Source of the DNA: a bacterium
Lineage (GTDB): Bacteria; Patescibacteriota; Minisyncoccia; Phycocordibacterales; CAIZLB01
NCBI GenBank assembly: GCA_037127815.1
Contig: JBAXXP010000002.1
Location: 105,490 to 142,942, forward strand
Reading direction: 5' to 3'
Length of the DNA: 37,453 bases
Part shown: piece by piece, positions 1 through 37,453 of the stretch
Position numbering within the stretch: the stretch's first letter is position 1
How the letters are laid out: every line of letters starts with the position of its first letter
Position numbers and translations under genes: made by a program
The notes under the pieces: model-generated
Told to the model about the DNA's origin: nothing
The model's database searches: none
What the model saw: only the letters and a program-made list of their open reading frames with translations

Positions 1-1
1 C

Positions 2-214
2 CGTCACGTGAACGGATGCTTCCATGTTTATATCCAGCCAAAAGGCATTCTTCAGAAAACAAAAATGCCCGTGAAGAAGCTGGACTTTGACCTCCGGCAA
101 TGTAGCGGGAAGAAAATCCCCAAGATGAATGCAAAGAAGCTGGCAGCGAGCAAAGAAGAAAGTCCTTCGCCAGCCGGTTCTTCCTTTTCGTCAAGATCTT
201 CCGTCATCCTGTAA
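2..214 (+). CDS. 3' end of an unknown basic protein (5' truncated by the window)
   Basis: The reading frame is open from base 2 with no stop until 214, and a strong hairpin terminator follows 45 bp later, so this is probably the tail of a gene that starts outside the window. The visible 70 residues are rich in Lys, Arg and Ser with no recognisable domain; the end is a Ser-rich tail (SSFSSRSSVIL). The bases are visibly GC-richer than the AT-rich genes that follow, resembling the adenylate-kinase-family gene at 19931-20599. A GTG at 8 could serve as a start, but nothing resembling a promoter is visible. Function unknown; that it is coding at all is inference from the open frame and the terminator. 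Confidence 0.45.
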   Translation, partial: RHVNGCFHVYIQPKGILQKTKMPVKKLDFDLRQCSGKKIPKMNAKKLAASKEESPSPAGSSFSSRSSVIL

Positions 215-259
215 GACGACCGGCTTCTCTCGATAATTCGCCTATTACAGTATCATTCA

Positions 260-290
260 AACGGCCCGCTCTACGAGCGGGCCGTTTTTC
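260..290. terminator. Bidirectional intrinsic terminator between convergent genes
   Basis: The arms AACGGCCCGCTC and GAGCGGGCCGTT pair perfectly around a 3-nt loop (TAC). The plus side is followed by a T-run (serving the gene ending at 214). The minus side has a shorter T stretch and lies 33 bp past the stop of the protein ending at 318. Confidence 0.85.
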
Positions 291-317
291 AATTATTCAT
301 AAATTACATATATTCTT

Positions 318-3300
318 TTATCTCTCCTGAGTATCCCCTAAGCTAGAACACTTAGAAGTTAGAATGGCGGTAGCGTTAGATTTTTTTACTACACCATTAG
401 AATCTACACCATTATCAAAGTCCACACTACAAGACAAAGTATGAGTACCAATATTTTTTGGAAGATCTTCAAACCCCTTTCCCCCATTTACTGTATTAGA
501 CAAAGACACACTTATTCCATCAATTGAGCATGCTTTTACAACAATTCCTGTGTAGGTTTTTTCATCTGACATAACAATAGTAGGATCTATTTGTCCAAAA
601 TATGCACATTTTTTAGTTGTTTCATTTGCCCATGGCGGATTTGATCCAAATATCATACCGCTCTTTATGTTCAAACTATCACCCAACTTAGGACAAGTTG
701 GCGTAATATTATTTACCCAGGTTTGATCTCCCTTAAGATTTCCAGAATATATTGCTCTAACACCAAACGAGATATTTGTATTATTTAGATACTGAGAAAT
801 ATCTACAGTTGTACCTGTTATAGTTTTATGTACTGACGTTAAATCAGTTTTATTTTTAACTTCAAAATCATAACTTATAGCATTTGGAACAGCATTCCAA
901 GATAGGTTTGGAGATACACAATAGAACAATGCTTGGACCTTAGGTTTATCTGAGACATTTATAGTAACAGGTACCCAAGCTGATGAGGCTCCACCAGCAG
1001 ATTCCGTAGTTTTGACTCTAAAGGTGGTAGTTCCTTTTGTACTCCATGTGTTTGATGCCTGAACTGAAACACCCGGAAGTACAGCTGTGCTTGTAGACAC
1101 TTTGGCACCATCATTATTCCAGTCAAATGTATATATTAATTTAGTTTCTACAGCAGCCTGAGCAAAAACTTTTTTGAAAGAAAAAATTATTGATGCAAGA
1201 AATGAAGTATTTTCTTTTTTTGCAACAGGATTTAAATGTGATACAGCTGTGTATATTGCAGGTACTCCAAGGGTTACATCAGTAGGGCCGGTGATGGTTG
1301 GAGCTGAGGGAGTTGGTGGAGTAAGTGTACATTTAAAATTACCACTTACAATCTCGGTACTCCTATCATCAGTAGAAGACCTGGTATTGATCCACCAAAC
1401 ATATGAATGTCCGGGTACAGTATTAAATGAATAACTAGACCCAGGCACAGATTCATTAAATAAGTCTGGAATATTTGTTCCGTAAACTGCACCGGGATGT
1501 AAGGTTGTATCAACAGCTCTGAAATATATATTTCTATAATCAGATGCATTTGTCCAAGAAAAATTAGCTGTTCCACCATTTGCTGAACAGGAGGAGGTAG
1601 CGTTTGTTGGTGGTGCGGGATGAGGGGGACATACAAAGCTACTACCAACCGCAGGGCTCCAAAAATCAGTACCGTACTCCCTGGTGTGAATCCACCATTT
1701 GTAGGAATGACCAAGTACCGCAGTAAATGAGTAGGATGATCCCTTTATTGATTCCTTATATAAACTTTGGTTTGTTCCAGTCGGGTCAAGGGTCATATCA
1801 ACCGCTCGAAAATATACAGTGTCATAGCCAGTTGCGTTTTTCCAACTAAAGTTAGCGGTAGACCCACCAGTATTAGTTGAACAACTTCCACTATATAACT
1901 CAGGTTTTGGTGGAGCTATAGCCACCGCAATACCCCAACCATTTGAGCACCCTATGTAAGAAGCATAATTAACGACTAAGTAATTGTCCCAACTAGCAGT
2001 ATATGAATATAATGTCCCAAACGCACTACTATAATTAAACGAAGTATTGCCTGAATAATAAGCAATAAAAATATCACAAGCAATTCTAGTGAATTCAAAA
2101 CCGTCATAGTTCCCCTCATTATCGTAGAAAAATTTATCACCTACACTACCACACATTCCAGCAACATTTTTATACGCTATTGCCTTTTTAATATTAAAAA
2201 TACTTAATAATTTCTGCATAAGCAGCGGTGGCGTATGAGAAACTTCATTTCTAGGCTTAAGAAATCCTGCTTTTATTTTTTCTTTAAACTGTTCTACTAA
2301 ATCTTTGTATGGCTGATAATTTAGTAAATTATTAAATTTACCACCCGCATTTTTATCAAGAGTAAGAAATAATATATTCAAATCATTCACTGGATCCTTA
2401 CTTACATCCATTGCAATTTTTAAGCTAGTCACAGCTTCCTCCTTTTTATTATTCTTAGTATAGAAAATAGCCTCCTTCAAATCTGCATGACTAATTATCA
2501 AACTCCTAACTCCTTGCATCAAACCAATGTCAACTAGAGCTGCCTTTTTCTGAACCTCATAAGCTTGAATAGTTTTTTCTATATTTCCTTCTTTTGCATA
2601 AACATCAGCAATTAATCCTAATGCATATGAAAGATTTGGATAAATACTAATTGCCTTATCTAAAAATTCTAATGCTTTTGTATTATCCCCCTTCTTTATA
2701 TACACATTTCCCATGACAGCATAGGCTTGGGGATAAGTGGGGTCTGCAGATATTGAACTAGATGCATAATCAAAAGCCATTTTTAAAGAACTCGTAGATG
2801 TTGAACCGATTTCAATAAGACTTAGGTTATAATATGCTTCTGCTTTTACCCTTGCGTTATCGACAGAATTAGCCACTGTAAGGAAATTTATTTTAGCATC
2901 ATTTATTTTTGCCTGTCTAATATATAGTCTTCCAAGATTCATTTTTACGTCTAAGTTTGTTGAATCCAAACTATCAGCCTTAATATAATCTATCTCCGCT
3001 TTTGCAAGGTCTCCAGACAGATCATAGGCATGACCTCTATGACGTATTGCATCTACATTATTTCCATCTAAGGCGAGAGCTCTATTATACGATTCTATTG
3101 CACCTTTAAAATCACCCATGATTTCATCAGCATACCCAAGAGCAATATAACCCTTTATATTATTTGAATCCATTTTCAAAACCTGTTTTGCATAATCAAG
3201 TGCCTTTTGACCATACTCATTTTCTTTATACTCAAGACTTCCTCTTTGAGCCCAAGAAATAGAAAGAGCTAATAGTGTAGATGTGTCATTTGGATTTTTC

Positions 3301-3488
3301 TTCAAGGACTGATCTAACAAATCTATAGCCTTACCTAGATCGCCATTTTTGAAGGCAGTATCAACATCCAAAGAAATCACATTAAAAGCGGTTGTTCGTA
3401 CTTTATTTTTATTGTAAAAATATACACCTCCTCCTACCAAAACTAGCAATAATAAAATTAGACTGAATATTATAATTTTCTTTTTCAC
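318..3488 (-). CDS. Large membrane-anchored TPR and Ig-like repeat surface protein (protein A)
   Basis: 1056 residues. An N-terminal signal anchor (MKKK followed by a hydrophobic helix to about residue 25) should place the rest outside the cytoplasm. Residues ~35-370 are tetratricopeptide repeats (for example the segment ALGYADEIMGDFKGAIESYN), expected to form a protein-binding solenoid. Two tandem ~95-residue modules follow (about 530-725), each with NFSW, YFRAVD, SSYSF, GHSY and WWI/NTR. Next is an Ig/PKD-like domain from ~730 carrying an inserted hydrophobic segment ending in VFAQ, then a Fn3-like stretch and a C-terminal domain (~955-1056) with four cysteines also present in proteins B and C. 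The start is GTG, chosen because an extended -10 (TGATATAAT) ends exactly 6 nt before it. No enzyme motif is seen. A role as an external scaffold or adhesin is inference. Confidence 0.85.
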   Translation of the reverse strand: MKKKIIIFSLILLLLVLVGGGVYFYNKNKVRTTAFNVISLDVDTAFKNGDLGKAIDLLDQSLKKNPNDTSTLLALSISWAQRGSLEYKENEYGQKALDYAKQVLKMDSNNIKGYIALGYADEIMGDFKGAIESYNRALALDGNNVDAIRHRGHAYDLSGDLAKAEIDYIKADSLDSTNLDVKMNLGRLYIRQAKINDAKINFLTVANSVDNARVKAEAYYNLSLIEIGSTSTSSLKMAFDYASSSISADPTYPQAYAVMGNVYIKKGDNTKALEFLDKAISIYPNLSYALGLIADVYAKEGNIEKTIQAYEVQKKAALVDIGLMQGVRSLIISHADLKEAIFYTKNNKKEEAVTSLKIAMDVSKDPVNDLNILFLTLDKNAGGKFNNLLNYQPYKDLVEQFKEKIKAGFLKPRNEVSHTPPLLMQKLLSIFNIKKAIAYKNVAGMCGSVGDKFFYDNEGNYDGFEFTRIACDIFIAYYSGNTSFNYSSAFGTLYSYTASWDNYLVVNYASYIGCSNGWGIAVAIAPPKPELYSGSCSTNTGGSTANFSWKNATGYDTVYFRAVDMTLDPTGTNQSLYKESIKGSSYSFTAVLGHSYKWWIHTREYGTDFWSPAVGSSFVCPPHPAPPTNATSSCSANGGTANFSWTNASDYRNIYFRAVDTTLHPGAVYGTNIPDLFNESVPGSSYSFNTVPGHSYVWWINTRSSTDDRSTEIVSGNFKCTLTPPTPSAPTITGPTDVTLGVPAIYTAVSHLNPVAKKENTSFLASIIFSFKKVFAQAAVETKLIYTFDWNNDGAKVSTSTAVLPGVSVQASNTWSTKGTTTFRVKTTESAGGASSAWVPVTINVSDKPKVQALFYCVSPNLSWNAVPNAISYDFEVKNKTDLTSVHKTITGTTVDISQYLNNTNISFGVRAIYSGNLKGDQTWVNNITPTCPKLGDSLNIKSGMIFGSNPPWANETTKKCAYFGQIDPTIVMSDEKTYTGIVVKACSIDGISVSLSNTVNGGKGFEDLPKNIGTHTLSCSVDFDNGVDSNGVVKKSNATAILTSKCSSLGDTQER

Positions 3489-3494
3489 CGGTAA

Positions 3495-3503
3495 ATTATA
3501 TCA
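3495..3503 (-). promoter_or_regulatory. Extended -10 promoter of protein A, leaderless type
   Basis: The minus strand reads TGATATAAT, then TTACCG, then the GTG start. The 6-nt gap puts the expected +1 at the first base of the start codon. Confidence 0.65.
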
Positions 3504-3550
3504 TAGAATTTATTTTATTAAACTTATTACACTCAGAATTTATTTATTCC

Positions 3551-3625
3551 GAACCGCCAAAGTAGCTTGTATATACAAGACAAAAGACGCCTTTTCAGCG
3601 TCTTTGTCATCTTCAGTGGACCTCA
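3551..3625. repeat. Decayed second copy of the tRNA-Ala 3' flank
   Basis: This stretch resembles 4568-4640, the 3' flank of the tRNA gene, in the same order: GAACCG, then TAGCTTGTA, then AAAAGAC with a terminator-like hairpin, then GTGGACC. In 4568-4640 the GTGGACC is the end of the tRNA acceptor stem; here the tRNA body does not continue. It looks like a duplication whose tRNA has been lost or degraded. By-eye alignment only. Confidence 0.35.
3579..3606 (-). terminator. Hairpin terminator downstream of the 264-residue protein gene
   Basis: On the minus strand GACAAAGACGC pairs with GCGTCTTTTGTC around a short A-rich loop, with one bulge. It lies 133 bp past the stop at 3739 and before the promoter of protein A. 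The T-rich end is modest. The remainder of the 3489-3738 gap shows no gene; a 14-bp palindrome (CTTGTATATACAAG) sits at 3566-3579. Confidence 0.5.
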
Positions 3626-3738
3626 TCGGAATGTATTGGGATGAAATAGTTATTGATTTACAAAATTGGCACATAGTAATGAATTCCGCTTAGAGGTTTT
3701 TGATATTAATACAATTTTTTTAAATAATTCTTGATAGA

Positions 3739-4533
3739 TTAATTTGTTAACTTAAGTGAATCCATAATTTTGAAGAAGTCCTTTTCTTCTTGACTATTTA
3801 TATCAGCCGTACTTATGATTGTTAAGCTTTGTATTTTTCCACCATTATACAACATGCTTAACTTTGAGCTTATTGGTATGGATATAAATAAATCGTTAAG
3901 TACTTTAGAATTTCTAAAGTCGGTCAGGTATGTTTTAGTTTTATCTCCTAAATAATAGAAATCTCTCTTTGATTTACCGTTTGTGGAAGTTGTTGCTTTT
4001 TCAAATGAAAGAACTACATCGGCAGGTCTTATTAGTACGAAGCTTCCCTTAGGTAAATTAGATTGAGGTAATTGAAGGTCTACAAGACTTAGTCTTTGTT
4101 GTTCTGTTAATGATAATTTTGTAATATAAATATTTTGAGAATTTTCTATTGTCCAATTTTTCTCAAAATCCTTATACTTTGAATCGGACTTCATTAAATC
4201 TGGACTTTTCTTTAAACATTCCTGAAGTTTTTGAAGAGCAATCTTTTCATCATTGTACTTTTCGATAAACATATTTGTGTCACACCCTATGGAGGCGTAC
4301 GAATTCAGCATAAACAAATCTGCATCAAGTCTCTTACTCATTCCTTCAGACACATGCCATCCTAAAGGAACAGTTAATTCATATCCCAACAGACTGTTTT
4401 TATAATCAGTTGATGAAACATTGTTTGTCTTACTATTTTGTAAGTAATAATAGGTAGCACCTCCAACCACTAAAAGCAAAATCACTATTCCAATTAAAGC
4501 CATTGCGATAGATCCTTTTTGATGTTTGTTCAT
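3739..4533 (-). CDS. Small membrane-anchored extracytoplasmic protein, unknown function
   Basis: 264 residues. The N-terminus (MNKHQKGSIAMALIGIVILL) is a short basic head followed by a single hydrophobic helix, pilin-like in appearance with a Gly before the helix but no Glu at position +5, so type IV prepilin processing is only a possibility. The remainder is a soluble domain beginning LLGYELTVPLGWHVSEG and ending near TADINSQEEKDFFKIMDSLK. That layout recalls PsbP/DUF1795-like proteins (a 'yPsgW' opening and a late 'IlkSlk' helix), but no family can be assigned. Two cysteines (CDTNMF, ECLKK) could form a disulfide. The start at 4533 is preferred to an ATG 27 bp upstream because it directly precedes the hydrophobic helix and because TGCTATACT lies 8 nt before it. 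Confidence 0.75.
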   Translation of the reverse strand: MNKHQKGSIAMALIGIVILLLVVGGATYYYLQNSKTNNVSSTDYKNSLLGYELTVPLGWHVSEGMSKRLDADLFMLNSYASIGCDTNMFIEKYNDEKIALQKLQECLKKSPDLMKSDSKYKDFEKNWTIENSQNIYITKLSLTEQQRLSLVDLQLPQSNLPKGSFVLIRPADVVLSFEKATTSTNGKSKRDFYYLGDKTKTYLTDFRNSKVLNDLFISIPISSKLSMLYNGGKIQSLTIISTADINSQEEKDFFKIMDSLKLTN

Positions 4534-4541
4534 ATAACTAA

Positions 4542-4550
4542 AGTATAGCA
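4542..4550 (-). promoter_or_regulatory. Extended -10 promoter, near-leaderless
   Basis: The minus strand reads TGCTATACT, then 8 nt, then ATG at 4533. The +1 is expected within 1-2 nt of the start codon. Confidence 0.55.
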
Positions 4551-4592
4551 GGAATATCAAAATAATTGGAACCGTAGAATAGCTTGTACCTT

Positions 4593-4626
4593 CAAAGTAA
4601 AAGACCTCGTCTCATCGACGAAGTCT
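4593..4626 (-). terminator. Terminator following tRNA-Ala
   Basis: On the minus strand AGACTTCGTC pairs with GACGAGGTCT (one G-T pair) around GATGA, followed by TTTTACTTT. It starts 5 bp after the encoded CCA end of the tRNA. Confidence 0.8.
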
Positions 4627-4630
4627 CCTT

Positions 4631-4706
4631 TGGTGGACCCGACAGGACTCGAACCTGCCACCCCCTCAGTGCAAGTGAGGTGCTCTACCAGATGAGCTAC
4701 GGGCCC
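4631..4706 (-). tRNA. tRNA-Ala, anticodon UGC
   Basis: 76 nt on the minus strand. The acceptor stem pairs GGGCCCG with CGGGTCC, the D-arm is GCTC/GAGC, the anticodon stem is CCTCA/TGAGG with loop CTTGCAC (anticodon TGC, Ala), and the T-arm is GCAGG/CCTGT with loop TTCGAGT. The 3' ACCA is encoded in the DNA. The gene begins 28 bp after the ddl stop and ends at its own terminator, so it may be co-transcribed with ddl and processed out. Confidence 0.97.
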
Positions 4707-4734
4707 GTAATATTTGGTTGAAAGTATTATAGCT

Positions 4735-5799
4735 TTATTTCTTTCCCATTGCAAGCTTCAAAACATGGCCAAGAAACTCATGCGCCTTGACCCCAACTGA
4801 GCCAAGAGACTTGAATAATGTAGCTTCTTCTTGAAGTGATGGCTGGGTATTAACCTCGAGCAAATAGACACCTCTTTTTGGATGAATTAGAAAATCGAAA
4901 GTTCCATAATGTCTTAGGTTAAATGACTCCTTAACGCTTCTCATAGCATTCTCAATAATTCCCTTTTCTTCCTCTGTTATCATAGCAGGAGCCTCATAAT
5001 TGTAAATTCCTGAAGTTTTTGAAGCCCAATCAAAGTGCCCAGTTCCTGTACCTATATTTGATAACTCCCCATCATTATTTAAAACACCTGATGTTGAAGT
5101 TTTTTCATGTCTAACCTGAACAGGTACTGTATTGTACAAATCTTGTCCTCTAAAGTCTTCAATGAATCCTGAAATAATTTCTTTTCCAGTTAAATACTCT
5201 TCAACCACAATTTCCTCACTAAAGCCTCTTGTGTGCTCAAGGGCTTTCATTAATTCTGTAAAATTATGCGCGATAGAAATCCCCAAAGATGATCCAGAAC
5301 TTCTAGGTTTAATAATTACAGGCATTGGAAAACTTTTGAATAAGTCATGAGCAACTGGTTCAACGTCTTCATCTAATTTTATATTTACCTCTTTATAAAA
5401 TGGAGATTTAATTCCAAGATTCTTAAAATTCTCTTTTGCGAGTGCCTTATTTAAAGCCATTGCAGACCCCAAACCTTTTGTTCCAGTATATGGTTTTGCA
5501 AAAGAATCCAAAACACTTTGCAATCTTCCGTCTCCACCATACGCTCCATGCATTGCATTAAATAGTACATCTACCCTGCTAACTGCCTCCTCAGGCGACA
5601 CAGGAGCTCCTGAAATATGCCATACCCCATCTCTATCGACAAAAATATCAACAGCATTATATTCCTCACACAAAGGCTCTTTTTTTAGCAAATTCAAAAT
5701 ATGCTTACCTGTAGTTAGAGATATATCATATTCCTGTGAAGGTCCACCTCTCAGTACTCCAACGGTAGTTTTCTTTCCAGATTTAAATCCAATTGTCAT
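4735..5799 (-). CDS. ddl: D-alanine-D-alanine ligase
   Basis: 354 residues, ATP-grasp family; makes the D-Ala-D-Ala dipeptide for peptidoglycan in the cytoplasm. Visible family landmarks in order: an N-terminal GGPSQEYDIS block, NAMHGAYGGDGRLQSVLD, YTGTKGLGSAMALNKALAKE, the ATP-binding VIIKPRSSGSSLGIS, VVEEYLTGKEI, and the metal-binding C-terminal FDFLIHPKRGVYLLEVNTQP. The last motif reads NTQPSLQEEATLF where the family usually has NTxPGxTxxSLxP, so the substrate-closing segment is divergent. The start at 5799 fits the family N-terminus and is preceded by TGCTATACT with a 6-nt gap; an ATG 48 bp upstream would lie beyond this promoter. The S11 D,D-carboxypeptidase at 27026 acts on the same dipeptide later in the pathway. 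Confidence 0.95.
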   Translation of the reverse strand: MTIGFKSGKKTTVGVLRGGPSQEYDISLTTGKHILNLLKKEPLCEEYNAVDIFVDRDGVWHISGAPVSPEEAVSRVDVLFNAMHGAYGGDGRLQSVLDSFAKPYTGTKGLGSAMALNKALAKENFKNLGIKSPFYKEVNIKLDEDVEPVAHDLFKSFPMPVIIKPRSSGSSLGISIAHNFTELMKALEHTRGFSEEIVVEEYLTGKEIISGFIEDFRGQDLYNTVPVQVRHEKTSTSGVLNNDGELSNIGTGTGHFDWASKTSGIYNYEAPAMITEEEKGIIENAMRSVKESFNLRHYGTFDFLIHPKRGVYLLEVNTQPSLQEEATLFKSLGSVGVKAHEFLGHVLKLAMGKK

Positions 5800-5805
5800 A
5801 TATGA

Positions 5806-5814
5806 AGTATAGCA
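5806..5814 (-). promoter_or_regulatory. Extended -10 promoter of ddl, leaderless type
   Basis: The minus strand reads TGCTATACT, then TCATAT, then ATG. The 6-nt gap predicts a transcript starting at the ATG. Confidence 0.65.
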
Positions 5815-5848
5815 CGATGAAAGCGAGTGGAATGTGGCCTTATCCACA

Positions 5849-5890
5849 AAAAAACAGCGCGTGCATTTAAATGCGCGCGCTGTTTTTATA
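5849..5890 (-). terminator. Terminator of protein B gene
   Basis: A long hairpin: AAAAACAGCGCG on one side and CGCGCTGTTTTT on the other, joined through a self-complementary GCATTTAAATGC centre, with T-runs on both strands. It starts 20 bp past the stop at 5910. Confidence 0.85.
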
Positions 5891-5909
5891 TTTCCCTACT
5901 ATTTAAATA

Positions 5910-8900
5910 TTAATTCTCTATTGTCACGGGCACTCTAGAACACCTAAATGACTTTGTTATAGGTTCTGATCTAAGAACTTTTGGAGGAGTACCATTACCT
6001 TTGATTATAGCCTGACAAGTAATCTTGTGCTGGCCAACAATTGCGCTAATTTTACTAGTCACAGATGGAATTGTCTTATTATCCATTGTACAAACAGTGT
6101 ACTTTGGAGCATTTGAATTGATTACTAAATCTACAGAACATTTTGATGTAACCTCGTTTGCATAAGGATTCAATAGCTTAGCAGTCATAGTCAACTCTGG
6201 TGGATTACATGCAGCAACTGTGAATAATGGGTCATCTGCTAGCTGTATACCGTCAATATGAGGACATTTATCCAAGCTTACTTCACCATCACATGACCTA
6301 GCACAAATCTTTTTGTCTGAACAGTACTTAAGCCCAACTCCACATCCAACTGAACAGGTCGCTACAGTACTTGACGCTCCAGAACATGACCATCCCCATT
6401 GTTTTGCTGATGAATTTGTAGCACTTACTGGATTAATAGCAAAAGATCCAGCAACAAGATTCTGTCCCTCTGGACAAAGAAGATTGCTCTTAGATTGATC
6501 AAGTGATCCACCTTCACCAATAACAGGTCTAAGACAACCAGCTGGGCAGCTGCCGCCTGGACAGTTAACGCTAATTGTATCGCATTTAGCTTCATCAATA
6601 ATTACATTATTTAATAGCACCTGTAGTGTCGCCACCTTGTCTCCCTGGGCTGTGTATTTTAATGTTCCTGATTTTTTATCTGAAACAACTGGATCTGCAG
6701 ATGCATCTCCAAAATCCCAGAAGTAACTCAAAAGTGACGGGTCACCAGAAGTTGCATAGGATGCTTCATACTCAAGAGGTTGGTTTACTGGAATATTACT
6801 AATTGCACCACCTGTGCTATTTTTGAATGCGCAACTCAATAGATCTGTACATTTTTCTTGACCATCACCCAATTGTTCAAATGTCCATTTTGATTGAGCT
6901 GCTGCACAAGTAGTCTTGTTGCTTGCACAAGCTGGTATTGCAGGAGATACCTGATTTTCATTAAAATCTCCAGGATAATTTACCCCCTGATAATAACAAA
7001 GATTTGAGTCCATGAGACCAAGTTCAGTTATGTCTACTGATGATCCAGAATAGTCAGTTTTTTTACCACTATACCAACTTGAAATTGTTACTGTACAAGC
7101 ACCATCATATGAACCATTTATGTAATTTGCTTTTCTTCCATAGTTTGAAATCATTTTTTGTTTTGCTTGACCCTTTCTAAAATCAAATAGCTTATATCTT
7201 GTATTTATCCATGCAGTACCATTTGCATCTACAACCACATAAAAAGGAGCTGTTGCATTTGCAGCTTGAATATCCGGGGACTTCTCACAAACGTTAACAG
7301 AAAGACTTACAGTACCTCCACTTTTTTTATTATTACCACTTGACCCAACAGAAGCGGCGTTTGTATATGTAGATACACTATTTGAAAAAGACGTATGCTT
7401 TGGATTTGCACACATTACTAGGCTACTTAATACGGTTGGAGTTTTAAACATAACATCAACTTCACTCAATGGTATATTTCTACAAGAAGTTACACCAGCC
7501 TTTGTCTTTAACTTGTAACCAACCTCTTGTATTTTTACTTGAGCAGTTGTGAATTTTGAATCATGACCAGAAAACTGACTTGTCGCAGTAATGGTATCTC
7601 CACCATCATATGTAACAACATGCTTATTTGTTTTATATGAATATGGAATGTATGAAGCCTGATCTTTTCTGCCATAAACAAATTCAGTGTAAGCGTATTC
7701 CTTATCAGTCCAATTTGAATTCATAAGGTCGGTTACTATATAAAAAGCATCGCCTCTGACAATGTCAGGTATTTCATTTTTTATATTTAATGCAACACTG
7801 CCTCCCGCATTGGATGTGGATGTTGTAACAGCCTTTCCGATTGACGTTATAGATCCTCCACTAACTGGAGTTGAATCAAACGTACAACCACCAAGAGTTT
7901 TCTTACAACTCCAAGTACCTAAATTACCCTTATCACATTGTGTTTTTCCCTCTGTAAATGAAGTATCACACGATGGAATAATATCTGTAGAATCACTCAC
8001 GGGAATCACTGCCCCCGCTATCTGATTCCAAGGCACAGCAACCACAATTGGCTGAGTTACTTTTTTAATAACATATGTATCAATTGCACCATTTTTTAAG
8101 GCTACATAAAATGTAAAATTATACACGCCTGGCGTAGTTGGAGCTGTATACATAGTGGAAGCAGAAATTTGCTTCGAAGCACTAAATGTCATTTTACCAA
8201 TTGAAATATCAGCTAAGGACCAGTTATTCCAATTATCACCAGCTGGTGGTAATAAATAATATAGATCTCCAGCGCTCTCCTTTTTGTTCATTGCAAATCC
8301 CCCTTTGGTTATATATGTCATTGGATCTGCATTAAAATTTACAGGGAAGGATCCACCTGGACTATAAATTGCAATATCACCAGGTAATGGAGATGACATA
8401 CTTGTAATAATATCTAAACCCAAAAATGATGACAACTTGGGATCAACAATATACTGGGTTGTTCTACTACGAGACATAAATCCAGCTGAAGTAGTAGTCA
8501 CTTGTGCACCAGCAGAAGCAACTGTCTCAACACTGTAGGCCTTAGTATCACCATATGATAAAGCAGAAAACATCATCAAAGCTATAACTACCGCTATTTT
8601 TTTATCCATGAATTTTCTTTTCTTTAATAGAGTAATACCCAAAATTAGTAGTATAAGAGCGATAATCTCTCCTATTATATATATCATAGGATATGACTGC
8701 TTAACTGGATACATTTCATTGACCTCTTTTTCTGATGGTAAATTATTTGAGTACGTACCTAGTATTTTTCCTGAAGCACCTTTTATTTCTGTACTAATAT
8801 ATAAATTTTCTGCGTCTATTTTAGCAACCAATGGTAAATTAAAATTACCAATTTCATTACTCAAATCTATAGGCAATGATTCATCGGCAACAACAGCGTC

Positions 8901-9941
8901 ACTTTCATCTGTAACAATAACGTGTACTGTTGACGATTTCAGTTCAGAAGATATATCAGCACCACTTTCTGGTTCAAAAATTTCATAATCGAAAACTAAA
9001 TTGAATTTACTATTTTTTGATGGAGACAAAACGTCAGAATTTACAGATTTTAAATTAATCAATAATCCATCAATTCTGTAATCAACCTTAATTGAATTCG
9101 CAACTTGAGTTTGTTGGGTACCTTCTGAAGACTGCGAGGAAAAAGATATTTTTGCAATATATTCCGCAGGACTGAAATCTGCAGTTGGAATTTCTACAGT
9201 GTATTTTCCGTTTTCATTTTTTAATTGACTGAGATCAAAAGATTTTGAAATAGGGCTTCCAACATTATTAGATGAAATATCTAGCATTATATTTGTCTTT
9301 AAATCCATTGGTAAAACAAATGAAACAACTAATTTATCACTAGCTCCAATTACAAGCCCATAATCTTTGATGTAAGATACGCCATTTTTAGACACAGCAA
9401 CATCCGATGGTTCAATTATTCCAGCTACAGGCTCTCCTTGTATATATATTTTTTGAACAGCGCTTGCAATTAATGTACCATCCTTTAAGTAAATTTTAAC
9501 TGATAAATATCTATCCCCGTATATTGTATTAGGTAGTGAATAATTGAAGGAAACATCTCGCTTTGAATTTGCTTTAATGTAAGACAATGGCTTTTTAGCA
9601 GCATCTACATCAATATCTTTTCCAAGCTTATCTACAATATTAATTGAATAAAATGTATCTGAAACATCTGTATTACCAATGTTTGAAAGTGTAAAAGTAC
9701 CAGATACATTCTTGCCAACGTAAAACTCTTTTTCAGTTAAGTTAATTGGAAAAACATACAACTGTGCAGCTGCAATATTTTCAGTTTTAACTGACGCAGG
9801 GTTAACTGGCGAAGATTGCGCATGAGTTGAGTTTGTACCAAGGGCGACAATAATAAATAAATAACAAAAAACAATAAATAATGGGCTACGATTGTTTTTT
9901 TTACTCGCATTTACACCAAATATTTTTAAAGAAAATTTCAT
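5910..9941 (-). CDS. Large two-part surface protein with internal second signal sequence (protein B)
   Basis: 1343 residues. Residues 1-41 form a signal peptide ending THA|Q. Ectodomain 1 (42 to ~420) is built of Ig-like beta domains (an opening like PINLTEKEFYVGKNVSGTF). A transmembrane helix at ~420-440 is followed by the basic stretch KKRKF and a second signal-like sequence starting at Met445 (MDKKIAVVIALMMFSALS, then GDTKAYS). Ectodomain 2 (~470-1343) contains several Cys-bearing modules, a PKD-like domain (YFWDFGDASADP) at ~1070, a cysteine-rich WGWSCSG / CSDKKIC segment and the four-Cys C-terminal domain. The same order occurs in protein C immediately upstream, so the two are tandem paralogues. 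No enzymatic motif. The start is supported by TGCTATAAT ending 6 nt before the ATG. A role in the cell envelope is inference; partners are unknown. Confidence 0.88.
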   Translation of the reverse strand: MKFSLKIFGVNASKKNNRSPLFIVFCYLFIIVALGTNSTHAQSSPVNPASVKTENIAAAQLYVFPINLTEKEFYVGKNVSGTFTLSNIGNTDVSDTFYSINIVDKLGKDIDVDAAKKPLSYIKANSKRDVSFNYSLPNTIYGDRYLSVKIYLKDGTLIASAVQKIYIQGEPVAGIIEPSDVAVSKNGVSYIKDYGLVIGASDKLVVSFVLPMDLKTNIMLDISSNNVGSPISKSFDLSQLKNENGKYTVEIPTADFSPAEYIAKISFSSQSSEGTQQTQVANSIKVDYRIDGLLINLKSVNSDVLSPSKNSKFNLVFDYEIFEPESGADISSELKSSTVHVIVTDESDAVVADESLPIDLSNEIGNFNLPLVAKIDAENLYISTEIKGASGKILGTYSNNLPSEKEVNEMYPVKQSYPMIYIIGEIIALILLILGITLLKKRKFMDKKIAVVIALMMFSALSYGDTKAYSVETVASAGAQVTTTSAGFMSRSRTTQYIVDPKLSSFLGLDIITSMSSPLPGDIAIYSPGGSFPVNFNADPMTYITKGGFAMNKKESAGDLYYLLPPAGDNWNNWSLADISIGKMTFSASKQISASTMYTAPTTPGVYNFTFYVALKNGAIDTYVIKKVTQPIVVAVPWNQIAGAVIPVSDSTDIIPSCDTSFTEGKTQCDKGNLGTWSCKKTLGGCTFDSTPVSGGSITSIGKAVTTSTSNAGGSVALNIKNEIPDIVRGDAFYIVTDLMNSNWTDKEYAYTEFVYGRKDQASYIPYSYKTNKHVVTYDGGDTITATSQFSGHDSKFTTAQVKIQEVGYKLKTKAGVTSCRNIPLSEVDVMFKTPTVLSSLVMCANPKHTSFSNSVSTYTNAASVGSSGNNKKSGGTVSLSVNVCEKSPDIQAANATAPFYVVVDANGTAWINTRYKLFDFRKGQAKQKMISNYGRKANYINGSYDGACTVTISSWYSGKKTDYSGSSVDITELGLMDSNLCYYQGVNYPGDFNENQVSPAIPACASNKTTCAAAQSKWTFEQLGDGQEKCTDLLSCAFKNSTGGAISNIPVNQPLEYEASYATSGDPSLLSYFWDFGDASADPVVSDKKSGTLKYTAQGDKVATLQVLLNNVIIDEAKCDTISVNCPGGSCPAGCLRPVIGEGGSLDQSKSNLLCPEGQNLVAGSFAINPVSATNSSAKQWGWSCSGASSTVATCSVGCGVGLKYCSDKKICARSCDGEVSLDKCPHIDGIQLADDPLFTVAACNPPELTMTAKLLNPYANEVTSKCSVDLVINSNAPKYTVCTMDNKTIPSVTSKISAIVGQHKITCQAIIKGNGTPPKVLRSEPITKSFRCSRVPVTIEN

Positions 9942-9947
9942 GTCTTA

Positions 9948-9956
9948 ATTATAGCA
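9948..9956 (-). promoter_or_regulatory. Extended -10 promoter of protein B gene, leaderless type
   Basis: The minus strand reads CTACC TGCTATAAT TAAGAC ATG. The same string from CTACC to TAAG precedes protein C, so the two paralogues are probably expressed alike. Confidence 0.7.
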
Positions 9957-9973
9957 GGTAGATAAGCAACGTC

Positions 9974-10022
9974 TATATTAAATACACTATTATGTGTATA
10001 ACATAATAGTGTATTTAATATA
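9974..10022. repeat. AT-rich 21-bp inverted repeat between proteins C and B
   Basis: The 21-nt arms 9974-9994 and 10002-10022 are perfectly complementary around a 7-nt loop (TGTATAA). It lies 16 bp past the stop of protein C and about 18 bp upstream of the -10 of protein B. No T-run follows on the minus strand, so it is not a textbook terminator. It could be a transcript 3' end, an mRNA-stability stem or an operator. Confidence 0.7.
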
Positions 10023-10037
10023 TAGATTATTTTTTGA

Positions 10038-13000
10038 TTACTTCTCTATAACAGTTGGAACTTTTGAACACTTGGCTTCTACAGATGGATATGCTAATAC
10101 AATAGAGTTTGTATTAGAACTGCTTGCTGTAATCTCACAAGATAATTTATGCTTACCTATTCCAAACTGCAAGCTGGAAATTGAAAACGGTATCTCGGCC
10201 GTCACCTTGAATGGAGCCGCTCCTATTGGAACAGTTTTGCCATCTACAGAACAAGAATTAACAGTTATGTTTGTGTAAGTATCCAGAGGTATATCATTCT
10301 TTGCTGTTTTTATTGTTGCATCAATTTTTCCTGAGAAATTACATTTACCACTTATTTTTGCCCATGAAGGATTAGCTGAAAATGTCATACCATCCAGAAT
10401 TACAACATCAAGATCCGTATTAACAGGAGGTACTACAACAGTACACGAGGAACTATCGCGAATTGGAACTGTTGCTGATATTGTTAGTATATTACTTGGA
10501 GCAGACGATTTTGACGTATCTGGATCAGCAAAACTTGTTGGTCCATATGCATATAATTGATAACGATCTCCATTTGCAAAGTCTGTTCCAAGAGAAATAC
10601 TTGTTACAGAACCACTAATGACATCATTAATTATGGAATCATTCTTGTTCAAAGAATAAAAATTTGACAGTGCTCCGTCAGATCTATAGGTCTTATTCCA
10701 TGATAATGTTAGATTACCAGAACAAATTTTACTTGTTGACAAAGAAGGGGTTCCATAAGTGTAGTCTGCGGCTGGGTCGACAACAGTAATTGGAAATGTA
10801 GTCCATGGAGACTTTGAGTCAGTCAAAGTGTCCACTGCAGCAACCCTAATCTGTGTTGTCGTAGCTTCAGTCCAAATATGCGTTGATGATGCATGTGATC
10901 CATAAGCAAAATTGTCAGTTTGCCCTGGGCTCGCACCACCACCCCAATCAATCATATAATGAACAGTTTCCTCCGGTCCACTTTGCGCAAAAAGTTTCTT
11001 AATTCCAAATATTATTGACCCTAACATTGAGCTATTTGTGTCATTTTTTGCGACTTTTTTAGCAGGAGAAAACATCTCATATATATTTACATCACCAATA
11101 TTTACAGTTGATGATCCAGTAATAGTAGGAGCTGCTGGAGTATGATCAGCATCAACAGGTGTTATATTAACCTTGAGTCTATACGTAGCATTTTTAAAAA
11201 GTATATCTTCGGGGTAAAAATAATGTACATAGGAAGAAGTTGCTGCCCGAGGGTCGATGGACAGGTATCTATAATTATCCGAATCATAACATTTATTATC
11301 TAATGAACTGTAGTACGGTGCAGAATTAGGACAACCAACAACATTTTTATCAATAGCACTCTTAGAAAAGTACATGTATGGACAATTTGTATTATTTGGA
11401 ATACATACTGGTGCATTTTTTACAACATAAGTACTATAAGGATCCACAGCTTTATTAACCTCTTTGGTAGTCATCGCAAACAAAGGTACGCCGTTTGTCC
11501 TACATATTCCATTTGATCTTTCTGTATCGGTCTGCTCACCATAATATTGCCTTCCGTAAATTGGAGAATAGTAAATGAAAATTGATTTAGTTCCAGCTGC
11601 TGTTGGCGAACAAGTTGTCTGGTTAGAATCACATAACCAATTAGCTGCATCTAAATTTTTCAGAGGTGGCTGACTATATTGATTTAACGTTGTAGTTGAA
11701 AGAAGGGCTGATGGGTTACTATATCGATTAGAATCAAAAAAAACTGTATCTATGAATGATAATTTATGTTCAGGTGGGGTAACTGATGTTTGTACAAACT
11801 CATCAACATTTGGAAGTATAATGTCAGCTTCTCTAGGATTATAAATTGGGGGTACACTACACCAGGTACTGATTCTGTATGTTAATTCGTCATGAGAAAG
11901 TATATTCATACGCCTACTATTTAAACTTGTATCCTTATATTGATACAGGCCTCCAATTTTACATTCAGAATAAGGAGGAAATGGGCCATCAGGAAAACCC
12001 CTATCTCTATCATAATCCCATGCCTCTGATAATACTGTAATTGGTTTTATACATCTTCCCGCAGAATCTTCTCCGTTATAATATGAAACAAGAGAATAAC
12101 CACTTGGACAATATACTTTTACGCTTGTACTGTTAATTGGCGCTGAACCAACATGAACTAATTCACTAGGAACATTAGCAACATAATCGGGATATATATC
12201 CACAAGATCTGTATTATAACCGTATGAGTTAGTAAAGTTGATACCATTAGAAGAGTACGAAGACATAACTCTTCTAAGGTGATACGGCCAATCACCACTT
12301 GGGCTATAAATTATATCTAAATAATGACCCAGTTGAAGAACTGGTGGCCTACTTAAGCCAACGGGATCCCACTGCCAAACAGAGTAATCTTGAGGAGATC
12401 GTTCATGAATCTCATTGTTTTTATCATATGACACAGCATCCATTCTGTCTCTTGTTAAGATATAGTTTTTATCAGAACAAACATTATTAGTAGAATTAGC
12501 GTCAGTCACCCAACTAGCACTATTAGGACTTGATGGGTAATTTGAAAATGATAAATTGTCACTTGAAGACGCCTTATCAAAATTAAAATGAATTTTATCT
12601 CCAATTGATATAGAGGGTATTGTTATTGAATCATCCAATACTCTTCCGTAATCATCATAAATAACAGAAGGATACCTAACTACAAGACTACTCCAATTTG
12701 AATTTTTTGGTATTTCTCCAATAGCAGAAAAGGTACTATATTTACCAAGCAATGAAGGCCATGTTTCTCTATCTACCATTTGATAAAACTGCTTATTGTC
12801 AAGGAAATTATCTTGTTGGCTAAAGTAGGTGTGTCCTAAATACTGGGTAGTAAAAAGCTGGTAATTTATCCCTGTTGAAATCTGAACATCGTTATAGGCC
12901 CAATCTAAATGCCTAACAATAGGCGGTTCAAGGTGGACTCCCTTCTCTTCCTCATAATAAAAAGCATTAACAACACTAGTAATCTTATGCCCCCAACAAG

Positions 13001-14693
13001 AACCCTTAACACCAACATCTCTCCACCCAGGAGACTCCGGTGGTACATTAAATGTAATAGACGTTTTAGATGAATTAATAGTAAAATTATTAACCATCTT
13101 ATAACCCATCAGCACAGACTCAATATTATCAAAATCAGAACCAGTGATTGTGACAGTGATTGGGCTACCTGCTGTAGTCAGGCCCGTTTTATAACCATAA
13201 TTAGGAGATATATTTGTAATATTTGGATTACATGCATCTGCATATACTTTTGTATTAGTTGAAAAAAGTATCAAAAGAACTAAAAGAAACATCATATTCC
13301 TGTTACTTCTATTTTTTTTAATTTTTAGCAAGAACATTTGTATATTTTTGAATTTTGTTACTAATAAGAATAATATCAAGATACAAAAAATGACAAATAC
13401 AACATTTAACCACATTTTAGTTGAGACTGGTCCCTTATCAAACATACTACAGATTGAGGGATCGATAATATTACAATCATATGGAATATAAACTTCATCG
13501 GTTAATTTTTCACCACTGTATAAAGTCGCATGAATTTTGAAATTTCTATAACCAGATTTTGGACTAAATTCTTGCGACACAGATTGTGAAGTATTTTTTA
13601 TTTTTCCATTATATTGATAAGACATTACAGGATTAAGACTATTCACATCCAAAATTTCAAGATTCAATTTTACATCAGATTGAGTGTCAATACTTGATGT
13701 ATTACGAAAGCATGCAATTATTTTGCTCTTCTGACCTGACCCTAACGGAAAAGTATTTGATGATATAAAATTAAATCTTGGCATCAAATCAACACCTCTA
13801 ACAAAATTAACTCCTAAAATGGATTTACTATCCTTATATTTCAAAACTGATTCTACGTAATATATTGAAGCAGAAGTGTCATTTACAACAACAGGGATAT
13901 TAATTGTCTTTCCGGCTTCAATTATTAAAATATGCTTCTTTGTACTAATTTTATTTTCTGGCGACTGAGAGTCATATTTGAAAATATTAATCTCTGCATT
14001 CACAGCCTGTCTTGCTTTGGTAGTATTTGTAACTGGCACAGATATAGTTACAGTTCCTGTTGCGCTTTCAAAATCCGATTGTAACTGAGTTGTCAAATAT
14101 TTTTTATTATTTATCTTTATACCTATTTTATTGAAAAATACACCTGTATTCTGCTGGCTCTTAACATTTAGATTTACAATATCACCTGGTGTGTTAGTAC
14201 TTAAGTTTCCGCCTAAACTAAATCTATTTCCTGATATGAAGTATGTAGTTAATTTAAAGTCTCCACCGATAGAGTAGGCTGGTATAGCCCAAGTAAAGTC
14301 TACTGGTATTTTTTGACCAACCTTTAGAGTAATGTTATCTTTGATAACAAAAGTATCTAAAATATCAGGCCCGTTACCATCATCCTTAATTTTTGGCCTT
14401 ATTATTTTTGCATATAATTTACCTTCAACTACTGGAAACTTATTATCGTTCTGTATATATCCAACAAAATCAATACTGGAGCCGGCTGATGCCCCGATGA
14501 TTTTTGGATGCATACTAATCGAAACTCCATTGCTATTATATTCTGAGCACAATGCCTCCGTAGTTGTTGCTGTAAAAGTATTTGATGATGCCGCATGCGC
14601 TATGTGTGAAATTTCTTGATTTAAAATTAACACGGAAAATATGGAGGCGCAAAATAAAGAAAACGCAATTGCCTTTTTATAGGAAGAATTCAT
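10038..14693 (-). CDS. Giant two-part surface protein, paralogue of protein B (protein C)
   Basis: 1551 residues. A signal peptide (1-34) ends IAHA|A. Ectodomain 1 (~35-425) resembles that of B (compare DFTWAIPAYSIGGDFKLT in C with SFNYSLPNTIYGDRYLSV in B). A transmembrane helix at ~428-448 (WLNVVFVIFCILILFLLV) is followed by a Lys-rich loop and a second signal-like sequence at Met467 ending KVYA|DA at about 485. An IPT/TIG-like domain follows (ITNISPNYGYKTGLTTAG, ~490-580), then a long region without recognisable family, an Ig/PKD-like domain at ~1205-1320 carrying the inserted segment SIIFGIKKLFAQ, a Fn3-like domain and the four-Cys C-terminal domain (~1440-1551) ending KCSKVPTVIEK. Proteins B and A share that ending domain. 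The start is fixed by TGCTATAAT 6 nt upstream. Function is not known; envelope display is inference. Confidence 0.88.
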   Translation of the reverse strand: MNSSYKKAIAFSLFCASIFSVLILNQEISHIAHAASSNTFTATTTEALCSEYNSNGVSISMHPKIIGASAGSSIDFVGYIQNDNKFPVVEGKLYAKIIRPKIKDDGNGPDILDTFVIKDNITLKVGQKIPVDFTWAIPAYSIGGDFKLTTYFISGNRFSLGGNLSTNTPGDIVNLNVKSQQNTGVFFNKIGIKINNKKYLTTQLQSDFESATGTVTISVPVTNTTKARQAVNAEINIFKYDSQSPENKISTKKHILIIEAGKTINIPVVVNDTSASIYYVESVLKYKDSKSILGVNFVRGVDLMPRFNFISSNTFPLGSGQKSKIIACFRNTSSIDTQSDVKLNLEILDVNSLNPVMSYQYNGKIKNTSQSVSQEFSPKSGYRNFKIHATLYSGEKLTDEVYIPYDCNIIDPSICSMFDKGPVSTKMWLNVVFVIFCILILFLLVTKFKNIQMFLLKIKKNRSNRNMMFLLVLLILFSTNTKVYADACNPNITNISPNYGYKTGLTTAGSPITVTITGSDFDNIESVLMGYKMVNNFTINSSKTSITFNVPPESPGWRDVGVKGSCWGHKITSVVNAFYYEEEKGVHLEPPIVRHLDWAYNDVQISTGINYQLFTTQYLGHTYFSQQDNFLDNKQFYQMVDRETWPSLLGKYSTFSAIGEIPKNSNWSSLVVRYPSVIYDDYGRVLDDSITIPSISIGDKIHFNFDKASSSDNLSFSNYPSSPNSASWVTDANSTNNVCSDKNYILTRDRMDAVSYDKNNEIHERSPQDYSVWQWDPVGLSRPPVLQLGHYLDIIYSPSGDWPYHLRRVMSSYSSNGINFTNSYGYNTDLVDIYPDYVANVPSELVHVGSAPINSTSVKVYCPSGYSLVSYYNGEDSAGRCIKPITVLSEAWDYDRDRGFPDGPFPPYSECKIGGLYQYKDTSLNSRRMNILSHDELTYRISTWCSVPPIYNPREADIILPNVDEFVQTSVTPPEHKLSFIDTVFFDSNRYSNPSALLSTTTLNQYSQPPLKNLDAANWLCDSNQTTCSPTAAGTKSIFIYYSPIYGRQYYGEQTDTERSNGICRTNGVPLFAMTTKEVNKAVDPYSTYVVKNAPVCIPNNTNCPYMYFSKSAIDKNVVGCPNSAPYYSSLDNKCYDSDNYRYLSIDPRAATSSYVHYFYPEDILFKNATYRLKVNITPVDADHTPAAPTITGSSTVNIGDVNIYEMFSPAKKVAKNDTNSSMLGSIIFGIKKLFAQSGPEETVHYMIDWGGGASPGQTDNFAYGSHASSTHIWTEATTTQIRVAAVDTLTDSKSPWTTFPITVVDPAADYTYGTPSLSTSKICSGNLTLSWNKTYRSDGALSNFYSLNKNDSIINDVISGSVTSISLGTDFANGDRYQLYAYGPTSFADPDTSKSSAPSNILTISATVPIRDSSSCTVVVPPVNTDLDVVILDGMTFSANPSWAKISGKCNFSGKIDATIKTAKNDIPLDTYTNITVNSCSVDGKTVPIGAAPFKVTAEIPFSISSLQFGIGKHKLSCEITASSSNTNSIVLAYPSVEAKCSKVPTVIEK

Positions 14694-14699
14694 GACTTA

Positions 14700-14708
14700 A
14701 TTATAGCA
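14700..14708 (-). promoter_or_regulatory. Extended -10 promoter of protein C gene, leaderless type
   Basis: The minus strand reads CTACC TGCTATAAT TAAGTC ATG, nearly identical to the promoter of protein B. Confidence 0.7.
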
Positions 14709-14727
14709 GGTAGGTTAATATCCGTCC

Positions 14728-14750
14728 ACATAAAATTCAATATTTTGTGT
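14728..14750. repeat. Short AT-rich hairpin between uvrC and protein C
   Basis: ACATAAAAT pairs with ATTTTGTGT (one G-T pair) around a 5-nt loop, 18 bp past the uvrC stop. No clear T-run on the minus strand. It occupies the same position relative to the downstream promoter as the larger 9974-10022 repeat. Confidence 0.35.
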
Positions 14751-14767
14751 ATAAAACTTCTGGCTAC

Positions 14768-16141
14768 TTATTCAAGAAAACTCTTTGACCTTCTGTTTTT
14801 ATGAAAAGTGATTGCAAATCTGTGTGCCTCCGCATTTATTTTTATTAGTTGATCTTTTAGAATTTTTTTATCAAAACTCTCCCAGTTCTTTTCAATCAAA
14901 AACAATACATCTTTGGCCTTATGTTTATCATCTTTTACAATACTGCAAAATAGCGGTAAGCTTAGTGTTTGTGCTCCTGCGGGATGCGCTAGAACTTGTG
15001 AAATTTTTGACTCAGACATTGATTCACTCCAAGACTTATATCCACGTTTCAATTGAACTTCATTTCCATCAAGTACAACAATATTGGGAGTTTGCCAGTC
15101 TGAATGTTTAATCCGTCTATTAATCACTTCCTCAAGCGCCCCGGCATCATTTGCTTTATCAAAGTTATTTATAATAAATTTTCTATATTGATTATTTGCA
15201 AATCCACCATTCTCCATAACAACCATTACACCCACCATTTCTTTTCCTGACATATGAGCTATGTCATATGCTTCAATTCTTATATTTTTTACTAGACCTT
15301 TCTCGTCCGTCGTAGACCCACCAATCATCACATCAGTTAAATTTGGGTTTTTAATCAGGGAAACATCTTGAATATGATTTAATGCAAAAATTGTTCTTTT
15401 TATTTTTCCAGCTTTTTCAAACTCTTTTTCCTTTGCAAGAGATAGCATCTGTTTTTCAAGACTCTTAATAAGTGCAGGTTTGCGACCTTCAAAAAATAAT
15501 TTAATATTTTTTATTTCCATAGCATAATCCTTTTTGGAAATCTCACCTGAGCAAACACCTGGACATAGACCTATTGTTCTATTAAAACAAGGCTTGGATT
15601 TGTTTGATATTAATCCATCCTTGGGGACAATTTTATTTTCATCATATGGCGTACATTTATCTCTAAAAGGAAATATTTTTCTAATTAGCCTAAGAGCCTC
15701 TTTTAATTCTCCACCATATGGAAAAGGCCCAAACACTTCCTTGTATTTTGTCTCCTTATCTTGCTCAAGACTCCTTCCTCTAATAACTAGAATTCTTGGA
15801 AAGTCCTCCTCCGTTATAACAACATAATTATAACTTTTATTATCCTTATCTTTTGTATTATATTTTGGTTGATTCTCTTTTATGTATTGAGCTTCTAAAA
15901 GTAAAGCCTCTAGAACAGAATCAGTTTTTATAAATTCAATTTTATCTGAAATGGTAACCATATCAACAAGTAGACGTCCTCTTGTTTTTATTAAATCATC
16001 AGAGAAGTAGCTTCTAACACGTTGTTTTAGGCTCGTTGCCTTTCCAACATATAGCAAATTCTTCCCATGCTTAAAAAGATAGACTCCTGGAGAATCCGGT
16101 AGTTTTGGCAAAAATGATTTTTGAAAGTCTTTTTTGTTCAT
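14768..16141 (-). CDS. uvrC: UvrABC excinuclease subunit C, short form lacking the C-terminal HhH domain
   Basis: 457 residues; makes the two incisions flanking a DNA lesion after UvrA/UvrB recognition. The N-terminal GIY-YIG nuclease domain is clear (DSPGVYLFKHGKNLLYVGKA, residues ~16-35). A Cys cluster follows (CTPY, CFNRTIGLCPGVCSG), then a UVR motif at ~225-260 (LEKQMLSLAKEKEFEKAGKI) for contact with UvrB. The RNase H-like 5'-incision domain has its acidic residues in YDIAHMSGKEMVGV, NDAGALEEVINRR and VVLDGNEVQL, and the late His in EAHRFAITFHK. The protein stops just after that motif, where family members of about 600 residues continue into the tandem HhH DNA-binding domain. Both nuclease centres look intact, so it is probably active with altered DNA grip. 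uvrA and uvrB lie upstream on the same strand. Confidence 0.95.
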   Translation of the reverse strand: MNKKDFQKSFLPKLPDSPGVYLFKHGKNLLYVGKATSLKQRVRSYFSDDLIKTRGRLLVDMVTISDKIEFIKTDSVLEALLLEAQYIKENQPKYNTKDKDNKSYNYVVITEEDFPRILVIRGRSLEQDKETKYKEVFGPFPYGGELKEALRLIRKIFPFRDKCTPYDENKIVPKDGLISNKSKPCFNRTIGLCPGVCSGEISKKDYAMEIKNIKLFFEGRKPALIKSLEKQMLSLAKEKEFEKAGKIKRTIFALNHIQDVSLIKNPNLTDVMIGGSTTDEKGLVKNIRIEAYDIAHMSGKEMVGVMVVMENGGFANNQYRKFIINNFDKANDAGALEEVINRRIKHSDWQTPNIVVLDGNEVQLKRGYKSWSESMSESKISQVLAHPAGAQTLSLPLFCSIVKDDKHKAKDVLFLIEKNWESFDKKILKDQLIKINAEAHRFAITFHKNRRSKSFLE

Positions 16142-16211
16142 ATTTTTTACTTTGGGGATCCACGCACTCTTTTTTGAATATAAGGCTTAATATGGATGTC
16201 CTTGCACCTAC

Positions 16212-16217
16212 ATTATA
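16212..16217 (-). promoter_or_regulatory. Candidate -10 for uvrC
   Basis: The minus strand reads GTGTATAATG; TATAAT lies ~70 bp upstream of the uvrC ATG, between idi and uvrC. A TTGACA occurs upstream but only 7 bp away, too close to act as its -35. No Shine-Dalgarno is visible before the uvrC start. Confidence 0.35.
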
Positions 16218-16231
16218 CACCTGCTGTCAAT

Positions 16232-16765
16232 TTATTTTAATTTCGAAATCTCATCCAAAAAACTTTGATCTTTTAAAATAATTTTCAGCCATTCTGTATA
16301 TGCATCAGGATTAGCATTTGCATCGTCAATTAAATCCTGTATTGCAATCCACTTGAAATCTTCAACTTCCTCAGGGTCAGGTATTGGTGTAGATTCACTT
16401 TTTCCAAAGAAGACATGGTCAGTTTCATTTTCAAATAATTGATTTTCTAATTCTACTTTGTAAGTAAAATTAAATATTTTTTTAAGTTCCGTATCAAAAC
16501 CCATTTCTTCCTGAAGTCTTCTGTGCGTAGCAACATTTATTTCTTCTTCATAATTTGCATGACCACAACATGTATTTGTCCATAAACCACCAGAGTGATA
16601 TTTTTCTTTATTTCTTTTTTGAAGAAGTAATTTGCCTTCATCGTTGAAAATAAAAATAGAGAACGCCTCATGCAAAACCCCAAGCTTATGAGCCTCAAGT
16701 TTTTCAATACTGCCAATTCTGTTTCCTTCAGTATCCAATAAGTTTATTAGTATTTGATTAGTCAT
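16232..16765 (-). CDS. idi: Isopentenyl-diphosphate delta-isomerase, type 1 (Nudix)
   Basis: 177 residues, the usual bacterial length. Interconverts IPP and DMAPP, the C5 isoprenoid units, in the cytoplasm. The signature stretch is nearly complete: LHEAFSIFIFNDEGKLLLQK, YHSGGLWTNTCCGHA with the catalytic Cys at 66/67 and metal-ligand His69, a Nudix-like RRLQEEMGF at 82-90, and ENETDHVFF (112-120) carrying the catalytic Glu. No other isoprenoid-pathway gene is in the window. It lies 45 bp after uvrA on the same strand, and the gap holds a hairpin (16775-16798) related to the palindrome before tgt. No Shine-Dalgarno is seen. Probably transcribed with uvrA. Confidence 0.95.
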   Translation of the reverse strand: MTNQILINLLDTEGNRIGSIEKLEAHKLGVLHEAFSIFIFNDEGKLLLQKRNKEKYHSGGLWTNTCCGHANYEEEINVATHRRLQEEMGFDTELKKIFNFTYKVELENQLFENETDHVFFGKSESTPIPDPEEVEDFKWIAIQDLIDDANANPDAYTEWLKIILKDQSFLDEISKLK

Positions 16766-16774
16766 TTTTTTATT

Positions 16775-16798
16775 TATGGTCAGACCCCGTGGCGCCTA
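16775..16798. repeat. Degenerate palindromic hairpin upstream of idi
   Basis: On the minus strand GGTTAGGC pairs with GTCTGACC (G-T pairs included) around an 8-nt loop, ending ~10 nt before the idi start. It matches the core of the perfect palindrome before tgt at about 18 of 24 positions (GGT.AGGC.CCA...CTGACC). Confidence 0.45.
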
Positions 16799-16810
16799 AC
16801 CTCAACTCAA

Positions 16811-19744
16811 TTATTTATGCCACTTCTTAAGAACCATATTTAGGTGTTGTCCTGTATAGCTATTTGTATTATTAGCTACCTCCTCTGGAGTTCCAACGGC
16901 GACAATCTTACCACCCTTGTCCCCGCCTTCTGGGCCAATATCGATAATATAATCTGAACATTTTATAATATCCATATTGTGTTCAATCACAACAACCGTG
17001 TTTCCCTTTCTCACAAGGCGCTTAAGAATTTCTATTAATTTACGAACATCCTCATAATGCAAACCAATTGTAGGTTCGTCCAAAAGATAAATTGTTTTTT
17101 GAATATGCTCTCTATAAAGTTCTGCAGAGACTTTCACACGCTGTGCTTCTCCACCAGAGAGTGTTGTTGCAGATTGTCCAAGCTCTAAATATCCAAGACC
17201 AACTTCTTGTAAAGTTTTTAGTCTATCATAAATTGATGGAACCTCTTCAAAAAAAACAATAGCTTCTTCAATGGTCATTCTCAGAATATCGTAAATATTT
17301 TTATTCTTATATTTAACCTCAAGAGTTTCTTTCATGAATCTCTTTCCATTACATATATCACATGTTACGTACACGGTTGGAAGGAAATGCATTTCAACTT
17401 CTATCATTCCATTTCCTTGGCAGTTTTCACATCGCCCTCCTTTAACGTTAAAACTGAAACGGCTTGATTTCCACCCTCTAGCACGAGATTCTATTGTCTC
17501 TGCAAACAAGTCTCTAATGTGAGTGAAGGCACCTGTATATGTTGCAGGGTTTGATCTTGGTGTTCTTCCGATTGGAGATTGGTCAATTAAAACAGTTCTT
17601 CCCAAATATTCTGTTCCAGAGAAGCTTGCACAATTATAAATGTTTGCACTTCTATGATCACGATCAAGGCGAGCAAGCAAGTTCTTGTGCAAAACTTCAT
17701 AAACAAAAGTTGATTTTCCTGATCCAGAAACTCCAGTTACCGATGTCATTCTACCAAGTGGTACATCAACATTTTGATTTTTAATATTATTAACTGTAGC
17801 TCCTACGATTTTTATCCAGCCGTTATTTTCATCTCTTCTTCTTTCTGGAAGCTCAATAACCTTTTCTCCCCTTAGATACTCCAGAGTTACTGAGTTTGAT
17901 TCATTTGTTTTTGATGTTAATAGCTTATCAAGCCAACCAGCAGCAACAACGTGCCCACCATGAACTCCAGCACCAGGCCCAATATCAACTAGGTAGTCTG
18001 CTGCAAAGATTGTATCTTCATCATGCTCAACAACAATCACAGAGTTACCCATGTCACGCAGCTGTAAAAGTGTTTTAATTAAACGGTCATTATCACGCTG
18101 GTGAAGTCCAATTGTAGGCTCGTCTAATACGTACATTGCTCCAACAAGACCAGATCCTAATTGTGATGCAAGTCTTATACGTTGTGCTTCTCCACCAGAG
18201 AGTGTGTTAGCACGTCTATCAAGCGATAGATATTCTATTCCAACATTCTCCATGAATTTTAATCTTGAGACAATTTCTTTAATAACAATTCTTGAAATTT
18301 CTTCTTCCGTTTGAGTAAGTGGAATTGTCTCAAAGAATTTAATAGAATTTTGAATTGTCATCTTTGTTAAATCAACAACATTTATATTCTTCTTATCCTT
18401 TCTATCTACTCCAAGAGTATCAATTACAGAATCCATTTCTGTAGCTGATTTCAAAAAAACGTGAAGAGCTTCAGGACGCAGACGCGCTCCATGACAAACC
18501 TTACAAGGATCCTTAACAAAAAATTCTCGAGTTCCTAGACCATTACATTCAGGACATGCTCCATATGGAGAGTTGAAAGAGAATAATCGAGGTTCAACTT
18601 CTGGGAATGAGAATCCATCGTGTGGACACATAAACTTTGAAGAAATTAAGTGGCCAACTTGAGCCTCAGCAGCATCCCCCTTTGGTTTAGATTTCTTTTT
18701 TGCTTTTACTTCCCCATTTGGTCCAACTACGGTTGTACTATTGGCTATTGCTTCATCAGCGTCACTTATTATTCTTATAAGACCATCTGCTTCTTGTAAT
18801 GCCTTTTCTACGGCCTCGTTAAGACGTTCTCTAAAGCTTGCTGAATTATCGCCAATTTCTGAAATATAGAATTGATCAACAAGAACATCGATATTATGCT
18901 TCTTTGTTTTTGATAGAATAATTTGTTGACGGAGATTTTTTATAACACCATCAACTCTCACCTCCTCATATCCCTTTCCAAGAAGGTCATAAAGCATTTG
19001 ATAATATTCACCCTTTCTTCCAATTACAACAGGTGCATAAATTTTGAACATTGCTTTATCGATATCTATTCCCATTACACTTTGACTCTTTGTTGCATCA
19101 GTTGATACGGTATTGAAAATCGTTGTAAGTATTTCTTCTTTAGAAAGTTTTTTAATTTCTCTTCCACATTCTAGACAATGAGGCTTTCCAATTCTTGCAA
19201 AAAGAATTCTAAGGTAGTCATAGATTTCTGTGATAGTTGCTACAGTTGAGCGAGGATTATTTGATCTTGATTTTTGATCAATAGAAATTGCAGGAGAAAG
19301 TCCAATAATCTCATCTACATCTGGCTTTTGTAATTGACGTAAGAATTGTCTGGCATATGAAGAAAGTGATTCAATATATCTACGTTGTCCTTCTGCAAAA
19401 ATTGTATCAAATGCAAGAGATGATTTTCCAGAACCAGATAGCCCTGTGATTACAACCATTTTATTTCTTGGCATATCAACTGTGATATTTTTAAGATTGT
19501 GAGTTCTGGCACCTCTTATGCTTATTATATCTCCAGTAAGAGTTGGGTTGTTCGGAGTGCCATAATGCGCCCCATGATTTATATCATGAACAAGGGTACC
19601 TATATGTGCTCCTGTTTTTATTGCTGCACTGGGATTATTTTTAGCGATTTTATCCGCAAGCTGTTTTGACTTACCACTAACAACAGGGCTTTTTAGGCTC
19701 TTTTTCTTAGGCTTATCTTCAGCATTATTTAATGATTTTGTCAT
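16811..19744 (-). CDS. uvrA: UvrABC excinuclease subunit A
   Basis: 977 residues; dimeric ABC-type ATPase that finds bulky DNA lesions and loads UvrB. First nucleotide-binding half: [11 protein letters not shown], Walker [13 protein letters not shown] (101-112), zinc-binding CPHD / CPECNGLG / CKVCHGARL, signature [18 protein letters not shown], Walker [16 protein letters not shown]. Second half: [15 protein letters not shown], zinc module CENCQGNG / CDICNGKRF, signature [15 protein letters not shown] and [15 protein letters not shown]. The start at 19744 is the last ATG that leaves a plausible N-terminus. It gives a ~70-residue Lys-rich, Ala-rich extension before the usual UvrA opening. ATGs further upstream would overlap the promoter at 19838-19866 and are rejected. 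Confidence 0.96.
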
Positions 19745-19837
19745 GTTTTTATTAGGTTTTAGACGGTTTTTATTGTGTGTATTTATGTTGTTTATAAAAT
19801 ACGATACGACAAAAACCGGCGTTTGGCCGTTATGGGT

Positions 19838-19866
19838 AGTATAGAGTATTTTAAGGGTGTTGGCAA
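19838..19866 (-). promoter_or_regulatory. uvrA promoter (-35 TTGCCA, 17 bp, -10 TATACT)
   Basis: On the minus strand TTGCCA (19866-19861) and TATACT (19843-19838) are separated by 17 bp. The -35 directly abuts the T-run of the terminator of the upstream gene. The implied leader of uvrA is ~85-90 nt, unlike the leaderless starts elsewhere in the window. Confidence 0.65.
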
Positions 19867-19867
19867 A

Positions 19868-19906
19868 GAAAATGCCCGGCAGACCCCGAAGGGGGTCTGC
19901 CGGGCA
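19868..19906 (-). terminator. Terminator of the adenylate-kinase-family gene
   Basis: A perfect 15-bp stem (TGCCCGGCAGACCCC and its complement) with a GAAG/CTTC loop, followed on the minus strand by TTTTCTTT. It lies 25 bp past the stop at 19931. Confidence 0.9.
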
Positions 19907-19930
19907 GAAGGTTGGAAAATTCAAGCACAA

Positions 19931-20599
19931 TCATCCTCGGAAGTACTCCGGCCACATCTTGTTGAAAAGAATACGTTGATACAAATTGACAGATTTCTTG
20001 CTCAGCTGGCCATCAATCTCACGATACTCAATCCCCAAGTCCTTGGCGGAATTCTTCAAAGTTTTGATTGCGGGTTCAGTTTTTCCAAAGTATTGCTCCC
20101 AGCGCGTAATAAACGCATCTTCATCGAGATCATCCTCACGACCACGTCCGTGGATACGGTGTCCGCACAAATAATGCGGAGTCGTGAAAAAGACAGTCAT
20201 GTATTCAGGCGGAGCTACATTCAAAATACTCATCATGGTGAATACCGATGTATTGATTTGCCCCAAGGTCCTCGGGGAGCCATCGAGTACAAACAAACAA
20301 TCACCATTGAAATCCTCAGCTCTAAGACCGTCGATGACTTTTGAAGCACCGTTGATTAGAGCTTGGTTCGATATACCATCTTCAACCAAACGTCCCGCCT
20401 TCATGTCACGCATAATTCCATCTGATTCCTCTGGGTGTTCGTCCCTGTAGAGCCTGATTTCATCACTAGTCGGGATTAAAATCGCCCTGACACCCGCTTT
20501 TCTGCAAAACGGCTCAACGATAAACTTGAATAGTGTTCCCTTGCCGCAACCCGGAGGTCCTGCGAAGGAAAGAGCTGCTCTCTTTGCTACTTTTGCCAT
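19931..20599 (-). CDS. Atypical adenylate-kinase-family nucleotide kinase
   Basis: 222 residues. The P-loop is GPPGCGKGT (14-22). Further adenylate-kinase landmarks: MRDMKAGRLVEDGISNQAL (an NMP-binding 'G.lVpD' equivalent), LFVLDGSPRTLGQ (the DGFPRT motif with Ser for Phe), and a short lid region CGHRIHGRGREDDLDEDAF with the usual Arg-rich R.DD pattern. It probably transfers phosphate from ATP to AMP or another nucleoside monophosphate, but the divergent NMP region (PTSDEIRLYRDEHPE) leaves the acceptor open. Base composition is clearly GC-richer than flanking uvrA and uvrB, and GC-rich hairpins bound it on both sides, so recent transfer or different codon selection is possible. No clear Shine-Dalgarno or extended -10 is seen before the ATG. 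Confidence 0.82.
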   Translation of the reverse strand: MAKVAKRAALSFAGPPGCGKGTLFKFIVEPFCRKAGVRAILIPTSDEIRLYRDEHPEESDGIMRDMKAGRLVEDGISNQALINGASKVIDGLRAEDFNGDCLFVLDGSPRTLGQINTSVFTMMSILNVAPPEYMTVFFTTPHYLCGHRIHGRGREDDLDEDAFITRWEQYFGKTEPAIKTLKNSAKDLGIEYREIDGQLSKKSVNLYQRILFNKMWPEYFRG

Positions 20600-20707
20600 T
20601 GTCTTGTTTTCTGGTTTGTGGTTTCTGATTTATAACTTCTATACAAAAAGGACATCCTGCCTACTTTAGCAGATAGGCAAAAAATAACATAAAAAAAGTG
20701 GGTTGGC

Positions 20708-20749
20708 AAGCAAAGGCCCCGGCGGAATTTTCCGCCGGGGCCTTTGCAA
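20708..20749 (-). terminator. Terminator of uvrB
   Basis: An 18-bp perfect inverted repeat (GCAAAGGCCCCGGCGGAA with its complement) starting 22 bp past the uvrB stop; the minus-strand tail is CCTTTGCTTGCC, T-rich but short. About 110 bp separate it from the start of the adenylate-kinase-family gene. Confidence 0.75.
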
Positions 20750-20768
20750 CTACTCAAGCAGTCTACGA

Positions 20769-23006
20769 CTATTGCAACATTTGTTTTCTTGCGCGTGATC
20801 CTTTGTTCACATCTCGCTTTTCTTTGTCTTCCTTCTTCTGCTTCTTCATCACACGCTCAGATAATTCTTTTATCTCATCACGGAGTATTGCTGCCGTTTC
20901 AAAATCCAATTCTTTAACAGCCTCCTCCATTTGCTTTTCCTTAGACTTAATCAATTTATCTGGATTCTTCGCAAACTCCAATTCATCCAAAAGCAAAAGA
21001 TTTCCAACTGTCTTTTGATGCTCGCTTTTTATATGATCAGTAATATCATTAATTCTTTTTATAATAGTTTTTGGAGTAATTCCATGTTCTTTATTATATG
21101 CAAGTTGAATCTCTCTTCTTCTCTCAGTTTCTTTCATTGCCCTATCCATTGACCCTGTTATTTGATCAGCATACAAAATCACCTTACCATCAACATTTCT
21201 TGCAGCACGCCCGATAGTTTGAATCAACGCAGATTCTGAACGAAGGAATCCCTCTCTATCAGCATTTAAAATTCCAATCAAAGAAACTTCAGGCAAGTCT
21301 AGACCCTCACGTAATAGGTTAACTCCAACAAGAACGTCAAAGACACCACGTCTAAAATCGGTCAAAATTTGAATTCGCTCCAATGTTAGAATATCGCTGT
21401 GAATATAATTAGTTTTAATTCCCTGTTCTTTCAAATACTCTGTTAAGTCCTCTGCCATTTTTTTAGTCAGAGTTGTCGCAATAGCACGCTGGTCTTTCTT
21501 GATAACTTTTTTTGCTTCCTCAATAAAGTCAAAAATCTGCCCTGTGTTTCCATCGATCTTTTTTCCATCTGGTCCTTTTGCACCCTTAACTTTTAAAATC
21601 TCTGTAACGGGTTTAACAATAAGCACGGGGTCAATTAGTCCGGTTGGTCTAATGATTTGTTGAACAATTTGATCACTATGTTCAAGTTCAAATTTACCTG
21701 GCGTTGCTGTTGTAAAAATAACCTGACCAACTCTCTCTTCAAATTCAGAAAACTTCAACGGTCTGTTATCAGCAGCACTTGGAAGCCTAAATCCGTAATC
21801 AATCAAATTCTTTTTACGAGATGCATCCCCGGCATACATTCCATTTAGCTGTGATACGGCAACGTGAGACTCATCAATAACCGTTAGAAAATCAGGTGAT
21901 CCATCCTCATTGTGTGGAAAATATGAAAGCAAAGTATCTGGTGCTTCCCCGATGGCCATTCCAGAAAAGTGCCTAGAGTAGTTTTCAATTCCATTACAAT
22001 ATCCAACTTCTTTTATAAGAGCCAGGTCATAAGTAGTTCTACGTCTAAGTCTTTCCGCTTCAATAATTTTATCTTCCTTATCAAGTTCCTTCAGGCGCTT
22101 ATCAAGTTCTGCTTTAATATCAGCAACAGCACGAGCTCTTTCATTCTCTGGTGTGACGAAGTGCTTCGCAGGAAACAAAAACAAACTCTTTGTCTCTTCT
22201 ATTATATTTCTTGTGATAGCATCGATGATAATAATTTCAGAAACTATTTCTCCTCCTGCCATACTTCCAGCCAAGCCTCCTTCCAATTGTCCCAAATCTT
22301 TTTCAATCTTCACTCTATAAACAACTCTCTCACTAACAGGCATTACTTCAATAAAATTCCCAACAGCTCTAAAAGTTCCTGGGTTTAAATCTGCATTTGT
22401 TCTTTCAAAATACATTCCAACAAGACGTCTTACAAACTCAGATCTATCGGCCTTCATTCCCTGCTCAATTTTGAAATTTACTTTCTCATATTCTTTTGGT
22501 GAACCCAAGCCATAAATACAAGAAACAGAAGCAACAATAATTACATCTTTGCGAGTTAATAATGCCTGAGTTGAAGCGTGACGAAGACGCTCAATTTCTT
22601 CATTGATCTGTGCCTCCTTTTCTATAAAGGTATCCGATGATGAAATGTAGGCTTCAGGCTGATAATAATCGTAATATGATACAAAATAGTGAACCGCATT
22701 ATTTGGAAAAAACTCCCTATATTCTTGAGCAAGCTGAGCTGCTAGAGTTTTATTATGCGCGATTACAAGCGTAGGCTTCCCCACCTTTGCAATAACATTT
22801 GCCATCGTATAGGTTTTTCCTGATCCAGTAACACCAAATAGAGTTTGATATCTTAAGCCTTTATTAAGCCCAGTCAGTAATTTAGAAATCGCCTCTGGTT
22901 GGTCACCGGCTGGAGTGTATTCTGTAGATAGATGAAAAACCTCCGAGTTTTTAACGCTTTTTGAAGATCTTGAATTTTTCTCATTTTTATCCATATTTTT
23001 CTTCAT
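20769..23006 (-). CDS. uvrB: UvrABC excinuclease subunit B
   Basis: 745 residues; a helicase-like ATPase that verifies lesions and positions UvrC. Motifs in order: Walker A LFGVTGSGKTYTMANVIA, the beta-hairpin region YFVSYYDYYQPEAYISSSDT, VASVSCIYGLGSP, DEAD-type box LTVIDESHVAVSQLNGMY, motifs V/VI LREGLDLPEVSLIGILNADR and LIQTIGRAARN, and a C-terminal UVR motif (EEAVKELDFETAAILRDEI) that pairs with UvrC. The C-terminal tail is Lys-rich. The ATG at 23006 is preceded by TATAAT with an 8-nt gap, so the transcript should start at or next to the ATG. An in-frame ATG 4 codons later is possible. Confidence 0.97.
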   Translation of the reverse strand: MKKNMDKNEKNSRSSKSVKNSEVFHLSTEYTPAGDQPEAISKLLTGLNKGLRYQTLFGVTGSGKTYTMANVIAKVGKPTLVIAHNKTLAAQLAQEYREFFPNNAVHYFVSYYDYYQPEAYISSSDTFIEKEAQINEEIERLRHASTQALLTRKDVIIVASVSCIYGLGSPKEYEKVNFKIEQGMKADRSEFVRRLVGMYFERTNADLNPGTFRAVGNFIEVMPVSERVVYRVKIEKDLGQLEGGLAGSMAGGEIVSEIIIIDAITRNIIEETKSLFLFPAKHFVTPENERARAVADIKAELDKRLKELDKEDKIIEAERLRRRTTYDLALIKEVGYCNGIENYSRHFSGMAIGEAPDTLLSYFPHNEDGSPDFLTVIDESHVAVSQLNGMYAGDASRKKNLIDYGFRLPSAADNRPLKFSEFEERVGQVIFTTATPGKFELEHSDQIVQQIIRPTGLIDPVLIVKPVTEILKVKGAKGPDGKKIDGNTGQIFDFIEEAKKVIKKDQRAIATTLTKKMAEDLTEYLKEQGIKTNYIHSDILTLERIQILTDFRRGVFDVLVGVNLLREGLDLPEVSLIGILNADREGFLRSESALIQTIGRAARNVDGKVILYADQITGSMDRAMKETERRREIQLAYNKEHGITPKTIIKRINDITDHIKSEHQKTVGNLLLLDELEFAKNPDKLIKSKEKQMEEAVKELDFETAAILRDEIKELSERVMKKQKKEDKEKRDVNKGSRARKQMLQ

Positions 23007-23014
23007 ACATTTAT

Positions 23015-23020
23015 ATTATA
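23015..23020 (-). promoter_or_regulatory. -10 of uvrB, near-leaderless
   Basis: The minus strand reads TCTATAATATAAATGTATG: TATAAT, 8 nt, ATG. There is no TG extension here. Confidence 0.5.
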
Positions 23021-23025
23021 GATCC

Positions 23026-23259
23026 TTAAAAATTAAACCATTTTTTCTTATCTATTCCCGATTGAAGAATAATTCCCTTTAAAGTTCTTGGTTTTATAGC
23101 CTTACTTCCATGGAATGGAATGCACACATTTCTCAATATACCCTCATAGTTTCCAATATAATAAAAATGACTTGCATTTGTATAATTCAGTTTGAATCCA
23201 TTCTCTTTTAGAAAAGATTCAGCATCTTTAAATGTCCAATTGACGTAGTTTTTTGACAT
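23026..23259 (-). CDS. hicA: HicA-family toxin (mRNA interferase)
   Basis: 77 residues, typical HicA size with the double-stranded-RNA-binding-like fold. The family pattern is clear: an N-terminal KDAESFLKENGFKL helix, NASHFYY with the catalytic His31 (usual form GSH), and IPFHGSKAIKPRTLKGIILQ, which matches the conserved 'vP.Hg.kelk.gTLrsIlrqaGi' segment. HicA toxins cleave mRNA or tmRNA independently of ribosome pausing. The gene follows hicB directly: the hicB stop and hicA start share bases (TAATG), so translation is probably coupled and the antitoxin is made first. Confidence 0.88.
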   Translation of the reverse strand: MSKNYVNWTFKDAESFLKENGFKLNYTNASHFYYIGNYEGILRNVCIPFHGSKAIKPRTLKGIILQSGIDKKKWFNF

Positions 23260-23579
23260 TAGATTTTTGAAACTCCGTACATATTCACCAAATATGGAGA
23301 CTTAATAGATTTTGACGAATTTGTCTTTTTTGTAGTATTAAGAAATGACCAAAGTTTTTCATACTCCTCATCTGTCTTTTGATTTAGCGAGTGAAAACGT
23401 GTGCCTTTTATTTTTTTTGCAGATTCAATATATCCGCTCACAGCTTGAAGTAAATTAAAGAAGGCTAATTTTGGGTCATCACTAGATTCGACTATATTAA
23501 ATTCAAGGGCGACAGCATACCATGTGTCACCATCTTTAAAAACAATATGTCTGAATGATCCTTTAGTTAGAGTATTCAT
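23259..23579 (-). CDS. hicB: HicB-family antitoxin
   Basis: 106 residues. The N-terminal ~55 residues match the partial RNase H fold of HicB: FRHIVFKDGDTWYAVALEFN, then SSDDPKLAFFNLLQAVSGYIESAKKI. The last ~45 residues (NQKTDEEYEKLWSFLNTTKK and a basic tail) show no obvious HTH or ribbon-helix-helix, so autoregulation by DNA binding is not evident. The start at 23579 was chosen over an upstream start because the latter would run through the RNA terminator at 23613-23650, and because an extended -10 (TGTTATATT) ends 6 nt before this ATG. Operon order antitoxin-toxin is as usual for many hic loci. Confidence 0.8.
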   Translation of the reverse strand: MNTLTKGSFRHIVFKDGDTWYAVALEFNIVESSDDPKLAFFNLLQAVSGYIESAKKIKGTRFHSLNQKTDEEYEKLWSFLNTTKKTNSSKSIKSPYLVNMYGVSKI

Positions 23580-23585
23580 ATCAAC

Positions 23586-23594
23586 AATATAACA
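23586..23594 (-). promoter_or_regulatory. Extended -10 promoter of hicBA, leaderless type
   Basis: The minus strand reads TGTTATATT, then GTTGAT, then ATG. It begins about 19 bp after the T-run that ends the upstream RNA gene. Confidence 0.6.
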
Positions 23595-23612
23595 CACTGG
23601 ATTCAAAAAAAC

Positions 23613-23650
23613 AAAAAAAAGGCCGGCCCTGCTTGCGCAAGACCGACCAG
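23613..23650 (-). terminator. Strong terminator of the unidentified RNA gene
   Basis: On the minus strand GGTCGGTC pairs with GGCCGGCC (G-T pairs allowed), with TTGCGCAA in the apical part, followed by eight T. Confidence 0.9.
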
Positions 23651-24055
23651 GTAGTTGTTCTCTTTCCATAAACATGAAGTGCGCAGGGCGCAACCAAATA
23701 TCATCCAGGTTTATGATTCGGATAGTTTTACATATAAAGGTACCTACCTCAGAGTTAATTGTATCCTAGCTACTAACGTCACATAGCATTATCTTGAAGA
23801 ACAAAACAAGAATTGATCATTCTCTTTACTTTACAATTTCGAGTTGGTTTGGGCCCGTGGACATTTACACACGCCCACCCGCTATTGTATTTGGACATCT
23901 AACGCCGTTGTTGTCGTAGCCCTTACGGCTATTGTTCAGGGATTCCGCTCTGAACTCGACTGGCTTTACTAACCTACCTAACAGTCGGACGGACCGTTCT
24001 GTCAGGGCTTTTGACGATATCTATCTACGTACTAGACGTATATTCGTTTATCGAC
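23613..24055 (-). ncRNA. Unidentified structured RNA, about 440 nt
   Basis: No plausible protein is encoded, yet the region has a consensus-quality promoter at one end and a strong terminator at the other. The minus strand folds into many local stems: CGATA/TATCG enclosing TACGT/ACGTA near the 5' end; CCTGACAG/CTGTTAGG enclosing CGG/CCG (24006-23977); GTTCAG/CTGAAC (23955-23934); TAGCC/GGCTA (23931-23917); TGGGC-GTG with CAC-GG-GCCCA (about 23877-23850); TGCGC/GCGCA (23692-23680). An AGGTAGGT string occurs twice (near 23978 and 23749) and is complementary to CTACCT near the 3' end, allowing alternative long-range pairing. I looked for RNase P RNA (GAGGAAAGTCC, ACAGAAAC.CGGCTTA), tmRNA (tRNA-like ends, a tag ending LAA) and a T-box and found none of them convincingly. 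Size and layout fit a housekeeping RNA too diverged to recognise by eye, or a new RNA. Confidence 0.65.
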
Positions 24056-24061
24056 TTGTAC

Positions 24062-24088
24062 ATAATAGCATAGTATCTATTTTGTCAA
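24062..24088 (-). promoter_or_regulatory. Strong promoter of the unidentified RNA
   Basis: On the minus strand TTGACA (24088-24083), 15 bp, then TGC-TATTAT (-10 at 24067-24062). A perfect -35 combined with an extended -10 is the strongest promoter pattern in the window. Confidence 0.75.
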
Positions 24089-24139
24089 GCCTTTATAAAA
24101 TAGCATAAAAACTGTCCAGCGATTTCTGGATTACATAAT

Positions 24140-24178
24140 AAAAAAACAGCCCCGCCGGCTATAGGGCCGGCGGGGCTG
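24140..24178 (-). terminator. Terminator of tgt
   Basis: A perfect 13-bp GC stem (CAGCCCCGCCGGC and its complement) with a 6-nt loop, followed on the minus strand by seven T; 25 bp past the tgt stop. Confidence 0.92.
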
Positions 24179-24202
24179 GAACTTGAAATTAGCTTCGTTT
24201 AA

Positions 24203-25480
24203 TTACTTAGAATTGTACCCCTTCAAAAAATCCTCCTTCATCTCCTTAAAGTTTCCATCTAAAATTGACTGACGCATTCTGTCTACCAAGTGTATTAAAA
24301 AATATAAATTATGAACACTAGCTAATGTTCCAGCAAGCATTTCTTTTGCACGAAACAAATGGGCTACATAACTTCTTGTATAATTTTTACAAGTATAACA
24401 ATCACAACCTTCTTCTATTGGACGCAAGTCTTCCCTGTATTCTGTATTTAAAATATTTATTTTACCGGATGAGGTAATGATTGATCCATTTCTACCGTTT
24501 CTTGTTGGCATAACACAATCAAATAAATCGCAACCATTTTCTACCGCATTAAATAAATCCTCCGGTTCACCAATTCCAAGCAAGTGTCTTGGTTTATCTT
24601 TTGGTAATTCACTATTAACCCATGCGACTGCTGTAGACATATCTTCTTTATCAAATGACCCCCCAATCCCATATCCATCAAAATGCTCACCGTCAATATT
24701 CATTTCACTTAATGCTTTAGCACTCTCTCTACGCAAACTTTCGTGTCTTCCGCCCTGAACCACCGCAAAAAGAGCCTGGCCCTCTGCATAACCACTTTTT
24801 ATATGATAGGCCAGACATTGCTTTGCCCATCTATGGGTTCTGTCTAACGCCTCTGCTTGATAGTGAATAGGTTCATGTGGAGATGTACATTCATCGAAAG
24901 CAAAAATTATGTCAGCCCCAATATCATTTTGAATTTGAATAGATTTTTCAGGAGTAAAATAATGTGAGCTTCCATCTATTATCGATCTGAACATTACACC
25001 CTGTGCATCAATTTTTGCCGATTTCATAACATGATCCTCAGTATCTAATTTAGACAACTCTGTTCTTTCAGGAAGCGGAATTTCATCTTCATAATCTGAT
25101 CCAAAATTTTTATTAGCATTTCTGCCTTTTATTAATTTTGTTATACCCTTACCAAATGCACTACCTAATGAGAAAACTTGAAAGCCTCCGGAGTCTGTCA
25201 TTGTAGGACCATGCCAATTCATAAACTTATGAATTCCCCCATGATTCTTTATTGTAGCCTCGCCTGGCTGTAAATATAAGTGATATGTATTTGCAAGAGC
25301 AACTTGTGCACCCAAATCTTTTAGCATCTCTGGTGGAATAGCCTTAACTGTTGCTTTTGTTCCAACAGTAACAAATGCAGGAGTTTTGATATCTCCATGG
25401 GGCGTATGAATAACACCAGCACGAGCCATCGTGCCTTGCTCCAATTCTTTTTCAATTTTAAATGAGAAGTTTTTATTCAT
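24203..25480 (-). CDS. tgt: Queuine/preQ1 tRNA-guanine transglycosylase
   Basis: 425 residues; swaps guanine 34 of GUN-anticodon tRNAs for a 7-deazaguanine (queuine or preQ1). The TIM-barrel motifs are present: ANTYHLYLQPG, MTDSGGFQVFSLG with the catalytic Asp96, IIFAFDECTSPHEP, VVQGGRHESLRRES, GYGIGGSF, RHLLGIGEPEDLF and DCVMPTRNGRNG carrying the nucleophilic Asp. The C-terminal zinc site is C.C..C (CDCYTC) plus the later His of ASVHNLYFL. Residues ~107-155 are an insertion of ~45 residues (acidic and basic, ending LDTEDHVMKSAKID) between FSLG and the GVMFRSIIDG block, where family members usually have only a few residues. The gene is 65 bp downstream of the ZIP transporter with no clear promoter of its own; the gap holds a strong hairpin without a T-run. 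No Shine-Dalgarno. Confidence 0.95.
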   Translation of the reverse strand: MNKNFSFKIEKELEQGTMARAGVIHTPHGDIKTPAFVTVGTKATVKAIPPEMLKDLGAQVALANTYHLYLQPGEATIKNHGGIHKFMNWHGPTMTDSGGFQVFSLGSAFGKGITKLIKGRNANKNFGSDYEDEIPLPERTELSKLDTEDHVMKSAKIDAQGVMFRSIIDGSSHYFTPEKSIQIQNDIGADIIFAFDECTSPHEPIHYQAEALDRTHRWAKQCLAYHIKSGYAEGQALFAVVQGGRHESLRRESAKALSEMNIDGEHFDGYGIGGSFDKEDMSTAVAWVNSELPKDKPRHLLGIGEPEDLFNAVENGCDLFDCVMPTRNGRNGSIITSSGKINILNTEYREDLRPIEEGCDCYTCKNYTRSYVAHLFRAKEMLAGTLASVHNLYFLIHLVDRMRQSILDGNFKEMKEDFLKGYNSK

Positions 25481-25493
25481 TGTTTGTCTGGTT

Positions 25494-25529
25494 GTCTGGG
25501 GTCAGGCATCATGGTGCCTGACCCCAGAC
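25494..25529. repeat. Perfect 36-nt palindromic hairpin before tgt
   Basis: GTCTGGGGTCAGGCA and its complement form a 15-bp stem with a 6-nt loop. On the minus strand the hairpin ends 13 nt before the tgt start and is followed by ACAACCAGAC, not a T-run, so it is not a normal terminator. A degenerate relative precedes idi at 16775-16798. Confidence 0.75.
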
Positions 25530-25545
25530 ATGAGCACACTCTAAT

Positions 25546-26424
25546 TTACATGCCCGCCAAATTTATTGCCGTGTACAAAACCACCATACCAAGAACTGTC
25601 ATTACAGTAGTCCACTTAGTTGAGTGTTCATGATGACTCTCAGGAATCATATTACTTGATGCAATGTAAATAAAGAAGCCGGCAAACATCGCTAAAATTA
25701 ATCCGAGTGTACTCTTTGGTATTGTAAAAAATAATGTAGATAAAACTCCAAGCACAGGAGCGATAGCATCAATCGCAAGCCATTTCAATGCCTCTTTTCT
25801 TTTGCCATTATTTTTAAGAATCATGTTTACAGTATTTAACCCATCAGAAAAATCATGAATCAAAACTGCAATAGTAACAATGATTCCAACAGCTTGAGAA
25901 ACCTGAAAAGCAATACCAATAGAAATACCATCTATAAAACTATGAACGGAGAGGCTTAATGCACCAAGCATACCCTTTCTTTTTTCATGAGCTGATCGAT
26001 TATTGTCATGTTCACCTTCATTTTCCTCCTCATCGAGGTGGTCATCATGACTATCGCTAACATCATGATCATGACCACAACAACAATCCTGATTATTATA
26101 TTCCTCCAATACATCATCATCCAATTCAATTTCCTCTTCACATTCACAATACTCGCCAGTTTTATGATTATGAGAAATAACAAATCTATCGGCCAGCAAG
26201 TAGACAAGATAACCAAGTGCTACCACTGATATAACGCGAGCAACACCAAATACATCCCCAGAAAGAATAATAGCTTCAGGTATTAAATCGAAAAAAGCTA
26301 CACCTAAAATTGCACCAGCACTAAAGCCGATAATTAAATGGAGCTTATCCTTGAACCTTAAAGCAAAAAGGCCGCCAAGGACAGTAAATATACACGCACA
26401 AAGACTTATTAATATAATAGACAT
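25546..26424 (-). CDS. ZIP-family divalent metal transporter
   Basis: 292 residues with about eight hydrophobic helices. The N-terminal three helices resemble ZIP/GufA (LGGLFALRFKDKLHLIIGFSAGAILGVAFFDLIPEAI). A long cytoplasm-type metal-binding loop at ~88-150 contains CECEEEIELDDD, CCCGHDHD and several further His/Asp clusters. The metal-site helices follow: VHSFIDGISIGIAFQ (TM4) and VLIHDFSDGLNTV (TM5, HD..DG in place of the usual HE.PEG). TM7-8 near the end read FFIYIASSNMIPESHHEHS. It probably imports zinc or iron. The DNA of the His-rich loop gives long open frames in other phases that are not genes. tgt, a zinc enzyme, follows 65 bp downstream and is probably co-transcribed. Confidence 0.92.
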   Translation of the reverse strand: MSIILISLCACIFTVLGGLFALRFKDKLHLIIGFSAGAILGVAFFDLIPEAIILSGDVFGVARVISVVALGYLVYLLADRFVISHNHKTGEYCECEEEIELDDDVLEEYNNQDCCCGHDHDVSDSHDDHLDEEENEGEHDNNRSAHEKRKGMLGALSLSVHSFIDGISIGIAFQVSQAVGIIVTIAVLIHDFSDGLNTVNMILKNNGKRKEALKWLAIDAIAPVLGVLSTLFFTIPKSTLGLILAMFAGFFIYIASSNMIPESHHEHSTKWTTVMTVLGMVVLYTAINLAGM

Positions 26425-26507
26425 AATTGATGCACAGCATACAACATTTTTAGCGATTTTACCAGAGAAGGCTATATTGTTTATTTAAGCAGAATATAAG
26501 TATGTAT

Positions 26508-26534
26508 AAAAAACCGCCCCATATTGGAGCGGTT
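26508..26534 (-). terminator. Terminator of the 73-residue protein gene
   Basis: On the minus strand AACCGCTCC pairs with GGGGCGGTT around AATAT, followed by T6; 11 bp past the stop at 26545. Confidence 0.88.
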
Positions 26535-26544
26535 GTGCGAAGTG

Positions 26545-26766
26545 CTATTGAAAGCTGTTTACGAGCGGTGCGGGTTTTGGTATATAATTTATACCAGCTG
26601 TATTTAGGGACCTTTGTGTTTTAAAATTAGCAGGATCAACCATGTCAGCAGTGCGACCAATCGCATGAAAGAACTTTGTACCAGCCTCATCCATCGCCCC
26701 AAAGACGCCTGGCATTAAGACTCGAACTGCAATGAGCAAGACAACCAAACCTATTGCTTTAAACAT
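26545..26766 (-). CDS. Small single-span membrane or secreted protein, unknown
   Basis: 73 residues: an N-terminal hydrophobic helix (MFKAIGLVVLLIAVRVLMPG, ending near FGAM) and a short polar tail rich in Asn, Pro and Ala. The N-terminus could be a signal anchor or a signal peptide. No family recognised. The gene has its own strong terminator and a ~200-nt upstream region with a strong promoter and two structured RNA elements, which is a lot of regulatory sequence for so small a gene. No Shine-Dalgarno: the ATG follows TTAATTACAAACCAAT. Confidence 0.65.
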   Translation of the reverse strand: MFKAIGLVVLLIAVRVLMPGVFGAMDEAGTKFFHAIGRTADMVDPANFKTQRSLNTAGINYIPKPAPLVNSFQ

Positions 26767-26782
26767 ATTGGTTTGTAATTAA

Positions 26783-26845
26783 GGGGGACCTTAGATGTAC
26801 ACTGACTAAGTATACATTGTCAGCTCATTGCTAACTCATCCCCCC
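26783..26845 (-). promoter_or_regulatory. Multibranch RNA fold in the leader of the 73-residue protein gene
   Basis: On the minus strand a closing stem GGGGGA / TCCCCC (26844-26839 with 26788-26783) encloses two hairpins: TTAGC-AATGA-GCTGA (26834-26820) and GTATAC-TTAGTCA-GTGTAC (26815-26797). The three-stem layout looks like a riboswitch-like or protein-binding leader. It ends 16 nt before the start codon. The GTATAC arm also contains a TATACT that could be a -10. Confidence 0.45.
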
Positions 26846-26898
26846 TGAAAAAATTGGATTACTTGGACTGTCTTGGTCTGCACTATTTATAGGTATAG

Positions 26899-26955
26899 AA
26901 AAAGGCCTTGTAATCTAACCTTTTCTGGAAGGGTGGTGAGATTTTCAAGGACCTT
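26899..26955 (-). terminator. Attenuator-like hairpin with T-run in the leader of the 73-residue protein gene
   Basis: On the minus strand AAGG-T-CCTTG-AA-AATCT pairs with AGATT-A-CAAGG-CCTT, with a further ACC/GGT inner stem, directly followed by TTTTTC. It lies ~10 nt after the start expected from the promoter at 26973-27001, so most transcripts could end after ~65 nt, either as a small RNA or as attenuation. Confidence 0.5.
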
Positions 26956-26972
26956 GTTTCTCTGACTCTTAT

Positions 26973-27001
26973 ATTTTAACTTATTTGGTTTTATGTGTCA
27001 A
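26973..27001 (-). promoter_or_regulatory. Promoter TTGACA, 17 bp, TAAAAT
   Basis: On the minus strand TTGACA (27001-26996) and TAAAAT (26978-26973) at the ideal 17-bp spacing, just after the S11 peptidase gene. It should drive the small RNA or leader at 26899-26966 and, on read-through, the 73-residue protein gene. Confidence 0.7.
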
Positions 27002-27005
27002 ATCC

Positions 27006-27027
27006 AATATATCACATGTGATATATT
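27006..27027. repeat. Perfect 22-bp AT-rich palindrome at the end of the S11 peptidase gene
   Basis: AATATATCACA and its exact complement, touching the stop codon (27026-27028) and lying 5 bp upstream of the TTGACA of the next promoter. Dyad symmetry without a loop suits a protein-binding operator better than a terminator. Confidence 0.65.
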
Positions 27028-28441
27028 ACTTTGCAATAGGTTCTGGTGCAATATTGTAGTATCCATTCTTTTTTAGGAAATTCAGAATCTTTACGACGTC
27101 ACCTTCCCTATCACTTGTTCTCAATAGTATTATTGCAACCTTTCTCTTTCCACCTTTAGCCATTTGAACATCAAATAGACAGGTTGTAGTTTGTTTTGAT
27201 TCATCGATAAAACCATTCTTTCCCCCTAGAAATGAATCCATCTTAAGCATAGCATTCTTGCTATACCATCTGTGATTTAAAATTTCAAATTGCCTAACTC
27301 TTGTTAAATCAAATATAACTGGAGTATTTTCATAAATGTATTTTGCTAGCTTAAACTGATCATCAACGGTTGAGACGTTTTTTGGATCAAGACCACTTGG
27401 ATCATTATAATAAGTATCAGCCATACCTAAAGAAATGGCCTTCTTATTCATTTCTGACATGAACTTATCATGACCAAATGAATCAGCTAATACCTCGGCT
27501 CCGTCATTGCTTGACTCCATTAGAAGCGGATACATTAAATCGCTAACTCTAATTGACTCACCTAAAAGTAACTCCCCTTCTGTGCCAAATGTATTATATG
27601 AACTCCTAGATACTGTAGCCATAGACTTTGGATCCATTTGTTGATACGTAATAACACCAGTCATCAATTTTGAAACTGAGGCCAAAGGATAGACACCGAC
27701 ATCTTGGCTTTCTTTTATAGTCTCACCGGTAACGAGGTCTGCCACTAAAAAAGATTTTGCTGAAAGAGACGGAAAATGTGCTACGTCATTTAGTCTATAA
27801 GCGCTAGCGTTTCCAATTTTTTGACTGGTTGAACTTCCGTTTACATCAGTTCCATCATCTGAACCTCTCGCTTCCCCTGACTTTGTAGCTGCACTCATAC
27901 CAGCAACATTATTTGAATTATTAATGTTTACAGCAATAGCGCTGTTGCCTACAAAAAAATCCTTAAGGTATAAAACTGATTGAGTCAGAAATGATGACAC
28001 AGAGACAGCAAGAATAACAATCACCGCTCCCCATTTTATTTTAGCGAAGGTTCCATGAGAATTTAAACCGCTTGTTTTTGTTAATTTAAAATGTGGACCA
28101 TGGAAATACAAATTAAAATATTTTGCAAAAAAACCAGCAATGGGTCCTGTTTTTTTCTTAGCAAACACATATTCATCATTTTTCTTAGCAGTAAAACCTA
28201 GAGTTGCCAGATCTGCAACAGAACAATTCTTGCATAGTGCATCCATATTATTTTTATGGTGTGTAACGTCTTGCTCATCTCTCTCCCTTGGCGCCCCAAG
28301 ATTCATGTATTTAGGATCCTCTACTGGTGAATATTTTAACAAATTATTATCAGCAATATCCGAGATAGCTTTTATACTATCTTTATAATCATTATCATAA
28401 TTACCCTGATATTTTTTCTGCTGATTTAATTCATCGTTCAT
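27026..28441 (-). CDS. S11-family D-alanyl-D-alanine carboxypeptidase with cytoplasmic N-terminal region
   Basis: 471 residues. The first ~130 residues are hydrophilic and presumably cytoplasmic, with a CKNC pair; a single helix follows at ~134-157 (WGAVIVILAVSVSSFLTQSV), then the extracytoplasmic peptidase. Penicillin-binding motifs: S255-V-S-K258 (SxxK), S310-S-N312 (SxN) and K408-N-G410 where KTG is the usual third motif. The linking pattern MESSNDGAEVLADSFG is typical of S11 enzymes. It should trim the terminal D-Ala from peptidoglycan stem peptides, the dipeptide supplied by ddl in this window. S11 enzymes usually have a cleaved N-terminal signal, so the anchored form with a long cytoplasmic tail is unusual. 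An extended -10 (TGGTATAAT) lies 15 nt before the ATG, giving a leader of only ~8 nt. Confidence 0.9.
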   Translation of the reverse strand: MNDELNQQKKYQGNYDNDYKDSIKAISDIADNNLLKYSPVEDPKYMNLGAPRERDEQDVTHHKNNMDALCKNCSVADLATLGFTAKKNDEYVFAKKKTGPIAGFFAKYFNLYFHGPHFKLTKTSGLNSHGTFAKIKWGAVIVILAVSVSSFLTQSVLYLKDFFVGNSAIAVNINNSNNVAGMSAATKSGEARGSDDGTDVNGSSTSQKIGNASAYRLNDVAHFPSLSAKSFLVADLVTGETIKESQDVGVYPLASVSKLMTGVITYQQMDPKSMATVSRSSYNTFGTEGELLLGESIRVSDLMYPLLMESSNDGAEVLADSFGHDKFMSEMNKKAISLGMADTYYNDPSGLDPKNVSTVDDQFKLAKYIYENTPVIFDLTRVRQFEILNHRWYSKNAMLKMDSFLGGKNGFIDESKQTTTCLFDVQMAKGGKRKVAIILLRTSDREGDVVKILNFLKKNGYYNIAPEPIAK

Positions 28442-28456
28442 AAATAACTTACCTAA

Positions 28457-28465
28457 ATTATACCA
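28457..28465 (-). promoter_or_regulatory. Extended -10 promoter of the S11 peptidase
   Basis: The minus strand reads TGGTATAAT, 15 nt, ATG. The leader would be ~8 nt and contains no Shine-Dalgarno. Confidence 0.6.
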
Positions 28466-28510
28466 AAATTATTCAAATATACCATAGCTAACTACTGTTG
28501 CTGTATACTT

Positions 28511-29563
28511 TTACTGAGTCTTCTTTTTAACCACAGTTTTGGCTTTATTAACCACGATTGAGGTGCTTGTTGATGAACGAGTTTTAGTACTTGTTGATAT
28601 TTTTGTTTTTGGCTTCATCTTTACAACCAAACTCGCTCCAGAAGAAGTAGTGTTACTTAAAGTACTTGAAATAGTTGAGGTACTTGATGATCCAACAACA
28701 CTAATTATACCAATAGCAGACATAACATTAGCTGTATTTCCTAGTTTTAAGAACACCTTATTTCCAAATCTAGCGTCTATATATTCAAACAAAACATTAC
28801 CTGAAAGTTGTTTTGTACCTAGGGCTGTATTTAAAACACTCAAGAAATTTTCCCCTACAGGTAATGAAATTTTAATTTTTCCATTATTTACGATTTTAAA
28901 TTCAACATCTTTTGAATCCGAAATTAACACATACTGAGTGATAAGATTTTTACTGACTAGATTTTGTCTGATTTTTTCTAATTGATCTAGGGTAGTTGAA
29001 GAAAACGTTGTAGATGTTGAGTTAGTATTGTAATCGATAAATCTTGTAAGACTTTGGTCCGGCTCCCCCACAACCCGTTGAAAAGCTCTTATATTTGAGT
29101 CAATAAAAAAACAATCAGTGAACGCCCCACTCACAACAGACTGTTCCGTCTTACAACTAACTGCCACCGCATTTTTTTCAACAACAGAAACCTCTAGTTT
29201 GTTTGTATCAATTGTCCTAATTTGAATATCTTCAAACGCACCAAATTTTTTTAGCAAATCTTCTCTTATTCTTTCTTTGGGATAAAATAGAATATTTTTT
29301 TTAGGAAATACTAAAGCATAACTTCCGTTAACCTGAGAATCTACTTCTGCAATTACGTCTTGTGTACTCACAGACTGTAATCCCTTAACCTGAATTTCAG
29401 ATATTGCAAAAGTTGCTGTTCGGGATATGAAAATAAGTCCTACTATAGTAAGTAGTACTACAATTCCAAAAATTACCCGCTTTACATTTTTTACCTTCTG
29501 TCGTTTTTTGTAAACAGCGGAGTATTTGAGAACATCTTTAGTGTGTCTAGAGGCTTTTTGCAT
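28511..29563 (-). CDS. FtsQ/DivIB-like cell-division protein
   Basis: 350 residues. A basic cytoplasmic head (to ~30), one transmembrane helix (VIFGIVVLLTIVGLIFIS, ~30-47), then a POTRA-like domain: FAISEIQVKGLQSVSTQDVI, KNILFYPKERIREDLLKKFG and LEVSVVEKNAVAVSC. This order is that of FtsQ/DivIB, the bitopic divisome protein that links early and late division proteins. A beta-rich middle follows, and the last ~65 residues are Ser/Thr-rich with a Lys-rich end (STKTRSSTSTSIVV then KAKTVVKKKTQ), an unusual tail. The start overlaps the end of serS by 17 bp and is preceded by AGAAGGAAG, a genuine Shine-Dalgarno-like site suited to an internal operon gene. Confidence 0.78.
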   Translation of the reverse strand: MQKASRHTKDVLKYSAVYKKRQKVKNVKRVIFGIVVLLTIVGLIFISRTATFAISEIQVKGLQSVSTQDVIAEVDSQVNGSYALVFPKKNILFYPKERIREDLLKKFGAFEDIQIRTIDTNKLEVSVVEKNAVAVSCKTEQSVVSGAFTDCFFIDSNIRAFQRVVGEPDQSLTRFIDYNTNSTSTTFSSTTLDQLEKIRQNLVSKNLITQYVLISDSKDVEFKIVNNGKIKISLPVGENFLSVLNTALGTKQLSGNVLFEYIDARFGNKVFLKLGNTANVMSAIGIISVVGSSSTSTISSTLSNTTSSGASLVVKMKPKTKISTSTKTRSSTSTSIVVNKAKTVVKKKTQ

Positions 29564-30839
29564 TATCTTCCTTCTGAATAATAGTTATACCACCCATATA
29601 AGGCTTAAGTAGATCTGGAACTAAAATTGAACCATCTGCTTGCTGATTATTCTCAATAATTGAAATCAGTACGCGAGGTGTTGCTATAGCTGTGTTATTT
29701 AATGAGTGTGCAAATCTTAACTTTCCTTCCTCGTCTCTATATCTAATGTTAAGGCGTCTTGTTTGAAAATCGTGAAAATATGAAGAAGAATGAGTCTCAC
29801 CGTACTTATTTTCTGACGGCATCCAAGCTTCTATGTCATACTTTTTAACTTGTCCAAGACCAATGTCCCCTCCACAGTTAATTACAACATGATGAGGTAA
29901 TCCAAGAGCTTGCAAGAATTCTTCTGAGTTCTTTGTTAATTCCTCATGAAAAGAAACTGATTTCTCATGTGATGCTTCACACAAAATGACTTGTTCTAAT
30001 TTGAAAAATTCATGAACTCTATACAACCCTTTTGTTTGCTTACCATGACTTCCTGCTTCCCTTCTGAAACATGGAGAAAAAGCTAGCATCTTTTTTGGAA
30101 GTTCTTTGAGGTCAATTATTTCATCGGAATAATATGACATAGTTGCAACTTCTCCAGTTCCTGCCAAGTAATCCGTATCTTGAGTTTTATAAAGATCATC
30201 TTCTCCTTGAGGAATATATCCTGTGCCAAGTAGAGTTTCCCTTCTAACAAGTGATGGGACAATCATTGGATCAAATCCACGCTTTGTGAAAAACTCCATT
30301 GCTGCTTGCCAGACTGCAAACTCCAAACGAGCTCCTCCATTTTTAAGGAAGTAACCACGGAAGCCGGCAACCTTTGTTCCCCTTTCAAAATCAGCCATAT
30401 CATTTTGAAGCAACAGGTCAATATGATTCTTTGGTTCAAAATCAAATTTAGGAATCTCGCCCCATGTGCGTATTTCTTGATTTTCAGAATCATCAACACC
30501 TTCTGGAACTGACATGTCTGGGATGTTAGGAACAGCAACCATCATTTGTTGCCAATCCTTCATAATTACTGTAAATCTTTCTTCCTCTATTTTAATTAAC
30601 TCCTTTAAATCACGCATTTCTGCAATTAGACGGTCTCTTTCAACCTGATCAATAACTGGGTTTGTAATTTGCTCCCCCACCTTATTTTGCTCAGATTTCT
30701 TGTTCTCTATTGCAGTTAGCAAGGCTCTTCTTGCGTCATCTACTTCTAGTAATTTATTAACATCAAAGTTTATATGCTTCTTTTTAGCACCTGCGTCTAT
30801 AAGATCCTTATTTTCCCGTATGAATTTAATATCTAACAT
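29547..30839 (-). CDS. serS: Seryl-tRNA synthetase
   Basis: 430 residues, the usual length; charges tRNA-Ser with serine. An N-terminal coiled-coil arm (~25-105, with NKKSEQNKVGEQI and MRDLKELIKIEEER) grips the tRNA long variable arm. The class II core follows: motif 1 near FTKRGFDPMIVPSLVRRETL, motif 2 FSPCFRREAGSHGKQTKGLYR, and motif 3 NNTAIATPRVLISIIENNQQ. The serine/ATP pocket region TGEVATMSYYSDEIIDL is present. It is the first gene of an operon with the FtsQ-like gene, and is divergent from dprA across a 66-bp gap. No clear Shine-Dalgarno (GAAAGAAAAT before the ATG); a weak TATAAA lies ~30 bp upstream. Confidence 0.97.
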   Translation of the reverse strand: MLDIKFIRENKDLIDAGAKKKHINFDVNKLLEVDDARRALLTAIENKKSEQNKVGEQITNPVIDQVERDRLIAEMRDLKELIKIEEERFTVIMKDWQQMMVAVPNIPDMSVPEGVDDSENQEIRTWGEIPKFDFEPKNHIDLLLQNDMADFERGTKVAGFRGYFLKNGGARLEFAVWQAAMEFFTKRGFDPMIVPSLVRRETLLGTGYIPQGEDDLYKTQDTDYLAGTGEVATMSYYSDEIIDLKELPKKMLAFSPCFRREAGSHGKQTKGLYRVHEFFKLEQVILCEASHEKSVSFHEELTKNSEEFLQALGLPHHVVINCGGDIGLGQVKKYDIEAWMPSENKYGETHSSSYFHDFQTRRLNIRYRDEEGKLRFAHSLNNTAIATPRVLISIIENNQQADGSILVPDLLKPYMGGITIIQKEDNAKSL

Positions 30840-30890
30840 ATTTTCTTTCGTTTTTCTTTATGAATAATTTATAGAAACATCATATCATAT

Positions 30891-30899
30891 TGATACACT
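30891..30899 (+). promoter_or_regulatory. Extended -10 promoter of dprA, leaderless type
   Basis: TGATACACT, then TTGGTC, then ATG at 30906. The 6-nt gap identifies this ATG as the start rather than a TTG at 30900. Confidence 0.6.
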
Positions 30900-30905
30900 T
30901 TGGTC

Positions 30906-31856
30906 ATGCAAACAAAACAATTAAAAGCAGCGCTTTATCCAAGATTATTAAGACAGATTAGTGACCCACCTCGTACCTTATACTATATATATAAGCCAGA
31001 TGAAGACATGGAGGGCGTAGACTCAGACAAAGCCAGCAAAGAAGGCTCGCTATTGTGGCGCATCGCTAATGATGAGACCCTTAAAATTATATGTATCGTA
31101 GGCTCCCGCTCGTATACTGAATATGGACAACTAGTATGCGAGAAGCTAATAGAGGGTCTTTCACTATATAAGGACAAGATTGCCATAGTGTCAGGTCTTG
31201 CAATAGGAATAGACAGTATTGTTCATAGGTTATGCTTAAGATATGAAGTGCCATGTATTGTAATTCCTGGATCAGGACTGAATGCGGATGTTTTATACCC
31301 TAGGACAAATGTCAGGCTAGCTGAACAAATATATGAATCAGGCGGAGTATTTCTTTCTGAATTTGAGCCGGACGCAAAAGCCAATGTTTGGACATTCCCA
31401 TTAAGGAATAGAATAATGGCAGGTTTGTCAGATATGACTGTTGTAATTGAAGGCAAAAAAGATTCTGGAACAATGATAACAGCTCGTATGGCTTCAGAAT
31501 ATAATAGAGAAGTTTTAGTTGTACCTGGATCAATTTTCAGTATTCATTCAGAAGGCCCCCGCGAATTAATTAAACAAGGGGCCATTCCAATATCGTCAGC
31601 AGTGGACATTACTGACGCGTTAGGAATTACAGAATATACAATCAAAGAAGTTGCACAATCTCTATTTGATTCATGCTCTGGAGAGGAGAAAGAAATTTTA
31701 GATTTATTAGATTCCCCAATTACACCAGATGAAATTTGCAGACAAACCGGATTTAATATTTCCAAGGTACTTGTCACTGTCTCAATGCTTCAGATGCGTG
31801 GATTGGTTGAGGAGAGATATGGGAAGGTTTATTCCAAACTGAGTTTAAGAGGTTGA
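30906..31856 (+). CDS. dprA: DNA-processing protein DprA
   Basis: 316 residues; binds incoming single-stranded DNA and loads RecA during natural transformation. The Rossmann-like core is clear: IVGSRSYTEYG, IVSGLAIGIDSIVH (family SGlA.GID..aH), CIVIPGSGLNADVLYPRTN, LSEFEPDAKANVWTFPLRNR, VVIEGKKDSGTMITARMASE and VLVVPGSIFSIHSEGPRELI. The C-terminal ~65 residues form a winged-helix-like domain (EEKEILDLLDSPITPDEICR, then VSMLQMRGLVEERYGKVYSK). The leaderless promoter decides the start. The gene is divergent from serS and followed by a chain of small units. TGA is the stop, with TAG two codons later. Confidence 0.95.
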   Translation: MQTKQLKAALYPRLLRQISDPPRTLYYIYKPDEDMEGVDSDKASKEGSLLWRIANDETLKIICIVGSRSYTEYGQLVCEKLIEGLSLYKDKIAIVSGLAIGIDSIVHRLCLRYEVPCIVIPGSGLNADVLYPRTNVRLAEQIYESGGVFLSEFEPDAKANVWTFPLRNRIMAGLSDMTVVIEGKKDSGTMITARMASEYNREVLVVPGSIFSIHSEGPRELIKQGAIPISSAVDITDALGITEYTIKEVAQSLFDSCSGEEKEILDLLDSPITPDEICRQTGFNISKVLVTVSMLQMRGLVEERYGKVYSKLSLRG

Positions 31857-31885
31857 TAGAATATTTATTCAAATGGTTCAAATGG

Positions 31886-31913
31886 TAGACAAAATCACAG
31901 ATACTTGTATTAT
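31886..31913 (+). promoter_or_regulatory. Candidate promoter downstream of dprA
   Basis: TAGACA (31886-31891), 16 bp, TATTAT (31908-31913). The predicted RNA starts near 31920 and opens with CACCA, which pairs with TGGTG at 31943-31947, followed by GACC/GGTC at 31982-31994. The stretch 31857-32066 holds no convincing protein gene. Confidence 0.4.
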
Positions 31914-32019
31914 ATCTACACCATCTAGCGGTCAAAGCTTTCTGGTGCCAAAAGGTTAGTGTATGCAATCGGCTCGTTCTAGACCCCTGCGGTCCTCGGC
32001 CAACAGCAAGTTTCCTTTT

Positions 32020-32028
32020 TGGTATAGT
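32020..32028 (+). promoter_or_regulatory. Extended -10 promoter of the 55-residue ORF
   Basis: TGG-TATAGT, with no good -35. The leader to the ATG at 32067 would be ~32 nt and contains GGAG 7 nt before the start. Confidence 0.45.
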
Positions 32029-32066
32029 ACCTTATAAATAACTAACTTCCTCAGTGGAGTAAATAC

Positions 32067-32234
32067 ATGGTTAATCTGATTCCAGAAGGCCGTTTTAGGC
32101 GAAAAAAGTCAGAGCGGTTTAGTCTTATGCCAGGTTACGATCGAACTAAGACAGCGAGTACTCACGCTCGCATAAAACCAAAACTAACACGCAAGGTACG
32201 CGTGTTTTTTTATTGCAATAATTTCATTCGCTAA
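32067..32234 (+). CDS. Possible 55-residue basic protein
   Basis: It has one of the few good Shine-Dalgarno sites in the window (GGAG, 7 nt, ATG) and a promoter ~40 bp upstream. The product is strongly basic (VNLIPEGRFRRKKSERF near the start, RKVRVFFY near the end), which would fit nucleic-acid binding. Against it: the hairpin terminator at 32186-32211 lies inside the last third of the frame, so transcripts would normally stop before the stop codon. Either translation suppresses the hairpin, or the transcript is a non-coding RNA and the frame is accidental. Confidence 0.35.
   Translation: MVNLIPEGRFRRKKSERFSLMPGYDRTKTASTHARIKPKLTRKVRVFFYCNNFIR
32186..32211 (+). terminator. Terminator inside or after the 55-residue ORF
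   Basis: AACACGC pairs with GCGTGTT around a 7-nt loop, followed by a run of T. A second hairpin (GCGAG/CTCGC) lies just upstream at about 32154-32170. Confidence 0.75.
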
Positions 32235-32237
32235 AAT

Positions 32238-32265
32238 TTGCACCAACCCCTCATTATGTTACATT
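32238..32265 (+). promoter_or_regulatory. Promoter of the second small unit
   Basis: TTGCAC (32238-32243), 16 bp ending in TGT, then TACATT (32260-32265). An RNA starting near 32272 would run through the alternative hairpins at 32293-32349 to the terminator at 32600. Confidence 0.5.
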
Positions 32266-32292
32266 ATACAAAGCTCTTTATCCCAAACACTT

Positions 32293-32349
32293 GGTTGTAT
32301 TTTTTAGAACTTATCAGAGTCTTAAAAAATGCAACCACATTAAGTTGCA
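32293..32349 (+). promoter_or_regulatory. Two mutually exclusive hairpins in a leader
   Basis: GGTTGTATTTTTTA (32293-32306) pairs with TAAAAAATGCAACC (32323-32336) over 14 bp. The 3' part of that arm, TGCAAC (32330-32335), can instead pair with GTTGCA (32344-32349). The two stems share bases and cannot form together, as in attenuators and riboswitch platforms. Confidence 0.5.
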
Positions 32350-32448
32350 GAAACTAGAAATACATCGATATGAATATACCCAATATACTAATCATACTAT
32401 TTGATCTAATCTCAACCCAAAACCAACAAAAGAAGAAACGGAAGCGAA

Positions 32449-32640
32449 ATGGTCTATTCTCAAGAACTAATTTTGTTCGAAGAGAAGATACAATCGCATC
32501 TCCATCCACAGGTCCAAATACCCAAAACAAATGCGGACCAGCACAAACCTGGAGGGGAAAATCCCGTATCTACTAGTTGCAAATCACGCAGTTCAAAACA
32601 GCGAGGTCATAATAATCAAAAGACCTCGCTTTTAATTTGA
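32449..32640 (+). CDS. Possible 63-residue hydrophilic protein
   Basis: The ATG is preceded by ACGGAAGCGAA (a weak Shine-Dalgarno). The product is hydrophilic, with HLHPQVQIPKTNADQHKPGG and a basic end KSRSSKQRGHNNQ. A terminator hairpin (32600-32634) again begins within the end of the frame, as in the 55-residue ORF upstream. An alternative overlapping frame from 32370 (MNIPNILIILFDLISTQ) has a hydrophobic start but no start signals. The coding status of both is open. Confidence 0.3.
   Translation: MVYSQELILFEEKIQSHLHPQVQIPKTNADQHKPGGENPVSTSCKSRSSKQRGHNNQKTSLLI
32600..32634 (+). terminator. Terminator of the second small unit
   Basis: AGCGAGGTC pairs with GACCTCGCT around a 13-nt A-rich loop, followed by TTTTAATTT. 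Confidence 0.75.
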
Positions 32641-32672
32641 TTATTTTAAGAAATTTGCGGTTTATTACAAAT

Positions 32673-32700
32673 TGACATTAACATAGATGGTGCTAATCTA
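32673..32700 (+). promoter_or_regulatory. Promoter of the 67-residue protein gene
   Basis: TTGACA (32673-32678), 16 bp ending in TGC, then TAATCT (32695-32700). A perfect -35 combined with an extended -10; leader ~60 nt. Confidence 0.7.
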
Positions 32701-32768
32701 ACTACTGAAGTAAGGACGCGGTGTTCTCACTCGGAATGATTAACATCAAAAAAAAAGAAAGGTATATT

Positions 32769-32972
32769 ATGGGATGGGGAAAATGGAAAAAAGATGGCAA
32801 GGAACACGTCAAAGAAAAGACGGTTCAGACTTCAAGTGGAAAAGAACATCACACTCTCCGATCAAAAAATGGAGATCGTGAAAATCACTCCCACGTTTAT
32901 GTCAAAAGAAACAACAACGGGAGTAGCTCTGCGCACTATGAGCCCCCAAAAAAGGAAAGGAGGCCGAACTGA
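32769..32972 (+). CDS. Small basic hydrophilic protein, unknown
   Basis: 67 residues, opening MGWGKWKKDGKEHVKEKT and ending HYEPPKKERRPN; rich in Lys, His, Asn and Ser with no hydrophobic helix, probably flexible or nucleic-acid binding (inference). It has the best supporting context of the small plus-strand ORFs: a strong promoter, AGAAAGG 6 nt before the ATG, and a proper terminator after the stop. An in-frame ATG 48 bp upstream is rejected because it lacks a ribosome site. The pattern HSHVYV flanked by charged residues is the only hint of a beta-strand. No family recognised. Confidence 0.6.
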   Translation: MGWGKWKKDGKEHVKEKTVQTSSGKEHHTLRSKNGDRENHSHVYVKRNNNGSSSAHYEPPKKERRPN

Positions 32973-32992
32973 ATTAGGCCAAATCAAACATA

Positions 32993-33034
32993 TATAGCTA
33001 CGATACCATACAAAATGTCGTAGCTATTTTTTTT
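32993..33034 (+). terminator. Terminator of the 67-residue protein gene, overlapping the convergent gene
   Basis: ATAGCTACGA (32994-33003) pairs with TCGTAGCTAT (33018-33027), followed by T8. The stem covers the stop codon and last codons of the convergent gene at 32998. Confidence 0.85.
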
Positions 33035-33261
33035 AATATTTTTTCCTTACTTAATGAACCCACCGACTCATCCTCTTCGCAATAAAGCATTAAGTCAGTA
33101 GCTATATCCCTAACTGAATCCTGATAATCTTCATTTTCGGAAATATCAAAGAATATTTTTTTTAACATCCAGTTATTTGGGTTGCCAAAATCCTCCAATT
33201 TTGATGCGGCTTCTGATAACTCGCTCAGTCCTTTAATTTTTTCTATTTTCTCCTCATTCAT
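32998..33261 (-). CDS. Small acidic helical protein, unknown
   Basis: 87 residues, largely alpha-helical by pattern and acidic (IEKIKGLSELSEAASKLEDF, SENEDYQDSVRDIATDLML), with no membrane segment or known motif. Its 3' end lies within the terminator stem of the convergent small gene, so the two transcripts overlap. The start is supported by an extended -10 (TGATAGAAT) ending exactly 6 nt before the ATG. Divergent from topA across a 67-bp gap. Confidence 0.7.
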   Translation of the reverse strand: MNEEKIEKIKGLSELSEAASKLEDFGNPNNWMLKKIFFDISENEDYQDSVRDIATDLMLYCEEDESVGSLSKEKILKKIATTFCMVS

Positions 33262-33267
33262 AATAAT

Positions 33268-33276
33268 ATTCTATCA
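33268..33276 (-). promoter_or_regulatory. Extended -10 promoter of the 87-residue protein gene, leaderless type
   Basis: The minus strand reads TGATAGAAT, then ATTATT, then ATG; a 6-nt gap. Confidence 0.6.
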
Positions 33277-33328
33277 TATTATTACCTAAATTTGCGCAAT
33301 CCCGATATCTGTAGTATTAATTATAGAC

Positions 33329-35545
33329 ATGTCCAAACAACTTCTTATCGTTGAGTCTCCATCGAAAGCAAAAATCATTTCCAAATATCTTGGAGGTGAA
33401 TATGATGTAGTTGCTTCAGTTGGTCATATTAGAGAACTACCAAAGAGTAATAAGTCAGCAATTGATATACCCGGAGGATTCATTCCTCACTATGAAATTT
33501 CTGCTGGAAAAGAAAAGGTTGTCGCAGATATTAGAGCTCGAGCAAAAAAAGCATCAGCAGTGCTTCTGGCTACTGACCCCGACCGTGAAGGTGAATCCAT
33601 TGCTTGGCACTTAAAAGAAGCGCTTGGTCTTAAAAATCCAAAGCGTGTTGTTTATTATGAAATTACGAAAGAAGCTATAAAAGAGGCCATTGAACACCCA
33701 AGAGAAATTGATGATAATCTAAGAAAAGCTCAAGAAGCACGAAGAGTATTAGATAGACTTGTTGGTTATGATCTATCTGGAGTTATATGGAAAAAAGTTA
33801 GATACGGACTTTCTGCTGGACGAGTTCAATCCCCAGCACTTAGAATTCTTGTTCAACGTGAGCGTGAAATTAGAGCTTTCATTCCTGTTGCATATTATCC
33901 AATTTCTGCTGACTTCAAAAATAAAGATGGAGCGCTTTTGCAAATGTCATGTACAGAGGAAATTAATAACAAAGTAAGAGCAGAAGAAATAACAGCATTA
34001 GGTGAGAAAACTATTTGGAAAGTTAAAGATATTGAAGAAACAGAATTAAAAAGAACTTCTCGTCCCCCATTTACAACTTCAACTCTTCAGCAAGCAGCAT
34101 CATCGAGACTTGGATTCACTCCTTCAAGAACTATGGGTATTGCGCAAAAATTATATGAAGGTGGACACATTACATACATGCGTACAGATAGTACAAACCT
34201 AAGTGCACTCGCTATTGCCGAAGCACAAATTGTAATTAAAAAAGAATTTGGCGATAAATACGCAGAATCGAAAACATTTAAATCAACAAGCAAGAACGCT
34301 CAAGAAGCCCATGAGGCCGTAAGACCAACACACCTATCTGTTGCAAATGCAGGTGGAAATGAGGAGGAGAAAAAACTATATACATTAATTAGAGCAAGAA
34401 CTTTAGCTTCTCAAATGGCCGATGCAAGAATTGCTAGAACAAAGATAATTGCATGTGCAAATGGAGATGAAGAAACTAATTCAAAGTTACCAAACTTTAC
34501 GGTAACAGGATCACGTGTAATTTTTGATGGATGGCTACTTGCAGACCCAGCTGCTGTTGGTGAAGATGTTATTCTTCCAAAGACAGAAAAAGATGAACCT
34601 CTAAAATTAGAGAAAATGGTTTGGGTTGAAAAGTTTACAGAACCACCAAGTAGATATTCTGAAGCTGGTCTTGTTAAGGAACTAGATAAAAAAGGCATTG
34701 GCCGCCCTTCAACTTATGCAAGTATTATTAAGACTCTTGAGACTAGACAATATATTGAGAAGATAAATAAATCTCTAAAGCCAACTGATACAGGTGAGGT
34801 TGTTATTTCATTCCTTGAAGAGCACTTTATGAAGTATGTTGATTACGATTTTACAGCCGATATGGAAAACGAGCTCGATGAAATTGCAGCAGGAAAAGCA
34901 AAGTATATTCCAACAATCAAAAAATTCTATGATCCATTGGTGAGCGCTATTGCGGAGAAAATCGATATTGAGAAAGTTACAAATCTTGGCGATGCTGACC
35001 CATCACTTGTTTGTCCAAAATGTGGAGCAAGCATGATTATCAAGCTTGCAAGAACTGGAAAGTTTTTAAGCTGTTCTAAATATCCTGAATGTGATGGTGC
35101 GTTAACAATGGAAGGAGTTTCTATAAAAACTGATGAGCCTATTGGGGTTGATCCAGAAACTAGTTTGCCCATCTTCACAAAGATAGGAAGATTTGGTCCT
35201 TATGTTCAACTTGGTGAAAAGACACCTGAGAACAAGAAACCAAGAATGGCATCTATTCCAAAAGAAGTTAATCCAGCAGAAGTTACTGTTGAGCAAGCTT
35301 TGGTTTATTTATCTCTTCCTCGAGTTTTAGGAAAGCACCCAGAGAGTGGTAAAAATATTACAGCAAGCATAGGAAGATTTGGACCCTACATAGTTCATGA
35401 TGGTGATTTTAGATCTCTTAAAACTGACGATGTTTACAAAATAACATTAGAACGAGCTCTTGAAATCCTTTCACTACCCAAGGTGGTTGGTAGACGTGGA
35501 AATTTTAAGAAGAAGGAAGTGGAGGAAGTGCCTAAAGCGGAATAA
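33329..35545 (+). CDS. topA: DNA topoisomerase I (type IA)
   Basis: 738 residues; relaxes negative supercoils. The Toprim domain (LLIVESPSKAKIISKYLG, then TDPDREGESIAWHLKEAL) binds Mg. The active-site tyrosine is Y283 in GGHITYMRTDSTNLS. Other family blocks: LSAGRVQSPALRILV, RRVLDRLVGYDLSG, KGIGRPSTYASIIKTLETR and FTADMENELDEIAAGK. The C-terminus holds one Cys4 zinc ribbon (CPKCGASMI ... CSKYPECDGAL, ~568-592) and two copies of a GRFGPY repeat (IGRFGPYVQLGE, IGRFGPYIVHDGDFR). Only one zinc ribbon is present; many family members have several. The ATG is preceded by TATTAA 8 nt upstream, a weak -10 also suggesting a very short leader. Confidence 0.97.
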   Translation: MSKQLLIVESPSKAKIISKYLGGEYDVVASVGHIRELPKSNKSAIDIPGGFIPHYEISAGKEKVVADIRARAKKASAVLLATDPDREGESIAWHLKEALGLKNPKRVVYYEITKEAIKEAIEHPREIDDNLRKAQEARRVLDRLVGYDLSGVIWKKVRYGLSAGRVQSPALRILVQREREIRAFIPVAYYPISADFKNKDGALLQMSCTEEINNKVRAEEITALGEKTIWKVKDIEETELKRTSRPPFTTSTLQQAASSRLGFTPSRTMGIAQKLYEGGHITYMRTDSTNLSALAIAEAQIVIKKEFGDKYAESKTFKSTSKNAQEAHEAVRPTHLSVANAGGNEEEKKLYTLIRARTLASQMADARIARTKIIACANGDEETNSKLPNFTVTGSRVIFDGWLLADPAAVGEDVILPKTEKDEPLKLEKMVWVEKFTEPPSRYSEAGLVKELDKKGIGRPSTYASIIKTLETRQYIEKINKSLKPTDTGEVVISFLEEHFMKYVDYDFTADMENELDEIAAGKAKYIPTIKKFYDPLVSAIAEKIDIEKVTNLGDADPSLVCPKCGASMIIKLARTGKFLSCSKYPECDGALTMEGVSIKTDEPIGVDPETSLPIFTKIGRFGPYVQLGEKTPENKKPRMASIPKEVNPAEVTVEQALVYLSLPRVLGKHPESGKNITASIGRFGPYIVHDGDFRSLKTDDVYKITLERALEILSLPKVVGRRGNFKKKEVEEVPKAE

Positions 35546-35573
35546 GCGTAAATAAAAATGTTGGTAGAAAATC

Positions 35574-35598
35574 TTGAGGTCACAAATTGTGACCTCAA
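35574..35598. repeat. Perfect 25-nt palindrome between topA and the ORF6N gene
   Basis: TTGAGGTCACAA, a central A, and the complement. It lies 32 bp past the stop of the ORF6N gene (minus strand), where GATTTTC follows it, and 29 bp past the topA stop, so it may end both transcripts. Its 19-bp core on the minus strand (AGGTCACAATTTGTGACCT) matches the core of the palindrome inside the ORF6N gene at 17 of 19 positions. Confidence 0.8.
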
Positions 35599-35629
35599 AC
35601 AAAACTATATTATTAGCCATTTAGCAAAG

Positions 35630-36244
35630 TTATTCCTTTAATGCAACAAAACCAAATGGTCCTTTAGTTTTTTCTTTTTCTGTAGTTAATAATCTTATAA
35701 CCCTGAATATTTCCGTAAAATTAATTTCATTATCAATCTCCATTTCTTCAACTTTTTCTTTTAAATCCTTGTAATCATTCACCATTTCATGCAGCCTTGT
35801 GAACACTCTGATTATTTGAATATTTACTTGTATAGCCCTATCGCTATTTAACACACTTGAGAGCATGGCAATTCCCTGCTCGGTAAAAACCATGGGGATA
35901 TATTTTATATTCTGACCTCTTGTCTTTAAATTATCTTCCTGGAATCCTAAACCTTCACTGAATACATGAACTCTGTTCAAGGTCGCAAATTGCGACCTTG
36001 AACAGAGTTCATACTCCTCCTTTGTCAGCTGGAACATGAAATCCTTTGGAAACCTTCTAAAATTTCTTTTTACAGATTCGTTCAGTCTCTTTGTTGTGAC
36101 CCCATAAAGCCTAGCTAGATCTTTATCCAGCATCACCTTCTGTCCTCTGATTATATAAATATTCTCTTTAATATTATCAACACTTAAGGAAATCTCCTCT
36201 ATTTCCTCTATTTCCTCTGTTTCTTTTACTTCTTTTTTTTGCAT
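35630..36244 (-). CDS. ORF6N-domain (KilA-N-like) DNA-binding protein
   Basis: 204 residues. An acidic head with a short repeat (EEIEEIEEI) is followed by the ORF6N domain at ~22-130: IYIIRGQKVMLDKDLARLYG, KRLNESVKRNFRRFPKDFMF, QLTKEEYELCSRSQFATLNR and KYIPMVFTEQGIAMLSSVLN. A helical C-terminal region follows (RLHEMVNDYKDLKEKVEEME). ORF6N proteins occur in phages, plasmids and bacterial chromosomes and are thought to bind DNA. Between FATL and KYIP there are ~27 residues where relatives have a shorter Gly-rich loop. Codons for residues ~78-93 lie in a 47-nt perfect palindrome. An extended -10 (TGTTATGAT) ends 6 nt before the ATG. It could be a viral or mobile remnant, or a resident regulator. 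Confidence 0.87.
   Translation of the reverse strand: MQKKEVKETEEIEEIEEISLSVDNIKENIYIIRGQKVMLDKDLARLYGVTTKRLNESVKRNFRRFPKDFMFQLTKEEYELCSRSQFATLNRVHVFSEGLGFQEDNLKTRGQNIKYIPMVFTEQGIAMLSSVLNSDRAIQVNIQIIRVFTRLHEMVNDYKDLKEKVEEMEIDNEINFTEIFRVIRLLTTEKEKTKGPFGFVALKE
35966..36012. repeat. Perfect 47-nt palindrome inside the ORF6N coding sequence
   Basis: Two 23-nt arms (35966-35988 and 35990-36012) are exact reverse complements around a single base at 35989. The outer part contains GAACTCTGTTC / GAACAGAGTTC and the core on the minus strand is AGGTCGCAATTTGCGACCT. It encodes the conserved SQFATL part of the ORF6N domain. Base pairing is complete despite coding constraint. Confidence 0.95.
36194..36221. 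repeat. Short 9-bp tandem repeat in the 5' part of the ORF6N gene
   Basis: Three copies of a TCCTCTATT-like unit (plus strand) encode the acidic EEI repeats near the N-terminus, a site where copy number could slip in frame. Confidence 0.5.
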
Positions 36245-36250
36245 GACAAA

Positions 36251-36259
36251 ATCATAACA
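36251..36259 (-). promoter_or_regulatory. Extended -10 promoter of the ORF6N gene, leaderless type
   Basis: The minus strand reads TGTTATGAT, then TTTGTC, then ATG; a 6-nt gap. Confidence 0.6.
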
Positions 36260-36322
36260 AATAAAGATGAAGAACTTATAAATAAATTCTAAAGAAAATC
36301 CAAATTTAATTCTGAGCTAGTT

Positions 36323-37453
36323 CTAAAGTGAGAAATTCTTGATTGAGTACAGGTCTTCATCGTCTTCACCTGCGTCAGCTGGACTTGAATCATCAATAGG
36401 TGCACCACTTTCAGTTACACCAACATCAGTTTCATCCTTAATTAAATCAGTAACAATTTGTGATTCCTGATTTTGTTCAATATTTTCTTTTGATTGTATT
36501 TCAGCCTGAGGTACCTCTGTGTGAGGTGCTTCAGTTTGTTGTAATTGATTATATGCAGGAACTTCTACAGGAGCTACATTTTCAATAGGTGAAACTGGAG
36601 CTATGTATGAAGCTGGGGCTGAATACGCAATAGGTGCATCTTGCGTAACTGGATCCGTAATAGGGTTAGCAATCGAAGTAGCCGATGGAGCTTGAACTGC
36701 AGCAATAGCATCAGCAACAGCAGTCTTTGCTAATTCACTTTTTAGCTTTTGAGAAAAACCTTGCATCTTTTCTGAGCCTTCCAATAATTGTAGTAAGTGA
36801 TGAAGATCATCATTATTAAAGAAATCGATAACTACCTTTCCACCAACCTCCTTTCTTTCAATTTGAACTCTTGTTCCTAGTGCCTCATTCAGCTTTCCTT
36901 CAATTTCTGTAATCTCAGGATCTGGTGCAAGAGGATCTTTTCTTCTTACGCGCTCCGTAGCTACACTTCTTGCGATTCTCTCAGCCTCTCTAACTGTAAT
37001 TTTTTTGATTATTATTTCCTTAAACAAAACTTCTTGCTCTTCAGGTCTATCAGTTAACATCAATAGTGGACGAGTATGTCCCTCACTAATTTTCTTCTCA
37101 GATAATGCCTTAAGCATGTGTTCAGGAAGTGCCAAAAGTCTAATTGTGTTTGAAACATATTCACGACTCTTTCCAACCTTTTGTGCAATTTGTACGTGCT
37201 TAAGCCCAAACTCATCAGCAAGCTGTTGAAATGCCCTAGCTCTATCTACTGCGTTTAGGTCCTCTCTCTGCAAGTTCTCAATGATTGCAAGCTCAAGTTT
37301 AACTCTATTGTCATCATCGCCCGATCTAATAATAACTGGAAGTTGAGAAAGGCCCGCAAGCTTTGAAGCACGAAGACGTCTTTCTCCAGAAATAAGCTCA
37401 TATTGAACAGCAAGTCCCCCATCGTCCTTAACAATTTCAGTACGAGTTACAAC
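36323..37453 (-). CDS. parB: Chromosome-partitioning protein ParB (5' end outside the window)
   Basis: 376 residues visible; the frame is open to the right edge. The first visible residues include the ParB CTPase-domain motif GERRLRASKLAGLSQLPVII and ELAIIENLQREDLNA, followed by the helix-turn-helix KHVQIAQKVGKSREYVSNTI that reads parS. A C-terminal dimerisation segment (LGTRVQIERKEVGGKVVIDF ... HHLLQLL) ends near visible residue 220. Beyond it lies a ~150-residue low-complexity tail rich in Pro, Ala, Glu and Asp (for example AYSAPASYIAPVSPI) ending DEDLYSIKNFSL; ParB proteins normally end with the dimerisation domain. ParB spreads from parS to organise and segregate the chromosome with ParA. 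The missing N-terminus should contain the ParA-contact segment. Confidence 0.95.
   Translation of the reverse strand, partial: VVTRTEIVKDDGGLAVQYELISGERRLRASKLAGLSQLPVIIRSGDDDNRVKLELAIIENLQREDLNAVDRARAFQQLADEFGLKHVQIAQKVGKSREYVSNTIRLLALPEHMLKALSEKKISEGHTRPLLMLTDRPEEQEVLFKEIIIKKITVREAERIARSVATERVRRKDPLAPDPEITEIEGKLNEALGTRVQIERKEVGGKVVIDFFNNDDLHHLLQLLEGSEKMQGFSQKLKSELAKTAVADAIAAVQAPSATSIANPITDPVTQDAPIAYSAPASYIAPVSPIENVAPVEVPAYNQLQQTEAPHTEVPQAEIQSKENIEQNQESQIVTDLIKDETDVGVTESGAPIDDSSPADAGEDDEDLYSIKNFSL

Follow-up and report, generated by a model that had tools for sequence, protein, structure and literature searches.

Tandem two-in-one surface protein precursors of a patescibacterium, probably processed at an internal signal peptide

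In Bradyrhizobium japonicum, the cytochrome b/c1 precursor (fbcH) contains an internal signal peptide, and its cleavage yields two partner proteins. To our knowledge, bacterial polyproteins processed at an internal signal peptide have rarely been described, and we know of no indication that the fbcH fusion is recurrent. Cleavage inside a longer chain is also found in Staphylococcus aureus, where the signal peptidase I SpsB cuts the polytopic LtaS at an internal site and frees its extracellular domain (PMC10865820). As for surface proteins that come in pairs, the WxL and WxLIP proteins of Firmicutes are encoded by linked genes, and the Ig-fold protein with its C-terminal transmembrane helix has been proposed to hold the secreted surface protein (PMC10599100). 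Ig-like and PKD surface proteins that carry signal peptides have been reported as highly expressed in methanogen-attached Paceibacterales and proposed to function in host adhesion (PMC10936435).

Here, we describe proteins B and C, encoded by neighbouring genes in a stretch of 37,453 nucleotides (the window) from a patescibacterial genome of 842 kb in 9 contigs. We consider it highly probable that each of them is a polyprotein precursor, processed at an internal signal, for a surface system of two proteins in Paceibacteria-type Patescibacteria. An earlier, sequence-only reading of the window had assigned one order of parts to both proteins (signal peptide, Ig-like ectodomain, transmembrane helix, basic loop, second signal-like helix, second ectodomain, four-Cys domain), and this order was borne out, with both open reading frames intact on the minus strand (Table 1). 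The loop between the first transmembrane helix (TM1) and the second hydrophobic segment has charges of +6/-1 in B and +7/-0 in C, and the hydrophobic cores of the second segments have 13 (B) and 11 (C) residues versus 21 (B) and 15 (C) for the transmembrane helices. Structure prediction, which that reading had proposed as a check, was performed on the N-half of C with 48 homologs; AlphaFold2 gave a chain of beta-sandwich domains and one long helix (pLDDT 86.7, pTM 0.78), and the second segment was modelled as a separate helix at residues 467-487. When 49 N-half members were examined by hmmscan, Pfam matches to Mannosidase_ig and MG2 were found among them. Neither B nor C had a match above the curated cut-off to a Pfam or NCBIfam family covering the whole pair; the weak matches below it included Ig, PKD, CARDB and TIG, the last of these in the second ectodomain of C. 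The two genes had also been said to have promoter sequence in common, and TACCTGCTATAATTAAG[A/T]C indeed lies immediately upstream of the ATG codon of each. Since the -10 box sits 6 nt before the start, the mRNAs of B and C are probably leaderless. Across the genome, the extended -10 box at this distance (TGNTATAAT-N6-ATG) occurs 22 times versus 2 times for a reversed control pattern, and this count suggests that leaderless transcription is common in the source genome.

Table 1. Position of the features of proteins A, B and C in the window.
Feature	Position	Strand	Basis
Protein A: N-terminal anchor, TPR repeats, ectodomain with the family C-terminal cassette and tail (TQER)	318..3488	-	
Protein B, probable fused two-in-one precursor, 1343 aa	5910..9941	-	ORF; layout common to C and paralogs
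B second ectodomain, residues 471-1343: PKD-like region and C-terminal Cys domain, end VPVTIEN	5913..8531	-	
B predicted internal signal peptide, Met445 to Ser470 (TKAYS470; site between AYS and VE)	8532..8609	-	Hydropathy; Met survey
B transmembrane helix 1, residues 419-439	8625..8687	-	Hydropathy
B N-terminal signal peptide, residues 1-41 (site between NSTHA41 and QSS)	9819..9941	-	Hydropathy and AxA site
B putative promoter, TACCTGCTATAATTAAGAC abutting ATG (leaderless)	9942..9961	-	
Protein C, probable fused two-in-one precursor, 1551 aa	10038..14693	-	ORF; homologs
C C-terminal tail VPTVIEK, P-x-[FWVI]-x-E-x type	10041..10061	-	
C second ectodomain, residues 486-1551, homologous to separate downstream genes of split relatives	10041..13238	-	psiblast
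C predicted internal signal peptide, Met467 to Ala485 (TKVYA485; site between VYA and DA)	13239..13295	-	PWM score 6.8; helix in model
C transmembrane helix 1, about residues 427-448	13350..13415	-	Hydropathy, AlphaFold2 model
C N-half ectodomain, tandem Ig/macroglobulin-like beta-sandwich domains	13416..14591	-	AlphaFold2 and Foldseek; Pfam in members
C N-terminal signal peptide, residues 1-34 (site between HIAHA34 and ASS)	14592..14693	-	Hydropathy, AxA site
C putative promoter, TACCTGCTATAATTAAGTC abutting ATG (leaderless)	14694..14713	-	

Searches with B and C identified four more fused paralogs in the source genome, three of them C-like (L010, L011 and L012) and one B-like (L013). These four bring the total to six; they follow the layout of B and C, and their internal sites are VEA, TEA, SEA and ATA. 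Of 397 genomes of the order, 37 were positive with a profile of the N-half, and so were, apart from the source genome itself, 2 of 380 genomes sampled across the phylum. The first wider contig scan gave no matches with full-length B as the query, but the N-half profile did find 53 named loci in the wider contig search, and the named relatives belong mostly to Parcubacteria/Paceibacterota and other Patescibacteria MAGs. The open frames of the relatives are of two classes. In the fused class the frame runs through both halves, whereas in the split class the halves are adjacent or overlapping genes, the N-half ending a few residues past its transmembrane helix and the next gene opening with an ordinary signal peptide. 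For example, the N-half gene of the genome G006 has its stop (TAA) after the transmembrane helix and the basic tail; the gene that follows is in the same frame and opens with MKKYFCLVLILLNLYLPILMVSKIEA (site before AS), and a fused B-like protein is encoded elsewhere in this genome. The two genes overlap in G042, where they are in different frames, and in many other relatives. Non-redundant C-type N-half loci comprise 33 fused loci, 23 split loci with the N-half first, 10 split loci with the second half first, 14 loci without a recognised partner (although in some of these a signal-peptide gene does follow downstream) and 4 truncated loci. Hence, relatives in which the halves are separate genes, for which the sequence-only reading had recommended a search, exist in quantity, and their second halves have a normal N-terminal signal peptide. 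These split relatives support its proposal that one chain may yield two surface proteins in a fixed ratio. The 10 loci of reverse order, in which the N-half gene is preceded by the second-half gene, include L116, L117, L118, L122, L124 and L126. None of these 10 pairs, which may represent few independent lineages, is fused, as would be expected if a fusion required a cytoplasmic loop ahead of the second signal.

The second halves of the two forms could be linked directly. By blastp, 17 of the 23 split partner genes matched fused second halves, and a psiblast profile built from the fused second half of one relative (L113) recovered nearly all second halves, split or fused, with C at E 4.7e-22 and protein A at 2.2e-43; judging from these matches, split and fused forms have homologous second halves. 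When the fused/split label was traced by parsimony on trees of the N-half, 8 changes were required with 48 rows (bootstrap 6-9) and 11 with 67 rows, and the well-supported (starred) branches alone force 2 and 3 changes, respectively. Because of these label changes, fusion or fission has probably happened repeatedly. Most of the genomes are MAGs, and sequencing or assembly errors that joined two genes, named beforehand as a possible refutation, could in principle mimic a fusion. However, besides the six paralogs in the source genome, about 30 fused proteins are known from some 25 to 30 other genomes of unrelated assemblies; such a joining error is already refuted by this number of independent fused copies, and we give it practically no weight. 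A fused homologue lacking the internal signal, the other finding that would have spoken against the proposal, did not occur among the fused homologues.

Whether the second hydrophobic segment behaves as a signal peptide was assessed with a signal-peptidase matrix (PWM) trained solely on 50 N-terminal signals, which replaced a plain AxA motif count and was applied with transmembrane and shuffle controls. The median score of the internal segments was 4.9 (n=27), versus -1.2 for TM1 of the same proteins (p 1e-5), -2.6 for the terminal transmembrane helices of split N-halves (p 4e-8), -0.2 for polytopic transmembrane helices (p 2e-6) and 1.3 for shuffled c-regions (p 2e-5). The own signals of the split partners had a median of 6.4 and did not differ from the internal segments (p 0.39). 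Low scores were obtained for B (-1.4), L013 and L085, partly due to core-boundary calls. With sites chosen by eye, the residue at -1 of the internal site was A in 36, G in 1 and S in 1 of 38 fused proteins, and the plain motif [AVSTLI]xA was counted in 24 of 27 segments versus 19.6 +/- 2.1 in shuffles, which is weakly above the shuffles and makes it a poor discriminator. The suggestion that the second segment resembles a new signal peptide is thus supported by matrix scores that are like those of true signals and above those of transmembrane helices. A signal-peptidase-type site is present at the internal segment, both products are known from separate genes that have signals of their own, and the source genome has one gene for signal peptidase I. 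From these sequence features, the internal signal is very probably cut, releasing two partner proteins in a 1:1 ratio.

The same segment could also be an uncleaved transmembrane helix, in which case each protein would remain a single chain, held in the membrane by a hairpin of two helices and with both ectodomains tethered. The topology fits this arrangement equally well, the loop before the internal segment (basic in 26 of 26 scored proteins) fits both readings, and certain internal cores are long (25 residues in L092, 22 in L106 and 23 in L013). Against the hairpin, however, internal cores have a mean length of 16.3 residues versus 19.3 for TM1, the internal segments have conserved signal-peptidase sites that score as real signals do, and the separate homologous proteins bear ordinary cleavable signals; we therefore regard the hairpin as unlikely. 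A still less probable reading, to which we give very little weight, is that the second half is a separate product, translated from an internal start at the Met ahead of the internal segment. The Met with which this segment had been said to start is present in B (Met445) and C (Met467/468) but is not conserved, being found in 11 of 37 fused proteins (GTG and TTG starts lie outside this count) and missing from 26, and a Shine-Dalgarno-like stretch precedes it in 2 fused proteins only. In addition, every fused protein has a frame that stays open through both halves. By these counts, internal initiation at the Met was rejected as a general route. The Met residues of B and C may be left over from the start codon of a gene that was once separate.

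A representative second half, that of L113, was also modelled (pLDDT 83.2, pTM 0.60). A beta-rich first module is followed by a PKD domain (Foldseek match 4xed, TMt 0.88), a Cys-rich linker of low confidence and an Ig-like domain at the C-terminus, and the seven final residues lie beyond the last strand. Since the Foldseek matches were generic only (Ig, macroglobulin and PKD), no function was assigned from the fold. The second halves end in a tail of the type P-x-[FWVI]-x-E-x, and the penultimate Glu was found in 55 of 72 non-redundant C-termini versus 19 of 290 other ORFs; P-x-[FWVILYT]-x-E-x fitted 40/72 and 5/290, respectively. In L132, L161, L125, L145 and L152, two to five more residues come after the Glu motif (WKEVAPGR, NVKEVAP), a variant of the tail. 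Tail-bearing secreted-like proteins in the genome sample were all family members, except one 191-aa protein that is probably a chance match, and a role of the tail as a genome-wide sorting signal was rejected, as it is confined to the family in this sample. We speculate that the tail might be a docking signal.

Protein A in the window and a second protein of the source genome, L178, are TPR proteins, and the latter likewise consists of an N-terminal anchor, TPR repeats and an ectodomain ending in the family tail. The C-terminal cassette of protein A (window 376-1307) is 86% identical in DNA to L012:5598-6529, on another contig, over 937 nt and 84% identical to L011 over 631 nt, which points to possible module shuffling or gene conversion among paralogs. 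A highly conserved short insert, S-x-LASxIFAIKK-V/L-FAQ, is located in a loop of a PKD-like domain in proteins of the genus (about residues 1221-1240 of C) and is also present in A, L011, L012, L036, L037, L038, L039 and L041 and absent from L010; this insert resembles either a mini signal peptide or an amphipathic membrane-binding helix. Within the genus, family genes of related genomes are found near uvrC and D-Ala-D-Ala ligase (window 4735-16141; L036, L037, L038 and L039), and the N-half of L101 adjoins uvrC too.

Taken together, the following mechanism can be proposed for B and C. The first signal peptide would export the Ig-like N-half, TM1 would halt transfer so that the basic loop stays cytoplasmic, and the internal signal peptide would restart export, now of the second half. 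We infer that signal peptidase I would then cut after Ser470 in B and Ala485 in C, that the second half would bind the N-half, perhaps via its C-terminal Ig-like domain and PxPhixEx tail, and that the pair would have a role in surface contact or adhesion. The products would be a membrane-anchored N-half and a soluble second half, made 1:1 at the same membrane site. Mutual binding of the two halves would be predicted from the split/fused pattern. As the same gene pair appears to have become fused several times, it offers a natural split/fused series for the handling of internal signals by signal peptidase. Candidate Phyla Radiation bacteria have a poorly known contact surface, for which the pair is a strong candidate. 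A wider interpretation is offered tentatively, as a possibility that we favour less than not: an undescribed two-component surface system of Patescibacteria, with an Ig-domain receptor anchored in the membrane and an adhesin-like secreted partner that docks via the conserved C-terminal PxPhixEx tail; this system may have repeatedly evolved into signal-peptidase-processed polyproteins and expanded, in one ultra-small genome, into several shuffling paralogs and TPR proteins with the same C-terminal cassette.

Compared with the known systems, B and C have likenesses to each and differ from each. Like fbcH, each would be one precursor with an internal signal peptide, for which cleavage is predicted here, but fbcH belongs to a respiratory complex rather than to surface proteins and is unrelated in sequence. 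With LtaS they would have in common a cut, again predicted, after a membrane segment within a longer chain, whereas in LtaS a single enzyme domain follows a polytopic domain, there is no pair of exported proteins, and the sequence is also unrelated. The Ig-like and PKD proteins of Paceibacterales come from the same broad group and, compared by description only, resemble B and C in signal peptides and folds, but an internal signal or polyprotein was not found in the part of that account considered (PMC10936435). In WxL/WxLIP (DUF916-DUF3324) pairs the two proteins are encoded by separate genes, and their domains are missing here: hmmscan of 49 N-half members gave no WxLIP (DUF916/DUF3324) Pfam domains, and the second halves gave no WxL domain and matched PKD and Ig-like families only. 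Nevertheless, the N-halves have the WxLIP-type architecture of a signal peptide, tandem Ig-like domains and a C-terminal transmembrane helix with a basic tail, and the plan of a linked Ig-fold transmembrane protein and secreted surface protein is the same (PMC10599100). In conclusion, the two-protein system of B and C is not a member of the WxL/WxLIP surface pairs, but it is these pairs that it works most like.
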